A stretch of DNA of 64,000 nucleotides from Paracoccaceae bacterium. GTDB taxonomy: Bacteria; Pseudomonadota; Alphaproteobacteria; Rhodobacterales; Rhodobacteraceae. A program made the translations under genes and the position numbers. Every line of letters begins with the position of its first letter. Within the stretch, counting starts at the first letter, position 1. The notes beneath the pieces were generated by a model that worked only from the letters and a program-made list of their open reading frames with translations, searched no databases and was not told the origin of the DNA. The stretch lies in the NCBI GenBank assembly GCA_958296035.1, contig OY282431.1, positions 1,367,001 to 1,431,000 of the forward strand. The letters are read 5' to 3'. Shown piece after piece: positions 1 through 64,000 of the stretch.

Positions 1-1
1 C

Positions 2-1189
2 GAGGTCGAAGAGCTAGCAAAGGAGTTGGACCAGGATGCGTTCACCCGGCAAGCAGGGAACGGAATAAACCAGCAGCTTATCGCCCCGAAACTGCGTTGG
101 ATCGAGCGCCACGAGCCGGATGTGTTCGCGCGGATCGGCACCGTCTTCGGCTCTTACGACTTTGTCAACTGGAAACTGACAGGCCGCAAGGCGGTCGAGC
201 AGAACTGGGCGCTGGAGGCGGGTTTCGTCGATCTGGCAACTGGCAATCTATCGGAGGACCTGATCCTGCTGGGCCATATCGCCCCGGAAACGGTGCCACC
301 GAAAATCGCGTCCCACACCGTTTTGGGCGCAGTCACCGCGGGAGCGTCCGCTGCCACTGGACTTGCCCAGGCCACGCCTGTCGTCGGCGGTGCGGCCGAT
401 CACATCGCCTCGGGATTTGCCGCCGGGATCAACCGACCGGGCGATGTGTTGCTGAAATTCGGCGGCTCGGCAGACATCCTGATCGCCACGCAAGTGGCCT
501 GCCCCGACCCACGCATGTTTCTTGACTATCACCTGATACCCGGCCTTTACATGCCCAACGGTTGCATGGCATCGGGCGGCACGGCACTGAACTGGTTCGT
601 CGAGAAATTCGCACAGGGAGAGCATCATGCCGCCTGTGCCGCCGGGCTAACGCTGCACCAGCATCTCGACCAGATCGCAGCCGAGACCGTGCCCGGCGCC
701 GACGGCGTGCAAATCATCCCATATTTCCTAGGCGAAAAGACCCCGATCCACGATCCGCAGGCGCGCGCCATCATCCATGGGCTCAGCCTCAACCACGACT
801 TGTGCCACATATGGCGGGCCCTGCTGGAAGGCTTCGCCTATGCCTTCCGCCACCATATCGAGGTGCTGGGTGACATGAAGCATCCGACAACACGTTACGT
901 GGCATCGGACGGCGGGTCGAAGTCGCGGATCTGGATGCAAATTTGCGCCGACGTGCTCCAAAGCCCGGTGCAGCTGCTCGAAGGCCATCCTGGTTCCTGC
1001 CTCGGCGCCGCCATGATGGCGATGATCGGCAGCGGCCTGTCGCAGGACTGGAACGTCGTCGACAACTATGTCGCCTATGGCGACCGTGTCGAGCCGCGGG
1101 GCGAGTTTGCCTCGTTTTACGACCGGGGCTATCGGCGGTTTCGCGACACCTATGAAACGCTTGCCGCGTCAGGGTGGCAAACGCCATGA
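2..1189 (+). CDS. FGGY-family carbohydrate kinase, 5' end outside window
   Basis: The protein resembles the C-terminal two thirds of an FGGY sugar kinase, which phosphorylates a sugar or polyol with ATP in the cytoplasm. The reading frame is open to the window edge, so the start is missing. Visible family features are a substrate-domain segment (FGSYDFVNWKLTG), the hinge/nucleotide region GGAADHIASGF and LKFGGSADI, and a late SDGGSKSRIWMQICADVL segment that matches the adenosine-binding motif of the family. The stop overlaps the start of the HAD gene (ATGA), and the next two genes also overlap, so four genes look translationally coupled. The substrate cannot be told from sequence. The family call is confident; the sugar is unknown. 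Confidence 0.85.
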   Translation, partial: EVEELAKELDQDAFTRQAGNGINQQLIAPKLRWIERHEPDVFARIGTVFGSYDFVNWKLTGRKAVEQNWALEAGFVDLATGNLSEDLILLGHIAPETVPPKIASHTVLGAVTAGASAATGLAQATPVVGGAADHIASGFAAGINRPGDVLLKFGGSADILIATQVACPDPRMFLDYHLIPGLYMPNGCMASGGTALNWFVEKFAQGEHHAACAAGLTLHQHLDQIAAETVPGADGVQIIPYFLGEKTPIHDPQARAIIHGLSLNHDLCHIWRALLEGFAYAFRHHIEVLGDMKHPTTRYVASDGGSKSRIWMQICADVLQSPVQLLEGHPGSCLGAAMMAMIGSGLSQDWNVVDNYVAYGDRVEPRGEFASFYDRGYRRFRDTYETLAASGWQTP

Positions 1190-1452
1190 CCATCGAAGCT
1201 GTCCTCTGGGATGACGATGTGGCGCAAGGCAAGCCGCACCCCGAGCTCTATCGGGCCGCGCTCGTCCGGCTGGACCTGGCACCAGACCGCACACTGGCCA
1301 TCGAGGACAGCCTTACCGGCATCCTCAGCGCCCGTGCCGCCGGAATTTGTACGGTCAGCTACTGCAATCCCGACCTGCCTGCCGACGCCGCTATCAGCGA
1401 GCTGGACGAAGTCATGGAGCTTGTGTCACGAGAGCCCGCTTTGGATGTATAA
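1186..1452 (+). pseudogene. HAD-family phosphatase with internal deletion
   Basis: The first nine residues (MTIEAVLWD) are the start of a HAD phosphatase, but they run straight into DDVAQGKPHPELY, which in this family lies about 130-150 residues later. The C-terminal part is well kept (motif III lysine in GKPHP, motif IV IEDSLTGILSARAAG). The cap domain and most of motif I are missing, including the DxD nucleophile pair in its normal context. This leaves 88 codons against the usual 210-230. The frame stays open, so the deletion was in frame and did not disturb coupling to the overlapping genes. It is probably inactive as a phosphatase. The start at 1186 is set by the ATGA overlap with the kinase. 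Confidence 0.75.
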
Positions 1453-1789
1453 GATCGACCCGGTCAAGGACCTGCCACTCGCCGAAGAGTTCCGCAAGAC
1501 ACCAGTGGGCCACCACAGCCCGAACCTGATGCGGGTGTTGAACCTCCTGCGCTATGACCCCTCCGGCTACCAGATCGTGCTGGTCACACTGGTGCCTTTT
1601 AAGGAATGGATCTTGGGCACGATGCCGCCCGACCGCGACGAGCCCATCGTGTTGCACTCGGAAGGAGAGCTCTTCACCACTCGCGAAGACGCCGAATGGG
1701 CTGTGTTCTGCACCCGCTGGCGCGCCCATACCGGCCACGCCATCAGCACGACGCGCGACGTGCCGCTCCTGGAAGACAGCGAATGCTGA
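1445..1789 (+). CDS. dmfA1: N,N-dimethylformamidase small (alpha) subunit-like protein
   Basis: This is a 114-residue protein that lies directly before a formamidase large-subunit gene. Its pattern fits the small subunit of bacterial N,N-dimethylformamidase as I remember it: an SPNLMRVLNLLR helix followed by a C-terminal FTTREDAEWAVFCTRW segment, similar in spacing to the Paracoccus-type small subunit. In that enzyme the small subunit is non-catalytic and packs on the large iron-containing subunit. The ATG at 1445 overlaps the HAD stop by 8 bases, and its stop overlaps the start of the large subunit by 7 bases, which supports an obligate partnership. The sequence match is moderate and the neighbour makes the call. 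The enzyme's true substrate could be another formamide. Confidence 0.65.
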   Translation: MYKIDPVKDLPLAEEFRKTPVGHHSPNLMRVLNLLRYDPSGYQIVLVTLVPFKEWILGTMPPDRDEPIVLHSEGELFTTREDAEWAVFCTRWRAHTGHAISTTRDVPLLEDSEC

Positions 1790-1996
1790 AACTGCTTGGA
1801 TACCCTGATCGCTACTCAGCCGCGCCGGGGGAGAGTGTCACGTTCCACGTCTCCGCAGAGGAGAACCAGAGCTATGAAGCCAGCCTCGTCCGGGTAATCT
1901 GCGGCGACTGCAACCCCGACGGGCCGGGCCTGAAGTTCGAGAGCATCCCGAGCGCGATCGACGGCGTCTATGACGGCGCGCGACAGGTGACGAACG
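1783..1996 (+). pseudogene. dmfA2: N,N-dimethylformamidase large subunit-like gene, 5' fragment (before IS66 insertion)
   Basis: The first 71 codons of the formamidase large subunit-like gene (MLKLLGYPDRYSAAPGES, then a beta-rich start) are cut by an IS66-type element after 1996. The 8 bases 1989-1996 (gacgaacg) are repeated at 4806-4813. Joining base 1996 to 4814 keeps the frame and gives ARQVTN-AGSYMAAMVKG, so the undamaged gene encoded 747 residues, close to the roughly 760 of known large subunits. As it stands translation runs into the IS and stops at 2034. The start overlaps the small-subunit gene. Confidence 0.8.
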
Positions 1997-2102
1997 GTAA
2001 GCGGGCAAACTGGTACGTCCTGATTAGCTGTTGACGATCAGCATCTGTTCTCCGATCATCTGAATTCGGTCAATCCCGTGACAACAGATGGAGACAAGGC
2101 CC

Positions 2103-2414
2103 ATGGAGAACGGCATTTCACAATCACCACCCACCCCACAGCGCGCTCCTGTGCGGAGCCGTGATCAGTGGCGGGACATCTATGACACCTGGCAATCATC
2201 GGAGCTGACACGCCGGGACTTTTGCGACACACAGGGTCTCCGCTACAGCACGTTCCGGAGATGGTGCCAGCGCTTCCGCAAAGACACCGGCAGCCACACG
2301 GCCGCCGCCCCGGTCACGCCGCCCTTTGTCAATCTCGGACCAGCTGCACAGCCGCACTGGGAGATCGAGCTCACGCTCGGGCCCGATGTTGTCTTGCGGA
2401 TGCGCCGGTCATGA
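2103..2414 (+). CDS. tnpA: IS66 accessory protein TnpA
   Basis: This is a small IS66 accessory protein with a helix-turn-helix: DQWRDIYDTWQSSELTRRDFCDTQGLRYSTFRRW is the typical TnpA DNA-binding segment (pattern at residues about 18-52), followed by a proline/alanine-rich linker. The role of TnpA in IS66 transposition is accessory and not well understood. An ATG at 2088 is an alternative start; I prefer 2103 because AAGG lies just before it. The stop overlaps the tnpB start (ATGA), which is the usual coupling in this family. Confidence 0.8.
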   Translation: MENGISQSPPTPQRAPVRSRDQWRDIYDTWQSSELTRRDFCDTQGLRYSTFRRWCQRFRKDTGSHTAAAPVTPPFVNLGPAAQPHWEIELTLGPDVVLRMRRS

Positions 2415-2764
2415 TCGGGTCCGGCTTTCCTGGCCGGGGCCGCATCTGGCTGGCCACCGAACCCGCCGACATGCGCCTGTCCTATGACGGGCTTTCGGCC
2501 TTGGTGCGCAACCGCCTCGGCCGCAACCCGATCTCGGGGGACTGGTATGTCTTCCTCAATCGACGCCGCACCATGCTCAAGGTCATCGCCTTCGACCGGG
2601 GCGGCTACTGGATCTGGTCCAAGCGCCTGGAGAGCGGCCTCTTTACCCGGCTCACCTCCAGCAATCCGGCCGAGCCGGTCTCGGCCACCGGGCTCATGGC
2701 GCTGGTCGACGGCATCGACATCATCAAGTCAAGACAACGCAAACGGTACGCCCGGGCCGCCTGA
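2411..2764 (+). CDS. tnpB: IS66 accessory protein TnpB (IS66 Orf2-like)
   Basis: This is a 117-residue TnpB. The segments RIWLATEPADMRLSYDGLS, NPISGDWYVFLNRRR, KVIAFDRGGYWIWSKRLE and a C-terminal lysine/arginine tail are the family signature. Its length is normal. It overlaps tnpA by 4 bases. The protein is required together with TnpA for efficient transposition in the IS66 elements that have been studied; its biochemical role is not settled. Confidence 0.92.
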   Translation: MIGSGFPGRGRIWLATEPADMRLSYDGLSALVRNRLGRNPISGDWYVFLNRRRTMLKVIAFDRGGYWIWSKRLESGLFTRLTSSNPAEPVSATGLMALVDGIDIIKSRQRKRYARAA

Positions 2765-2863
2765 CGGCGCCGGGCCGGCCGGCCTCGCCTCAGGCCAGGT
2801 CAGGGATGTGTCGTGTGGTCAGGATTGTCGCCATGACCGCTTGAGAGGTGACATCGGAATGGG

Positions 2864-4546
2864 CTATCCCGGCGCCGCCATGCCGGCCCGGGGAGATGCA
2901 CAGGGCCGTTCCGGGTCCGGGGTATAGACGCCGGCCGAACCGCCGAAGGGCCGCTGACTGACAACCGAGCCCAAGGGCGCCGCACCAAACACGTCTGGCC
3001 AGCGGCGGGGCGTCAACTCCTCGACCAGCCGGGCCGGATGCAGGGCCACACGCTGCAGGACATCGACCAGCCAGGTCCAGGCATCAACACACTGCAATTG
3101 ACAGGTCAGAAGCAAGGACTGGATGGTGGCGATGTCGCGGGCACCGGCCTCGCTCCAGGCAAACAGCCAGTTCCTGCGACCCGTCGCTATGGGGCGGATC
3201 TGGCGCTCCAGTTCGTTGGTATCCAGACGAACACCGGCATGACCCAGACACACCTCAAGCCCGGCACGCCGCTCTCCGGCATAACACAGAGCCTGGTAGA
3301 ACGGATCCTTCGGCAACCAGTCACGCGCCAGCATCGTCCCATGCCACTCCCAGAAGGCCGCCATCGCCGGCGCCAGCAGCTTATGACGGGCAGCCAGCAA
3401 CGCAACCCCCGATGTGCCGTCCGCACGCGCCTCCCGCTCGGTCAGGTACATCTTGGCAATCAACGCCAGAGCACGCCCCGCATGCTCGGGCTCATGATCC
3501 TTGCAGCCCTCGAACTTGCGACGGGTGTGCGCCCAGCACAACGCATGCGCAACCCGTCCCGACATCGCCTCCGACCAGGCCGCATAAGCCCCATAGCCAT
3601 CGCTGTGCAAAACCCCGGACCAGTCGCCCAGAATGCCCCCCACATGATGGTGCTGGCGATCGGGCCGGTAATGAAACACAATCTCGCCCCGGTCGCCCAG
3701 CACCGGCCACAACACGCCGCGGCGCATCTTGCCCCGTGATATCCGGCCGGCCCGGAGATATGTCTCGTCCATCATGATGACATCGCTCGCCAGGACAGAG
3801 CGCCACTGCGCCTCGGCCAGCGGACAGAGAAGGTCAATCGCACGTCGCACCCAGCCCCTGAGGCTCGAGCGGCTGACCTCAATGCCGTCCGCAGACAGAC
3901 GCCGGTGCTGGCGATTGAGGGGCATATGCCAGATGAACTTGTCGATCAGCATACGGGCGATGAAACTGACATCGACGCAACTGCTCTCGAAGACCGACGG
4001 GGGCGTCGGAACCGGGAGGAAGGCGTTGGTCTCGCGGCGCTTGTAGATCGGCATGATGAAGCGGGCGACGTGCGAGGTCTCGCGACGGGTGACCAGCTTG
4101 CAGACCACATGCTCGCCGACCTTCTCGAGTTCGTCCCCGGGAATGCCGTCAAGACCCTCCGGTTCAAGATACACATCCTGGACCGGAACATCGGCATCAA
4201 AGCGCAGACCGCTGTCATTGACGGCAGAGCCACGCTTCTTCTTGCCGCGCTTGCGTTTCTTCTTCTCCTCGGCCTGACCGGCACCAGTCGACGGGTCATC
4301 CTGCGCGTCATCATCGGATGACGGGGCGGTCTCGGCGCCGGACTCGACGCCGGCGGCCTCGAACATGTCGCGTCCCTGCTCGGGCGTCCTGACCGTCTGC
4401 CGTTCGGATGTGGCGCCGAAGAGCTGGCGCTTGAACCACTCTATCTGACGCCTGAGAGAGGCAATTTCTTGTGTGAGAGAGGTGACGTCTTTTCGTGCTG
4501 CATTCCGTTCAGCCAGTGCCTTTTCGAGGGCCCGTTTCGGTGTCAT
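2864..4546 (-). CDS. tnpC: IS66-family DDE transposase TnpC
   Basis: This is a 560-residue IS66 transposase. In order it has an N-terminal leucine-zipper-like helix (LTQEIASLRRQIEWFKRQLFG), an acidic then lysine-rich linker, a zinc-finger-like/DUF region, and a DDE catalytic domain with the acidic residues in VIMMDETYLR, LHSDGYGAYA and LDTNELERQIRP. I place the start at 4546 because a good ribosome site (GGGAGG) precedes it; an upstream in-frame codon at 4666 would add 40 unlikely residues. The gene points opposite to tnpA and tnpB in the same element, which is unusual. It looks intact and probably active. Confidence 0.92.
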   Translation of the reverse strand: MTPKRALEKALAERNAARKDVTSLTQEIASLRRQIEWFKRQLFGATSERQTVRTPEQGRDMFEAAGVESGAETAPSSDDDAQDDPSTGAGQAEEKKKRKRGKKKRGSAVNDSGLRFDADVPVQDVYLEPEGLDGIPGDELEKVGEHVVCKLVTRRETSHVARFIMPIYKRRETNAFLPVPTPPSVFESSCVDVSFIARMLIDKFIWHMPLNRQHRRLSADGIEVSRSSLRGWVRRAIDLLCPLAEAQWRSVLASDVIMMDETYLRAGRISRGKMRRGVLWPVLGDRGEIVFHYRPDRQHHHVGGILGDWSGVLHSDGYGAYAAWSEAMSGRVAHALCWAHTRRKFEGCKDHEPEHAGRALALIAKMYLTEREARADGTSGVALLAARHKLLAPAMAAFWEWHGTMLARDWLPKDPFYQALCYAGERRAGLEVCLGHAGVRLDTNELERQIRPIATGRRNWLFAWSEAGARDIATIQSLLLTCQLQCVDAWTWLVDVLQRVALHPARLVEELTPRRWPDVFGAAPLGSVVSQRPFGGSAGVYTPDPERPCASPRAGMAAPG

Positions 4547-4813
4547 GACCGACCTCCCGATGGCGCTTTTCGGGGCTGGAAAAGCGGCCCGAACGGGGCT
4601 GGATACGGTGATGTACTGTCGAACTTGAGCATGACGTTCTCTAGCACGAAGGGGCAGAGGTGTCAAGCAGAAATATTCTCTAGAACCACAATATATGGAA
4701 GTTAACTAGCCCTTATTGTGTCTCTAACAAAGTTATGCAAGATGTTGACGAGCACTGTATTCACGATTAGGAATGACTCGATGACGTACCAGTTTGCCCG
4801 CTTACGACGAACG

Positions 4814-6843
4814 CGGGCTCTTACATGGCCGCCATGGTCAAAGGGCTGGCCCGGGCGCGGCAGCTGACCTTCGTCGCGATGATCTGGCCGACGTTGATCG
4901 CCCGCGACAATCAGACTATCTTTTGCTGGGGCACCGCCGATGGTGATCGCCTGCGGCTTCTGATGCGCAAGGGCGGAATCCTGACGCTGGAAGCGGCGAG
5001 CGGCAGCATCGACTTGTCGGATGCACCGATGCTCGAGCGTCAGTGGTACGCGGTGCATTTCACTTTCGATGCCGATACCGGTGCCGGGGAGCTTACGCAA
5101 TGCCCGCTTCGGGACTATGCGCTGATCCGTGACAAGGGGCGGTCCTCGGGAACCCTCCCCCCGATGCGGCCGCCTGACACCGCGAGCATCACGGTTGCGG
5201 GGTGCCCCAGCGCTGACGGCTCGGTCGGCGCCCATTTCAATGGCAAGATCGACGGCCCAGCGCTGCTGGCCGGCCTGCACCCGCAGGCGGTTCATGACCG
5301 GCTTCTGTCCGGCGCAAAGCCGGGCGCCGTGCTGCTGGCCCACTGGGATTTCACGCAAGCTCAGTCGGGCGTCTCCGCAACCGACATCTCCGGCCACGAC
5401 AACCACGGGACGCTCCTGAACGCCCCTACGCGCGCTATGAAGGGCTGGAACTGGACCGGCGCATTCCACCGCTGGACCGAGCGGCCCGACCAATACGGTG
5501 CGGTGCATTTCCACCACGACGACCTCTACGACGCGAACTGGACCCCGTCCTTTTCCCTGACCATCCCCGAGAACTTCTGCTCCGGCGCCTACGCGGTGCG
5601 GATAAAATGCGGCAAGAGCACGCGTGAGGAAACCCGTGACTACTACATGCCATTCTTCATCCGCCCACCGCCCCGGCCCGCGGGCGTACCCGGCAAGCGC
5701 GACCGCATCGCCTTTCTCGCGCCTACGGCCAGCTACATCGCCTATGCCAACCACGGCGAGCACATCACTGCCCGCGAGGCCGAGCGCGTTATCGGGCGGC
5801 TCTTGGAGTTTGGCCATGCGGACATGTACATGTACGAGCACCCTGAGATCGGCGGTTCGCTTTATGACAGCCACTTGGACGGCTCGGGCGTGTGCTATTC
5901 TTCGCGGCTCCGGCCGGTGCTGAATTTTACCTCGCAATATCACAGCTGGCTCGGCGGACACGGTTCGGCGCTTTGGCAGTACAATGCTGACACGCATCTT
6001 CTGGCCTGGCTTGAGGCCAAGGGCTTCGACCACGACGTGATCACCGACGAGGACCTGCACCACGAGGGTGCGCATCTGCTGGAGGATTACCGGGTCGTCC
6101 TGACTGGCACCCACCCGGAATACTATTCCACTGCCATGTGGGACGGGCTGCGGTCGTGGATCGATCACGGTGGGCGGCTGATGTATCTGGGCGCGAACGG
6201 GTTCTACTGGCACGTGGCGTTCAGCGACGAGATGCCTGGACTGATGGAGGTGCGCCGCGCCGAGGACGGCATCCGCACTTGGATGGCCGAACCCGGCGAG
6301 TACTACCACTCCTTTACTGGTGAGCAGAGCGGGCTCTACCGCCGCCGCGGTCATGCCCCGAACGAGATCTGCGGGCTCGGGTTTATAGCGCAGGGCTTCG
6401 ACAAATGCTCTTATTACCGCCGTGCACCGGACTCCAAGAACCCTCGGGCGGCCTTCATTTTCGAGGGCGTCGACGACGAGATCATTGGCGATTTCGGCCT
6501 GATCGGCGGCGGGGCGGCCGGGCTGGAACTCGACTGCATCACGGCCGAACTCGGCTCGCCGCCGAACATCCTGCGGTTGGCCACCTCAGAGAACCACACC
6601 CAGCAGGTGATGCTGGCAAACGAAGAATTCGGTGTCGTTCCGCCCAATCTCGGCGGCGACCAGAACGACAGGATCCATGCAGATCTGGCGTTTTACGAGA
6701 CGCCGTCAGGCGGTGCCGTGTTCTCGACCGGCTCGATTGCCTGGTGCGGCTCGCTGCTTTGGAACGACGGGGATAACAACGTCTCACAGATCACCGAAAA
6801 CGTGCTGAGGAGATTCGCGGATGAGCCATCCTTCGACGTCTGA
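4814..6843 (+). pseudogene. dmfA2: N,N-dimethylformamidase large (beta) subunit-like gene, 3' fragment (after IS66 insertion)
   Basis: This 676-codon part carries nearly all of the large subunit. It starts with a concanavalin/LamG-like beta domain (about the first 220 residues, with HFTFDADTGAGE and DISGHDNHGTL), followed by the formamidase catalytic domain. The H-x-E pair in THPEYYS (codons at 6112 and 6118) is a candidate iron-ligand pair, since the studied enzyme uses Tyr, His and Glu; I quote that from memory. The first in-frame ATG after the insertion is 4825, but it has no clear ribosome site and would lack the start of the beta domain. A shortened product is possible but likely inactive. 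Precise loss of the IS would restore the gene. Confidence 0.82.
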
Positions 6844-6844
6844 A

Positions 6845-7144
6845 CCTTGTGGACTCAAAAGCACTTCGTGACCGGATTCGGTGCCCGACGGATCGAAGCG
6901 CTGCAGCGGCGATGACTGCGTGTGGTTCCTGGTCGAGCCGGGCGGCGATCATGATGGTGAAGTAGCAGGCCAGGGAGTAGCGCTGTCCCCGGACCTGGCG
7001 GATATCCGGCATGACGGCAAGGTGGTCATGGAGGCTGCCCAGGGTCCGGGCATCGGGGAGTGCGGCCTCCTTGTCACCCTTCTTGGCGTGGGGGACTGAA
7101 TCTGCGCACAGGCTTTGCCGGGCATTGGCATGCAATGGATACAC
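6845..7144 (-). pseudogene. ISAs1-type transposase N-terminal remnant
   Basis: The minus strand holds a stretch resembling the start of ISAs1-family transposases: LPDARTLGSLHDHLAVMPDIRQVRGQRYSLA, then a hydrophobic FTIMIAARL helix. The rest of the protein (DDE catalytic domain) is absent; the frame runs into sequence overlapping the 3' end of dmfA2. This is a remnant of a larger element, probably of the type that joins DUF4338 to an ISAs1-like transposase. No ends or target duplications are visible. Confidence 0.55.
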
Positions 7145-7844
7145 GACAGGTCCCTTCTCTACTACTATAAGACACCACTTTGAGAGCCAGCCAGTTGTGT
7201 TGTGCCGTCATGGCCATCCTTTCGATGGTCAGGACATCACGGTTCTCAGCAGCCGTCGCCGTGAGGGCTCCGGCCGGCTGATTGTCGAGGTCGAGTTTGT
7301 GGGGTGTTATTTACTACTTTAATCCAGCACGATTCCGGGGTTTTGTCCCGGATTACGCCGTTCCGATTTTCTCCAGTAATCATCGTGAGAATGTGACACG
7401 GTTCTTCTTTCCAAGCAGTCACATTTTCGAGTCGTAGAGCCTCCCAAGCAGTAAAAAACTGCCAGGCAATGGTGGCATTGCAGCCGCCGGCCATGACAGG
7501 GGCGGGCACTGTTTCGCCAGTACCCGCCTGTACCCTGTTAAAAGGTTTCCCCGTGCGATGTTTGGCGACGTCCCGGGGAGCGGAAAGGCGCCACATATGC
7601 AAATCCGATATGACATTCAGGGCCGCACTCTCCAAGACTACATTGCGCCCAAGCTGCACCGGAAGGCAAGCCTCGACAGCTGCCCGTGCTGCACCGCTCC
7701 GATTCATCCCATGGGCTATTATACCAATGCAGGTTCAAAATGACTCATGGGACCAGTGCAGAGAATAGCGTATGGTGGTGCTCGGACAGCCCTGTATCGG
7801 GCTCTAGAAACGACGAAGAATCCAATGCAGGAGGAGCAGTTACG
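7145..7844. other. 700 bp without a clear gene; probable IS debris
   Basis: No intact gene is visible. A plus-strand frame from about 7597 (MQIRYDIQGRTLQDYIAPKL, then a C-P-C-C motif) looks like the start of a transposon-associated small zinc-binding protein that ends early at 7743. The similarity is recalled, not tested. The last 25 bases contain AGGAGGAG, the ribosome site for the IS630-type gene at 7845. Confidence 0.4.
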
Positions 7845-8903
7845 ATGCGACCCGTACCCATCAACGAGAACCACCACACCAGGGAAGAACTGGAGCATTT
7901 GGCCAAGAATTGCAAGGACAAGCTCTGGGAGCGTCGGATACTGGGCGTGGCCCTGGCGATGTCCGGGCTGCAGCGCACCGAGGTCGCCCGTTCACAGGGC
8001 GTGGGTGCGCAGACGCTGCGGGACTGGATCTGCTTGTACAACGAGGGCGGCGTGGAGGGTTTGCGCCCGCAGCCACGCGGCGGCAGCAAGTGTCGCCTGT
8101 CGGCGGAGAAGCTTGAGACGTTGCAAGAGCACATCGAAGCTGGTCCCGGGGAGGAGGCAGCGTCGCCGTCCCGGTTCCGGCTCTGTGACATTGCGGCGAT
8201 GATCAAGGACAGGTGCGGTGTTCACTACACGCTGGAGGGGACGCGCCAGGTGTTGCGTCGTATAGGGTTTCGCTGGATATCGCCCTGTCCGATCCATCCG
8301 AAGGCCGATGTGGCGGCGCAGAAGGCGTTTTGCGACACCTTTCAGGCCCGGGTGGCCGAGGTGACGGCTGGCAAGGCGGACAAGACGCCGATCGAGATCT
8401 GGTTCCAGGATGAAACCCGCATGGGTCAGAAGGGCATGCTGCGGCGCATATGGGCGCGCAAGTGTACCAGACCCAGGGTCAAGCGCGATCACCGCTACAA
8501 ATACTGCGTGCTGTTCTCGGCCGCCTGTCCCGAACACCACCTGTCCGCCGCACATCTGTGCGAGCGGTCCAACACCGAGGAGATGAACCGCCATCTCGGC
8601 GATATCAGCGCTGCGGTTCAAGAGGGCCATCATGCCGTGGTTGTCATGGACCGGGCCAGTTGGCACCGGTCCAACGGTCTTGAGGTTCCGGCCAATCTGT
8701 CGCTATTGCACTTGCCGCCCTACGCGCCCGAATTGAATGCGATTGAGCGTGTCAACGGACAGTTGAAGGACAATTACGGGGGCCGCTTTGTCAGGGTCCG
8801 GGGGCATGCCAAGGTGTTCTGCCACCTCATGTTCGGCATTGTGGTCATGACCGCCGAGCGACTGATGCGACTGGCAGCTATCAATGTCCCACACTTGACA
8901 TGA
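7845..8903 (+). CDS. Chimeric transposase: IS630-type body fused to the tail of another IS transposase
   Basis: Residues 1-300 are an IS630-family transposase: N-terminal helix-turn-helix domains, then DDE residues in IWFQDETRMG, VVVMDRASWH and LPPYAPELNAIE. From the codon for that last Glu (8745) the sequence switches to the C-terminal tail of the transposase found intact at 25342-26496 (ERVNGQLKDNYGG, GHAKVFCHLMFG, MTAERLMRLAA). The junction replaces one catalytic Glu by the other, so a formal DDE triad remains. The last residues (INVPHLT) and the stop at 8901-8903 come from the left end of the IS50-like element inserted at 8878. The start is fixed by AGGAGGAG upstream. Activity is doubtful because the two ends no longer match. 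Confidence 0.8.
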   Translation: MRPVPINENHHTREELEHLAKNCKDKLWERRILGVALAMSGLQRTEVARSQGVGAQTLRDWICLYNEGGVEGLRPQPRGGSKCRLSAEKLETLQEHIEAGPGEEAASPSRFRLCDIAAMIKDRCGVHYTLEGTRQVLRRIGFRWISPCPIHPKADVAAQKAFCDTFQARVAEVTAGKADKTPIEIWFQDETRMGQKGMLRRIWARKCTRPRVKRDHRYKYCVLFSAACPEHHLSAAHLCERSNTEEMNRHLGDISAAVQEGHHAVVVMDRASWHRSNGLEVPANLSLLHLPPYAPELNAIERVNGQLKDNYGGRFVRVRGHAKVFCHLMFGIVVMTAERLMRLAAINVPHLT

Positions 8904-11579
8904 CCAAAAGGCTGTGGCGTGTCTGGAGATCAGGGCCTGGTGGACCCCTGTAGTGATGACAGGGGTCCAGACTGCCATCTCTGCCCCCGGCAGTCAACCG
9001 GCGCCTGTCAGGACCCATGCCGCGCTCATGCCGCCGGCGCCGAAGCGGCGAGAGAGACCGGCAAGGAAGGGCGATCGGATCAGGACCACGTCAGCACGAA
9101 ACGACCGAAAGTGGGGATCACTAACTTAGCAGAAACGAGGAATTATAACTTAGCATTGACAGCAGGACCGGCCCCGGGGCCGCTCTCATGCAGGAACGTC
9201 AGGCGTTGCCGGGCGACGATGAGGGCAAAGATCACCGGCCCCGGGCATTGACGGGTCCAGGGGCCGCCCGGAAGGCCTTTCTCAAACCGTCCCCTGCGCC
9301 TCCCAGACCCGCATGGCCTGGTAGCCGAACACCGCAGCTGACAGGATCTGCAACCCTTCCCACAGCTTCTGCGTCCCCGGCAGGGGCTGCCGCTTCGAGG
9401 GATGAAACCCCGCCTGGCCCGCCGTCAGCACCACATACCGCTCCATGGTCATCTCGGGCGGGTCCCGCGACTTGCAAAAGCCATGCTTCCAGGCCAGCGC
9501 CTGCAACACCTTGATCTCGTCGGCAGGCACATACTTGCCCGCCGGGTCGGCGGGCTTCTCCCGCGCCAGCAGGGCAAGGTCCCAGACCCGAAAGGCGGTG
9601 ATGGCATCGAAGGCCAGACACTTCCCGAGATCATCGGCGCGGTCCAGCTTGCGGTCCTCGATGCGCGTGCCGGTCTTCAGGGCATGGAAGAAACGCTCAA
9701 TGCGCCAGCGCAATTCGTAGAAACGCACCACCTCCTCGGCACCCGCTGCATCAGCTGATCCCCCGGTGGTCAACAACAGCCAGCTGAGCACCGTCTTCGG
9801 CCGCCGCACCGCTGCCGTCGGCCTGCGCACCTCGCGGGCCGACACCGCCAGCATCCGCAACGGCGGACCACCTACTTTCACCGGCGGCTTCAGGTCGACA
9901 TACGCAGCCCGCAACGCCAGGCGGACCTTGCGAGCCTTCCGTCGCCGCACGCCGCCACTGGCCGCAAGCCTGATCCTGCGATGCCCCAGCACCGGCTGCC
10001 GGCCCATATACGACCACAGACATTCGCTCTTGCCTTCAGACAGCAAGACGCGGCGCCGCGCCGAGCGGCTGGCCCGGACAAGAAGTTCCGCACCGCTCTG
10101 GCGCGCCGCTTCCAGCAATTCCCAGAAATCACCCTCGCGGTCGCAGATGTTCACCACGCGGCTCTCGGGACACGCCGCCGACAGCGCCTGACCACGCCGC
10201 AATCCCGCCACCCAGCGACCACTGTCCTTGCCTTCGGCACGCCGAAAATCCGCATCCAGCGTATACAGGCCCAACGGACGGCCAACCCCGTTGACGGCCA
10301 CACCGCAATGCGCCAACAATCCGCGCGTGCCCTTGCCACCGCCGCCCAGGGCGTCCAGACCCGTCGTCGACGACAAACCGCCATAGTTCAGCGTCGTCGT
10401 GTCCTGTAGCGCCAGTATCAACGGCTCGCGCCGACAGCGCTCCACCGTCGCCTCGTAATGGGGCTCCAATATGTGTGCCATGCGCACCCTCGCATTCGAC
10501 AGCAGCCGATAGGCCGCCTTCTGCGCCGCCTGGCCCGGAAAGATGACCGGCAACGGCTCCCCGGGCCGCTCCAGCCACGCCTTGCCCATCGCCGCCAGAC
10601 GGCGCCTGACGCGGCCGTCGGGATAGCTGCTGCGTCCATACTCCCGCTCCGCCCACGCACCCTCGCAGTACAGCGGACCATAACACCCCAGGACAGGCGC
10701 CGGCTCGGCACACAAACCCGCCCGCCAGCCTGCCGCCAGCGGCTTCAGCCACACCGCCCGCCGCACACCCGAACGCCGACCCGAACTCCGCTCGGCGCAG
10801 CACCGCCAGCCAGCGGCCCGATAACTCAGCCCCGTATAACCCGGACCCGTGAAACTGTAGACCAGGAGCGGCCGTACGCCATAGCGCAACGCCCAGTCCC
10901 CGGCCACCCGCTCGCACGCCAGGCGCAGCACCTGCGAGGCCAGCTTGCCAACCCGAACCGAAGGCAGGATCAGAAAGCGCCGGTTGATCAGCACCTTGTC
11001 GATATGCGCCCGGCGGGCATCACAGCGCCAGCCTATGGCCGCATCGCGGGGGCGCAACTGCCAGCCGGCAGCCCCGAAGCTGAGGCCGCCCAGCCGGCCG
11101 TGGCGGGACGACACGATCCAGTAGCGCAAAAGGCCGCCCGGCGCCGGGCGCCAGCCGGCCGGATGGTGGCTCTCGATCATCGCTGCAAAGCAATGCCGGT
11201 CGGCCGTCTCGACGGCAACCAGCTGCACCTCGCCAAGTTCGGCCAGCGTGCAGGACAGTGTCTTGTCGGGATAGTCGGCGGCCGGCCGGCGGCGGACAGT
11301 GCGAGTATACGCCCGCGGGGGCGGCAGGGCAACGTCGAGCTCGGCGGCCAGGCGAGGCAGCACCTTGCGGGCCGCCGCGAGGCTGGGCTGGCCGCGGTAG
11401 TCGAGCCACGCCTCGCGGCGGCACAGATTGCGGGTCAGCTCGGCGCGGGCGTGCGTCCCCTGTTTACAGGCTGACTTGAACCATTGTACGGTATCGGCGG
11501 AAAACTGTCGGAGCCCAATCTGCATGATCGCCGAACATGGCACAAACTCTTGTTCGTGTCAAGTGTGGGACATTGATAG
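8878..11579 (-). mobile_element. IS4-family (IS50-like) insertion sequence with DruA-domain transposase
   Basis: The element is 2,702 bp with 23-bp perfect inverted ends starting CTATCAATGTCCCACAC (8878-8900 and complement 11557-11579). It is flanked by the 9-bp direct repeat gactggcag (8869-8877 and 11580-11588). Removing it with one repeat rebuilds exactly the sequence of the intact host IS (GCGACTGGCAGCGCCCGAC). A 9-bp duplication is typical of the IS50/IS10 group of IS4. It carries a single large transposase gene on the minus strand. Confidence 0.93.
9282..11525 (-). CDS. Transposase with N-terminal DUF4338 (DruA-like) domain and C-terminal IS50-type DDE domain
   Basis: The protein has about 747 residues, much longer than the 476 of IS50 transposase. 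Residues about 1-290 look like a DUF4338/DruA domain (WFKSACKQG, then LARHxY-type core replaced by FAAMIESHHPAGW, HIDKVLINRRFLILPSVRVGKLASQVL, LVYSFTGPGYTGLSYRAAGW). The rest is a Tn5/IS50-like transposase with catalytic Asp in LALQDTTTLNYGG and VNICDREGDFWELL and the YREK signature in YELRWRIERFFHALKTG. A GTG at 11543 could start it 6 residues earlier. DUF4338 is the domain of DruA in the Druantia phage-defence system, but here it belongs to a mobile element. The DNA-binding role of the domain in transposition is inference. Confidence 0.85.
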   Translation of the reverse strand: MQIGLRQFSADTVQWFKSACKQGTHARAELTRNLCRREAWLDYRGQPSLAAARKVLPRLAAELDVALPPPRAYTRTVRRRPAADYPDKTLSCTLAELGEVQLVAVETADRHCFAAMIESHHPAGWRPAPGGLLRYWIVSSRHGRLGGLSFGAAGWQLRPRDAAIGWRCDARRAHIDKVLINRRFLILPSVRVGKLASQVLRLACERVAGDWALRYGVRPLLVYSFTGPGYTGLSYRAAGWRCCAERSSGRRSGVRRAVWLKPLAAGWRAGLCAEPAPVLGCYGPLYCEGAWAEREYGRSSYPDGRVRRRLAAMGKAWLERPGEPLPVIFPGQAAQKAAYRLLSNARVRMAHILEPHYEATVERCRREPLILALQDTTTLNYGGLSSTTGLDALGGGGKGTRGLLAHCGVAVNGVGRPLGLYTLDADFRRAEGKDSGRWVAGLRRGQALSAACPESRVVNICDREGDFWELLEAARQSGAELLVRASRSARRRVLLSEGKSECLWSYMGRQPVLGHRRIRLAASGGVRRRKARKVRLALRAAYVDLKPPVKVGGPPLRMLAVSAREVRRPTAAVRRPKTVLSWLLLTTGGSADAAGAEEVVRFYELRWRIERFFHALKTGTRIEDRKLDRADDLGKCLAFDAITAFRVWDLALLAREKPADPAGKYVPADEIKVLQALAWKHGFCKSRDPPEMTMERYVVLTAGQAGFHPSKRQPLPGTQKLWEGLQILSAAVFGYQAMRVWEAQGTV

Positions 11580-11900
11580 GACTGGCAGCGCCCGACTAAC
11601 CTGTAAGAGCTCCTGACCGGACAGCGGCCACCGGGCTAATCGGCCACTGTCCTCTTTTCGAGGACGGTGCGGTCAGGCACGTCTCCCTGGCAGGACATTC
11701 CTGTTCCAAATCGGCAAATCCGCCTTCAAAGTGCGAAAATCGTTCGTCCCTGGCCCGAGACCACAGAATTCAATGCAATTCCCGTCATCATGATGCTACA
11801 ACACCATTGAATTCAATAGTTTTGCAAGAGTCTCTCAAGTAAGGGATATCGATAGGTCCCGGACTCCTGATTTCAGCTGAGTGCCGGTGCAGGATGCAGC

Positions 11901-12200
11901 CTATCCCTGCTGTGCCTTCATGTAGCTGCGCAGCACCGCGTTAATGCGGGTCTGGTAGCCCCGGCCCTGCGACTTGAAGAACTCGATGACATCTGCATCC
12001 AGGCGCAGCGAGATTGGTTGTTTCGGACGCGGCATGGTGACCTGGGCCCGCGACCAGTCGAACTCCCCCTCATCGGGATCTTTCTCAGGCTCAATGCCGG
12101 CCTCCTCCTCTCGGCGCAGCCTCTCCCAGTCTGTTCTTCCCTCACCTTTCCGGCGGACTGCATCCTCCAGGGTGATTCTCGTGATATTCTCTTTGTTCAT
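11901..12200 (-). CDS. brnA: BrnA-type antitoxin
   Basis: This 99-residue protein has a BrnA-like layout: an N-terminal charged region with DWERLRREEEAGIEPEKDPDEGEFDW, then the ribbon-helix-helix segment PKQPISLRLDADVIEFFKSQGRGYQTRINAVLRSYM that binds operator DNA. In characterised pairs BrnA neutralises the ribonuclease BrnT and the complex represses its own promoter. It starts inside the 3' end of the toxin gene (59-base overlap), the usual toxin-first order of brnTA. Confidence 0.85.
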   Translation of the reverse strand: MNKENITRITLEDAVRRKGEGRTDWERLRREEEAGIEPEKDPDEGEFDWSRAQVTMPRPKQPISLRLDADVIEFFKSQGRGYQTRINAVLRSYMKAQQG

Positions 12201-12453
12201 TTTTCCATGCCCTTCGGGCAGTGATGATCCGGATCCTGTTGTTCCGGAAGGTGTAGACCACCGAGAACATCTGTCCGCTCAGCTTGCCTGTGGCAATCCA
12301 GCGTTCCTCGTCCGGATATTTCGATGGTGCAAGCACCACCGGCCGCCCATCGAAGATTCTCACTGCATCTTTGAAATCGATGCCATGTTTCACAAGTGCT
12401 GAGGAACATTTTTCCTCGTTCCACTCGAACAGTTTTGTTGTTGTGTCAGGCAT
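12142..12453 (-). CDS. brnT: BrnT-type ribonuclease toxin
   Basis: This is a 103-residue protein with the BrnT signature: FEWNEEKCSSALVKHGIDFKDAVRIF near the start, then ERWIATGKLSGQMFSVVYTFRNNRIRIITARRAWKNEQREY. The conserved RIITARRA strand and C-terminal Glu/Tyr helix belong to the RelE-like RNase fold of BrnT. I chose the ATG at 12453 because it precedes the conserved FEWNEEK block by nine residues; the frame is open further upstream. The upstream DNA contains AT-rich steps (ttgtatatacaaag, 12509-12522) that could be the autoregulated promoter/operator. Confidence 0.85.
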   Translation of the reverse strand: MPDTTTKLFEWNEEKCSSALVKHGIDFKDAVRIFDGRPVVLAPSKYPDEERWIATGKLSGQMFSVVYTFRNNRIRIITARRAWKNEQREYHENHPGGCSPPER

Positions 12454-13032
12454 TCTGAATTCTTGCCTCGTAGTATCATTGCGTGCATCCTCTCCTTGCC
12501 TGAATCGATGTTGTATATACAAAGTATCAATATGTGTCAAGCGCATCTGAAACTTCCAACCGATCACCCCATATCTCGACATGTGAACATAGCCATGGCC
12601 TGACCGGCCCATGTGGAGATGGGTCCCGGACAGCTGATGTCAGCTGGCCAGAGTTGTCATTGTGGTCATCGCAAACCTGCCACCGGATGGTGCGATCATC
12701 CGTTGAGATTGAAGGAATACAGAGATTCCACCATCGGCCGGACGCGGTCGCGGAGGAAACCGGGAATGGCAGACCGTTTAACGGTTGGGTTCACCAGAAA
12801 TGGGACCGTTGTTATAGATGGGTTCTGCCTCCCCGGAGTGTCGTTGTTTTGAGAAGTGGGATTTGGGTCACGGAGCCAACCAGGTGGTTGGCAACCGAAC
12901 CGGAAAAGAGCTTGGCACCACGATCGTGTGGTGTCCCTGCAGCACGAAGACGTCTGCAGCATGAGACACTCCATCCGGAATACTTGCGCAAACCGGCCAA
13001 AACCGGGGAGAGTATGATGTCGTTATATTATG
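12454..13032. other. Intergenic region upstream of brnTA, about 580 bp
   Basis: Apart from the probable brnTA promoter near 12500-12530 (ttgtatatacaaagtatc) I see no gene or recognisable element. Open frames here have no family features. The region ends at the left end of IS copy A. Confidence 0.5.
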
Positions 13033-14081
13033 GAGCCTCTTGCAAAACTCTTATGATCCGGAGGTTTTTGCCCGATTATCAGCACCTTTTGCCGATCAGG
13101 CCCGGGCAAGGAATCGCTTCTCCTGTATAAGAGTACGTTCGAACCAACCTAATACGGAGAAACGATCCCATGCCATTGAGTGCAGAGCTTACAACTTGCT
13201 GGCACCGCTTTAGACGTTCTCTGTCCTTCGCTCGCCGAGACGCTTGGCCCGCTGAACAAGAACCATCGCCGTATGATCGCGGTGATTGATCTTGCCCCGC
13301 CAGAGGCTTTTGTCCACTGCAACTCCCGCCACAGCCCCGGCCGTCCGCAACAGAGCCGTACCGCCATTGCCCGCGCCTTCATTGCCAAGGCGGTGTATAA
13401 TCTTTCGACGACGCGAGCCCTGATCGACCGGGTCCAGAATGACCCTGTGTTGCGCCGCCTGTGTGGCTGGGAGACGGTCAGGCAGATCCCGAGCGAGGCC
13501 ACCTTTTCCCGTAGCTTTGCGGCGTTTGCCGAGCACCGCATTCCGGAACGCATCCATGAGGCCTTGATCAAGGTGGCCTATGCGGACACCTGTGTCGGTC
13601 ACATCTCTCGGGATGCGACGGCGATCAAGGGGCGTGAGACGTCGAAGACGGTGAAGGCCAGTGCCAGGAAGGCGGTCAAGCCCAAACGCAAGCCTGGTCG
13701 GCCGCGCAAGGGCGAGGAGGTCATCAAGGCACCGACCCGACTGCAAAAGCAACGTGTTTCGGATCTTGACACCATGCTGGCCGATTTGCCGGTGCATTGC
13801 GATGTTGGCAAGAAGAAGAACTCCAAGGGGTTTTCCGAAAGCTGGAAGGGTTACAAGCTTCATATCGATGCGGCAGACGGCGAGGTGCCGATCAGCTGCA
13901 TTCTGACCTCGGCCTCGATGCATGACAGCCAGGCGGCCATTCCACTGTCAGTGATGAGCGGCGAGCGCATTGATCATCTCTATGAATTGATGGACGCCGC
14001 CTATGACAGCAAGGACATCGCCGAGCACAGCCGGTCATCGGGCCATGTCCCGATCATTGATGTCAATCCACGCAACAACAA
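13033..14081 (+). mobile_element. IS copy A (same IS as 25205-26734), 3'-truncated
   Basis: The left end GAGCCTCTTGCAAAACTC (13033) and about 1,050 bp match copy B almost base for base. Identity stops at 14081 (after aacaacaa), where sequence of a DUF4338 gene begins. The right end and right inverted repeat are missing, so no target duplication can be found. Confidence 0.9.
13170..14081 (+). pseudogene. DDE transposase of IS copy A, frameshifted and truncated
   Basis: Compared with the intact gene at 25342, this copy lacks 2 bases near 13208-13213 (gctttagac against gatttcaagac), which breaks the frame about 13 codons after the ATG at 13170. It also ends at 14081, before the C-terminal domain with the third catalytic residue (STVERVNG). 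The first two acidic residues (SRDATAIKG, DAAYDSKD) are still encoded. It cannot make a working transposase. Confidence 0.92.
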
Positions 14082-14290
14082 AGACCTCCTTGAAGGCCCC
14101 GGCCTGCCAGCCAATCAGGGCCAGCCAGCGGCCGTCATGGACGGCGACATGATGCAGGGCCTTGCCGAAAAGTCGGTGCCAGGGCAGGTAGTGGTGGGCC
14201 CGGACCAGCGCATTCCAGCACCTCTTCGCCTCCATGCTGCGCACGAGGTGAACCTCGACCTCACGAAGCGGAATATCAGATACTATGAGG
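14082..14290 (-). pseudogene. DUF4338 (DruA-like) fragment
   Basis: The minus strand encodes LREVEVHLVRSMEAKRCW, then NALVRAHHYLPWHRLFGKAL and HVAVHDGRWLALIGWQAGAFK, the opening of a DUF4338 protein (RWN-L-HHYLG-like core and RWLALIGW strand). It is cut at 14082 by IS copy A and no continuation is present. Such domains occur fused to ISAs1-type or IS4-type transposases and in Druantia DruA; the fragment is too short to choose. It abuts the end of the permease gene at 14297. Confidence 0.65.
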
Positions 14291-14296
14291 TGGCAG

Positions 14297-15412
14297 TCAG
14301 ACGACCGCCTGGAATATCAACCCCGACAGTATGGCGCTTAGCAATCCCAATGCCAGGTAAGTCATGAATACGCCTGGCTTTACTAACGACCATACCGCAA
14401 TCATTGAAGGAATCGAGCTAATGGCACCTGCAACCAAGAATGCCATAGCGGCACCCGGCGTCATTCCTTGTTCAATCAGGCCTGAGACAAAAGGAGGCGC
14501 AACATAACCGTTCAGATATGCGGGCATTCCCACCAGGGTGGCGATCACTATTGATCTGACGCCGCTGCCACCAACAAGCGACGCAACCAGACTGGCGGGT
14601 ACGTAGGTAACAAGAAGGGCTTCGATCGCATAGGCCAGGGCCAGCCATTTGACGAGGAATAGGAGATTGGTCCTTGCTTCGTGCACAAATATGGAAATTC
14701 GCTGTTGTTCGGTCCAGAAACGCCAGGCGGCCCCGGTATCATCTGCGGGTTGGCCGCATCCGCAGGCCGCACCAGCAAACTCTCGCGTGGAGTTCAGGAG
14801 CAGGCGGCGGCGCGTCAGAAACAGGGTTATGAAGCCGCCGAACAATCCGACACCAATTGCTGCGGCGGCCTTTCCAAACGCAAAGTCCCATCCAAGCGCA
14901 CTGGCTGTTATCAGTATCGTGGGCGGATCGACCAATGGTGAGGACAGCCAGAATGCCATAATTGCCGAGAGCGGGGCACCCATTGCCAGCAGACCGGCAA
15001 TGAATGGAATAACTTCGCAGGAACAGAATGGTGCAAGCCCGCCCAAAAGTGCCGCGGCGCAGATCATGCGCCCCTCACGACCTTCGAAGGCAGTGGCAAT
15101 AACAGACTCAGCGCCTGCAGCCTTGAGATACGAAACCATCAGCACCGCAAAAAAGATATACGGCACGGTTCCGAAAAACGCCCCGAGTGCAAAGCTCACC
15201 ACTGCTTGAAGAGAGGAGGGGTCCAGCAAGAAAACGAAGACAGGAATGCACAAGATCACTGTCCAGGGTGAACGAAGCTGGTGCAAGCCACCTTCAGACG
15301 CAAATTGTATTGCTCTTGACAATTCTACCAACACCCAATCCTCGAAAAAGACCTCTGAAAGCGCATTCGGAGGTTGCAAGCCCGCCCGGTCAAGACCTTC
15401 AATGTACTCCAC
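14297..15412 (-). CDS. ArsP/DUF318-family permease
   Basis: This is a 371-residue integral membrane protein with about 8-10 hydrophobic segments in two halves. The family mark is LGGLAPFCSCEVIPFIAGLLAMGAP, with the cysteine pair in a transmembrane helix, and a second-half counterpart GMPAYLNGYVAPPFVSGLIEQGM. A short cysteine-bearing loop (AACGCGQPADD) lies between the halves. Members include ArsP, which exports organoarsenicals, and YraQ-like permeases of unknown cargo. No metal-responsive regulator is adjacent; the DNA-repair methyltransferase upstream is in the same direction with a 44-base gap. The substrate is not assigned. Confidence 0.8.
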   Translation of the reverse strand: MEYIEGLDRAGLQPPNALSEVFFEDWVLVELSRAIQFASEGGLHQLRSPWTVILCIPVFVFLLDPSSLQAVVSFALGAFFGTVPYIFFAVLMVSYLKAAGAESVIATAFEGREGRMICAAALLGGLAPFCSCEVIPFIAGLLAMGAPLSAIMAFWLSSPLVDPPTILITASALGWDFAFGKAAAAIGVGLFGGFITLFLTRRRLLLNSTREFAGAACGCGQPADDTGAAWRFWTEQQRISIFVHEARTNLLFLVKWLALAYAIEALLVTYVPASLVASLVGGSGVRSIVIATLVGMPAYLNGYVAPPFVSGLIEQGMTPGAAMAFLVAGAISSIPSMIAVWSLVKPGVFMTYLALGLLSAILSGLIFQAVV

Positions 15413-15456
15413 ATTTGCCGGCGGTACCGTGACATCTTCGGAGACTTGCTATCCTA

Positions 15457-16308
15457 TCAAACCACGGCGTTTTCTGTTTCGCTTCTTGCCGCTTCCCACG
15501 CAAGCATGGCACGCTTTACAGGAAGTCCCCAATGGTATCCTCCCAACTCTCCGTTCTTCCTCAAGACGCGATGGCAGGGAATGAGCCAGCTGAGAGGGTT
15601 CCTGCCCACCGCCGAACCAACAGCTCGTACAGCTGCTGGATGACCGATGGCACGTGCAATGTCGGTGTATGTCGTTACCCGTCCTTCAGGTATGGCCAGC
15701 AATGCTTCCCAGACCTTGATGTGAAATGGCGCACCAACAAGAATCGCCTGTGCCTGGTTCCGGCGCTTGAACAGACCCTCGACCCATCGCTCAATGGGCT
15801 CTCGATCAGAAACCAGACGTGCAAATGGCCAGCGACCGGCGAGATCATCGAAGACTGTGTTTCTGCTCCTGGGCGTTGCGAACGCCAGGCCACAGAGTCC
15901 CTTGTTGGTCCCCATGGCAAGCATATCACCGAAGGGACTATCAAACCATGCATGGTAAATGTTCAGCTCAAGACCACCTCTTGCAAATTGGCCGGGACTC
16001 ATTGCCTCCCAGGAAACAAAAAGATCATGCAAGCGGCTTGCTCCAGACAGTCCGACCCGGCGTGCTGTATCGAGTGTGGTCGACCGATCTTGCAGCAACT
16101 GCCTGGCATGGTCGAGGGTCAGGTATTGTTGATACCGCTTCGGAGAGACACCAACCCATTGGCTAAAGGTTCGCTGAAAATGTGAAGGGCTCATGGACAT
16201 GCGGCTGGCAAGCTCATTGAGTGTCAACGGTCGGTCGGCATCGTCAATCTGTCTTATGGCACAGCGTATTACGCGGTAGTGGTAGGATTGAGAGTCGTCA
16301 AAATTCAT
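15457..16308 (-). CDS. AraC-type HTH / methylated-DNA--protein-cysteine methyltransferase
   Basis: This is a bifunctional-looking 283-residue protein. Residues about 10-110 form an AraC/XylS helix-turn-helix (LTLNELASRMSMSPSHFQRTFSQWVGVSPKRYQQ), and residues 115-280 form an Ogt-type DNA repair domain with the active-site motif LIPCHRVL, which takes alkyl groups from O6-methylguanine. It lacks the N-terminal zinc-cysteine domain of E. coli Ada that senses methylphosphotriesters, so it resembles the shorter Ada/AlkX-type proteins of alphaproteobacteria. It may act with the permease downstream, but no functional link is evident. Confidence 0.92.
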   Translation of the reverse strand: MNFDDSQSYHYRVIRCAIRQIDDADRPLTLNELASRMSMSPSHFQRTFSQWVGVSPKRYQQYLTLDHARQLLQDRSTTLDTARRVGLSGASRLHDLFVSWEAMSPGQFARGGLELNIYHAWFDSPFGDMLAMGTNKGLCGLAFATPRSRNTVFDDLAGRWPFARLVSDREPIERWVEGLFKRRNQAQAILVGAPFHIKVWEALLAIPEGRVTTYTDIARAIGHPAAVRAVGSAVGRNPLSWLIPCHRVLRKNGELGGYHWGLPVKRAMLAWEAARSETENAVV

Positions 16309-17063
16309 GAGTCTTACCTGGCAGGAAGAATATGCTCCAATCTATCACAATTGCGGATTCCGAATCTTGCGCAATCGACAGCAGGACAGGCTGAAAATGC
16401 TTGCCGACAAATCCATCCTTGACTGATATGGCGATTCCCAGCGGAATTGGAGTCCTGTCGCTCCTGCGATTGAAGAGTTGCCGCACGTCCAGTCTGCAGG
16501 CCGTCTTCTTGATGCGAGTTAAGAATTTGCGGAGATTGCGAAACCGATTTCATATGCCAGTTGCGTGCAGCAGAGAGCAAGCACTATCGGGATGGCAGTG
16601 TACCTCCATTTCCTCCTTTCCGGCGGTTGCCTTGCGATCGAAACCTGTGGGCCTCGAGAGATTCATTCCGAGTCTGGAGCACCTGGTGGCAGAAGCGCAT
16701 GGTTCGGAAGCTTGTGGGAGGTCCTGTTCCCGCTGCGCAGGAAATTGACTGACTTACGATCCCTGGCTCTCCTCAATACACTATCGGCAAACCACTGGTC
16801 GCTTTCCAGAAGCTGTCTGGAAAGGACAATCTGATTATCCAGGTGTGGCAATAGCTGCCCCAGGCGCCATGAGGCTGAAGGCGAAACGCCGGTCTGCTCG
16901 TGATAACCCCTGCAGGGCCTCTCGTCGGGCAACTGATCTCGCGGGAACCGCATAAAGTGAGTTGTCTCGCCGTCGACCCATGTGCAGAACCCGAACGATC
17001 GGGTTATTCAGGCAGGTTGCCCCTAATCATTTTCCGGGCGGATTCTTCAGTTTGGGCGGATCA
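16309..17063. other. 755-bp gap with no recognised gene
   Basis: This is the divergent intergenic region between the Ogt-type gene and nth. Several open frames on both strands show no family features, so I call none of them. The promoters of both flanking genes must lie here, but no clear boxes or operators could be picked by eye. Confidence 0.5.
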
Positions 17064-17708
17064 ATGAAAGTTGCACAAGAGTATGATCGCATCTGTGAAG
17101 TTTTCGGGCGCTTTCGCACACAAAGGGCCGAGCCCAAGGGTGAACTGGCGCATGTGAACGCGTTCACATTGCTCGTTGCCGTGGTGCTGTCTGCACAGGC
17201 TACCGATGTCGGCGTCAACCGGGCCACGCGGGCGTTGTTTGCCGAGGCGGATACGCCGGAAAGGATGCTGGAACTTGGTGAAGCAAGGCTCGCTGACATG
17301 ATCAGGACGATCGGATTGTACAGAAGGAAGGCTGCCAGCGTGATGGCGCTGTCAAGAATACTTCGTGATCACTATGGCAGCGCGGTCCCCGCATCGCGGG
17401 CCGCCCTGGTGTCGTTGCCCGGCGTCGGGCGAAAGACCGCAAACGTGGTCCTGAACATGTGGTTCGATCAGCCGACACAGGCCGTCGACACACACATTTT
17501 CCGGGTCGGAAACCGCACCGGCATCGCGCCGGGAAAGACGGTGGCGCAAGTGGAACGTGCGCTTGAGGACAAGGTTCCCGCCGCCTATCAGAAGCATGCC
17601 CACCACTGGCTCATACTCCATGGCCGCTATGTATGCACGGCCCGCAAACCGGATTGCCAGAACTGCATCATTGCCGACCTCTGCCCGTCAAGTACCGTGC
17701 ATGGCTGA
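17064..17708 (+). CDS. nth: Endonuclease III (DNA glycosylase/AP lyase)
   Basis: This 214-residue protein removes oxidised pyrimidines in base-excision repair. The helix-hairpin-helix SLPGVGRKTANVVLN carries the catalytic lysine, VDTHIFRV the catalytic aspartate, and the C-terminus has the iron-sulphur cysteines CTARKPDCQNCIIADLC (C-x6-C-x2-C-x5-C). The length is normal. I chose the ATG at 17064 (MKVAQEYDRI), the point where similarity to the family begins; an open frame extends upstream. The convergent xerC gene ends 47 bases downstream. Confidence 0.96.
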   Translation: MKVAQEYDRICEVFGRFRTQRAEPKGELAHVNAFTLLVAVVLSAQATDVGVNRATRALFAEADTPERMLELGEARLADMIRTIGLYRRKAASVMALSRILRDHYGSAVPASRAALVSLPGVGRKTANVVLNMWFDQPTQAVDTHIFRVGNRTGIAPGKTVAQVERALEDKVPAAYQKHAHHWLILHGRYVCTARKPDCQNCIIADLCPSSTVHG

Positions 17709-17755
17709 GCACCTGTCAGTCTGCCGCGGAGATGAAATCCCGATACTTTTCTTTG

Positions 17756-18679
17756 TCAGGAAGCCCTCGGATGGCTGGACTTGTAGACGTTCAGCAAGTG
17801 AGTCGACTCGACCTTCAGGTAGGACTGGGTGGTCGAGAGTGAGCCGTGTCCAAGAAGTTCCTGGATGGCTCGCAAATCACCGCCGGCGGTGAGAATGTGG
17901 GTTGCAAATGAGTGCCTGAGCGCATGTGGTGTCGCCGTGGCAGGCAATCCCAGTGAATGGCGGGCGCGTTCAACTACCCGTCGAATCTGCCGCGAGTTCA
18001 ATGGGCCGCCCCTGGCTCCAACAAACAGGGGTTGTTCGGGTTCAACCACATAGGGACAAAGCCGGGCGTATTGTTCCACAGCCTCCCGAGCGAATTTGAC
18101 GACTGGAACTATTCGCTCTTTACCACCCTTGCCCACGATACGGATGGTCTCCCCGACAGGGACATCGCCTCGCCTGATTGAGAGCGCTTCGGCTACCCGC
18201 AGGCCACAACCATAGAGCAAGGCCAGCACTGCCACGTCCCTTGCATTGATCCAGGCTTTTTCAGAATCGTTTCCGGCCTGATCGATGACGTCGCAGGCGC
18301 CTTCCGGTGTCAGAGCTCGAGGCAACCGGGCCGCAAAGCGAGGGGCCCTGGTCAATTCGACATCAGCAATGTCAAATCCGTACTCTCGTGACAGCCACCT
18401 GTAAAAGCCCTTTACTGCAGACAATTTGCGGGCCAGCGATCTGGGTTTCAAGCCCTGTCCGCGTTCGTAGGCCATCCAGGCACGGAGGTCTCGCCGACTG
18501 GTCGCAGCGAGGTCACGGTGCGAGATTTCCTTGCCGCGATAGCGGGCGAGGAAGGCCATGTATGCGGTCAGGTCGCTGCGGTAACTGTTTTCCGTATTTG
18601 CGGAATCGGTACCGACTGCGGCCCGCGCCACCAGCCAGTTTTCGATCAACTGTCCAGATGTGCATATTGTTGTATTCAT
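17756..18679 (-). CDS. xerC: Tyrosine recombinase XerC
   Basis: This is a 307-residue site-specific recombinase. With XerD it resolves chromosome dimers at dif. It has an N-terminal SAM-like domain (ENWLVARAAVGTDSANTENSY) and a catalytic domain with Arg in YGCGLRVAEAL, the pair His-x-x-Arg in HALRHSFATH, His in LLGHGSLSTTQ and the nucleophile Tyr in TTQSYLKV. I chose the ATG at 18679 because it overlaps the DUF484 stop by ATGA; an upstream codon at 18703 is less likely. It is the last gene of fsa-DUF484-xerC. Confidence 0.95.
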   Translation of the reverse strand: MNTTICTSGQLIENWLVARAAVGTDSANTENSYRSDLTAYMAFLARYRGKEISHRDLAATSRRDLRAWMAYERGQGLKPRSLARKLSAVKGFYRWLSREYGFDIADVELTRAPRFAARLPRALTPEGACDVIDQAGNDSEKAWINARDVAVLALLYGCGLRVAEALSIRRGDVPVGETIRIVGKGGKERIVPVVKFAREAVEQYARLCPYVVEPEQPLFVGARGGPLNSRQIRRVVERARHSLGLPATATPHALRHSFATHILTAGGDLRAIQELLGHGSLSTTQSYLKVESTHLLNVYKSSHPRAS

Positions 18680-19401
18680 GCCAGATGTTGTTCCAGGAGG
18701 CATACAACAGAATTTCCGAAGAACTCAAGAAGCACGGTTTCCTGAAGCGGGCTGAACTGGTTGCCATCGACACTTCCAATCAGCAGCAGCATTTTGAATG
18801 GGTGCCGGAAGAAATCCAGCGGTATGGCAGCTTCAGAGCGAATTTGCGATCCTATGTCTCCGTAGACATCTGCACTGCCACCCGGAATCTCGCGCAACAG
18901 CACTTTTTTTTCGGAATGCAACGCGGCACGCTTGAGGAATCTGGCAATTGATCCGGGTGATCGATTCACAAGAACCTGATTCCTGAGACGGTGCAGTGGT
19001 GATCTGGCTTGCGGGGGCCTCTCGACCAGGAGGCGGATGGCAGCGACTCCAAGCTGATTTGGGACATAAGCTTCCAGTGTGTCCAGGAACACTTGCAGAT
19101 TGGAACACTTCATGAGTGCAACGACAACCCGATGGATACGCCGTGTCGTTGCGGCGTTGGCATAGGCGGCGGAAACCACCATTCGGTGAGTTTCCTCAAG
19201 TTCCTGCAGGCGACTTTCCAGCTTTCGCAGCGCCACCCCGCGCAGATCTATTACATTTTCCTGAGGCTGGACCGCTTGCGGTCCAGCCAGCACCCGAATT
19301 ATCTCCAGATCTTTCAAGACCAGATCGGGATTGGCCAGAATGGCAGCTCGCACTGCCCCTGGCGAGGGAATTCGGCTGGCAGTGTATTCCGGTTTGGCCA
19401 T
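18676..19401 (-). CDS. DUF484 family protein
   Basis: This 241-residue GAF-like DUF484 protein starts in the usual way (VRAAILANPDLVLKDLEIIRVL, then a coiled coil RKLESRLQELEETHRMVVSAA) and has a C-terminal GAF-like half (SEAAIPLDFF, LLLIGSVDGNQFSP). The function of the family is unknown; it is consistently found next to xerC in proteobacteria, as here, with a 4-base overlap, suggesting a link to recombination or chromosome segregation. Nineteen bases separate it from fsa. Confidence 0.9.
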   Translation of the reverse strand: MAKPEYTASRIPSPGAVRAAILANPDLVLKDLEIIRVLAGPQAVQPQENVIDLRGVALRKLESRLQELEETHRMVVSAAYANAATTRRIHRVVVALMKCSNLQVFLDTLEAYVPNQLGVAAIRLLVERPPQARSPLHRLRNQVLVNRSPGSIARFLKRAALHSEKKVLLREIPGGSADVYGDIGSQIRSEAAIPLDFFRHPFKMLLLIGSVDGNQFSPLQETVLLEFFGNSVVCLLEQHLA

Positions 19402-19420
19402 TTCCTGTTCCGGTCCCCGG

Positions 19421-20074
19421 TCAGACTATCGACATGCCTGTCTTTTCCCAGTCGGACAGAAAGCTGGCAAGGCCCTTGTCTGTAAGTGGATGCTTGGCGA
19501 GTTTGCGGAGCACAGCCGGCGGTACTGTGGCGACATCTGCACCAACGAGAGCTGAACTCATGACATGAAAGGGCGAGCGAATGGATGCAGCAAGAATTTC
19601 AGTAGCAAAACCGTAATTGTCGTATATCTGGCGAATGTGAGCAATCAGGTCCATGCCATCCAGCCCCAGGTCGTCAAGTCGGCCAATGAACGGGCTGATA
19701 TAGGCAGCGCCTGCCTTGGCGGCGAGCAATGCCTGGTTAGCGCTAAAGCAAAGCGTGACGTTGACCCGGATCGATTGGTCCGAAAGTGCTCGACAGGCCT
19801 TCAGACCATCCCAGGTCAGCGGCACCTTCACAACAATATTGGACGCAATTGCAGCTAGCACCTGACCCTCCTGGATCATCTGTTCGGTTTCCGTGGCCAC
19901 AACTTCAGCGCTGACTGGACCACTGACCAGTTCACAGATGTCAGCCAGCACCTCACGTACATCCCGGTTTGATTTCATGATCAGGGACGGATTTGTCGTG
20001 ACTCCGTCCACGAGGCCGCTAGGGTTGAGCCTCGCGATCTCGGAAATGTCGGCGGTATCGACAAAGAATTTCAT
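19421..20074 (-). CDS. fsa: Fructose-6-phosphate aldolase / transaldolase-like protein
   Basis: This 217-residue protein is of the small transaldolase (TalC/FSA) type. [16 protein letters not shown] and GVTTNPSLI begin the barrel, [10 protein letters not shown] carries the Schiff-base lysine, and SPFIGRLDD and [10 protein letters not shown] follow in the expected order. It is either a transaldolase of the pentose phosphate pathway or a fructose-6-phosphate aldolase; the sequence alone does not decide. It is the first gene of a minus-strand group with DUF484 and xerC, an order common in alphaproteobacteria. Confidence 0.93.
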
Positions 20075-20653
20075 GGTTGTGGTCCTGTTACGTTTTGTAT
20101 GAAGTGTTGGAACTGATTACCGTATTCTAGCTCGAATTGCACCATGCGCTTCATTCGCGCCTGGCATCGCAGTGTCAATAATGGGGCCACGGACCAATAG
20201 GAAGTGGCCGGCCGGCCTGGAAATCATTTCACCGACAGGTCAAATAGGGATGCCTGCTGCGGAGATTCAAGGCCCGGGGCGTCTGGCCCGTCGAATTGCA
20301 GATCGCCCCTGGTCGTGCCCCGTCAATTGCCCTCTTGTTGTTCAGACGCGTCCGTCAATGATGCCGGAACTGCCGGTCATGTGATGCCGTTGCAGCTGCC
20401 GGGGACCGACGCCCTTCAAGGTGGCAGCGTCAGGCAAGATAGCGTAAAGGCGAAGAGTATGGTCGATCGGGGTTGTCATGTATGCAGCGGCAGTAGAATC
20501 GGTTATGCTGACTTCGGGTCGCTTTTCACTTGACGCCCTTATGCTAGCGAATCTCCCATATGCCGCATGGGGTCGATCGGCGGTTGAGGAAGTGCCTTTG
20601 GCGTACCGTTGCAGTCCTTCTACAAACCGGAATGCTGCAAAGATCAAGTCCTG
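20075..20653. other. Divergent intergenic region fsa / priA, about 580 bp
   Basis: No gene with family features is seen on either strand. It must contain the promoters of fsa (minus) and priA (plus). Overlapping open frames in the 20342-20914 range are shadows of priA and its leader. Confidence 0.5.
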
Positions 20654-22870
20654 ATGAATCGACCTCCCAGGGATGAAGAATTGGTCCGGTCGTTTGCAGC
20701 TGGTGACAGGGTTTCGGTCATGACCAAGTTGCCTGTCGATGGACCATTTGACTATCTTGCACCTGATGGCGGCGTCTCCGTTGGAGACTATGTCCGTGTA
20801 CCGATCGGCCCACGCAGCGTCGTAGGCGTCGTCTGGGACAAGGGAGGAAACAAACCCCTCGACCGAAACAAGGTGCGCGCCATCGAGAGTCGGATTGACG
20901 TGCCTCCGATGCATTCGGTGTTCATGAAGTTTCTTGAGCGTGCTGCCGGCTACAACCTGGCATCCGTCAACGCCATGCTGAGGCTTACACGTCTTCCTGA
21001 ATCCAACGAAGCCCTTCCAACACGATTGACATTTCGCCTTTCAGGAACCAGCCCCAAGCGAATGACAGCACCGAGGGCGCGCGTCATCGAAGCGCTGGAA
21101 CAGGCGGGAGCCCGGGGCCTTGCTGCAGCTTCGTTGCAGGAGCGGGCCGAGACCACAGCGTCGGTTATCTCGGGCCTCAGGAAGCAGGGCGTGATTGTTG
21201 CCGATGCGGTTCCTTCTTCCTACCGTCTCCCCAAGCTCAACGTAAAAGCTCGGAAAACGCGTCTCAACGCCGAGCAACGGGACGTGTCGCGCCAGTTCGT
21301 GGCGAGGGCTCAGCAAGCAACCTACCAAACTGTGCTTCTCAAGGGTGTTCCCGGGGCCGGCAAGACCGAAGTCTACCTTGAAGCGGTTGCAGCAACCATT
21401 CGGAGTGGGAGGCAAGTGCTGGTGCTGTTGCCGGAAATAGCACTGACAGTCCAGTTTCTGGAGCGCGTGGCAGAGCGTTTTGGTTCACCGCCCCTGCAGT
21501 GGCATTCCGGAATTACCAAGGCGCGCAAGAAGCGAGTGTGGACGCTAGTCGGTAGCGGCAGGGCACAGCTCGTGGTTGGCGCACGTTCGGCTCTGTTTCT
21601 GCCATTTACCGATCTTGGTCTGATCGTGGTTGACGAAGAACATGATCGCTCATTCAAGCAATCCGAAGGAGTTATCTACCACGCCAGGGACATGGCTGTG
21701 CTGCGTGGTTCCATGAGTGGTTCATTGGTCATTCTCTCGTCAGCTACGCCGTCACTCGAAAGTTGGATCAACGCCAGGGACGGAAAGTACGGGCGTCTGG
21801 ACATGGTCACGCGTTATGGTTCTGCGGCCGCACCGGTTGTCGACACGATCGATATGCGTAGCGAGAGCCTTCCGCGGGGACGATGGATTTCGCGTGTCCT
21901 GGCCGGTGAAATCCAGTTGCGCCTGCGAAGACATCAGCAGTCCCTGCTCTTTCTGAACCGCAGAGGGTTTGCTCCGCTGACGATTTGTCGCGCTTGCGGG
22001 CACCAGATTAGCTGCTCGGAATGCGATGTTACACTGACCGAACACCGCTTTGTCAGGGAATTGCAATGTCACCAGTGCGGCTTGAGTACAGCTGTTCCCG
22101 AAACCTGTCCCCACTGTGACGTGGCAGGGAAGCTGGCGCCGATCGGGCCAGGAGTCGAGCGCCTCGCCGAAGAGGTGGCCAGCCTGTTTCCCGACGCCAA
22201 GCTGGAAGTATTGTCGTCAGACCTTGTGAGCGCCGGTGATCAACTGCGCGAGAGGATTGGCAGCATTACATCCGGAGATGTGGACATCGTGGTCGGGACA
22301 CAGATCATTGCCAAGGGACATAATTTTCCGCACTTGTCGCTTGCAGCTGTAATAGATGCCGATATGGGGCTGCAGGGCGCAGACATCCGGGCGGCTGAGC
22401 ACTGCTTTCAACTGATTCGACAGGTTGCAGGGCGTTCAGGGCGCATTGACCTTGAGGGGGTCGCGTTGCTGCAGACCTGGCAACCCGAGCACCCGATTAT
22501 GCAGGCAATCGTTTCGGGCGACGACGAGAAATTCTGGACTACCGAAGCAGCCGAACGCGAGATTGCCGGAATTCCGCCCTTCGGTCAATATGTAGGGATC
22601 GTTGTTTCCGGTTCCGACATTGATGCGGTAAGGACGTTGTCGATGGAGATGGCTCGCCTCAGCGGGCCGCTTGATGGTATCGGTGCCGAACTGTTTGGGC
22701 CGGCACCGGCACCCATCATGCGGATCAGGGGACGGGTGCGCTTCCGCCTGCTGATCAAGGCCGAGCGCAGCATGGCGGTACAGGCTGCCACAGCAAGCTG
22801 GCTTGGGCAATTCAAAATTCCCGGAAGCATCCGGTTGACGGTAGATGTAGACCCTCATGACTTCCTTTAG
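20654..22870 (+). CDS. priA: Primosomal protein N' (replication restart helicase PriA)
   Basis: This 738-residue helicase restarts stalled replication forks. It has an N-terminal DNA-binding domain (KLPVDGPFDYLAPDG), a Walker A motif in KGVPGAGKTEVYLE, a DEAH-type box as VVDEEHDRSFKQ, helicase motif III SSATPSLES, and the zinc-binding cysteine pairs CRACGHQISCSEC and CHQCGLSTAVPETCPHC. Motifs V/VI follow (GTQIIAKGHNFP, QVAGRSGR). The start at 20654 gives the usual length; ATG 20720 (MTKLPVDG) is an alternative that would still keep the first conserved strand. Confidence 0.96.
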   Translation: MNRPPRDEELVRSFAAGDRVSVMTKLPVDGPFDYLAPDGGVSVGDYVRVPIGPRSVVGVVWDKGGNKPLDRNKVRAIESRIDVPPMHSVFMKFLERAAGYNLASVNAMLRLTRLPESNEALPTRLTFRLSGTSPKRMTAPRARVIEALEQAGARGLAAASLQERAETTASVISGLRKQGVIVADAVPSSYRLPKLNVKARKTRLNAEQRDVSRQFVARAQQATYQTVLLKGVPGAGKTEVYLEAVAATIRSGRQVLVLLPEIALTVQFLERVAERFGSPPLQWHSGITKARKKRVWTLVGSGRAQLVVGARSALFLPFTDLGLIVVDEEHDRSFKQSEGVIYHARDMAVLRGSMSGSLVILSSATPSLESWINARDGKYGRLDMVTRYGSAAAPVVDTIDMRSESLPRGRWISRVLAGEIQLRLRRHQQSLLFLNRRGFAPLTICRACGHQISCSECDVTLTEHRFVRELQCHQCGLSTAVPETCPHCDVAGKLAPIGPGVERLAEEVASLFPDAKLEVLSSDLVSAGDQLRERIGSITSGDVDIVVGTQIIAKGHNFPHLSLAAVIDADMGLQGADIRAAEHCFQLIRQVAGRSGRIDLEGVALLQTWQPEHPIMQAIVSGDDEKFWTTEAAEREIAGIPPFGQYVGIVVSGSDIDAVRTLSMEMARLSGPLDGIGAELFGPAPAPIMRIRGRVRFRLLIKAERSMAVQAATASWLGQFKIPGSIRLTVDVDPHDFL

Positions 22871-22984
22871 AACTGATCATGCAACTGATCGACAGACTCC
22901 GCACACGGGGAATCTCTTGAACAAAGTATGTTTTCATCGATGATACCTTAACCGATCGACAATCAACGGGCAGTCTTCACAAAG

Positions 22985-23902
22985 ATGTACGACAAGATTT
23001 CGCTGATAGGCATGGGGCTGATTGCGTCCTCGATGGCCCATGGTATCCACAGGCACGGAATTGCCCGATCTCTGGTTGGGTACACCCGGTCGCAGCAGAC
23101 AAGGGAGGTTGCCTGCGAGCTTGGTCTGGTTGACCACATGTGCAATTCCCTTGAGGAGGTCGTAGAGGATGCCGACCTGGTTGTGCTCTGCACACCTGTC
23201 AGAACCTTTGGACAGATCGCGCGCATCATTGCGCCGCATCTGAAGCCTGGCGCAACATTGAGTGATGTCGGGTCGGTCAAGAGCTACGTTGTTAAATCAG
23301 TAGCACCTCATGTGCCCGCAAACGTGCATTTTGTGCCCGGCCATCCACTGGCAGGAACAGAGCACTCGGGACCGCGCGCCGGTTTTGCCGAACTGTTCGT
23401 CAATCGCTGGTGCCTGATCACGCCACTTGCGAACTCGCCTAAGGAACCGGTTGAGAGACTGGCCGAATTCTGGAGGATACTTGGTGCACAGGTAGACTAT
23501 ATGGAACCGACGCATCACGATCTGGTGCTTGCCGTGACATCCCACGTTCCACACCTGATTGCCTATTCGATGGTTGGAACAGCTGATCATCTGCACAGAG
23601 TCAGCAAGACAGAAGTAATCCAGTATTCGGCAGCGGGATTCAGGGACTTCACGCGTATCGCTGCCTCGAACCCGACAATGTGGCATGATGTTTTCCTGTC
23701 CAACAAGGAAGCAACCCTGGACATACTGGGAAGGTTTACCGAGGAACTGTTCTCCTTGCAGCGTGCTATCAGGACAGGGCAGGGCGACCAGTTGCTCGAA
23801 TATTTCCAGAGAACACGCTCCATCCGAAAGGGAATTGTCGAGGCTGGACAGGATACCGGAGCACCTGACTTCGGTAGAATACCAAGGCAACAGGAAACCT
23901 AG
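22985..23902 (+). CDS. tyrC: Prephenate/cyclohexadienyl dehydrogenase
   Basis: This 305-residue NAD-dependent dehydrogenase of tyrosine synthesis converts prephenate or arogenate. The Rossmann loop reads GMGLIASSMA (usually GxGLIGSS), followed by VVLCTPV, LSDVGSVKSYV, FVPGHPLAGTEHSGPRAGFAELF and the conserved TSHVPHLIAYSMV and AAGFRDFTRIAASNPTMWHDVF blocks. The length fits the single-domain TyrC type. The Gly-to-Ala change in the nucleotide loop is conservative. It stands alone, with about 115 bases to priA. Confidence 0.94.
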   Translation: MYDKISLIGMGLIASSMAHGIHRHGIARSLVGYTRSQQTREVACELGLVDHMCNSLEEVVEDADLVVLCTPVRTFGQIARIIAPHLKPGATLSDVGSVKSYVVKSVAPHVPANVHFVPGHPLAGTEHSGPRAGFAELFVNRWCLITPLANSPKEPVERLAEFWRILGAQVDYMEPTHHDLVLAVTSHVPHLIAYSMVGTADHLHRVSKTEVIQYSAAGFRDFTRIAASNPTMWHDVFLSNKEATLDILGRFTEELFSLQRAIRTGQGDQLLEYFQRTRSIRKGIVEAGQDTGAPDFGRIPRQQET

Positions 23903-24394
23903 GTCGCGCTCTGCCTGTCCAGGTTCGGGGCCCAACAGTTCCCATGTACGCATGCACTCTGATCAAGACCGAAGATCAAGCATCAATGCGCCGATCACAC
24001 GTTCTTGCAGCAATTCCCGCTAGCGATCTGTCTGTGCATTGACTTGCTGACCTTGGCACAGGTCCGTGTGGAAAAGCATACCACGCCATCGGCGACCTGC
24101 AACAGGGCACCGCAAGGTTTCGATACGTCATGGCCAGGATTCGAGCGTCAGGGGTGAAGGGAAAGTGGTCTATACTTTCGCTGCCTACGCCGGCGCGTCA
24201 TGGCCCTGTAGCAGACCTCCCAGTCGGCTTTGCGGAACATAATTAACATGGCACGGAGCTTTCTCCACAGTGCCCGGTTGGAACCAGCTCGCTGGCGCAG
24301 GGCATTGAACTGGGCGCAGCATCAGGCCCTGGTCGATCAGAAAGGCCTCGACCCTGAAGTATCATGCCTTCCCGACCGGCAAACTAAATTAAAG
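23903..24394. other. 490-bp gap after tyrC, no recognised gene
   Basis: A short open frame at 24230-24436 has no recognisable domain. Its last residues (KLKALEDWIKSF) could be a degraded upstream piece of the helicase remnant that follows. Nothing else is seen. Confidence 0.4.
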
Positions 24395-24454
24395 GCTCTC
24401 GAAGATTGGATCAAGAGCTTCGATTCCGGGCCGTAACCGGTCGAAAACTGCTCA

Positions 24455-24823
24455 ATGTACGTGATAGTTCGAACTAACGGCGTGTTGGAGAAGTTCAGGT
24501 GGGGATTGCAGGATCGGGGTATTGAGATTCCGAAGATCAAGCGCAATCAGCCGGATGATGAACGGAGCCACGGAGTTCGGCCCGCGACAATGAACCGGGC
24601 GAAGGGTCTTGAATTCCTGGCAGTGGAAATTGTTGCGGGGGGCACGGGAATTATTCCACTCAAAATAGGACTTGACCAGTCACTCGACGAAGCAGCCTGG
24701 GAGAAATTCAGGGGCAATGAGCCGCGACTTCTTTTCGTGGTGGCTACAAGGGCCAGGAAAAAGCTACTCGTCACCTGCTCAGGACGACCTTCTGAATTGC
24801 CTGAAATTCTGATTGAACGCTGA
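24455..24823 (+). pseudogene. C-terminal remnant of a UvrD/Rep-type helicase
   Basis: The 122 codons correspond to the last motifs of a superfamily 1 helicase: ATMNRAKGLEFLAVEIV (motif V, normally MHRxKGLEFD) and RLLFVVATRARKKLLVTCSGRPSELPEIL (motif VI and the usual C-terminus). The ATPase core is absent. The frame immediately upstream is closed by a stop, so the start at 24455 is only the first available ATG. Motif V has Asn for His. It is a fragment, not a working gene. Confidence 0.75.
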
Positions 24824-25134
24824 ACAGATGACAACGTCTGCTGCCGGGTAAGATAGGCGCGGCAGATGGCTTCAATCCCCGCCGTGCTTCCGGCAAGAAT
24901 AGACAGGCGAATGATTGGATATTGCCGGTCCAATCCCGATGCACCGCTACAGCGCGAGTATAGCAAAGCCTTCGCGACGTGCGACTCTGGATTGTGGTCA
25001 TGACAATTCTCAATGGAGAGCCGACAAGCTACGGCCTCTATATTCTCTTGACGAGCCGAAGTCCCACGTCCTTGTCACTTAGGGCCAGCTATCCTATTCC
25101 CCGGCCAGGGCAAACCAATAAAGCAAGATAACTG
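24824..25134. other. Gap before the DUF262 gene, about 310 bp
   Basis: No gene is recognised. The promoter of the DUF262-HEPN pair should lie in the last part; AAAGCAAGATAACTG precedes the ATG at 25135 but has only a weak ribosome site. Confidence 0.4.
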
Positions 25135-25204
25135 ATGGACCATCGGGTGGAAACAGAAAAAGTCGATGACCCAATTGGGGATGATGAAACGATCCCACTC
25201 CCAT
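25135..25204 (+). pseudogene. DUF262 gene, 5' fragment (before IS insertion)
   Basis: ATG 25135 opens 23 codons (MDHRVETEKVDDPIGDDETI, then PLP) that end at the IS copy B target site ccat. Joining 25204 to 26739 continues in frame as LPYNFHITSFGADMPVDG, which reads like a normal start of a DUF262 protein. The whole gene would have encoded 355 residues. Confidence 0.75.
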
Positions 25205-26734
25205 GAGCCTCTTGCAAAACTCTTATGAACCGGGGGTTTTTGCCCGATTATCAGCACTTTTTGCCGATCAGGCCCAGGCAAGGAATCGCTGCTCCTGTAT
25301 AACAGTATGTTCTACGAACCGAATACGGAGGAAACGATCCCATGCCATTGAGTGCAGAACTTACAACGTGTTGGCACCGATTTCAAGACGTTCTCTGTCC
25401 TTCGCTCGCCGAGACGCTTGGCCCGCTGAACAAGAACCATCGCCGTATGATCGCGGTGATTGATCTTGCCCCGCCAGAGGCTTTTGTCCACTGCAACTCC
25501 CGCCACAGCCCCGGCCGTCCGCAACAGAGCCGTACCGCCATTGCCCGCGCCTTCATTGCCAAGGCGGTGTATAATCTTTCGACGACGCGAGCCCTGATCG
25601 ACCGGGTCCAGAATGACCCTGTGTTGCGCCGCCTGTGTGGCTGGGAGACGGTCAGGCAGATCCCGAGCGAGGCCACCTTTTCCCGTAGCTTTGCGGCGTT
25701 TGCCGAGCACCGCATTCCGGAACGCATCCATGAGGCCTTGATCAAGGTGGCCTATGCGGACACCTGTGTCGGTCACATCTCTCGGGATGCGACGGCGATC
25801 AAGGGGCGTGAGACGTCGAAGACGGTGAAGGCCAGTGCCAGGAAGGCGGTCAAGCCCAAACGCAAGCCTGGTCGGCCGCGCAAGGGCGAGGAGGTCATCA
25901 AGGCACCGACCCGACTGCAAAAGCAACGTGTTTCGGATCTTGACACCATGCTGGCCGATTTGCCGGTGCATTGCGATGTTGGCAAGAAGAAGAACTCCAA
26001 GGGGTTTTCCGAAAGCTGGAAGGGTTACAAGCTTCATATCGATGCGGCAGACGGCGAGGTGCCGATCAGCTGCATTCTGACCTCGGCCTCGATGCATGAC
26101 AGCCAGGCGGCCATTCCACTGTCAGTGATGAGCGGCGAGCGCATTGATCATCTCTATGAATTGATGGACGCCGCCTATGACAGCAAGGACATCGCCGAGC
26201 ACAGCCGGTCATCGGGCCATGTCCCGATCATTGATGTCAATCCACGCAACAACAAGGCGTTGAAAGCGCACCGCAAGACTGAAGCCCTTGCCAGGCGCTG
26301 TATCGGCCATACCGACCCGGCCGCCGAGCGTTACAAAGTTCGTTCGACAGTCGAGCGTGTCAACGGACAGTTGAAGGACAATTACGGTGGCCGCTTTATC
26401 AGGGTCCAGGGGCATGCCAAGGTGTTCTGTCACCTGATGTTCGGCGTCCTGGCCATGACCGCCGAGCGACTGATGCGACTGGCAGCGCCCGACTAACCTG
26501 CAAGACCCCCCCTGACCGGACAGCGGCCACCAGGCTGATCGGCCACTGTCCTCTTTTTCGAGGACGGTGCGGTCAGGCGTGTCTCCCTGGCAGGACATTC
26601 CTGTTCCAAATCGGCAAATCCGCCTTCAAAATGCGAAAATCGTTCGTCTCTGGCCTGAGACCATAGAATTCAATGCAACTTCAGTCATCATGATGCTACA
26701 ACAACATTGAACTCAATAGTTTTGAAAGAGGCTC
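25205..26734 (+). mobile_element. Intact 1.5-kb DDE insertion sequence (copy B)
   Basis: The ends are imperfect inverted repeats of about 20 bp (left GAGCCTCTTGCAAAACTC, right complement GAGCCTCTTTCAAAACT). They are flanked by the 4-bp direct repeat ccat (25201-25204 and 26735-26738). The element is 1,530 bp with one full transposase gene and a 235-bp right end. The family is of the IS5/IS1182 kind by transposase layout; the exact IS family is uncertain. Partial copies lie at 8745-11834, 13033-14081 and, more diverged, 28601-28917. Confidence 0.92.
25342..26496 (+). CDS. DDE transposase of IS copy B (IS5/IS1182-like)
   Basis: This 384-residue protein has an N-terminal DUF772-like helical domain (RRLCGWETVRQIPSEATFSR), then the catalytic domain with Asp in SRDATAIKG, Asp in MDAAYDSKD and Glu in RSTVERVNGQLKDNYGG. 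A lysine/arginine-rich insert (KAVKPKRKPGRPRKGEE) sits between, with an AT-hook-like GRPRKG. The ATG has GGAGG upstream (aatacggaggaaacgatcccatg). It seems complete and could also act on the truncated copies, which keep only one end each. Confidence 0.9.
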   Translation: MPLSAELTTCWHRFQDVLCPSLAETLGPLNKNHRRMIAVIDLAPPEAFVHCNSRHSPGRPQQSRTAIARAFIAKAVYNLSTTRALIDRVQNDPVLRRLCGWETVRQIPSEATFSRSFAAFAEHRIPERIHEALIKVAYADTCVGHISRDATAIKGRETSKTVKASARKAVKPKRKPGRPRKGEEVIKAPTRLQKQRVSDLDTMLADLPVHCDVGKKKNSKGFSESWKGYKLHIDAADGEVPISCILTSASMHDSQAAIPLSVMSGERIDHLYELMDAAYDSKDIAEHSRSSGHVPIIDVNPRNNKALKAHRKTEALARRCIGHTDPAAERYKVRSTVERVNGQLKDNYGGRFIRVQGHAKVFCHLMFGVLAMTAERLMRLAAPD

Positions 26735-26738
26735 CCAT

Positions 26739-27736
26739 ATAACTTTCACATTACCAGCTTCGGCGCCGACATGCCGGTAGATGGATTGGTAAAGCGTCTC
26801 AATAACAACAGAATTTACGTGCCGTCATTTCAACGGAAATTTGTTTGGACTTTCATACAGGCTTCGCGGTTCATTGAATCGTTGTTGCTTGGGTTGCCAG
26901 TCCCCGGAGTCTTCCTGTTCAAGGAACAAGGCAGCAAATTGATGGTCATTGACGGTCAGCAGCGATTGTTGTCGCTGCAGAAATTCTATGATGGAAAATT
27001 TGACAATAGGATCTTCAAACTTTCTGGAGTTAAGGATGAGTTTTCCAAGAAGACCTATGAGACACTTAATGTAGAGGACCAAGAGAGACTTGATGATGCC
27101 ATAATTCATGCGACTATTTTCCAGCAAGATCATCCGTCAGGTGACCGCAGTTCAATCTACTCGGTTTTCGAGCGCCTCAATACGGGTGGAAATCAGCTTC
27201 ATCCGCAGGAAATTCGCGCATGTGTTTATCGTGGAAAACTTAACGATCTGCTCGCCCAATTGGCGCGGAATTCCGATTGGCGAAAGATCTATGGTACAAG
27301 GAACTCACGTAAGAAAGACGAAGAGATCATCCTGCGTTTCCTCGCTTTATTTCATCATGGCTCAGGCTATCAACGGCCGATGAAAGGATTCCTCAATAAA
27401 TTCATGCAAGAGCATCAGAATCCCCCCGATGAGTTATGCAAGAATTTTAGGGACTCGTTCGAGAATACAATCAAGTCTGTTGCCGAAATCTTGGGAGGCC
27501 GGGCATTGAGGCCGACGCGGAATCTCAATGTTTCGGTTGCGGATGCTGTGTTGGTCGGCTTGGCCCACAGGGTCAGGAAGGGCCCGATTACGGATCCAGA
27601 GTCGCTTAGGAAGGCCAACAAGCGAGTTCTTGAAAAGTTGAAGAGTGAGGAATTGTATTCAATCGGGACCACTAACAAGGATAGAGTGAATAGAAGAATT
27701 GAGCTGGCTCGATGCGAGTTCGAGTCTGTTTCATGA
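26739..27736 (+). pseudogene. DUF262 (GmrSD N-like) protein gene, 3' fragment after IS insertion
   Basis: This encodes the DUF262 domain: IYVPSFQRKFVWT, LPVPGVFLF, MVIDGQQRLLSL and FERLNTGGNQLHPQEIRACVY, the standard order of the ParB/Srx-like nucleotide-hydrolase fold seen in GmrS/GmrD-type and related defence proteins. The C-terminal part is helical (RALRPTRNLNVSVADAVLVGLA). IS copy B has removed the first 23 codons. An ATG at 26771 could still start a 321-residue product that keeps the DGQQR motif, so partial function is possible. The stop overlaps the HEPN gene start (ATGA). Confidence 0.82.
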
Positions 27737-28194
27737 GCTTCCAAGACAGGCAGCGACTGGAAAACTCAATACAATCGGTATTCCAAGACTGTGACAAAGA
27801 TAAAAAGTCACCCGAGATGTTGAGTTATTTGGCCCAACTGGTTGCGGTCTGGGTGTCTGGTTACCTGGAATCGGCTTGCCGGGAAGCTGCGCTGAACTAC
27901 ACCAGAAACCGGGCCAGCAAGAATGTTGTGGGCTATGTCGGCAAGGTACTGAAGCGTTTCCGGAATCCAAACATGAACAAGATCTTGGAACTAATTGGCG
28001 ATTTCGACAGGGATGCCAGAGATGAACTCAAGAAATTCTCGCAAGGACGGATAGAGAGTAGTGTGAACAGCATTGTGTCGCAACGCCACAACATTGCACA
28101 CGGGCGCGCCACGCAACTCACGATTTCGCAAGTCCGGATCTATTATAAGGATGTGCGATGTCTCGTAAACAAGATGCGGAGTTTGTTTTCCTAA
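27733..28194 (+). CDS. HEPN-domain protein (MAE_28990/MAE_18760-like)
   Basis: This is a 153-residue, all-helical protein with the HEPN ribonuclease-type motif R-x4-H as QRHNIAHGRA near residue 120, and helices LAQLVAVWVSGYLESACREAALNYTR before it. The match is to the MAE_28990/MAE_18760-like HEPN group, whose members often sit beside DUF262 genes. HEPN proteins of this sort are commonly RNases in toxin-antitoxin or phage-defence settings. The ATGA overlap with the DUF262 gene shows coupled expression. The catalytic Arg and His are intact. Function as a toxin is inference. Confidence 0.78.
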   Translation: MSFQDRQRLENSIQSVFQDCDKDKKSPEMLSYLAQLVAVWVSGYLESACREAALNYTRNRASKNVVGYVGKVLKRFRNPNMNKILELIGDFDRDARDELKKFSQGRIESSVNSIVSQRHNIAHGRATQLTISQVRIYYKDVRCLVNKMRSLFS

Positions 28195-28388
28195 TGCGGA
28201 GGGTTCTGGAGTTTGTCCAACGGATGAGAGTTTGACCGAGCGCCTTTGAGTCCCATACAGGGCGCCCAGCAAATTCTGAAAACTGGCCAGTGTTGTGTCC
28301 ACCTCGAAACGATTCCATTTTCCTCTGGATTGTGATTCACTGTTTCCTGATGTCCATCGCACGGTTTTGGAGAGGGAGCAAAGCCGCA

Positions 28389-28586
28389 ATGGCCGGGAGC
28401 ACGAGACCGACGATCAAGCTTTCCGACCAGGACCGCACGCGCCTTGCGCTTGTCAAGACGCATCCGCAGTCGCGCAACAAACCTGCATGGCGGGACGACA
28501 TCATCCGCAATCTCGACGCCGGCCACAACCTGGCGGCGACGGTGAGAAGAACAGGAAAGGCGATAAAAGCCGTCTGGCACTGGTGA
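28389..28586 (+). pseudogene. IS630-type transposase N-terminal fragment
   Basis: Sixty-five codons (MAGSTRPTIKLSDQDRTRLA, then RRTGKAIKAVWHW) resemble the DNA-binding start of an IS630-family transposase and then stop. It is followed within 15 bases by the tail of the 1.5-kb IS. The catalytic domain is absent. The identification rests on a short stretch. Confidence 0.5.
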
Positions 28587-28600
28587 GATATAACACACAA

Positions 28601-28917
28601 CTGCCACATGATGTTCGGGGTCCTGGCCATGACCGCCGAGCAACTGCTGCGCCTGGCGGCTCCCGACTGACCGGCCAAGGCCACCTGACCGGACAGCGAT
28701 CGTCGATCTGACTGCCACCGGCCTCATTTTCAGCGGACGGTGCGATCACGCACGTCTTCCTGACAGGGCTATTGGCGGGAAAAGCGCGAATCCACGCGCA
28801 AGATGCAAAAAACCACCAGTAGACGACCGGCGGTTGCCGAAGGTGATGCAATTGCCGTCATCATGATGGCGCGACGGCTTCGAATGTGGACTTCTGAAAT
28901 ATTCTTGCAAGAGGCTC
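28601..28917 (+). mobile_element. Diverged 3' end of the 1.5-kb IS
   Basis: This stretch encodes HMMFGVLAMTAEQLLRLAAPD, close to the end of the copy B transposase (LMFGVLAMTAERLMRLAAPD). It is followed by a recognisable but diverged right end (ggacggtgcgatcac, catcatgatggcg) and the terminal repeat ttgcaagaggctc ending at 28917. It is an older remnant than copies A and B, or derives from a related IS. Confidence 0.8.
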
Positions 28918-29226
28918 ACTGCTCTGCAAATTATCTATCGCAGGTGTCTGGTGTTTACGAACGGCGCTGTGTGGCTGTGTTGAGAGGGCGGCGGTGGTGT
29001 TGAAATGGCAGCACTGTTGCGGTGTCATGTTGTGGTTGAGTGAAAGTAGACTTCTTGACCATGAGTGTGACTTGCTGGAAATTGCCAAATGCGCTCAGAC
29101 ATCATCCTCGCAATTGCATAATAGTTAGCGGGAATTACTGACGTTCTTGCAGTTGCCAGGCTGGAGCAACCTGGTGCCGACAAAATTGCGGGTTCAAGGC
29201 TAACGAACAGCCACGGGCACAGAATG
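28918..29226. other. 309-bp gap after the IS remnant
   Basis: No gene, repeat or RNA is recognised. It separates the accessory patch from the minus-strand DUF2125 gene. Confidence 0.4.
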
Positions 29227-30225
29227 TCAGCAGAGTGTGGCCGGCACAAACCGTTCGATCTCAAGGTACCTGCCAATCCGAATGCCGGTGTCCGAAAACG
29301 CCAGATCAACATCCACGCTGGATGAATCGCCTGACATGGCTCGCAGCGCCAGGCTCAGGAGCATCATCTGCGCTTTCGGGAGGTCCAGCCAGGTCCCAAA
29401 TAACAAGACCAACTCGTTGGTGCCTCGGATAGTACTGTGTACGCTGCCTTGCAGGGCATGCTCGTCAATTGACTCGAGGTTGCCGCGCACCTCGATTCCG
29501 AAGGTCTCGGTTGCAAAGCCTGCCGACCTGATTTCAAGCCTTTTCACTTCAACCCGCTGTTCGGTGCAACTGGAACTGTTGACCGGCGATGCTAGTTCTG
29601 CGACCGCGTCAATGTTCAACAAAGGGATCAGGGCCGCCAGGTTCTCCGGCGTTCCGGCTGCGGGACTCGGCCGCCCGCCTGATAAGCTCTCCATTGTATG
29701 CAAGGAAATATCATATCTGTTCCTGGCGTCGGGGTGTGTCCGAACAGCGAGTATGGTTTCACCATTCGCTCCGCTGGCCCCTTCGCCTGCGGCGGTCTCG
29801 TCTTGCGCAATCTCGACGATTAGCTGCTCCAGGGCAAATGATTCCGACGATGACATCTCAATGCTTGCCGTGAGTTTCTGTGCGGGCAGCGACAGCCTCC
29901 TGTCACTGATGGAAAATTCCAGTGGCGGTGGAAGGACCAGGATCACGTGGCTGAAATTATAGCTAAGCAGCAGGATGTCGATCCAGGGCGACTGCCATGT
30001 GACCTTGCCTGATGAATGGCTCAGGTTGACATTCTCTATTCGAGTGTCAAACCTGTTCGGAAAACCGCGCACGGTTACCGTAGAGTATTCGACGACCCAA
30101 CCCCGCTGTTTCAAATTTTCCAGCAGTTCCACCACGGATTTCTTGTGGCTATTGCTGCCGATCAGCCAGTACCCGGACCAGGCGATGACAAGGGCCATGA
30201 CTCCGAAAATCAGCACTCGAATCAT
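29227..30225 (-). CDS. DUF2125 family protein
   Basis: This 332-residue protein has one N-terminal membrane helix (VLIFGVMALVIAWSGYWL) and a large predicted periplasmic part. The segment LKQRGWVVEYSTVTVRGFPNRFDTRIENVNLS and the following WQSPWIDILLLSYNFSHVILVLP are typical of DUF2125, a family of unknown function found almost only in alphaproteobacteria. I chose ATG 30225 because AAAGGTAG precedes it; the frame is open further upstream. It is divergent from the ChaC-like gene with 83 bases between. Confidence 0.88.
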   Translation of the reverse strand: MIRVLIFGVMALVIAWSGYWLIGSNSHKKSVVELLENLKQRGWVVEYSTVTVRGFPNRFDTRIENVNLSHSSGKVTWQSPWIDILLLSYNFSHVILVLPPPLEFSISDRRLSLPAQKLTASIEMSSSESFALEQLIVEIAQDETAAGEGASGANGETILAVRTHPDARNRYDISLHTMESLSGGRPSPAAGTPENLAALIPLLNIDAVAELASPVNSSSCTEQRVEVKRLEIRSAGFATETFGIEVRGNLESIDEHALQGSVHSTIRGTNELVLLFGTWLDLPKAQMMLLSLALRAMSGDSSSVDVDLAFSDTGIRIGRYLEIERFVPATLC

Positions 30226-30308
30226 ACGGCTACCTTTTGTTGATGGCATTGGATCCCTTTCTGTCGAGCCTGTGAATTGTATCTGATTGGCTTGGCGAGA
30301 AATAGCAA

Positions 30309-30902
30309 ATGACGAACGATGAACTGTGGGTGTTCGGCTATGGATCGTTGATGTGGCAGACTGGATTTGAAGCCATCGAGCAACTTCCTGCAACCCTTCA
30401 TGGACATGTTCGATCATTCTGCATGAGGTCTTACCACTACAGGGGGACGCCCGAACGCCCCGGGCTCGTGTTGGCACTGGTAGCTTGTGGGGGCGGAAAA
30501 TGTGAGGGGCTGGCGTTTCGAGTGGCGAATGAGCGGCGCCGATCAGTCCTGTCTTACCTGAGAAAGCGAGAACTGATTTCCTTTGCCTATTTCGAAAGTG
30601 CGGTAGTGATCGATCTGGCGGATGGTCGACAGGCAACAGCCACAACCTTTGTCATGGACACATCTCATGAGCAATTTTGCGGAGATTTGCCATTGGTCGA
30701 ACAAGCGCGGATAATTGCATCGGCGGTTGGAGACCGGGGTTCCAACGCCGAGTATCTGAACAATACTGTTACACGTCTGAAGCAACTTGAAATAGATGAT
30801 CCGCAGTTGGTCTTGCTGAACTCGATGGTGCGCGACATCGTCGGACGCAACCTGGAGCCAGAGGATGCTTCCGAAATCAGAGCCCGGACATCGTCCATGT
30901 AA
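30309..30902 (+). CDS. Glutathione-specific gamma-glutamylcyclotransferase (ChaC-like)
   Basis: This 197-residue protein is of the ChaC family, which cleaves the gamma-glutamyl bond of glutathione to 5-oxoproline and Cys-Gly. The substrate loop VFGYGSLMW is at the start, RSYHYRGTPERPGLVLAL follows, and LRKRELISFAYFE contains the glutamate expected as catalytic base. The length is normal. It is divergent from the DUF2125 gene, a neighbourhood I recall from other alphaproteobacteria. Confidence 0.9.
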   Translation: MTNDELWVFGYGSLMWQTGFEAIEQLPATLHGHVRSFCMRSYHYRGTPERPGLVLALVACGGGKCEGLAFRVANERRRSVLSYLRKRELISFAYFESAVVIDLADGRQATATTFVMDTSHEQFCGDLPLVEQARIIASAVGDRGSNAEYLNNTVTRLKQLEIDDPQLVLLNSMVRDIVGRNLEPEDASEIRARTSSM

Positions 30903-31471
30903 CCATTTTGGCTGTCGGCCTCGGTGCAGGCTAGCGCCTTGCTGTTCTCTTGAAATCTCTCTAGGCAGGCTTTTTCGGTGCCTTCTGTGCTCCGTTGGCC
31001 TCTGGCATTCAAGGAGGCCGTTCGCAGAGACCCGGTTGAGGGTGCCGGAAATCACACACCTGGCAGCCATTAGGAAGTGCGGGATTTCCGGGCAAAGCTG
31101 ATCGCTGCCTGTTTCCGCGCAACATCCGCGTTTCGGCTGAATTGCGCGAACAGCTGGCTCAGGTCACGCCAATTCGGCTGTTCTCTACAGAAGTCTGGTC
31201 ATCGGAAAATGATTTGGACAACTTCAAGTGAATTGGCATGATTTTCGCCTATATAGAGCTTGACCCTTTTGATCGATAATTCTAGTGCATTGATGGTCCG
31301 CACATGCCCATGCCCGGTGCTGCAGAGGCGGTGTACCCTGCACGATATCGGAGTTTGAGGATTACGCCAGATGTTCTTTATCTTGCTGGGCAGGAAACAA
31401 GCTGCATTTAAGGTACCACGACAAGTCATGATGTCCGTCTGATTTCGGCAGTCACGTTCGATGGATCGCAT
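30903..31471. other. 570-bp gap before the MotA/ExbB-like gene
   Basis: No gene is recognised. Short open frames lack features. The promoter for the membrane gene pair should lie near the end, but no clear boxes are visible. Confidence 0.4.
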
Positions 31472-32644
31472 ATGATACCAGACCGCCAGATAGCCAGTCT
31501 GGAGAGTTTCGAGCAGCCAACGCGTTCACTCTTTCTGATGGTTGTGGGCGTTGCGCTCGTGGCGGCAGGCTTTGTAGCCTTTTGGGACCGTTTCGAAACT
31601 ATCTTTTTGCAGTCACCATACTTGAATGGTCTGATCATCGGTGTTTTTGTGCTCGGAATTTTCGCCTGCTTCTGGCAAGTCTTCCAGGTCATGTGGTCGG
31701 TGATCTGGATTGAGCGCTTCATCAATTCCGAAATCCGAGAACACTGGTCTCGACCGCCAAGACTATTGGCGCCACTGGCAAGCCTGCTCGGCAGTTCCGG
31801 GTCCCGCACCCAGCTTTCGACATTGTCGTCGCGAACGATCCTCGACACGGTTTCATCTCGCATGGATGAGTCCCGGGACATATCGCGCTACATCGGAAAT
31901 CTACTGATTTTCTTGGGACTTCTCGGCACGTTCTACGGCTTGGCCAATACGGTGCCTGCTGTTCTTGATACAATCAGATCAATTTCGCCGCAGCAAGAAG
32001 ATGGGTCCCTCGATGTTTTTGCGAGCCTGGTAGGCGGAATTGAATCGCAGCTAGGAGGGATGGGCGTTGCTTTTTCGTCATCACTTCTGGGGCTTGCCGG
32101 ATCGCTATTGGTCGGTTTGCTTGATCTGCTTGCCGGGCACGGCCAAAATCGCTTCTATCGTCAACTTGAAGAGTGGCTGTCCAGGATTACCAGAATTGGT
32201 ACAAGCCAGTCCGAATCATTGCATGACGATGGAGGTGGTAGCGGAGTCGGTACAGGTCTAGCCAGCGTAATCGAGGAATTGCGTCGATCCATATATGCCT
32301 CGGAGCAGTCCCGTCTTGCCTCCCAGGTTGAAATTCGCAACCTCAATGCATCGGTCGGCAAACTGGCAAGTGCTCTACAGCAGCGCGCTACAGTGGAGGA
32401 ACAAAACACGGAACTTCTAGCGCGGTTGCAGCAACTTTCGGGACGCCAGTCCGAGATTGCGAATTCACTACAGCAGTTGGCCAACGGAATGGCTGACGAT
32501 GAAACCAAGCTGTTACTGCGAGCCATGGAACAGCAGCTGATTCGGTTGGTCGAGGAAAACGTGGATATCAGGAGCGCGCTGGTCGATAAGGACGGAGAGC
32601 ATTCTCGTCTGTCCGGCTCCAGGTTGTTCAAGGCACGTCGCTAG
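31472..32644 (+). CDS. MotA/TolQ/ExbB-type proton-channel family protein
   Basis: This 390-residue inner-membrane protein has four hydrophobic segments (about residues 19-38, 51-77, 141-161, 195-221). The last two (IGNLLIFLGLLGTFYGLA and GGMGVAFSSSLLGLAGSLLVGLLDL) carry the proton-channel signature. The C-terminal 140 residues form a cytoplasmic coiled coil (VEIRNLNASVGKLASALQQ and so on). It resembles the MotA-like partners of alphaproteobacterial peptidoglycan-binding proteins and, loosely, ZorA of Zorya. Its partner is probably the OmpA/MotB-like gene 596 bases downstream. What force-driven process it powers is unknown. Confidence 0.82.
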   Translation: MIPDRQIASLESFEQPTRSLFLMVVGVALVAAGFVAFWDRFETIFLQSPYLNGLIIGVFVLGIFACFWQVFQVMWSVIWIERFINSEIREHWSRPPRLLAPLASLLGSSGSRTQLSTLSSRTILDTVSSRMDESRDISRYIGNLLIFLGLLGTFYGLANTVPAVLDTIRSISPQQEDGSLDVFASLVGGIESQLGGMGVAFSSSLLGLAGSLLVGLLDLLAGHGQNRFYRQLEEWLSRITRIGTSQSESLHDDGGGSGVGTGLASVIEELRRSIYASEQSRLASQVEIRNLNASVGKLASALQQRATVEEQNTELLARLQQLSGRQSEIANSLQQLANGMADDETKLLLRAMEQQLIRLVEENVDIRSALVDKDGEHSRLSGSRLFKARR

Positions 32645-33240
32645 TCGTCGGCACGGAAAGTAAAAATGGTGGAAAGTCGGCATCCCGAGCAGTGGCGCCG
32701 CCCGGCGTTGCGGGAGCCAGGGAAGCAGACGATAGGCCAACCGGAACTGCGGTACCCGCGGGCATTAATTCAGGAACCCGACAATTGGTCGCCTGGGGTG
32801 CACTGGTCAGAATTGCCTTCTGGCTCATGTGGTTGCCGAGTGGCAGGAAACCACGGGCAGCCGAGCGGTGCGTTCTTGGTAATGTGGGCGGTTTTGCTAC
32901 AACGACAGTCATTCGAATCTGGCTACAGAAGTCACAACACTGCTCGCCATCATGATTCTAGGGGTTACTCCAACAGTCAAATCGGAGCTGGCCCAGCCAG
33001 ATTGGGAGGGCAGAAAGGGTCATCTCGGCATTATTGTCGATGTCCGAAGGATGACGATTTGCGAAGTGCCCTGAACAGGACAACTGGCGGTGCGGAAGGC
33101 CTGGAATGCGATGCCCTGGCGTTGACTGATGGTCAACCTGGCCGGTTGCCATACACTACGGAGCAAAGGGCAGGGTGGGTGATTCGAGAAGCGGATGCAC
33201 CATGGCCTGTGTTCAGGCTTGCCGGACAAGCACCTGAAAG
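32645..33240. other. 596-bp gap between the MotA-like and MotB-like genes
   Basis: A plus-strand frame of 192 codons (32666-33244) ends with an ATGA overlap on the next gene, which would suit translational coupling, but its residue composition is unlike a folded protein and I recognise no domain. I therefore leave it uncalled. The gap is unusual for a stator-type gene pair, which is normally contiguous. Confidence 0.4.
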
Positions 33241-36200
33241 ATGAGCAAACGGTCAGGTCGAAACTATTCCTCCAGTATCTGGACCGGGTTTGTGGATGTG
33301 ATGACAGCATTGCTGCTAGTTCTCATCTTCCTGATTACAGTCTTTCTCCTCTTCCAGTTTCTCCTCTCCAGCCGAAACGAATTGCAGCAGTCGGAAATTC
33401 GACAGTTGGAGGAACGGCTCACTGAAAGCGGTGAGGACCTCGAAGGCAACATAGAGGTGCTCGAAGAACAGCGTCTGGCCAACCGGTCCCTGCAATCCCG
33501 GATCGAATTGCTGAGTACGCAGATAAATGACCTGCGAGCCAGGCTTGCCAGGGAACAACTGGGCGCAACCAGGCTTGGCCAGGACCTGGCAGATCAAATC
33601 GTTGTCAATGAACAACAACTGGCAGAATTGGGCTATATCCGCCAGGAATTGATTTCGCGAGATGAGGCCATAGCAGAGCTTGGCGGTCAATTAGCGCATC
33701 AAATCAGCGAGAAGCAGGACGTTCAAGGTCAACTGGAAACCAGGCTCGGGGAGTTGGCAACGCTAAGGGACGAGTTTGCAACCAAGTCCTCCGAAGCGGT
33801 TGCCAGCGTTCGGCAGATCAGGCTTCTGGAAGGCTCGCTGGCAGAGTTGAATGGGCAGATGACCGGCCTTCGAGAGCAACTGTCGGAGATGTCCACTCGC
33901 CTGGCAGACGAGCGTTTCTCTCTTGGCCAGCAACGGCAGCTGGCAGATGAACGACTGTCCTCGTTGAAGGAACTTACAAGTGTAAACCAGACTCTGGCGC
34001 AAGAGGTCGATCAACTGGAGGAAACGCTCGCGCTTGAACGACAGAGTGTGATTGACTTGCGTAGCCAGATTGACGGGCTTTCCGGTCAGCTGACAACACG
34101 CGGTGAAGATATCGAGAATCTCCAGCAGGACTGGGCTGAGTTGTCGGCTGAATCTCGCCAGCTTTCCGCAAGTCTGGGCGAAGCACTGGCCAGAAACGAA
34201 ATGCTTGGACAAAGATTGTCGGAAGCAACAGCCTCCGAGGCCAACCTAGAACAGCTATTGGCCTTGGCATTGCAGCAAAATGAAGAAACCAGAGAGCAGC
34301 TTTTCGAAAGCAGGCAGATTGCGGCAGCGAATGAAACCCAGGGCAAGCATCTGACCGAACTATTGCAACAGGAACGGACCAAGTCCGGCCAGCTTGAGGA
34401 ACTTGCCGACAGTTTAGGCGAGGACAACGTTCAAATATCCGCCAGGGGTGGGGAACTGGAGCGTCAGAATTCAAGGCTCAACGATGAACTCGCCGCTAGC
34501 CAACTTCAAAACGATGCATTGTCGAAGGAACTGGCAGATGCGAGGGAAGCAGCAAGTCTGGTGAGCACAGACTTCGAGCGGGCCACATCAGAGTTACGAG
34601 ACCTGTCTGAACGAGTTGGTACCCAGGAGAGCCAGCTGGCAGTTCAGCAGCAATCCATTTTGTCGACACGGAAATCACTTGAAGAAGCCTTATCGCGGGT
34701 AGAGGAATTGCAGTTCCAACTGGAGAAAGAGGCAACAAGGAACGACGAACTGGCGCAAGACCTGCAACACTCCGAAGCAGTGCGAGACAGCATTCAGGCA
34801 ATGCTTGCAACAAGTATGCAAAGCGCAGCTTCAAACGAGGCAGAACGAAAACAAATAAACGAATTGCTGATGCAGCAGCGTGCCGAGACTAATCGACTTG
34901 AGAAGCTCGCCGATAGCCAAAGAGATCAGGTCAGTGAATTGGCTGCAAGGAACAAGGAGCTGAATCTAGAGAGATCAAATCTTGCCAATGAGCTTGCAGG
35001 TCTGCGTGTAAGGAATGAAGGATTGCTCGGAGATCTTGCCGACCAGAAAGATGCCAATCTGCAACTTGGCAAGAGGGTAGAAGAGATTTCCCAGCGGAAC
35101 GAAGAAATTTCCAGGCTCGTGGCAAGCCAACAAGCGAGACTTGAGGACCAGGAACTTGCCAACCAGAGGCTCAGCCAATCGAATATCAAGATTTTGGAAG
35201 AAGCTGAACAGCTGTCGGGTTTGCTCGACGCTAGCGAGCGTGCGCTAGAGGATACTGCAGGACGCCAGAACACTTTACGCAAGCAATTGGCCGCACAGTC
35301 AGCCGAAAACGAACGACTCAATAATCTTGCTGCAGAGAGTCAGCAACAGGTCACCGTACTGGATGAAACGGTCGCTGACCTGAAACGCCAGAACGCTGCG
35401 CTGCAGCGTGAAATTGAAAAGAGGTCTGTTCAACTTAGTTCAACCGAAGAGGCACATCGCAACCTCGGCATTCGTTACTCCCAACTTGAGGAACAGGCCA
35501 GCATGCAGTCTGCACAGCGACAGGCTGTTTCCGGCGAGGTTGCTGTTCTGGAAGGACAAATCGCACTCCTGAGACAGGAACTGGACGCAGAGGCACGGGA
35601 TCGCGAAAAGGAAAAGCAGGAACTTCAGCGGGGCAACGAAGCGCTTGGCCTTGAGGTCTTGAGCCTTCGAGAAGAGGTGTCGGCACTAAACGACATTCTC
35701 GAGCGGGCGTCAATCGATTCCCAGGATCAGAATGCCGAGATCACCAATCTTGGCTCACAACTTAATTCGGCCTTGGCCGCCAAGGCTGCTCTGGAGCGTC
35801 AGCTACGCCAGAAGATCGAGTCGGAGGCCGATGACCTGAGGAGATATCGGTCAGAATTCCTGGCTAGGCTTCGCAATATTGTAGAGGGGCAGGAAGGTGT
35901 CTCGATAGTAGGCGACAGGTTTGTCTTTTCGTCCGAGGTTCTGTTTAGAACCAGCGAAGCCGAGTTGTCAGAAGCCGGCAAGGAAGAAATCAGAGTTGTT
36001 GCACAACGTATTCTCGACTTGAGTCGCGATATCCCTCGGGGCACTGATTGGGTACTAAGTGTTTCAGGGCATACTGACGACCGACAGTTGCTTCCGGGTG
36101 CTCCATTTGCAAGCAACTGGGAACTTAGCCAGGCACGTGCACTTTCCGTGGTCAGATTCCTGGTTGATGAAGTTGGCTTTCCTCCCCAGCGGCTGGCAGC

Positions 36201-36297
36201 GGCTGCCTACAGTGAGTATCGGCCTGTTGCGCCAAATACCAGCGCCAGTGCCAGATCCAGAAATCGCCGCATCGAGTTCAAGCTGACCCAGCCCTAG
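33241..36297 (+). CDS. MotB/OmpA-like peptidoglycan-binding protein with a giant coiled coil
   Basis: This is a 1018-residue protein. Residues 1-15 are cytoplasmic, and 16-42 form one membrane helix with the MotB-type aspartate (FVDVMTALLLVLIFL, Asp19). About 43-870 are almost pure coiled coil, rich in Leu/Glu/Gln. About 885-1016 form an OmpA/MotB peptidoglycan-binding domain (FSSEVLFRTSEAELSEAG, SGHTDDRQL, NWELSQARALSVVRFLV, RSRNRRIEF). Typical MotB-like proteins are 250-400 residues. The coil contains long internal repeats (see findings). With the upstream MotA/ExbB-like protein it probably forms an ion-driven complex anchored to the cell wall. Confidence 0.85.
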   Translation: MSKRSGRNYSSSIWTGFVDVMTALLLVLIFLITVFLLFQFLLSSRNELQQSEIRQLEERLTESGEDLEGNIEVLEEQRLANRSLQSRIELLSTQINDLRARLAREQLGATRLGQDLADQIVVNEQQLAELGYIRQELISRDEAIAELGGQLAHQISEKQDVQGQLETRLGELATLRDEFATKSSEAVASVRQIRLLEGSLAELNGQMTGLREQLSEMSTRLADERFSLGQQRQLADERLSSLKELTSVNQTLAQEVDQLEETLALERQSVIDLRSQIDGLSGQLTTRGEDIENLQQDWAELSAESRQLSASLGEALARNEMLGQRLSEATASEANLEQLLALALQQNEETREQLFESRQIAAANETQGKHLTELLQQERTKSGQLEELADSLGEDNVQISARGGELERQNSRLNDELAASQLQNDALSKELADAREAASLVSTDFERATSELRDLSERVGTQESQLAVQQQSILSTRKSLEEALSRVEELQFQLEKEATRNDELAQDLQHSEAVRDSIQAMLATSMQSAASNEAERKQINELLMQQRAETNRLEKLADSQRDQVSELAARNKELNLERSNLANELAGLRVRNEGLLGDLADQKDANLQLGKRVEEISQRNEEISRLVASQQARLEDQELANQRLSQSNIKILEEAEQLSGLLDASERALEDTAGRQNTLRKQLAAQSAENERLNNLAAESQQQVTVLDETVADLKRQNAALQREIEKRSVQLSSTEEAHRNLGIRYSQLEEQASMQSAQRQAVSGEVAVLEGQIALLRQELDAEARDREKEKQELQRGNEALGLEVLSLREEVSALNDILERASIDSQDQNAEITNLGSQLNSALAAKAALERQLRQKIESEADDLRRYRSEFLARLRNIVEGQEGVSIVGDRFVFSSEVLFRTSEAELSEAGKEEIRVVAQRILDLSRDIPRGTDWVLSVSGHTDDRQLLPGAPFASNWELSQARALSVVRFLVDEVGFPPQRLAAAAYSEYRPVAPNTSASARSRNRRIEFKLTQP

Positions 36298-36334
36298 CAG
36301 CCAATATTGCAAGGATCAGATCGGAAGGCGCAGA

Positions 36335-37345
36335 TCAGCATACAACCTCGTCAATGTGCACAAGACGTCGCTCGGTCAGGGACAAATTCGCGGCTTCAGC
36401 CAACTGCAACGCCTTGATGCCGTCCTCCAATGTTGCTCCCCTGGGCTGCAGGTCTTCTATTGTCTCTGCGAATGCCTCAAGTTGCAGAGCGAATGACTCG
36501 TAGTATCGTTCAATGAAGAAATGGAGGTAGGGGCTGGCATTTTCGGATGAGTGGGCGGTGTAGGTCGTGGTTTCGTGAGGCTTTCTATTGCCAGACTGAA
36601 TCATTCCCTTTTCGCCAAGAATTTCGATTCTCTGGTCGTAGCCGTAAAGAGCCTGCCGCGAATTATTGATACAACACTGCCTCCCGTTTGCCGTTCGAAG
36701 CAAAACCATTGCTGTATCGAAATCACCCAAATCAGCTTCAAGATCTTTGTCAATCAGTGCCTGAGCCATGGAAAAAATTTCGACTGGCTCCTCGTCCAGC
36801 AAATAGCGTGCCATGTCGAAATCATGAATGCTCATGTCCCTGAACAATCCTCCGCACCCTTGTACATAGCTGCGCGGCGGCGGTGACGGATCTCTGGAGG
36901 TGATGAGTATCTGATACAGTTCGCCGATGGTGCCCGTCTGAAATTGCGATCTCGCCGCCGCGTGACCCGGGTCGAAGCGGCGGTTGAAACCAATCTGAAC
37001 CAATGGCTGGTAGTCTTCGATTGCCATCTTGCATCGAATTGCGCGGCCAAGGTCGAGGTCTACGGGTTTTTCACAAAAGACTGCCTTGCCTGCCTTGACA
37101 CCCGCCTCAATCAACTGTGCATGCGAGCTGGTAAATGTGGCAACAAGAATTGCACGAAGGGAAGTGTCCCCAAGGACCTCCTCGACAGAACCCGCTACTC
37201 TGGCGCCAAATCGCGTGGACATAGCCGATGCTGCATCGGGATCGATGTCATAAATGGCGGCCAGACGGAAATTCTGGCTGTCGTGAATATTCTGGCAGTG
37301 CATGCGGCCGATGCGGCCGCAACCGAGTACAGCGATATCAATCAC
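36335..37345 (-). CDS. iolG: Inositol 2-dehydrogenase-like Gfo/Idh/MocA oxidoreductase
   Basis: This 336-residue NAD(P)-dependent oxidoreductase has the Rossmann start VLGCGRIGRMHCQNI, the cofactor/substrate lysine in VFCEKPVDLDL, and the active-site block GGLFRDMSIHDFDMARYLL typical of myo-inositol 2-dehydrogenases (Asp and His two turns apart). The expected product oxidises myo-inositol to scyllo-inosose. No other inositol genes are nearby, so a related polyol or sugar is possible; the symbol is given on family grounds. Confidence 0.8.
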   Translation of the reverse strand: MIDIAVLGCGRIGRMHCQNIHDSQNFRLAAIYDIDPDAASAMSTRFGARVAGSVEEVLGDTSLRAILVATFTSSHAQLIEAGVKAGKAVFCEKPVDLDLGRAIRCKMAIEDYQPLVQIGFNRRFDPGHAAARSQFQTGTIGELYQILITSRDPSPPPRSYVQGCGGLFRDMSIHDFDMARYLLDEEPVEIFSMAQALIDKDLEADLGDFDTAMVLLRTANGRQCCINNSRQALYGYDQRIEILGEKGMIQSGNRKPHETTTYTAHSSENASPYLHFFIERYYESFALQLEAFAETIEDLQPRGATLEDGIKALQLAEAANLSLTERRLVHIDEVVC

Positions 37346-37435
37346 GTCAAAGGTCCTGAGTGGCGACTAGAAGAATAGGGTGCAGGGTTACGGAGCGGTT
37401 CGTGTTGGTCTACGGTCCGCAAGCATCGACGACCA

Positions 37436-38116
37436 TCAGACGTAGGCAAGGACCAGGGCCCTCGTACTATTCGGAAGGTCGCCCTTGTCCAGTGTAACGG
37501 AACTTCTTGTGGCAAAACTGACGTCCTGCTTGTCAAAGAGTTTCAGGAACTCCGTAATGAAAAGAGAATCCGCAGGCTTGTAGCACAGGGTTCTGAAGTG
37601 CATCGGAATTACGAGGCGAGGACGCAATCGTGAAATAACCTGTGCCAGTACATCCAGCGAAATTACAGGAAACCCTCCTGCCAGGCTCAGCAGGACGTCA
37701 ATGTCTTCAAAAAACTCCAGCTGGGCCTCGGAAAAGTCATTCCCCATGTCACCCATGTGCCCAAATGAGATACCATCCACGTCGAAGCGGTACATGGCGT
37801 TTCTGTCAGGATGACCCTTGGGATGATCGTGGTGTTCGAGCGCTTCGATGGCCCGGATTTCGATCCCGTGGGCGGTGGTCGTGCCGGCGTTGACAGCGAC
37901 TTCCAAAGCATCGACTACAACTGCGCCGTTGCGCATTGGAACAAGGTGGTCATTGTCGTGAAAATCGTCGTTGCTGCTTGATTTTATGATGATGTCAGCA
38001 GCCTCGGCAAATGGCTTGAAGCCAGCTTTGTCCGGGTCATAGGGATCAGTGTACAAACGGATTCCGTCGCAGGATTCGAGTGCAAAGCAGGCGTGACCAT
38101 ACCATGTAATCTTCAT
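37436..38116 (-). CDS. MBL-fold metal-dependent hydrolase (UPF0173/UlaG-like)
   Basis: This 226-residue metallo-beta-lactamase-fold protein starts MKITWYGHACFAL, with the TDPYDPD strand. The usual HxHxDH metal motif is replaced by SSSNDDFHDNDHL, and later come HHDHPKG, FGHMGDMG and VIPMHFRTLCYKP. The altered first motif means metal binding may differ from UlaG-type enzymes. I chose the ATG at 38116, where similarity begins, instead of the frame opening 24 codons upstream. The gene is convergent with none and lies 90 bases after iolG in the same direction. The substrate is unknown. Confidence 0.8.
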   Translation of the reverse strand: MKITWYGHACFALESCDGIRLYTDPYDPDKAGFKPFAEAADIIIKSSSNDDFHDNDHLVPMRNGAVVVDALEVAVNAGTTTAHGIEIRAIEALEHHDHPKGHPDRNAMYRFDVDGISFGHMGDMGNDFSEAQLEFFEDIDVLLSLAGGFPVISLDVLAQVISRLRPRLVIPMHFRTLCYKPADSLFITEFLKLFDKQDVSFATRSSVTLDKGDLPNSTRALVLAYV

Positions 38117-38723
38117 TGCATTGTCCTTGCAAGTATCTTGGCTAGGGTCTGTACCCATATAATCGATCTTGTAGATACAATCTGTCATCTCGGCCAGAAA
38201 CCACCTGCCTCAACTCAGGACGGTGAACCAAGACCGGTTCCTGACACTAATGAACCGTGAACCACATTCGTCAAAGCCGAGCAGCCTCAACCAGGTACAT
38301 GGAATGTGCACTCGTCGAGAAAACGGAAAAACCGGAAAACACGGATTCGAATCTGCCGGATTAGAGTGGAAGTATTGTATTAGGACTTCTCGGCTACCAA
38401 CACCGATTTACTCTGCGGACATTTAATAGATAAAGCAGAAATGGCCCTGTCAGCACGGCGATTATAGGAAATCAGTTGTTGCAACGACAGCCCAACAGAT
38501 CGACCGCAGATCGCTGAATGCTTGGCTAACTTCTTCTGGCCATATCGGGCGCGTTGTTCCCGAGGTTGGCAGAGAATTCCTTGTTGGCAATAATCCAGTA
38601 GTTCCCCAGGCGGGCTCGGCCTTATGTTGCCCGTTTCAGGGCAATCTCGCCCCAAACCTGCCAGGAAATCGCGCGGTATCAAGGCTGGACCAAGATTAAC
38701 TGCCAAAATGGTCAGGAAAGTTT
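38117..38723. other. Intergenic region upstream of the phasin gene, about 600 bp
   Basis: This is the divergent region between the MBL-fold gene and the phasin. Apart from the PhaR-type boxes that begin at 38724, no gene or element is recognised. Confidence 0.4.
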
Positions 38724-38763
38724 CTGCAGTGCAGCAAAATTAGCTTGAATTGCTGCACTGCGG
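38724..38763 (+). promoter_or_regulatory. Two candidate PhaR operator boxes upstream of the phasin gene
   Basis: CTGCAGTGCAG (38724-38734) fits the CTGC-N3-GCAG consensus that I recall for PhaR, the repressor of phasin and PHB genes in Paracoccus. CTGCACTGCGG (38753-38763) is a one-base variant 29 bases further. They lie 54-93 bases before the phasin start, a sensible operator position. The spacing of nearly three helical turns would put both on one face of the DNA. Confidence 0.6.
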
Positions 38764-38816
38764 CACTACCTAGCGGTTCAGGTAACTGTACAACATGTAA
38801 ACTTGGAGAAACGCCA

Positions 38817-39179
38817 ATGACTAAATTCGACGATGTGGCCGCTTTCTGGCAAGCGGTTTCCGCTCCCTATACCCCTCCTGGCTCCGAGCTGGGAGAAACC
38901 ATGAAGAAATCAACGGATGCCTGGGAAAAGGCCGTAAACATAGCCTTGACTGCCGCCTCGGATACCGCAAGCATCAATGAAAAGTGGACAAAGGCGGCGT
39001 TCGACAATCTCAGGGAATTGTCGGCCGCACGCGAAAACTCAACCGACAATTTCTCTGCATGGCAAGACTTTGCCTCCAAAGCAGCCGAAGCTTCTTCTGA
39101 AAACCTGCTTGCCTATTCGGAGGTTGTCCGCAAATCTCAGCTGGCAACGGCAGAACTGGCTCAATCCTACACCGTGTAG
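38817..39179 (+). CDS. Phasin-like polyhydroxyalkanoate granule protein
   Basis: This 120-residue, all-helical, alanine-rich protein without cysteine has the amphipathic pattern of phasins (FDNLRELSAARENSTDNF, FASKAAEASSENLLAYSEVV). Phasins coat polyhydroxyalkanoate granules and limit their size. The ATG at 38817 has GGAG eight bases upstream. The PhaR-type boxes before it support the call, since phasin genes are the classic PhaR targets. No PHA synthase gene is in the window. The sequence family is loose, so the assignment is moderate. Confidence 0.7.
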   Translation: MTKFDDVAAFWQAVSAPYTPPGSELGETMKKSTDAWEKAVNIALTAASDTASINEKWTKAAFDNLRELSAARENSTDNFSAWQDFASKAAEASSENLLAYSEVVRKSQLATAELAQSYTV

Positions 39180-39238
39180 GTCGAGCACACGCAACTCGGC
39201 GAGTACAGCCGGACGGCGCCTGAAACCAAATTGCAAGA

Positions 39239-39289
39239 CGGGACGGCGTGGACAGATTTTCCACCTTGAGCGAACACCGCGCCGTCCCG
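39239..39289 (+). terminator. Two-stem RNA structure downstream of the phasin gene
   Basis: A perfect 10-bp stem (CGGGACGGCG at 39239-39248 with CGCCGTCCCG at 39280-39289) encloses a smaller hairpin (GTGGA 39248-39252 with TCCAC 39260-39264; the shared G means only one can pair fully). It lies 60 bases after the phasin stop. There is no U-tract, so it may be a 3'-end stabiliser or a Rho-context structure and not an intrinsic terminator. From 39290 to 39672 nothing else is seen. Confidence 0.45.
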
Positions 39290-39672
39290 ATTAACCATTA
39301 CCCGTACGGGCAGGAAATCCTTAACTCACTGCGCATATTCGCACCTGCACCCTGGCTTTCACACAATGGGACAAGGCAAGTGACCTGACAGATCTCACAA
39401 ACTTTCGGGAATTGAATTGATAACGCAGTGACTTCACGGAGCGCTGCATTATCTCGGGGACTGTAGGCGTAGAATACGTGCTGCCGCCAAGCAATGCTCA
39501 ACGAGAGCACAACTAGGCCAGGCTACAAGCGGTCGCCAGATTTCTCGACTTTTCCTTCGGTACGAGACTCATGACGGGATAGACCAATGGTCTGTTGGGC
39601 CGCTGTCAAGAAGCCCTTCGATCTGCTGACTCCTGGCGGTTAGCTGATGTTCACGCATGAATCGCCACAGAA

Positions 39673-42519
39673 TCAGGACTTGCCGAGAAGTGGAACGCGC
39701 CGTTCTTCCAGTCGCGGCTTGTGCTTTTCCCGAACCACGAACTCAAGCTGATCGTCCTTGGCAAGGATACGAACAATTCCGCCTTTCTTGAGAGCGCCAA
39801 ACAGGATCATGTCAGCAAGTGGCTGCTTGATCTTTTCCTGGATGATTCTGGCCAGCGGTCTGGCGCCCATTACCCGATCGTATCCTTTGTCCGCCAGCCA
39901 ATTGGCAGCAGAGCCGCTCAGCTCAAGTTGTACATTCTTGTCTGACAGTTGCGTTTCCAGTTCTCTGATGAATTTATCCACCACTTTGAGAACAGTTGAC
40001 GGCGAAAGCGAATCGAAGGTGATAATTGCATCGAGTCGATTGCGAAATTCAGGTGTAAACATGCGCTCGACGGCCTTCATGTCCTCGCCACTGCGTCCTT
40101 GCCGTCCAAATCCAAGTGCAGACTTCGCCTGTTCAGCGGCACCCGCATTTGTCGTCATTATGATGACTGCATTACGGAAATCCACGGTGCGACCGCTGTG
40201 ATCGGTCAGTTTTCCATAATCCATGACCTGCAGCAGCAGGTTGGCAACATCCGGGTGTGCCTTTTCGATTTCATCAAGCAGGACGATACAGTACGGATTC
40301 TCGTCAACGCCATCAGTGAGCAGCCCGCCCTGATCGAAGCCGACATAACCGGGCGGCGCACCAATCAATCGGGAAACCGAGTGTTTTTCCATGTATTCCG
40401 ACATGTCAAAGCGTAGCAGACTGGCGTTCAGCATCGTCGCAAGCTGGCGCGCAACCTCGGTCTTGCCGACGCCTGTTGGACCCGAGAAAAGATAAGAGGC
40501 CGTTGGCTTGCCAGGCTCTCGCAGGCCGGCGCGGCCAAGCTTGATGGCACTGGAAACAGCCGCAATTGCCCTGTCCTGGCCGAAGATGACCTCCTTCAAC
40601 GAGGATTCCAGATCGATGAGCAGAGATGCGTCGGACTTGGAAAGTTGGCGCGAAGGAATTCTTGCCTGAACCGAGACAACCGCCTCGATATCGCTGGTAC
40701 GAATTGACCTCTTGCGACGCCATTTCGGAAGCAGCCGATTTGCTGCGCCGGCTTCGTCAATTATATCGATAGCCTTGTCCGGAAAGCGTCGGTCGTGAAT
40801 ATAGGTGTCGGCCAGATTGACAGCCCGGACCAGTGCCGATTCGGAAAAGCGCACGTCATGGTGGCGCTCGAAGCGCCCCCTCAGACCCTTCAGGATCTTG
40901 ACTGTTTCGTCTGTCGATGGTTCGCAAACATCGATTTTCTGAAACCGGCGCGCCAGGGCTCGGTCTTTCTCCATGTATCGCTTGAAGTCGCGGTGTGTAG
41001 TCGAGCCAACGCAGCGCAGGGACCCATCTTGCAGGCTTGGCTTGAGAATGTTCGAAGCGTCCATGGACCCACCGCTGGTTGCGCCTGCACCCACGATGGT
41101 GTGGACCTCGTCCACAAACAGGACTGCGTCCTGGTGAGCCTTGATCTCCTTGACGACGTTTGTCAGCCGTTCCTCGAACTCTCCCCGGTATTTTGTGCCC
41201 GCGACAAGATCACCCATCTCAAGCGCAAAGAGTGTCACCTTGCTCATTGGCTCGGGAGCATCACCTTTGTCGATCATCCTGGCAATGCCCTCGACAATGG
41301 CAGTCTTTCCCACGCCGGGGTCACCAACCAGCAATGGGTTGTTCTTGTTGCGCCTCAGGAGAGACTGGAAGCATCGGCGCACTTCGGCTGCGCGGCCGAC
41401 CAGTGGATCAATGCCGCCACTGGCCGCCAATTCGTTCAGATTCCTGCAATAGAGTTGAAGGGCCGTCGGCTCTTCCGCTGCACCGGTTTCCACTTCGGCA
41501 GGTGCAGTCGGCTGGGGTGACGGCTTCTCCTTGCCAAAGGCCGCTGCATATTCTTGCAGCGCATCGAATTGTAGCCCGGCATGCTGAAGGATTCTTACAG
41601 CATGACACTTGTGCTCGCCGCAAATGGCCACGAGCACATCGACCCCGGTAACGTGGTTGCGGACTTGCGATGCCGAGGCCATCGCCGACGCCTGTCGCAT
41701 GACCTTTGCCACTGCAATTGTGGCGACAAGAGGGTTGTCATCCTCGCCTGCGTCATCCTCACTACGGTGATCATCAGTGACTTCATTCGACGTTTCGTCG
41801 ATGTGAGCAGTCTCAAGCCGGAGACTGTCACGCGCCAGTTGCTGAATTTGAGGGAGTTTTGCACCGCAGGCTTGCAGTGCCGTGCGTGCCTCGGGGTCGT
41901 GCAGCAATACGAGCAGCATGTGGTCGAGTGTGAGGTAACCGTGTCTTTTCCGATCCTCACTGTTCAGTACACGCCTGAGTGCATCTATCAGGGATGGCGA
42001 CAGTGGCAGACTTTCTCGCCCTGAAGTCGACCCGCGAACCTTTCTCGATACTCTGAAACGTTCATCTACCGCGTCTCCATGTGCAAGGAACCGCTTCAAC
42101 CCAAATGTGGTAACGCCGGCGTTGTGCAGAATTTCCAGTACATGACTGGTACCGTCATCGGCTGACAGATGCATGATGGACATCAGAACATCTGCACCGG
42201 TAATCTCGTCACCCTTGCGGTGGGACATGACGTGCATCGTGGCCTGCTCGAGCGCCGCCCTGCAGGCCGCGTCCGGCTCAATGCTTTGTAAATCAGATCG
42301 ATCATCCTCGCCGGCACCGTTCCAATGACCAACCAGGAATTGAGATAGGCTGCGGGCGATTGAGTCAGGACTGGCACCACAAGCCAACATGGCATGGCGA
42401 GCATCTTTCTCGCTGGTCAGCGCGAGTACCAGGTGGGCTAGCGAAATCACCGAATTTCCGCCCCTGCGTGCCAGTTCCTGACCGTTCGTCAGTGCATCTT
42501 GCAGGCTTTCTGAAATCAT
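39673..42519 (-). CDS. clpA: ATP-dependent Clp protease ATP-binding subunit ClpA with duplicated N-domain
   Basis: This is a 948-residue AAA+ unfoldase that feeds substrates to ClpP. It has two AAA+ modules: the first with Walker A GDPGVGKT (residues 399-406) and VLFVDEVHTI, the second with GPTGVGKTE and IVLLDEIEKAHPD. An LGF motif (SALGFGRQ) sits where ClpA has its ClpP-binding IGL loop, and MFTPEFRNRLD follows. The usual length is about 760. The excess is a second Clp-N domain: residues 1-145 and about 172-325 each contain two Clp-N repeats. Its adaptor clpS lies 15 kb away instead of next to it, as is common. Confidence 0.94.
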   Translation of the reverse strand: MISESLQDALTNGQELARRGGNSVISLAHLVLALTSEKDARHAMLACGASPDSIARSLSQFLVGHWNGAGEDDRSDLQSIEPDAACRAALEQATMHVMSHRKGDEITGADVLMSIMHLSADDGTSHVLEILHNAGVTTFGLKRFLAHGDAVDERFRVSRKVRGSTSGRESLPLSPSLIDALRRVLNSEDRKRHGYLTLDHMLLVLLHDPEARTALQACGAKLPQIQQLARDSLRLETAHIDETSNEVTDDHRSEDDAGEDDNPLVATIAVAKVMRQASAMASASQVRNHVTGVDVLVAICGEHKCHAVRILQHAGLQFDALQEYAAAFGKEKPSPQPTAPAEVETGAAEEPTALQLYCRNLNELAASGGIDPLVGRAAEVRRCFQSLLRRNKNNPLLVGDPGVGKTAIVEGIARMIDKGDAPEPMSKVTLFALEMGDLVAGTKYRGEFEERLTNVVKEIKAHQDAVLFVDEVHTIVGAGATSGGSMDASNILKPSLQDGSLRCVGSTTHRDFKRYMEKDRALARRFQKIDVCEPSTDETVKILKGLRGRFERHHDVRFSESALVRAVNLADTYIHDRRFPDKAIDIIDEAGAANRLLPKWRRKRSIRTSDIEAVVSVQARIPSRQLSKSDASLLIDLESSLKEVIFGQDRAIAAVSSAIKLGRAGLREPGKPTASYLFSGPTGVGKTEVARQLATMLNASLLRFDMSEYMEKHSVSRLIGAPPGYVGFDQGGLLTDGVDENPYCIVLLDEIEKAHPDVANLLLQVMDYGKLTDHSGRTVDFRNAVIIMTTNAGAAEQAKSALGFGRQGRSGEDMKAVERMFTPEFRNRLDAIITFDSLSPSTVLKVVDKFIRELETQLSDKNVQLELSGSAANWLADKGYDRVMGARPLARIIQEKIKQPLADMILFGALKKGGIVRILAKDDQLEFVVREKHKPRLEERRVPLLGKS

Positions 42520-43191
42520 GATGCCCGACCAGCGCCCAAATCTACTACTGTCATTTCTTGGTGAGCCTCGTACGAGTTAACCTTTCTGACCAAACTACAT
42601 GCAGGCAACAAAGGCAAGAGTCAATTCCTGGTTTGATTGCCATGTGGAAGGAAGGTTGCATCCAACGATTGGTGTCCGCCATGAACTTCCGGGAGGGTGC
42701 GAGTAACGACAGCCGAGTGCACAACCATCCGTCCGAGGAAAGCGAGGTGAAGGCTCGACGATAAAGCTAGACCTGTAGGAATTGTAAGGGCAGGCGCACT
42801 GGAGCCATGAAAATTGTTTTCCCAGGATATCGACGGTAGAAACCAGCGTATGCCGTCGCCATGGATCCGACATGAGTGTGTACAAAGAGGTTCAGCCTAC
42901 CCTGAGATGTGGGCAAGGTCCACTTGAACTAAGAGGGGGCAGGTTCACGCGCAAATGGTGGATGCATTCTCCAGGTCTCCGGGGTTCCTGTTTTCAACCG
43001 ACCTGGTCGGCGAATCCTGTCTTCCATCACTGCCCAAATCCGCGATGCACTTATCCAAACGAAATGCTATTGGGAGATTGTTTGCGGAAAAGTGGTTTTC
43101 CTGGCGGTTACCGCCGACTCGCAACCTATCGCTGCCATGCGGTACAGACAGAGAATTGGCTCGCATCCGCCTATAACTTGAAGAAAGTCCG
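42520..43191. other. 670-bp gap between clpA and the methyltransferase gene
   Basis: No gene with family features is seen on either strand. The clpA promoter should lie just after 42519. Nothing else is recognised. Confidence 0.4.
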
Positions 43192-43968
43192 TTGCAGGAA
43201 CAAGAACCCGACATACAGCCGTCGCTAGGCAGCATTCGCCGCTTTTACCTCGAGTCGCAACTGGGCCATCAGGTTCGTGTGGTTCTGGTGAAGGAAATCA
43301 GGATTCTCTGGCCTGATCTCCGTCACTACGATATAGTTGGATACGGCTGTGCTGGTCCTATTCTCTCGTCGCTGGACGCAAGAGCCTCGCGAGTTGTGGA
43401 CCTTCTGCCATCCTCCCTCGTATCGCCGGACTGTCGGTCCGGGTTGGCGCGTGGTTCGGTGGTCGTGGCTGATCAGTTATGGCCTCTGCCCACTTCATTT
43501 GCAGAACGCATGCTTGTCATGCACGGTCTGGAGAATTCCCCGAACGCATCAGCATTGCTGAAGGAATGCTGGAGGGTGCTTGCGCCAGAAGGCAGAATTG
43601 TTCTTGTTGTTACCAATCGGGCTGGTCTGTGGGCACGAAATCCCGCGACACCGTTTGGTTCGGGAAGGGCATTCACCTTGGCAGGGATTGAACAATTGCT
43701 TCTCAGCCATCGCTTCGACCTGACAGGTAGCCGGGCAACGCTATTCTCGCCTCCGGCCGTATTTGGCAAGCATGCCGAACCAATGAAGCGTCTCGACAGA
43801 ATTGGGAAAATGCCAGTGCTCAGGCATGTTGGCGGTGTCAATATCGTGGAAGCCAGGAAGCGTGTATTTGCAAAGATGCGACCGGGCCTGAGCACTGCCG
43901 TGCGCAGCGGCATCGAGATGTTGCGAGGGGTTGGTACGCCAAACCCGGAGCCGGCGTCGGGCCGCTGA
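43192..43968 (+). CDS. Class I SAM-dependent methyltransferase-like protein
   Basis: The fold is suggested by HYDIVGYGCAGPIL (motif I position, degenerate GxGxG), VVVADQLWPLPTSFAERMLVMHGLENS (motif II/III region) and LLKECWRVLAPEGRIVLVVTNRAGLWAR (the strand with the typical LKPGG-like turn). It resembles the methyltransferases found beside gloB in alphaproteobacteria, but gloB is not here. The start is uncertain: the frame opens with TTG at 43192 after a stop, with no strong ribosome site. The substrate is unknown. Confidence 0.75.
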   Translation: MQEQEPDIQPSLGSIRRFYLESQLGHQVRVVLVKEIRILWPDLRHYDIVGYGCAGPILSSLDARASRVVDLLPSSLVSPDCRSGLARGSVVVADQLWPLPTSFAERMLVMHGLENSPNASALLKECWRVLAPEGRIVLVVTNRAGLWARNPATPFGSGRAFTLAGIEQLLLSHRFDLTGSRATLFSPPAVFGKHAEPMKRLDRIGKMPVLRHVGGVNIVEARKRVFAKMRPGLSTAVRSGIEMLRGVGTPNPEPASGR

Positions 43969-44338
43969 CAACGGTTGGAGCCCAATCACTCCGGCACTGT
44001 CAATTGAGCTGGCCAGCCGTCCAGCCATATTGACATCTTTGGCAACATCTTCGGCTGCGGAAGACACGAACCGCAGGGAATGGCCTGAGGTCATGTCGGC
44101 AAGAAGATTCTGAAGTCTTCATGCCAACTGGATATCGAAGTTTGCTTGATGTTGACCGGCCAAGAATTTATATGCCCTGCAGCAGTGAGGGTGGTCGTCT
44201 ATGATGGTCAAGACGTTCTGCGCGCACTTTGAGTCTCGCATTAGGTGGCAACTGAAATCCGTCGCAGCCAGACTCGCTGACAGGAGCTGCCGTGTTAAAA
44301 CGCGCTGCGATGTAGAACTGAAAGAGATGGGGTAGAGG
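43969..44338. other. Leader region of the ATP synthase operon, about 370 bp
   Basis: No gene is recognised. It should contain the promoter of atpHAGDC. The ribosome site GAGATGGGG lies just upstream of the TTG start of atpH. Confidence 0.4.
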
Positions 44339-44899
44339 TTGGCTGAAAACGCGTCACTGTCAGCAGGAATCGCCGCTAGGTTCGCGACCGCCATGTTTGA
44401 ACTGGCCAGGGAGACCGACTCGGTCGATCGACTGGAGGAAGATGTCGCAGCACTGCGCGATGTGCTGAACGAAAGCGCCGATTTGCAGAACCTGACCACA
44501 TCTCCGATTTACGACCGTGCCGAAGTCGCAAATGCGATCCAGCGGATTGCACACCGAATGGAGCTTGGCCAGTACCTTGCAAATACGCTGGGCCTCATGG
44601 CAAGCAGGAGGCGCTTGTTCGCTCTGCCATGGCTGCTTGATCATCTTGATAAGCTGATCAACGACCACAAGGGTGTGGTGACTGCCGAGGTCATCTCCGC
44701 ACGCCCGTTAAGCGAAGCCGAGGTTAGCAGGGTCATCGAAGTTCTCGAGAGCAAAGTCGGGAAAAAGGTCGACATTTCAATGTCAGTTGACCCTGGTCTG
44801 ATCGGCGGCATGATTGCCAGGCTGGGATCGCGAATGATTGACGATTCGATGAGATCGAAGTTGCTGCGAATGAAGAATGCCATGCAAGAGGTTGGATAG
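44339..44899 (+). CDS. atpH: F1F0 ATP synthase subunit delta
   Basis: This 186-residue subunit is the peripheral-stalk component that joins F1 to the b subunits. SAGIAARFATAMFELARE opens the helical N-domain, and the C-terminal block VDPGLIGGMIARLGSRMIDDSMRSKL is the family signature. I use the TTG at 44339 because it follows GAGATGGGG and no ATG stands in a fitting place. It is the first gene of the operon and is followed by atpA immediately after its stop. Confidence 0.94.
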   Translation: MAENASLSAGIAARFATAMFELARETDSVDRLEEDVAALRDVLNESADLQNLTTSPIYDRAEVANAIQRIAHRMELGQYLANTLGLMASRRRLFALPWLLDHLDKLINDHKGVVTAEVISARPLSEAEVSRVIEVLESKVGKKVDISMSVDPGLIGGMIARLGSRMIDDSMRSKLLRMKNAMQEVG

Positions 44900-46438
44900 A
44901 TGAGTATTCAGGCTGCGGAAATTTCTGCCATACTCAAGGACCAGATAAGGAACTTTGGACAGGAAGCAGAAGTTGCAGAGGTCGGCCGGGTCTTGAGCGT
45001 TGGCGATGGAGTCGCCCGCGCCTTCGGTCTCGACAACATCCAGGCCGGCGAAATGGTTGAGTTCCCCGGCGGAATCCGTGGTATGGCACTGAATCTCGAA
45101 GTCGACAATGTTGGTATCGTGATATTTGGTGACGACCGTGACATCAAGGAAGGTGACACGGTCAAGCGGACCAAGGCAATCGTTGACGTGCCGGTCGGAG
45201 ATGCACTTCTTGGCAGGGTTGTTGATGCCCTTGGAGACCCAATCGATAATCGGGGGCCGATCGAAGCCGCCCAGCGGGATATTGCCGACGTCAAGGCGCC
45301 AGGCATCATTCCCCGGCGATCGGTTCACGAGCCGATGGCCACCGGTCTCAAGTCAGTCGACGCCATGATTCCGATTGGCCGTGGCCAGCGCGAGTTGATT
45401 ATCGGTGATCGACAAACGGGGAAGACTGCCCTTGTGCTCGACACCATGCTCAACCAAAAATCCTACAACAATGCCGCTGGTGACGATGAATCAAAGAAGC
45501 TGTACTGTATATATGTCGCTATAGGTCAGAAACGATCAACTGTCGCACGGTTGGTCAAGCGGCTTGCCGAGAACAATGCGCTCAAATATTGTACCATTGT
45601 TGCGGCAACCGCGTCGGACCCGGCCCCCATGCAGTTTCTTGCTCCCTATGCAGCAACCGCCATGGCGGAGTATTTCCGCGACAACGGCAGGCATGCCCTG
45701 ATAATCTATGACGATTTGTCAAAGCAGGCCGTGGCCTACCGCCAGATGTCCTTGTTGCTGCGTCGCCCACCCGGCCGTGAAGCCTATCCAGGAGACGTCT
45801 TCTATCTCCATTCGCGCCTGCTTGAGCGAGCTGCCAAGATGAACAGTGATTTCGGGGCAGGCTCGCTGACTGCACTCCCGATCATCGAAACGCAGGCCGG
45901 CGATTTGTCTGCCTACATCCCGACCAACGTCATCTCGATTACCGACGGTCAGATATTCCTGGAAACGGAATTGTTCTACCAGGGTGTCAGGCCGGCTGTG
46001 AACACCGGATTGAGTGTATCCAGAGTCGGGTCGGCCGCACAGACGAAGGCCATGAAGTCGGTCGCCGGTACAATCAAGCTGGAACTGGCCCAGTATCGTG
46101 AAATGGCAGCCTTTGCGCAGTTCGGATCGGATCTTGATGCGGCAACACAACGACTCCTCAACCGCGGAGCCAGGCTCACCGAACTCATGAAGCAGCCACA
46201 ATACTCTCCACTGACCAACGCCGAAATCGTGTGTGTGATCTATTCTGGTACGGCTGGTTATCTCGATAGCATCGACATTGGCGATGTCGTGCGTTTCGAG
46301 CAGGGCCTGGTCAGCTATCTGAGGGCTAACTGTACTGACCTCCTTCGTGACATCACCAATAATGACCGACCGGTCAAAGGAGAGCTCAAGGATGCCATCG
46401 ACCTGGCGATTACCCCCTTTGCAGAATCGTTCTCCTGA
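44900..46438 (+). CDS. atpA: F1 ATP synthase subunit alpha
   Basis: This 512-residue non-catalytic nucleotide-binding subunit of the F1 hexamer has the DELSEED-side N-barrel ([25 protein letters not shown]), Walker [28 protein letters not shown], the Walker B strand [17 protein letters not shown] and the alpha signature [23 protein letters not shown]. The start is one base after the atpH stop, so the two are tightly coupled. The length is normal. Confidence 0.98.
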
Positions 46439-46463
46439 GGCTTTCACGCCGGAATAGAGACAG

Positions 46464-48822
<2,359 letters not shown>

Positions 48823-48845
48823 ATGCTCGAAAGCAGGAACCCACA

Positions 48846-49238
48846 GTGACCATGCAGTTTGACTTGGTGTCACCGGAGCGCAGCTTGGCATCGCTTGAGA
48901 CGCAGGCTGTCGACATTCCTGGCAGCGAAGGCGACATGACAGCCATGCCCGATCATGCTGCCCTCATGACGACGCTCAAGCCAGGCATCGTGCGTGTGCG
49001 CAACGGTGAGGATTCGGGCGAGTTTATCGTGACCGGCGGATTTGTCGAAATAACTGAAAATGGCGTGATTGTTCTTGCTGAAACTGCCTACCGACGCGGC
49101 GAATTCACCGAGGAAATATTTGTGGAGCTTGTTTCTGTGGCTGAAGGTGCGCTTGAGGGCATGGAGGGAGGCAGCCGAGACCTTGCGGAAAAACGGCTCG
49201 CCGAAACTCGTTCCCTCCGGAGTCTGCTGACAGACTAG
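48846..49238 (+). CDS. atpC: F1 ATP synthase subunit epsilon
   Basis: This 130-residue subunit regulates and couples F1 rotation. The N-terminal beta sandwich is clear (MQFDLVSPERSLASLETQAVDIPGSEGDM, HAALMTTLKPGIVRV, FIVTGGFVEITENGVIVLAETA), and the C-terminal helices are short as in alphaproteobacteria. The start may be GTG 48846 or ATG 48852. It is the last gene of the operon; the stop lies inside the hairpin that follows. Confidence 0.95.
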   Translation: MTMQFDLVSPERSLASLETQAVDIPGSEGDMTAMPDHAALMTTLKPGIVRVRNGEDSGEFIVTGGFVEITENGVIVLAETAYRRGEFTEEIFVELVSVAEGALEGMEGGSRDLAEKRLAETRSLRSLLTD

Positions 49239-49259
49239 CCTTGGCATCCAGCCAGGGCT
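49237..49259 (+). terminator. Hairpin at the end of the atp operon
   Basis: AGCCTTGGC (49237-49245) pairs with GCCAGGGCT (49251-49259) with one G-U, and the loop is ATCCA. The stem starts in the atpC stop codon. No U-run follows, so it may protect the 3' end of the message instead of ending transcription by itself. Confidence 0.45.
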
Positions 49260-49639
49260 GACAAGATACCGATGTGTTATCCGGTCGGAGTTGTCGATCA
49301 AGAGAACGATCATCGGCGCGAGATTCGCCGGATTGTCTCCTGTTAAGCATTCTTTAAATCCGGCTTCGGGCTACAGTTGCCGAATTGGCCAGGCACTAAT
49401 GGCCTGACTGTGTTGCTGGTACCGAACCAAACAGAGCCTCGCTGTGGCGCGTTACGCTCGGCAAGAGAACGTCCCGTTGGCATCGCAGGAAGCAGTTTTT
49501 TGCCTCGCGAACGCCGTGCCGAAACTCCCAGTAAGCTTTGGTTAGACAATACTAGAGGTGCTTGTGGCAAGGTTGCACTGGATCAGGAGAAACCAACCTG
49601 ATTGGATTCGGCCCTGTAGGGAAGGGTTGGCCAGCAGCG
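49260..49639. other. 380-bp gap before the methyltransferase remnant
   Basis: Nothing recognisable is found on either strand. It is the boundary between the ATP synthase operon and an accessory fragment. Confidence 0.4.
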
Positions 49640-51608
49640 GCTGGCCGACTGGCTAACGACTATCTCCGCCTTGCGGCGCAATTCCGGGACAACCGGGCGG
49701 TAAAGGCACTACCGAACATTTGCAGCCCGGCTGCCGGACGTGCTGCGCTGGACGGACAAGCTGCATCTGGCCAGGTTTGATCCGTCCCTGGCCATTCGCA
49801 GCACGACTGCCTTCGAGACCAGTAAGAGGCGCAAGGCACTGCTGGCCAACCCGTCATGGCGACAGCAGTATCTGGCGGATTTTCGTTCATTTGCAGGCAT
49901 GCGCAGCTTCCTGGCGAGTGGGCAGAACTATCCGCTCAACAGGGGAAACCAGCCCAATCTCTACAAGTGCTTTATCGAGCGGTCCTTTGGTCTGGCAAGG
50001 CCGTCTGGCATCATCGGTCTTCTGCATCCCGGCGGGCACTTTACCGGCACCAGGGACACGAAGCTGCGTCAGGCGATCTACGGACGCCTGGCCTTTCACT
50101 TCCACTTCAGGAATTCGATCAAGGCAAGGATGTTTGCCGACATAGATCACCATGTCGAATACAGCGTCAACATTTATCGCGGCAAGGCCGGTCGGCCAGA
50201 CTTCAGGGCCGTGTTCAACCTCTTCCTGCCGCAGACGCTCGACGCATGTTTCGAGCATGACGGCATTGGCGATGCGGTGCCGGCCATAAAGGATGAAAGG
50301 GGCCAACGGGATCTGCGCGGTCATGCCGAGCGCATCATCGATGTCGATCCTGATACGCTTTCGATCTTTGCAGCTCTCATGGAGGGGCCGGATTACAAGG
50401 CGGTGCTGTCCACGCGGATGCCGGCACCGCATTCGCAAAAGGTGCTGAATGTCCTCGAGAAGCTGTCCCGGCTGCCCGAACGGCTTGCCAGCGGCACGCA
50501 GGGCTATGTGGTCAGTAGCATGTGGCACGAGACCGGTGCCCAAAAGAGCGGACGCATTCGCCGGGAGCCGGGGTTCAGGTCGAGGCCCGAAGAGGTGGTG
50601 CTGACCGGCCCCAACTTCTTCGTTGCCAATCCGCTCGCGAAGTCGCCGCGGCAGGGTGCGACAAAAGCGGACTTTGAGCCCCTGCATCTCGAGGGCCTGC
50701 CCGAGGACTATCTGCCCCGGTCTGTCTACAGGCCCGGCGATGACATCGAGAGTTATCGGCAGGACCTGCCGGTCATCCCGTGGGATGAAGGGACGAGGCA
50801 TACCGACTATTATCGGGTGTTTCTCCGAAGACGAGTCAATGCCACCAACGAACGGACACTGATTCCGGCCCTTTATCCGCCGGGGATTGCACATGTTGAC
50901 GCCGTGGAAAGTGCGGCCTTTGCCAGCGATGCCGATCTTCTGACAGCATCAGCCCTGTGGTCATCGCTGCCGATGGACTTCCAGATCAAGGTGTCGGGCT
51001 TTACTCATGTCAAGGAAACTACGCTGAACGCACTGCCATGGGTCACGTTGCCGGACACGGCACGCTTTCGCGCCCTGCAGCTCTGTTGCCTCACCTCCTG
51101 GTACCGGGAACTCTGGAACCGTAACGCATCCCGGCTTGAGCCCGACCCCTGGACATCGGATGATGTCCGCCTGCCGGATGTCGATAGCGGAGAATGGTCC
51201 CGTATATCAGGGCTGCGAACGGATTATGCACGGCGGCAGGCCGAACTTGAGATCGACGTGCTGGTCGCTGTCACGCTTGGTCTCACTTTCGAGGATCTCG
51301 TGCAGGTCTATCGGATGATGTTTCCGGTACTGGAAGGCTATGATCGTGATACCTGGTATGACCGGAACGGCAGGATTGTGTGGACCTGCCGGTCCTCGGG
51401 CACGGTCGGCCTGGCGAACAGGAAGGAATGGGATCGAGTGCGGGGCATGGCAGAAGGGCGCGTTGCAAGACACTTCAGCTATGGTGCCTTGCCAGGTGGA
51501 CCTGTGGCGTGCACGACACTCTACGAGGCGCCGTTTACACTGCCTGATCGGATCAGGGATTATCGCAGGGCATGGGAGGTGTTCTATCCGAAATTTGCAA
51601 AAGGTTAA
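49640..51608 (+). pseudogene. Eco57I-type restriction-modification DNA methyltransferase, truncated and frameshifted
   Basis: The long open part (from 49740) encodes the last 620 residues of a large Eco57I-like methylase/R-M protein, with QNYPLNRGNQPNLYKCFIERSF, GIIGLLHPGGHFTGT, SSMWHETGAQKSGRIRREP, GPNFFVANPLAKSPRQ, RTDYARRQAELEIDVLVAVTLGLT and DTWYDRNGRIVWTC in the usual order. A piece of the same protein continues upstream in another frame (NDYLRLAAQFRDNRAVKALPN, 49650-49718); a single extra base near 49719 explains the shift. The methylase core with the NPPW motif is missing, so no enzyme can be made. Family recall only. Confidence 0.75.
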
Positions 51609-52052
51609 TGGTCGCCTGCAGGTTCAGGAAGGTTGCGCCAGACGTCAGCCCCGGGCGCATTGAGAATTGTCCCTGCTGACCAATGGCCACTGCAAACGAA
51701 TTTTGCGAATCATTCCGCCAAGTAGCCGGCACCCTCAGATGCATCGGCCGCAGCACGATCTATCAATCTGACACGAGCTCGAAAGCTCGACCGCCTGCAT
51801 TTGGATGAAAGAAATATCTCTCTGTGGAGAACACCCATACAGTCGGTCAAGCACTGATGAAGAAGCACCGACCTGAGTATGGCCTGTCAATGCCCAACGA
51901 GAGCATCCCGATCTGCCACGACAATTGTACCTCCAATTTATTGCGTGGTGACATCGCCAACCGTCATCAAATTCCAGTTCCGGGATAACCTCTTGTGTGA
52001 CTGGCCGCAGGGCTCGAGTCTGCTGCATGACGCCTGGTTTGCGGTTCAACCA
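51609..52052. other. 440-bp gap between the methyltransferase remnant and prs
   Basis: No gene or element is recognised on either strand. The region is between two converging genes. Confidence 0.4.
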
Positions 52053-53099
52053 CTATGAATCGGACCGACCTCTATTCACAAGAAGCGGAAGTTTCTTTCC
52101 GGAAAACAACCAGCGAATGTTTTCTGCCTCGAACAAGCTCGAAACGGATGTTCCGCTGGCTATATTCAACATGGCTCTGGCAAATAGTGGTGCAGTCGAA
52201 CACACCCGCACCTTACTTGACTCCAATACGTGAACACTCGGCCTGATTGTATCAGTCACGACCACACTCTTGAGAATCGAACAGCCAATCTTCTGCGTCG
52301 CTGAATCCGACATTACGCCATGCGTCAGGTATCCATGAACCTCCACCGCACCGTGGTCCATCAACAATTTTGCGGCCACGCACAAGGTGCTGGCCGAGTC
52401 GCAGATGTCGTCAACCAATATGCAGCGGCGACCTTCGACACCGCCAATGATCGACATTGCTGAGACAACACCGGGTGCATCGCGGCGCTTGTCCACAACC
52501 GCCAGATCCACGCCAACTCGTTGGGCTAGCTCCCTTGCACGAGCGACACCGCCTACATCCGGCGAAACTACAACAAGCTCGTCTATATGATCGGCAAACC
52601 GTTCCCTGATATCAAGTTCGAATATCGGCGAAGCGTAGAGATTATCGACCGGAATGTCGAAAAATCCCTGAACTTGAGCGGAATGCAAATCCATCGTCAG
52701 AACCCGCTCGACGCCTGACTGAACGATCAGGTTGGCAATGAGTTTGGCTGAAATAGGCGTTCGCGCCTTGGTACGCCTGTCCTGTCGGGCGTATCCAAAA
52801 TAGGGAATCACCGCAGTAATTCGTGCTGCTGACGACCTTCTCAGGGCGTCAGCGATGATGAGCAGTTCCATTAAGTGGTCATTGGCAGGCTTGGAGGTCG
52901 ACTGCACAATGAACATATCCTCACCACGCACATTCTCGTAAATCTCGACAAACACTTCCTGATCGTTGAAACGTTCAACACGAGCCGGAACCAGGGTAAT
53001 TTTCTGGCTTCGCTGGGCCGACATGCTTGATGCAATGTTGTGCGCCAATTCCGGATTCGCATTGCCGGCAACGAGTTTTGGTCGGAAACTGTACTGCAT
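52053..53099 (-). CDS. prs: Ribose-phosphate pyrophosphokinase
   Basis: This 348-residue enzyme makes PRPP from ribose-5-phosphate and ATP. It has the ATP-binding flap region FNDQEVFVEIYENVRGEDMFIVQSTSKP, AVIPYFGYARQDRRTKARTPISAKLIANL, DLHSAQVQGFFDIPVDNLYASPIF, the catalytic VVDKRR and the PRPP loop RCILVDDICDSASTL. I use ATG 53099, where the family begins. The protein extends about 25 residues past the usual end (GTSVSSLF), with a lysine/arginine-bearing tail (WLFSGKKLPLLVNRGRSDS), which is unusual. Confidence 0.95.
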   Translation of the reverse strand: MQYSFRPKLVAGNANPELAHNIASSMSAQRSQKITLVPARVERFNDQEVFVEIYENVRGEDMFIVQSTSKPANDHLMELLIIADALRRSSAARITAVIPYFGYARQDRRTKARTPISAKLIANLIVQSGVERVLTMDLHSAQVQGFFDIPVDNLYASPIFELDIRERFADHIDELVVVSPDVGGVARARELAQRVGVDLAVVDKRRDAPGVVSAMSIIGGVEGRRCILVDDICDSASTLCVAAKLLMDHGAVEVHGYLTHGVMSDSATQKIGCSILKSVVVTDTIRPSVHVLESSKVRVCSTAPLFARAMLNIASGTSVSSLFEAENIRWLFSGKKLPLLVNRGRSDS

Positions 53100-53531
53100 G
53101 GATTTCCGATTCTTGCTTGCGTGACCTGTCGAAAAGCAACGCCGAAGGCTTCCCGCAACATAGACCAACCCCTGAAGATTCTCAACAACAGGTATAATCG
53201 GGCAATTGGGCTTTGCGTTCGTAACCGGACAGGCCTAACGCGGACCCGCGGTACGTGTCCGCTGGTCGGGTAGAGCAGGGCCTGAATCTGTACTCTTCCC
53301 GGTTGCAAGCTGTCGCCTACCTTGCAGATACCAGTCGTCCCGCTGCCAATGGCAGGTCGAAACCTGCTGTACTCAGGCATAAGAACGATGAACGTTCCCT
53401 GTAAAGCATGCGCAAGTGCTAGCATCAAGTCTTGCATGTGGTATAGTTCAGGCTAACCTTCGAATCAGCTGGTGAAGACACCGCCTGAATTTCGGACCCA
53501 CCGGAATGCCGATCATTGCTCAGGATTCTTA
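53100..53531. other. Divergent intergenic region prs / COQ9, about 430 bp
   Basis: No gene is recognised. It must hold the promoters of prs (minus) and the COQ9-quinone oxidoreductase pair (plus). Confidence 0.4.
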
Positions 53532-54260
53532 ATGCCGGAACACGACGAGGATAACATTGAACAATCATCTGGCGATGAGCCTCGCGCCCTGCTCCTTGAG
53601 GCGGCGCTTTGTTATGTGCCGTTTGATGGATGGGGTGACAGGTGTCTGGCGAGTGCCGCCCTGGATATAGGTATTGATCAGGCGGAAGCCCTGAAGATCT
53701 GTCCGGGCGGTGCGGCAGACTTGGCCAGGGATTATCACGTTAGGGGCGATCGACGTATGGAAGGACGCCTTTTGGCGCGCGATTTGTCCGCATTGAGATT
53801 TAGCGAACGTGTGGCCGAGGCTGTATGGGAACGCATACTTGTCAATTCGGATCACCAGCAGGTCGTACGTCGCTCCACGGCATTGTATGCTTTGCCGACC
53901 AACCTGATACTTGGCAGCAGTCTCTTGTGGGGGACTTCCGACCGGATTTGGAATGTACTGGGGGATGTGTCCGAGGATGCCAACTGGTATTCTAAGCGGG
54001 CAACGCTTTCCGGAGTGCTGGCGGCGACCGTGCTATACTGGATTGGTGATCAGAGCGAGGGGTTCCAGTCGACCCGCGCGTTTATCGATCGCAGAATCTC
54101 CGACGTCATGGGATTCGAAAAACTGAAGGCCAGGGTCAGGAACAACCGGGCGCTGCGTCCCTTCACCAATCGCGTAGCAGACGTGGCCAGAACGATTTCA
54201 AAACCCTCAGACCGGCGCCAAGAGTTTCCCGGATGGACCAGGAGGCCGGTTCATGACTAG
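53532..54260 (+). CDS. COQ9 family protein (ubiquinone biosynthesis)
   Basis: This 242-residue protein of the COQ9 family binds lipid and aids ubiquinone synthesis in alphaproteobacteria and mitochondria. Family features are the TetR-like N-terminal helices (LLLEAALCYVPFDGWGDRCLASAALDIGI), LALRFSERV-like helix DLSALRFSERVAEAVW, and DRIWNVLGDVSEDANWYSKRATLSGVLAATVLYWIGDQS, the most conserved block. I chose ATG 53532. The gene overlaps the quinone oxidoreductase by 8 bases. Confidence 0.9.
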   Translation: MPEHDEDNIEQSSGDEPRALLLEAALCYVPFDGWGDRCLASAALDIGIDQAEALKICPGGAADLARDYHVRGDRRMEGRLLARDLSALRFSERVAEAVWERILVNSDHQQVVRRSTALYALPTNLILGSSLLWGTSDRIWNVLGDVSEDANWYSKRATLSGVLAATVLYWIGDQSEGFQSTRAFIDRRISDVMGFEKLKARVRNNRALRPFTNRVADVARTISKPSDRRQEFPGWTRRPVHD

Positions 54261-55251
54261 CTTGCCAGCCCGCATGCGGGCAGTCGAGATCAGTGAGCCT
54301 GGAGGACCTGAGGTGCTGCGGTCTGTTGAGCGGGTAGTGCCTGAACCTCTTGAACACCAGATCTTGATCAAGAACCATTATTCCGGTGTCAATCGACCAG
54401 ATCTGCTTCAACGGGCGGGCGCTTATGATCCGCCCCGTGGCGCAAGCGACTTGCCCGGGCTCGAATCGGCCGGCACTGTGAGCGCGGTTGGAAGTAAGGT
54501 CACGATGTGGAAGCCTGGAGACAAGGTGTGCGCTTTGCTTCCGGGCGGCGGCTACGCAGACTACTCCCTGACGCACCAGAATCATGCATTGCCGATTCCC
54601 CGGAATCTGGATTTTCGGGAAGCAGCAGGGATATGCGAAACGTTCTTTACGGTGTGGTCAAACGTGTTCATGCGTGGAGGGTTGAGGGCAGGACACTCAC
54701 TTCTGGTCCACGGAGGCAGTTCAGGAATTGGCAGCACGGCGATTCAGCTGGCCAGGGAATTCGGTGCCACGGTGTTTGTGACCGCGGGGTCAAAGGAGAA
54801 GTGTGACTTTTGCCTGGAGCTGGGTGCAGATTTAGCCATAAATTACAAGAGCGAAGACTTTGTCCAAGTTGTACGGGAACGGACAGAGGGCAGGGGGGTC
54901 AACGTCATTCTTGATATGGTTGGCGGTCCCTATTTGCCCCGAAACATTCGAGCACTAGCCAATGATGGATGCCTAGTGCAAATTGCGTTTATTGCCGGGT
55001 CGGAGGTCACCCTCAATTTTGCACACGTCATGGTGCGGAGGCTGACCATTACCGGAAGTACCTTGCGGCCCCAGTCTGATGAAGCCAAGAGCGATATTGC
55101 CAAGAGACTATTCAAGAATGTCTGGCCGCTTCTTGACGAGCACAGGGTCGCCCCGATAGTCGACTCGGTTTACGACCTGGAAAACGCCGCAGATGCGCAC
55201 CGGGCAATGGAACATTCGCTGCACATGGGCAAGCTTGTATTGAGAGTTTGA
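54253..55251 (+). CDS. NAD(P)H-quinone oxidoreductase, zinc-independent (PIG3-type)
   Basis: This 332-residue medium-chain dehydrogenase/reductase lacks the structural zinc cysteines. It carries GVNRPDLLQRAGAYDPPRGASDLPGLESAGTV near the start, the cofactor loop LLVHGGSSGIGSTAIQLA, and DMVGGPYLPRNIRALANDGCLVQIAF, typical of TP53I3/PIG3-like quinone reductases. The coding overlap with COQ9 suggests co-expression and a shared link to quinone metabolism, though that is inference. Confidence 0.92.
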   Translation: MTSLPARMRAVEISEPGGPEVLRSVERVVPEPLEHQILIKNHYSGVNRPDLLQRAGAYDPPRGASDLPGLESAGTVSAVGSKVTMWKPGDKVCALLPGGGYADYSLTHQNHALPIPRNLDFREAAGICETFFTVWSNVFMRGGLRAGHSLLVHGGSSGIGSTAIQLAREFGATVFVTAGSKEKCDFCLELGADLAINYKSEDFVQVVRERTEGRGVNVILDMVGGPYLPRNIRALANDGCLVQIAFIAGSEVTLNFAHVMVRRLTITGSTLRPQSDEAKSDIAKRLFKNVWPLLDEHRVAPIVDSVYDLENAADAHRAMEHSLHMGKLVLRV

Positions 55252-55328
55252 CGATCCCACCTGCTGGATTGGCGGCAGGCTAAAATCGCCAGCACAAGAC
55301 TTTGGTACTGAAGTACGGAGAATCAATT

Positions 55329-55991
55329 TTGAGTATGCAACCGATAATGGTCAAGGCCACAGCCGTCTGGCTGGTCACCAATACGAGCCTCACCTTCGAA
55401 CAGATTGCCAAATTTTGTGGCCTACACCTTCTTGAAGTCGAAGCAATTGCTAACGATGAATTGGCAAGGGACATTATTGGCATTGATCCGGTTGCCAAGA
55501 ATCAACTCGACCGAGAAGAAATCACTAAAGGTGAACAGGACCCCTCATACGAACTGAAGCTGAAGGACAATCCTGTCATCAGGGAGGGAAAGACAAGGAA
55601 GGGCACGCCCTATACGCCAGTTGCAAGGCGACAAGACAAGCCCGCTGCAATCGCCTGGCTTCTGCGGTTTCATCCCGAACTGAGCGTCTACCGTATCTGC
55701 AAGTTGATCGGAACCACGCGCAATACAATCGATGCAATTCGAAATCGCACACACTGGAACATGAGCAATATCCATCCTACCGATCCGGTGATACTAGGGT
55801 TGTGTCAGCAGACTGATCTTGATGCAGCCGTCAAAGCTGCCAAAGAACGCCTGGCCCACGAGAAAAGTGCCACGGAGGAGCAGCACGCGGCGCAGACTTC
55901 GCCACTCGAACAATCAGATGACGTCGATGGCGACGACCGCCAGACCACAATTTCGAGACTCAAATCCTTCCGGCTGTTGGACGAAACCTAG
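55329..55991 (+). CDS. trcR: TrcR (DUF1013), RNA polymerase-associated regulator of alphaproteobacteria
   Basis: This 220-residue DUF1013 protein has the highly conserved start MVKATAVWLVTNTSLTFEQIAKFCGLHLLEVEAIANDE with a helix-turn-helix, then KGTPYTPVARRQDKPAAIAWLLRFHPELSVYRICKLIGTTRNTIDAIRNRTHWN. In Caulobacter TrcR tracks with RNA polymerase and supports cell-cycle transcription (established knowledge). I take the TTG at 55329 since GGAG lies 8 bases before; ATG 55335 or 55347 are alternatives. The acidic, low-complexity C-terminus varies in the family. Confidence 0.93.
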   Translation: MSMQPIMVKATAVWLVTNTSLTFEQIAKFCGLHLLEVEAIANDELARDIIGIDPVAKNQLDREEITKGEQDPSYELKLKDNPVIREGKTRKGTPYTPVARRQDKPAAIAWLLRFHPELSVYRICKLIGTTRNTIDAIRNRTHWNMSNIHPTDPVILGLCQQTDLDAAVKAAKERLAHEKSATEEQHAAQTSPLEQSDDVDGDDRQTTISRLKSFRLLDET

Positions 55992-56058
55992 CTGCGGCCA
56001 GTTTCCAGGGGCAACCGGGCTTCCTACTCACAGGAGGAGGCCTCGGCTTGCAGCGCAT

Positions 56059-56901
56059 TCAGGGTCGAAGCATTGTCGAACTGTCTAGCAGAGTTCGACC
56101 TCCGTCTACAGTGATGACCTGGCCAGTGAGGTATGGTGTGCTATCAGATGCCAGGAACCGCACCAGGTGCGCAATTTCTTCGGCTTCAACCAGTCGATTG
56201 GAAGGAATCGACCGCTTGATTTCAGACCGCGCAGACTCGCGGTCTGCATTCATGCCCAGGTCGACAAGCACATTGGCCAGGTTGGGTTTGCGCAGCGTTC
56301 CGTAAGCCACACCGTTCACGCGAATACGGTACCTGGCAAGAGACACGGCGAGCGCGCGCGTTGCCTGGTTCAGTGCCGCGTTGCTGATCGAGTATTCCAG
56401 CAATTCCGGACGCGTTCGTTGGCTGGCAATTGATGAGAGGTTGATGATTGAGCCTATCGGGCCTTTATCGTCTGCAATTCTTGTCCTGCTTCCCTTGCCT
56501 GGTTCTGCCTGCTTCATGAATGTTCCAGCAGCAAGCTGGGCCATACAAAAATGGAGCCGCAAGTTCTGGTCCAGCATTGTGTCCAGGACTTCAGCTGCGG
56601 GTTCTCTAGGCGCCGTCTGTCTAAATTCACGGCTTGCATTAACCAGCACATCTAGGCGGCCAAACTCTGAATTTACTGCTGACATAAGATTGAGGCGCGT
56701 CAGCTTGTGCCGAAGATCTCCGACGAAATAGCTTGTTCCTGCAGGTGGGCTTCTACCGAATAATTCCTTGAGGAGCGTTCCGTTCCGGTCGGCAGCAATC
56801 ACATTGGCGCCGCTCTCCACAAAATACCGCGCGATTCCCTGGCCAACGCCTGAAGCAGCTCCTGTAACGATGGTGCACTTTCCTCTAATGGAATAGCACA
56901 T
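56059..56901 (-). CDS. Short-chain dehydrogenase/reductase without the catalytic lysine
   Basis: This 280-residue SDR has the nucleotide loop TGAASGVGQG, DRLDVLVNAS (in place of NNAG) and a serine in SIINLSSIAS. The catalytic tyrosine is in EYSISNAAL (Tyr170), but the residue four later is Asn174 where nearly all SDRs have Lys. The codon is AAC, one base from AAA or AAG. The enzyme's chemistry may be lost or changed; a VDGG C-terminal motif shows that it is otherwise full length. The substrate is unknown. It is divergent from no close gene and lies 67 bases before trcR's end on the other strand. Confidence 0.85.
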   Translation of the reverse strand: MCYSIRGKCTIVTGAASGVGQGIARYFVESGANVIAADRNGTLLKELFGRSPPAGTSYFVGDLRHKLTRLNLMSAVNSEFGRLDVLVNASREFRQTAPREPAAEVLDTMLDQNLRLHFCMAQLAAGTFMKQAEPGKGSRTRIADDKGPIGSIINLSSIASQRTRPELLEYSISNAALNQATRALAVSLARYRIRVNGVAYGTLRKPNLANVLVDLGMNADRESARSEIKRSIPSNRLVEAEEIAHLVRFLASDSTPYLTGQVITVDGGRTLLDSSTMLRP

Positions 56902-57126
56902 TGCAATGGCATCCTATCTGACGATCGCGAGATCACGGTTAAAGTTCCGACAGGACGATCGCCTTCCAATCATAGGCGCATTGCAGGATTCCAGGAAACG
57001 GCGAGTGCAACCCACAAGGCTGCACAGACACCAAACGTGAAGCCAGGAGGAGTTCTCGTAACCATACCGGGTGCAAGGCAATGCCTTCCCACAGTTGGCA
57101 GAGGATCCTACAACAGGCACAGGCCG

Positions 57127-57480
57127 TTACTCTTCCTCAAGTTGACACTGCAATGGATGTTCATGTTGCCGGGCGAGTTCAAGCACATGGTGGACTTTGG
57201 TCTCAGCGATCTCGTAGGGGAATACGCCGGCAACGCCAACACCAGTTCGGTGGATCGCCAACATCAGCTGCGTGGCACCACTCTCCGACATTCCGAATAT
57301 ACTCTTGAGCACAACAACAACGAACTCCATTGGCGTAAAATCGTCGTTGAGGATCAGTACCTTGAACAAGGCAGGCCTAAGTGTTTTCTGCTTGGTGACA
57401 GTAACGGTTTCCGCGCCTGTCCCGGACACCAGGTCCTGATCAACATTGTTGGAAATTGTGCTCAACCTGTGCATCAGCAT
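57127..57480 (-). CDS. clpS: ATP-dependent Clp protease adaptor ClpS
   Basis: This 117-residue adaptor binds N-degron substrates and the ClpA N-domain. It has FKVLILNDDFTPMEFVVVVL (the conserved NDD and hydrophobic pocket residues), LMLAIHRTGVGVAGVFPYEIAETKV and a C-terminal EHPLQCQLEEE. I chose ATG 57480 with GGGAA six bases upstream; an open frame runs 43 codons further. It stands alone and divergent from the HAD gene (67 bases), unlike the frequent clpS-clpA order. Confidence 0.93.
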   Translation of the reverse strand: MLMHRLSTISNNVDQDLVSGTGAETVTVTKQKTLRPALFKVLILNDDFTPMEFVVVVLKSIFGMSESGATQLMLAIHRTGVGVAGVFPYEIAETKVHHVLELARQHEHPLQCQLEEE

Positions 57481-57547
57481 GAAAGTTTCCCGATAGTCTC
57501 TGACACCGAACTTAGCGTATTGACAAGGGATTCGGCAACTAGCGACC

Positions 57548-58303
57548 ATGGTACAGTCAATGATTTCAATAGTAGCATTCGATGCTGATGATACATTGTG
57601 GCACAACAATCTTTACTTCAACAGAGCGCAGGACTCGTTTCTCTCCATGATGGAGAATTTTGCGAAGCCGACCGTTGTCAAGCAAATCCTCCTCGATTGT
57701 GAACGTAGGAACATCGCCCGTTACGGATTTGGAATTAAGGGGTTCACGCTGTCAATGATCGAAGCTGCCATCGAAATCTCAGCTTCAAACGCAGGAACCG
57801 GTGACATTCACAGGATCATCAAGCTGGGTCAAGATTTGCTTGACCATCCCGTAAGACTGCTCCCCGATGTTGAACCGGTAATTTCCTCTGTGAGCAGGAG
57901 TTACAACACAATCCTCATTACCAAGGGTGACCTGCTCGATCAGGAACGAAAGATTCAGCTGTCTGGACTCTCAAAATATTTTCGCCAAATCGAAATCGTC
58001 AGTGTCAAGACAGCGGATGTCTATCGACAAATATTCACGAGGTCGGGGAGTGATCCAGCTTCTTGCGTCATGGTCGGAAACTCGCTTCGCTTCGATATTG
58101 TACCGGCCCTCAAGATTGGTGCGTGGTCAATTCACATTCCCTATGAATTTGGCTGGGAACTGGAGCATGACGACTTGCCTTCCGACTCGGCAAAGTACCG
58201 GCAGATTGAAAGATTCCTGCAACTTCCCGACCAGATTGCAGAAATCCGTGAACTTGTGACAACAGAGGCCGTGGGTTGCGATGGCAGGGGCGCACTCGAG
58301 TGA
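57548..58303 (+). CDS. HAD-family hydrolase
   Basis: This 251-residue HAD hydrolase has motif I SIVAFDADDTLWHN, motif II threonine in TILITKGDLLDQERKI, motif III lysine near VSVKTADVYRQIF and motif IV SCVMVGNSLRFDIVPALKIG. The class is like YjjG/phosphoglycolate phosphatases, with a helical C1 cap. The start may be 57548 or 57560 (MISIVAF). The substrate is not predictable. Confidence 0.88.
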   Translation: MVQSMISIVAFDADDTLWHNNLYFNRAQDSFLSMMENFAKPTVVKQILLDCERRNIARYGFGIKGFTLSMIEAAIEISASNAGTGDIHRIIKLGQDLLDHPVRLLPDVEPVISSVSRSYNTILITKGDLLDQERKIQLSGLSKYFRQIEIVSVKTADVYRQIFTRSGSDPASCVMVGNSLRFDIVPALKIGAWSIHIPYEFGWELEHDDLPSDSAKYRQIERFLQLPDQIAEIRELVTTEAVGCDGRGALE

Positions 58304-58711
58304 CTTCGGCTATGTTAGCTATTCTTCAGGTGCCATCTCCTGCAGCAGAGGCTGACATCCTGCTCCTGCATACCCCCTCATTCGTTCACCGGGATTCGAA
58401 ACGCCCCCGCAGCGGACAGGCTGTGCAATCAGGCAGACCAATCAAAGGTCCGAGTACCGGGTGAGATTGCAGTCCCAAAGGTGCCTTCAGTTTCCAGGCC
58501 TCCCTCGCGGGATGAAATCTGGCCCTGGACCACACTGCACTGGATCGCCCCGGTGTGGTTGATCCGGAACTTGTGTTAGCGCGCAGGCGCGCGACACCGC
58601 CACTTTACACGGTTCAGTACTGGTGATAAATGAATTGGTGAGCAGCCGGGATTAAAACCAAAACCAAAAAGTCCCGGAACTGGATATCAGAATCGCTGAT
58701 TAGGGGGCGTA
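58304..58711. other. 408-bp gap before the D,D-carboxypeptidase gene
   Basis: No gene is seen. The stretch ending at 58711 should hold the promoter and ribosome site (TAGGGGGCG) of the following gene. A short GC palindrome (gcgcgcaggcgcgc, about 58579-58592) is present without a U-tract. Confidence 0.4.
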
Positions 58712-60085
58712 GTGCCCGGCAAGGGAAGTACAGGTGTGTTGCATTTAGCCAGTCCTAGAATTGCTGGCACACTGCCTAGAGTTCTCCTGGGAGCTCTGGC
58801 AGCAGTTGTGCTTGTCGTGTCATCTGCGGTTTCCGCACCTTATGCCGGTATGACCATAGATGCACGGAATGGCGAGATTCTTTATGAATCAAATGCCAAC
58901 ACCAAGTTGCATCCGGCCTCCCTAACCAAGATGATGACCCTGTACGTGACCTTCGAGGCAGTCGAAAACGGCGAGATTTCTCTTGACTCCAAGGTCAGGG
59001 TCTCACGAAACGCAGCCTCGGAGCAACCGTCCAGACTAGGCTTGAAATCAGGACAACGCATTGCACTGCGATACCTGATCCGGGCAACTGCCGTCAGATC
59101 AGCCAACGATGCAGCCACTGCAATTGCAGAAGCGATAGGAGGCAGCGAAGAGGCATTCGCGAAGCGGATGACACGCGTGGCCCGGCGTATGGGAATGACG
59201 CATACAACATTCAGGAATGCGCATGGGCTGACTGCGGCCGGGCAACTATCGTCGGCCCGCGACATGAGCATATTGGCGCGCCATCTGCTGTATGATTATC
59301 CGGACTACTACAATCTCTTTTCGCGCAGAGAGACTTATGCGGGCGTAAAAACGGTGCGTAGTACAAACCGGAGATTTCTTGCATCGTACCGCGGCTCCGA
59401 CGGAATCAAGACCGGGTATACCAGGGCGGCAGGCTATAATCTGGTCGCAAGCGCCAAGCGCGGCAATGTCAGACTCATTGTTACGGTGTTCGGCGGCAAG
59501 AGCACACAGTCGCGAAACAATCATGTTGCAGATTTGTTGAACCGGGGCTTTCGCAAGGCGAAGAAGTCTGTGGCGCACTTACCACCGAAACGACCGGTCT
59601 ACAGCAAAATCATGACTTCAGGGAATGGCTCGATTCAGTTGACGATGCCGATATTGCGTCCACACATTGAGGAGCAGATTGCCGACGTGCAGAATGCGTC
59701 ACTTGCCACTGCTGCAGAAGCAGAACCCGAATCTGCAGAGGCAATTGAGGTTGGCGGTTCCATGGAAAGCGTTGAACAGGATAACCGTGGCCTGCGCCCA
59801 CCGGCCGAAAGACCGAAAGCGCTTTCGCTTCTGGCCGGCAGTACGTCCGAATGGAACGTTGGCGTTTCGCTGGGGAGATTTCCTACCACAGATCGGGCCA
59901 ACCGCCGCGCGACCGCCGTCGTACTGATAAATTACAAGGATTTCCTGCCAGCTCGCAAGCTAATTACGTTTGACGGGCAAGGCTACATACTCAAGTTTGT
60001 TGGCATGTCGGAATCTGCTGCCAAGCGGAGTTGTGCCCATATCCGTCATCGGGAGTATGAATGCGAGGTAATCTACATCAGATAG
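58712..60085 (+). CDS. D-alanyl-D-alanine carboxypeptidase with C-terminal SPOR domain
   Basis: This 457-residue penicillin-binding protein of the DacC/DacA class trims peptidoglycan stem peptides. It has an N-terminal signal/membrane helix (about residues 20-42), then the active-site motifs SLTK (Ser70, Lys73), SAN (130-132) and KTG (233-235). The last 80 residues look like a SPOR domain, which binds denuded glycan at division sites (WNVGVSLGRFPTTDRANRRATAV, ... SAAKRSCAHIR). The start is GTG 58712 after TAGGGGG. Confidence 0.92.
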   Translation: MPGKGSTGVLHLASPRIAGTLPRVLLGALAAVVLVVSSAVSAPYAGMTIDARNGEILYESNANTKLHPASLTKMMTLYVTFEAVENGEISLDSKVRVSRNAASEQPSRLGLKSGQRIALRYLIRATAVRSANDAATAIAEAIGGSEEAFAKRMTRVARRMGMTHTTFRNAHGLTAAGQLSSARDMSILARHLLYDYPDYYNLFSRRETYAGVKTVRSTNRRFLASYRGSDGIKTGYTRAAGYNLVASAKRGNVRLIVTVFGGKSTQSRNNHVADLLNRGFRKAKKSVAHLPPKRPVYSKIMTSGNGSIQLTMPILRPHIEEQIADVQNASLATAAEAEPESAEAIEVGGSMESVEQDNRGLRPPAERPKALSLLAGSTSEWNVGVSLGRFPTTDRANRRATAVVLINYKDFLPARKLITFDGQGYILKFVGMSESAAKRSCAHIRHREYECEVIYIR

Positions 60086-60349
60086 GAACTGTGCTGTCCC
60101 TGGATGTAGAGGTTGCCAGGAAGTGATCTTCCATTTGAGAAATTTGGAGCGGACGGACATTACATTGGTCAACGAAGATCATTCCTGCAGCTTGCTCAGC
60201 CGATCTTCTGCAGGACACAGGGTAACGTCTTGAACTCGCGGTCGGTAGGCTAGCTGGCCATAACCGAGAGTGCATCAGTTCCGGTAGATACACAATCGGC
60301 ATCTCCTTTGGGAGAAGATTCTGTTGCCGTTCTTCAATCGGCAAAACTT

Positions 60350-61108
60350 TCAGCCGCGCTCGGCCCACCCGGCAAAGGTTTGCTCAAGGACCACGACTAT
60401 ATAGTAGAGCGCGATTCCCAGGAATGCCAGGGCGATCATCACTGCAAACATAAGCGGGTAGTTTGCGCTTATCTTCCCGCTATCAAACAGATGGCCCAGC
60501 CCCTTGCCATGTGGCTCTACAATCTCCATCAGATTGGTTCCGATGAACGCCAGCGTGACGGCAATTTTCAGTGCTCCGAAAAACTCCGGTAGAGTCTTCG
60601 GAAGCGCTATCTTCCAGAATATAGTCATCTTGGATGCACCAAGTGACCGAAGAATGTCGCGGTATTCCGGTTCAAGTGTTGATAGGCCGATGGACACTGA
60701 TACCACAATCGGGAAAAATGATATGAGGAAGGCAATCAAGACGGTGTTGAGATCGTCTCTGCCGACCAGGATAAGTGCGACTACGGGGACGACTGTGGCC
60801 TTTGGGATCGCATTGAACCCGATCAGGAGGGGATAGAGCCCTTCACGCACGACGCGGGAAAAGCCCATGATCATGCCGATAACTGTTCCGAAGATAATCG
60901 ATAGACCCAGGCCAGCGACGGTTCTCCACAACGTGTCAAATCCGTATTGCAGGAACAGATGCTTGAACTTCCAGAAAGCAGGTCCAAGATCCGAAGGTGA
61001 CGCCATCTTGTAATTGGGCCACTGGTTAACCCACACAATCCACTCCCAGATCCCGAGGAAGATCAGGACAGCGACAATGGGAACTACGATACGGCCGAGT
61101 GCATTCAT
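60350..61108 (-). CDS. ABC transporter permease (SsuC/ThiX-type)
   Basis: This 252-residue inner-membrane permease has about six helices and the cytoplasmic EAA loop as EYRDILRSLGASKMTIFWKIALPKTLPEFF. It belongs to the SsuC/TauC/ThiX group that works with NMT1/THI5-type binding proteins. It overlaps the ATPase gene by 4 bases. The sequence does not tell the cargo. Confidence 0.92.
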   Translation of the reverse strand: MNALGRIVVPIVAVLIFLGIWEWIVWVNQWPNYKMASPSDLGPAFWKFKHLFLQYGFDTLWRTVAGLGLSIIFGTVIGMIMGFSRVVREGLYPLLIGFNAIPKATVVPVVALILVGRDDLNTVLIAFLISFFPIVVSVSIGLSTLEPEYRDILRSLGASKMTIFWKIALPKTLPEFFGALKIAVTLAFIGTNLMEIVEPHGKGLGHLFDSGKISANYPLMFAVMIALAFLGIALYYIVVVLEQTFAGWAERG

Positions 61109-61923
61109 GAGTCGATAATTTGGCTTTCGCTGCCGATCCTGCCTTGTGCGACTTCGATCTGATGGCGAAGATGAGCGAGCAACTCGGTCACCTCCACGGA
61201 ATATAGATCCTTGAGAGATCGCTCCGTACCCAACTCAATAGTCGTCTGGTACTGGAGCCGAGCTGGCCGGTCCGACATGACTAGCACCTCATCGGAGAGG
61301 AACACTGATTCCCGCAAATCATGTGTAATCAGCAGGCAGGTAAACTGTTCCTTCTTGCGCAGTGACTGCATGACTAGCCACAGCTCCTCCCTTGTAAATG
61401 CATCAAGCGCTCCGAACGGTTCATCCAGAATCAGGACGTCGGGACGATGTACCAGTGCCCTGCAGAGAGAAACACGCTGACGCATTCCCCCTGACAACTC
61501 GGATGGCCGCTTGTTTTCAAATCCTGACAGTGAAACAAGTTCCAGCAGCTCGCGGGCCCGCTCGACGCGTGCCTTTTGGGGCATATCACGCGCCACGATT
61601 TCCAGCGGCAGGATTATGTTGCCAACAACGTCTCTCCACTCCAGCATGACCGGATTCTGAAAGGCCATGCCTACGTTGGGGCGAGGGCCGGTAACCAGGC
61701 TGCCTCCGAGGAGAATATCGCCGCTACTCGGCGTTAGGAGACCGGAAACTAGACGTGTGACCGTGCTCTTTCCACAGCCGGAAGGTCCGACAAGAGCAAG
61801 GAAAGATCCGACCTCGGCGACCATGGTAAAGTCGTCGAGAACCTGAAAAGGCCCATCAGGCGTTTCGAAAAAATGAGTGACATTGCGCAGGGCAATGCCA
61901 CCCCCCTCCTGCGTGCCGCTCAC
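61105..61923 (-). CDS. ABC transporter ATP-binding protein
   Basis: This 272-residue ATPase has Walker A GPSGCGKST, the signature LSGGMRQRVSL, Walker B VLILDEPFGALD and the switch His in LLITHDL. It is of the nitrate/sulfonate/thiamine-precursor group. It sits between the binding protein and the permease and shares one transcription unit with them. Confidence 0.95.
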   Translation of the reverse strand: MSGTQEGGGIALRNVTHFFETPDGPFQVLDDFTMVAEVGSFLALVGPSGCGKSTVTRLVSGLLTPSSGDILLGGSLVTGPRPNVGMAFQNPVMLEWRDVVGNIILPLEIVARDMPQKARVERARELLELVSLSGFENKRPSELSGGMRQRVSLCRALVHRPDVLILDEPFGALDAFTREELWLVMQSLRKKEQFTCLLITHDLRESVFLSDEVLVMSDRPARLQYQTTIELGTERSLKDLYSVEVTELLAHLRHQIEVAQGRIGSESQIIDS

Positions 61924-61943
61924 TTAGTGTTCCACGTTGGCAA

Positions 61944-61961
61944 CGGCGCCCAAAGGCGCCG
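61944..61961 (-). other. Intercistronic hairpin between the binding-protein and ATPase genes
   Basis: CGGCGCC-CAAA-GGCGCCG is a perfect 7-bp stem with a 4-base loop in the 53-base gap. There is no U-run. In such operons a hairpin after the binding-protein gene often stabilises its message so that more binding protein than ATPase or permease is made; here that is inference. Confidence 0.5.
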
Positions 61962-61976
61962 CTCTACAAGAAGATG

Positions 61977-62981
61977 CTACTGTAGCATCCGCTCCGATGC
62001 GTCAGGTAGATACTGGTCGGTATAGTACAGGGAAGCATCCGGGGCAGAAACGAGTTCGAAATTCTGCTCCAGCTGGGCGAGCGAACGCTGGAAGCGTGCA
62101 TCATCGATTGCGCCGAGTCCGTTTGCCTTCACATATTCGGTATTGACGTTAGCGTCGATTGCCAGCTGCAGACGCCAGGTCTCAAGATCAATGTCAGCCG
62201 CAGGATTACGCTGAGCCATATGCTCTACGCTTGACCTCGGGTTGGCGATGGCATCTTTCCATCCATTGACTACGGCGCGGAGAAAACCTGTAACCGTGCC
62301 CGGATTTTCGGCTGCATAATCAGTGTTGACAATTATCGTGTTGCCATACAACTCAAGGCCGTAATCAGACATCAAGAGGACCATGACGTCTTCCTCAGGC
62401 ACGCCGAGACGAACCAGATTCAGGAAACTTGAAAATGAGTAGCCTGTAACTGCATCCACCAAGCCCTCGGCAAGATTTGGTTCTCGAGTCGGGAATCCAA
62501 CCGGTTCGACAGTGATTTTCTCCATGTCGAGATCGTTGGCGGAAGCAAATGCCGGAAACTGTGCCCAGGCTCCGTCAGGCGGAGGCGCACCTAGAATGCG
62601 CCCTTCGAGATCCTTGGGCACTGTAATGCCAAGGGATTTGCGGCCGACCACAGCAAATGGTGGTTTGTCGTAAATCATCATTACACCGATGACCGGTGCC
62701 CCGGGGTTCTGGTCAAGGAACCTGACCAGGCTGTTAATGTCGGCAAATCCGAAGGGGACGGCGCCGGAAGCTACCTTGGGAATGGCATCGAGCGAACCCT
62801 GGCCTGCCCAGATGTCTACACTTAGTCCTTCGTTTGCAAAGTGGCCATTGTCAATTGCCGAAAAATACGGCCCGCTCGGACCCTCGAATTTCCAGTCGAG
62901 CGAAAAGGTAATTTCCGTTTGCGCGACTGACATGCTGCAGGACAGCAGGACAGCAGCAACCGTGTAAATCAGTGAACGCAT
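61977..62981 (-). CDS. ABC transporter substrate-binding protein (NMT1/THI5-like)
   Basis: This 334-residue periplasmic protein has a Sec signal peptide (MRSLIYTVAAVLLSCSMSVAQ) without a lipobox. The mature part begins EITFSLDWKFEGPSGPYFSAIDNGHFANEGLSV, the usual start of the NMT1/THI5-like class, which bind thiamine precursors, riboflavin, taurine or nitrate-type solutes. It is the first gene of the operon, so it likely sets expression. No TPP or FMN riboswitch-like sequence was seen upstream. The cargo is unassigned. Confidence 0.92.
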   Translation of the reverse strand: MRSLIYTVAAVLLSCSMSVAQTEITFSLDWKFEGPSGPYFSAIDNGHFANEGLSVDIWAGQGSLDAIPKVASGAVPFGFADINSLVRFLDQNPGAPVIGVMMIYDKPPFAVVGRKSLGITVPKDLEGRILGAPPPDGAWAQFPAFASANDLDMEKITVEPVGFPTREPNLAEGLVDAVTGYSFSSFLNLVRLGVPEEDVMVLLMSDYGLELYGNTIIVNTDYAAENPGTVTGFLRAVVNGWKDAIANPRSSVEHMAQRNPAADIDLETWRLQLAIDANVNTEYVKANGLGAIDDARFQRSLAQLEQNFELVSAPDASLYYTDQYLPDASERMLQ

Positions 62982-63215
62982 TCCCTGTTCTCCAATCTTG
63001 CCAAGTCTACTATGAGTTTGTGGAGGCTACTCTATATGCAGTAAAGCGTTCAGTTCAACGGTGAATTACCGTCAATGGCGGATACCGACATGGTGAGTTG
63101 ATCGGTGCCCCGGAATGGCGCAATTCGCCGTATGCAGACATTGATGAAACCGGCATGCAGTTTGCGTTGCTCGACTCCAGGGAGAACTGTGGAGGGGTAA
63201 GGTGGAGACTAGGCA

Positions 63216-64000
63216 ATGGAACGGGCGCTTCTGGCCTTCAAGGGCAGCAATTCATTCAGGCGGGCAGGCGGGTCGGTTCAATCAGAATTGCCAATGCAGG
63301 AATTACTGGGCGGCAATCGCGCCAGAATACTTCCCTTCCGAAAGGGCATGCCCCTGGCCGACGATGATGGCAGCCTTTGCCTGCTTTCTGCAAAACACTC
63401 GCTATTGCGCGGCGGGCCCGAATGCAGAGCCGATCCTTATGCCTATATCGGTCAGCTTGCCGGTATACCGATATTTGTCGTGGAGATTTGTGGAGACCCT
63501 GATGACAGCCGCCATGAGGACCATGACCCCTTCGATGCAATGATCCATACCCACCCGCTGTTACCCGAGGCAGCAACGTTTCGGAACCTCAGGGGGCTTA
63601 TGGGCAGCTTGTCCACCGACGAGGCCGAAATCGCTGCTACCGGAAAAGCGCTGCTGAACTGGCACCGTAACGCAAGGTACTGTGGCCGATGTGGAGAAGC
63701 GACAATGGCAACACACGAGGGTTGGCAGCGCAGATGTTCGGGATGCGGAGTTGATCACTTTCCGCGTACTAACCCGGTTGTCATCATGCTTGTCGAACGG
63801 AACGAACAGCTATTGCTGGGGCGTTCCCATCACTGGCCTGACCTCATGTACTCGCTATTGGCAGGCTTCGTCGAGCCAGGAGAAACCGTAGAAGCTGCCG
63901 TGCGGCGCGAAACCATGGAGGAAACCGGCGTACAAGTTGGCGACGTCGCCTACGTTACATCGCAGCCATGGCCATTCGCTTCTTCACTGATGCTCGGGTG
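63216..64000 (+). CDS. nudC: NAD(+) diphosphatase / NADH pyrophosphatase (NudC), 3' end outside window
   Basis: This frame has no stop within the window, so the gene is incomplete at 64000. It is read from ATG 63216 (MERALLAFKGSNSF). It has an N-terminal domain, the zinc ribbon YCGRCGE and CSGCGVDHFPR, the Nudix box GFVEPGETVEAAVRRETMEE and the NADH-specific SQPWPFASSLMLG. NudC hydrolyses NADH and removes NAD caps from RNA. The 261 codons present cover most of the roughly 300 residues expected. Confidence 0.93.
   Translation, partial: MERALLAFKGSNSFRRAGGSVQSELPMQELLGGNRARILPFRKGMPLADDDGSLCLLSAKHSLLRGGPECRADPYAYIGQLAGIPIFVVEICGDPDDSRHEDHDPFDAMIHTHPLLPEAATFRNLRGLMGSLSTDEAEIAATGKALLNWHRNARYCGRCGEATMATHEGWQRRCSGCGVDHFPRTNPVVIMLVERNEQLLLGRSHHWPDLMYSLLAGFVEPGETVEAAVRRETMEETGVQVGDVAYVTSQPWPFASSLMLG

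Follow-up and report, generated by a model that had tools for sequence, protein, structure and literature searches.

The window analysed here, 64,000 nucleotides of a Paracoccaceae genome, raises the question of whether two open frames flanking an IS66 element are the halves of a single gene, what that gene encoded, and what kind of element interrupted it. Our best explanation, to which we assign a probability of roughly 0.9, is that an unusual IS66 lineage, in which tnpC was flipped long ago and which is still mobile, transposed into the large-subunit gene of a DMFA2-type amidohydrolase. The element comprises 2,809 bp (1997-4805) and splits a gene of 747 codons, with the following features at the insertion site.

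1783-1996, + strand: large-subunit gene, 5' piece covering 71 codons plus 1 nt, where domain I begins (phmmer to 6lvb/6lvd, E ~2e-12)
1989-1996, + strand: left copy of the 8-bp target-site duplication, gacgaacg (repeat search, joined flanks, copy comparison)
1997-2019, + strand: left terminal inverted repeat, 23 bp, perfect (inverted-repeat search)
4783-4805, - strand: right terminal inverted repeat, 23 bp, perfect (inverted-repeat search)
4806-4813, + strand: right copy of the 8-bp target-site duplication, gacgaacg (repeat search, joined flanks, copy comparison)
4814-6843, + strand: large-subunit gene, 3' piece, open for 672 aa from ATG 4825 and carrying all five residues of the active site (DMFA2_C, PF20254, 2.6e-97; alignment to 6lvb)

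Joining the flanks by script yielded 2,244 nt in frame, with 747 codons and a single terminal stop, and the joined protein reads VTN followed directly by AGSYM at the junction. Both gene pieces are free of stops, and they match consecutive parts of the same solved proteins (E ~2e-12 for the 5' piece and ~1e-124 for the 3' piece), so the join is not due to chance. The anatomy that the first-pass annotation had described, with its 8-bp repeat, perfect 23-bp inverted ends, in-frame join, and 747 codons, was confirmed in the sequence, and the insertion into the gene is real and ordinary.

Uninterrupted orthologues, proposed earlier as a check on the cut, were sought by scanning the contigs of genomes for the cut gene, which gave 18 relatives. 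Sixteen of them extend across the join, each without interruption; the other two (L030 and L037) stop short of the junction. Further on, L026 and L036 are truncated by contig ends and the frame of L028 breaks. The closest of the 18 relatives, L021 and L022, share 67% identity with the cut gene, and a search of the window genome with the 3' piece returned the cut gene as its sole match. In L037 (Bradyrhizobium sp. LTSP885, 4977-5612), the last ~200 amidase residues alone are matched, at 72% identity and midway along a long contig, which points to the remnant of a gene. The nearest relative found, genome G1124, has DNA identities of 94% and 96% over two matching stretches. Its contig C83 matches window positions 1-397, within the FGGY kinase gene, and then continues for 228 unrelated bp to the contig end, while another of its contigs begins at the equivalent of 6090, so that the junction is uncovered by G1124 contigs; the intact copies suggested for the window's own population were likewise not seen. 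The 228 bp (L125, 1-228, an open frame) gave no match against Pfam. This apparent break in the kinase gene, in an assembly that is a metagenome bin, possibly reflects an independent insertion in the same operon, or else a binning artefact.

Over the last 250 codons, the gene differs from L030, which lies on a G1124 contig, by 15 synonymous and 5 non-synonymous changes, and the resulting dN/dS of 0.098 indicates that selection probably acted on the large-subunit gene during most of the period after its split from L030. The window element is identical (0 differences in 2,809) to two other copies in the genome, L013 and L014. The earlier proposal of a recent cut in an otherwise open 747-codon gene is borne out by the stop-free pieces, the identical element copies, and the dN/dS of ~0.10, all of which support recency and give no date. 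It had also been proposed that the frame would be restored if the element were lost; this stands for a precise excision that also removes one of the 8-bp repeats and not otherwise, and loss of the element would still not mend the operon, since its HAD gene lacks ~125 codons (see below).

The cut gene had been named a formamidase. Against solved structures, the 3' piece scores 420 bits with the N-acetyl-(R)-beta-phenylalanine acylase 8huy and 419 bits with the Paracoccus N,N-dimethylformamidase 6lvb, and the 5' piece alone finds the N-termini of both the dimethylformamidase and the acylase structures. The account of the Paracoccus enzyme gives its iron ligands as Y399, Y440, and E521, with H519 also needed, and draws N547 at the active site (PMC7686228). 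All five residues are conserved in the 3' piece in the alignment to 6lvb; a DMFA2-type large subunit with two tyrosines and one glutamate as iron ligands is therefore present (DMFA2_C 2.6e-97; Y399, Y440, and E521 aligned), and by homology the cut gene is that of an iron-dependent DMFA2-type amidohydrolase. In the same account, F693 is said to narrow the dimethylformamidase pocket for small amides (PMC7686228); its equivalent in the window protein is valine, in a loop where the alignment is loose. The separate small subunit known from N,N-dimethylformamidase is encoded alongside the large-subunit gene, at the end of a run of genes that precedes it.

1-1189, + strand: FGGY carbohydrate kinase gene, 3' part, start upstream of the window (FGGY_C 1.8e-32 and FGGY_N 1.2e-20 on 26-1186)
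1186-1452, + strand: HAD phosphatase gene, shortened in frame by an internal deletion to 88 aa versus 214 in L022 (HAD_2 profile positions 122-176 only)
1445-1789, + strand: intact gene for the small subunit, DMFase alpha-like, 114 aa (present in 8 of 18 relatives; profile versus 6lvb_B, E 1.3e-5)

The small-subunit profile was built from nine sequences (the window and 8 relatives); as a single sequence searched against solved structures, the small subunit did not find 6lvb_B. In 8huy, chains A and B stand under one molecule name, whereas the window has a separate small-subunit gene before the large one. Kinase, HAD, and small-subunit matches occur together in 3 of the 18 relatives (L022, L024, and L027), several of the others lying on short contigs. 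DxDGT is the catalytic motif of HAD enzymes. In the window, ~125 residues of L022 are missing in frame from the HAD gene after its first nine, between WD and DDV, and the lost part includes the DxDGT motif, which is visible in L022, L024, and L027. Beyond the window lie BtpA and DeoR and, on the opposite strand, a short-chain dehydrogenase (SDR) and an ABC transporter with its solute-binding protein; a second permease frame of the transporter had no match in Pfam at 1e-5. The cut gene is followed downstream, at 7845-8903 on the + strand, by a DDE_3 transposase that carries winged-helix domains, which makes the locus rich in mobile elements, and a 753-codon frame on the - strand (9282-11543) combines a DruA-like domain (PF14236) with a transposase DNA-binding domain (PF14706).

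With this gene content, the operon looks like one of sugar type, and its amide is more likely to be sugar-linked than to be dimethylformamide. That it forms a true dimethylformamide or formamide pathway is unlikely in our estimation: both subunits are related to those of dimethylformamidase and the metal-site residues are conserved, but the acylase is equally close, F693 aligns with valine, and the neighbors comprise an ABC transporter with a solute-binding protein, SDR, DeoR, BtpA, an FGGY kinase, and a HAD protein. Thus, in relation to 6lvb, the window has two recognizable subunits and the same five active-site residues, but it differs in the valine at F693, in the sugar-type operon, and in the interruption of the gene; likeness to 8huy resides in an equal large-subunit score. 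The operon context suggests a substrate other than dimethylformamide. "Formamidase" is accordingly too narrow a name for what belongs to the DMFA2 family, and because a sugar-type operon surrounds the window protein, the label formamidase should not be given by default to DMFA2-type proteins.

A further question is whether the split gene could still yield a working enzyme, whether by making the two pieces separately or through excision at a useful frequency. The stub read from ATG 1783 has 83 residues, the last 12 of which lie inside the element, with a stop at 2034; the cell would make this stub and perhaps a 672-residue fragment that carries the metal-site residues and lacks the first 75 residues of the protein. 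Both pieces are open, all five active-site residues lie on the 3' piece, and the small-subunit gene is undamaged. The position of the cut, codon 71/72, is also near a domain boundary as placed in the published description of dimethylformamidase, where domain I spans 1-73 and 338-383 and domain II spans 74-337 (PMC7686228). However, the 3' piece is without its first 75 residues, inspection by eye shows no evident ribosome-binding site ahead of ATG 4825, and the operon's HAD gene is broken as well. In addition, tnpC points inwards, away from the 3' piece, so no element gene beside the right end reads towards it. A working split enzyme therefore appears highly improbable to us; with a stub and a fragment that lacks the first 75 residues, the interrupted enzyme is very probably not functional.

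The orientation of tnpC, which the first-pass annotation had not recorded, sets the element apart. Terminal inverted repeats and an 8-bp target duplication are traits of the IS66 family, in which tnpA, tnpB, and tnpC customarily run in one direction; this layout is a matter of custom and lies outside the family models. The window element has TnpA, TnpB, a DDE transposase TnpC, 23-bp ends, and 8-bp duplications, but the customary co-directional layout is absent, as tnpC faces tnpA-tnpB.

2103-2414, + strand: tnpA (NF047593, 57.7 bits, cut-off 28; further in-frame ATG at 2088)
2411-2764, + strand: tnpB (PF05717, 97.6 bits, cut-off 26.6)
2765-2863, no strand: 99-bp gap where tnpB and tnpC converge, with strong self-complementarity (fold; imperfect inverted repeat 2751-2774/2868-2891)
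2864-4546, - strand: tnpC, encoding the DDE transposase, opposed in strand to tnpA-tnpB (PF03050, 242.8 bits, cut-off 23.1; NF033517, 295, cut-off 180)
4547-4782, no strand: right-end leader of tnpC (distal part 4661-4782 with 37% G+C versus 64-65% in the genes, 64% in tnpC itself)

A further small model, PF13817, falls just under its cut-off (28 versus 30 bits). Standard IS66 elements (ISSpu21 in L110, ISAzo19 in L113, and the elements of genome G022) likewise possess TnpA, TnpB, and a DDE TnpC, and the left ends of the G022 elements resemble that of the window element, with 4-5 of 23 bases differing. In the window, by contrast, tnpC is on the opposite strand, with its 5' end beside the right end of the element, and its product is ~40-44% identical to those of the nine closest plasmid elements among those fetched.

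The window genome (3.64 Mb, one contig) contains 12 full-length copies of the element among 66 matches. In all 12, tnpC is opposed to tnpA-tnpB with the 3' ends facing, and 10 of the 12 are bordered by perfect 8-bp duplications whose sequences differ between sites, although those of L012 and L019 are alike at 7 of 8 bases. Three copies (window, L013, and L014) are identical, and the L012 copy has an 8-bp internal deletion. The flanks of L013 (G000:C1:45498-48306) and L015 (30636-33444) are unmatched, as expected from recombination or deletion after insertion. One IS66 copy with an 8-bp duplication lies inside a CRISPR-like array (G000:C1:23648-30204; L138, 5648-12204) that contains the repeat core GTGTCGCCGGGGTTTACGCCCCGGCC in 52 exact copies, mostly at ~73-bp intervals, and another copy of the element abuts the end of this array.

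Four decayed places in the genome keep tnpA or tnpB beside tnpC, and in three of them (L066, L067, and L068) the genes are opposed, with TnpC 58-68% identical over 90-206 residues. In the fourth, L069, tnpB and tnpC are on the same strand; this place looks scrambled, as tnpC is ahead of tnpA. The remaining decayed places fetched hold tnpC alone, no match, or repeats of the four. At L066, L070, and L072, an element end (0-3 differences) lies on the 5' side of tnpC, 260-380 bp ahead of the first match to it. Such an end might have been left by the loss of tnpA-tnpB from an element of the usual kind, but the right-end leader DNA of the window also matches at these three places (72-73%), which argues against that origin. 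At L071, some 1.4 kb separate the element end from tnpC; L067, L068, L069, and L075 yielded no element end. To judge from these decayed relatives with the same layout in the same genome, the flipped layout is old; 12 full copies, 10 of them with perfect 8-bp duplications and 3 of them identical, indicate that it is also mobile. Misassembly, to which repeats are prone, or a one-off rearrangement hardly merits consideration as the source of the flipped tnpC, given a layout shared by 12 of 12 copies at separate sites, intact ends, perfect duplications in 10 of them, and recurrence in 3 of the 4 readable decayed places.

In order to place this layout among its relatives, we turn to other genomes. 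A search of 248 same-family genomes with PF03050 at E <= 1e-50 gave 109 transposases among the matches listed, 9 of them in the window genome, and TnpC was paired by position with a TnpB among the matches listed, within 2 kb. Of 100 transposases in other genomes, 78 could be scored, and all 78 (52 genomes) are co-directional; the other 22 are without a listed TnpB partner. The same pairing finds all 9 listed transposases of the window genome opposed. When 30 loci from the PF03050 search were fetched, tnpB was readable in 29 and co-directional in 29 of 29, a set that overlaps with the 78. Plasmid relatives, represented by 10 fetched from the 40 listed of at least 5,000 matching records, are co-directional in 10 of 10 cases, as are the G022 elements (4/4). 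In the tnpC tree (midpoint root; rows under 200 residues, namely L066, L067, L068, and L118, left out), the window groups next to a clade whose members come from plasmids (nine), G022 (two), and G005 (one). That clade is co-directional throughout, except for the G005 element L122, where no tnpB was found, and the rest of the tree is co-directional where readable, L093 not being readable. Since both the adjoining clade and the rest of the tree have the customary layout where it can be read, the flip of tnpC is most simply regarded as a derived state.

In searches made elsewhere, the genome draws of which overlap, no second carrier of the flipped element was found. At E <= 1e-60, the TnpC protein turned up in 1 of 385 genomes from the class and 1 of 398 from the phylum, in both cases the window's own. 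The element DNA matched in 6 of 61 relatives at E <= 1e-3, with full copies solely in the window's own genome and stretches of up to 289 bp in G022 and G005 and up to 83 bp in G009, G032, and G043; at E <= 1e-10, it matched in 2 of 394 family genomes (its own and G022) and in 1 of 240 class genomes (its own). Five plasmid records match the element DNA, none of which covers 80% of the element. In IMG/VR, four stretches match a peptide pattern and none encodes a relative, and no exact 23-bp end was found. Among the papers listed in literature searches on IS66 gene layout, none is, judged by title and abstract opening, about IS66 gene order, and none describes a flipped tnpC; this is weak evidence, as the specialised IS66 papers are in subscription journals.

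The flipped layout bears on how the element is expressed. As tnpC reads leftwards from the right end, against tnpA-tnpB, it must have a promoter of its own. A promoter scan found two sites versus 0.7 expected, both at the left end and one per strand; the site at 2031-2059 reads into tnpA-tnpB, and no site was found before tnpC. By eye, a TTGACA is present in the right-end leader, with no good second box. The probable location of the tnpC promoter is the A+T-rich right-end leader. The region 2740-2900 folds at -88 kcal/mol (z -2.9; none of 200 shuffles matched this), and the folded gap could end both convergent transcripts; a terminator scan found 2 sites versus 2.1 expected, with no excess over shuffles.

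Taken together, the course of events that we favor is as follows. A member of this IS66 lineage transposed into the large-subunit gene of a two-subunit DMFA2-type amidohydrolase, duplicating 8 bp of its target, as the anatomy shows. Within the element, tnpA-tnpB would be transcribed rightwards from the left end and tnpC leftwards from the right end, from its own promoter, and the two transcripts would meet at the folded 99-bp gap. We consider it likely that tnpC is permanently flipped, with its own right-end promoter, and that the element has remained mobile in this form, having gone through an old and a recent round of copying at the least.

The disruption of a gene by an insertion sequence is commonplace, which cannot be said of a flipped tnpC. 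The flip uncouples the control of the transposase from that of TnpA and TnpB and thereby provides a natural way to test whether these two have to be produced jointly with TnpC, in a family whose transposition mechanism is little studied. If our interpretation is true, a single tnpA-tnpB-tnpC operon would not be required for IS66 transposition, and convergent transcription may set the rate at which the element moves.
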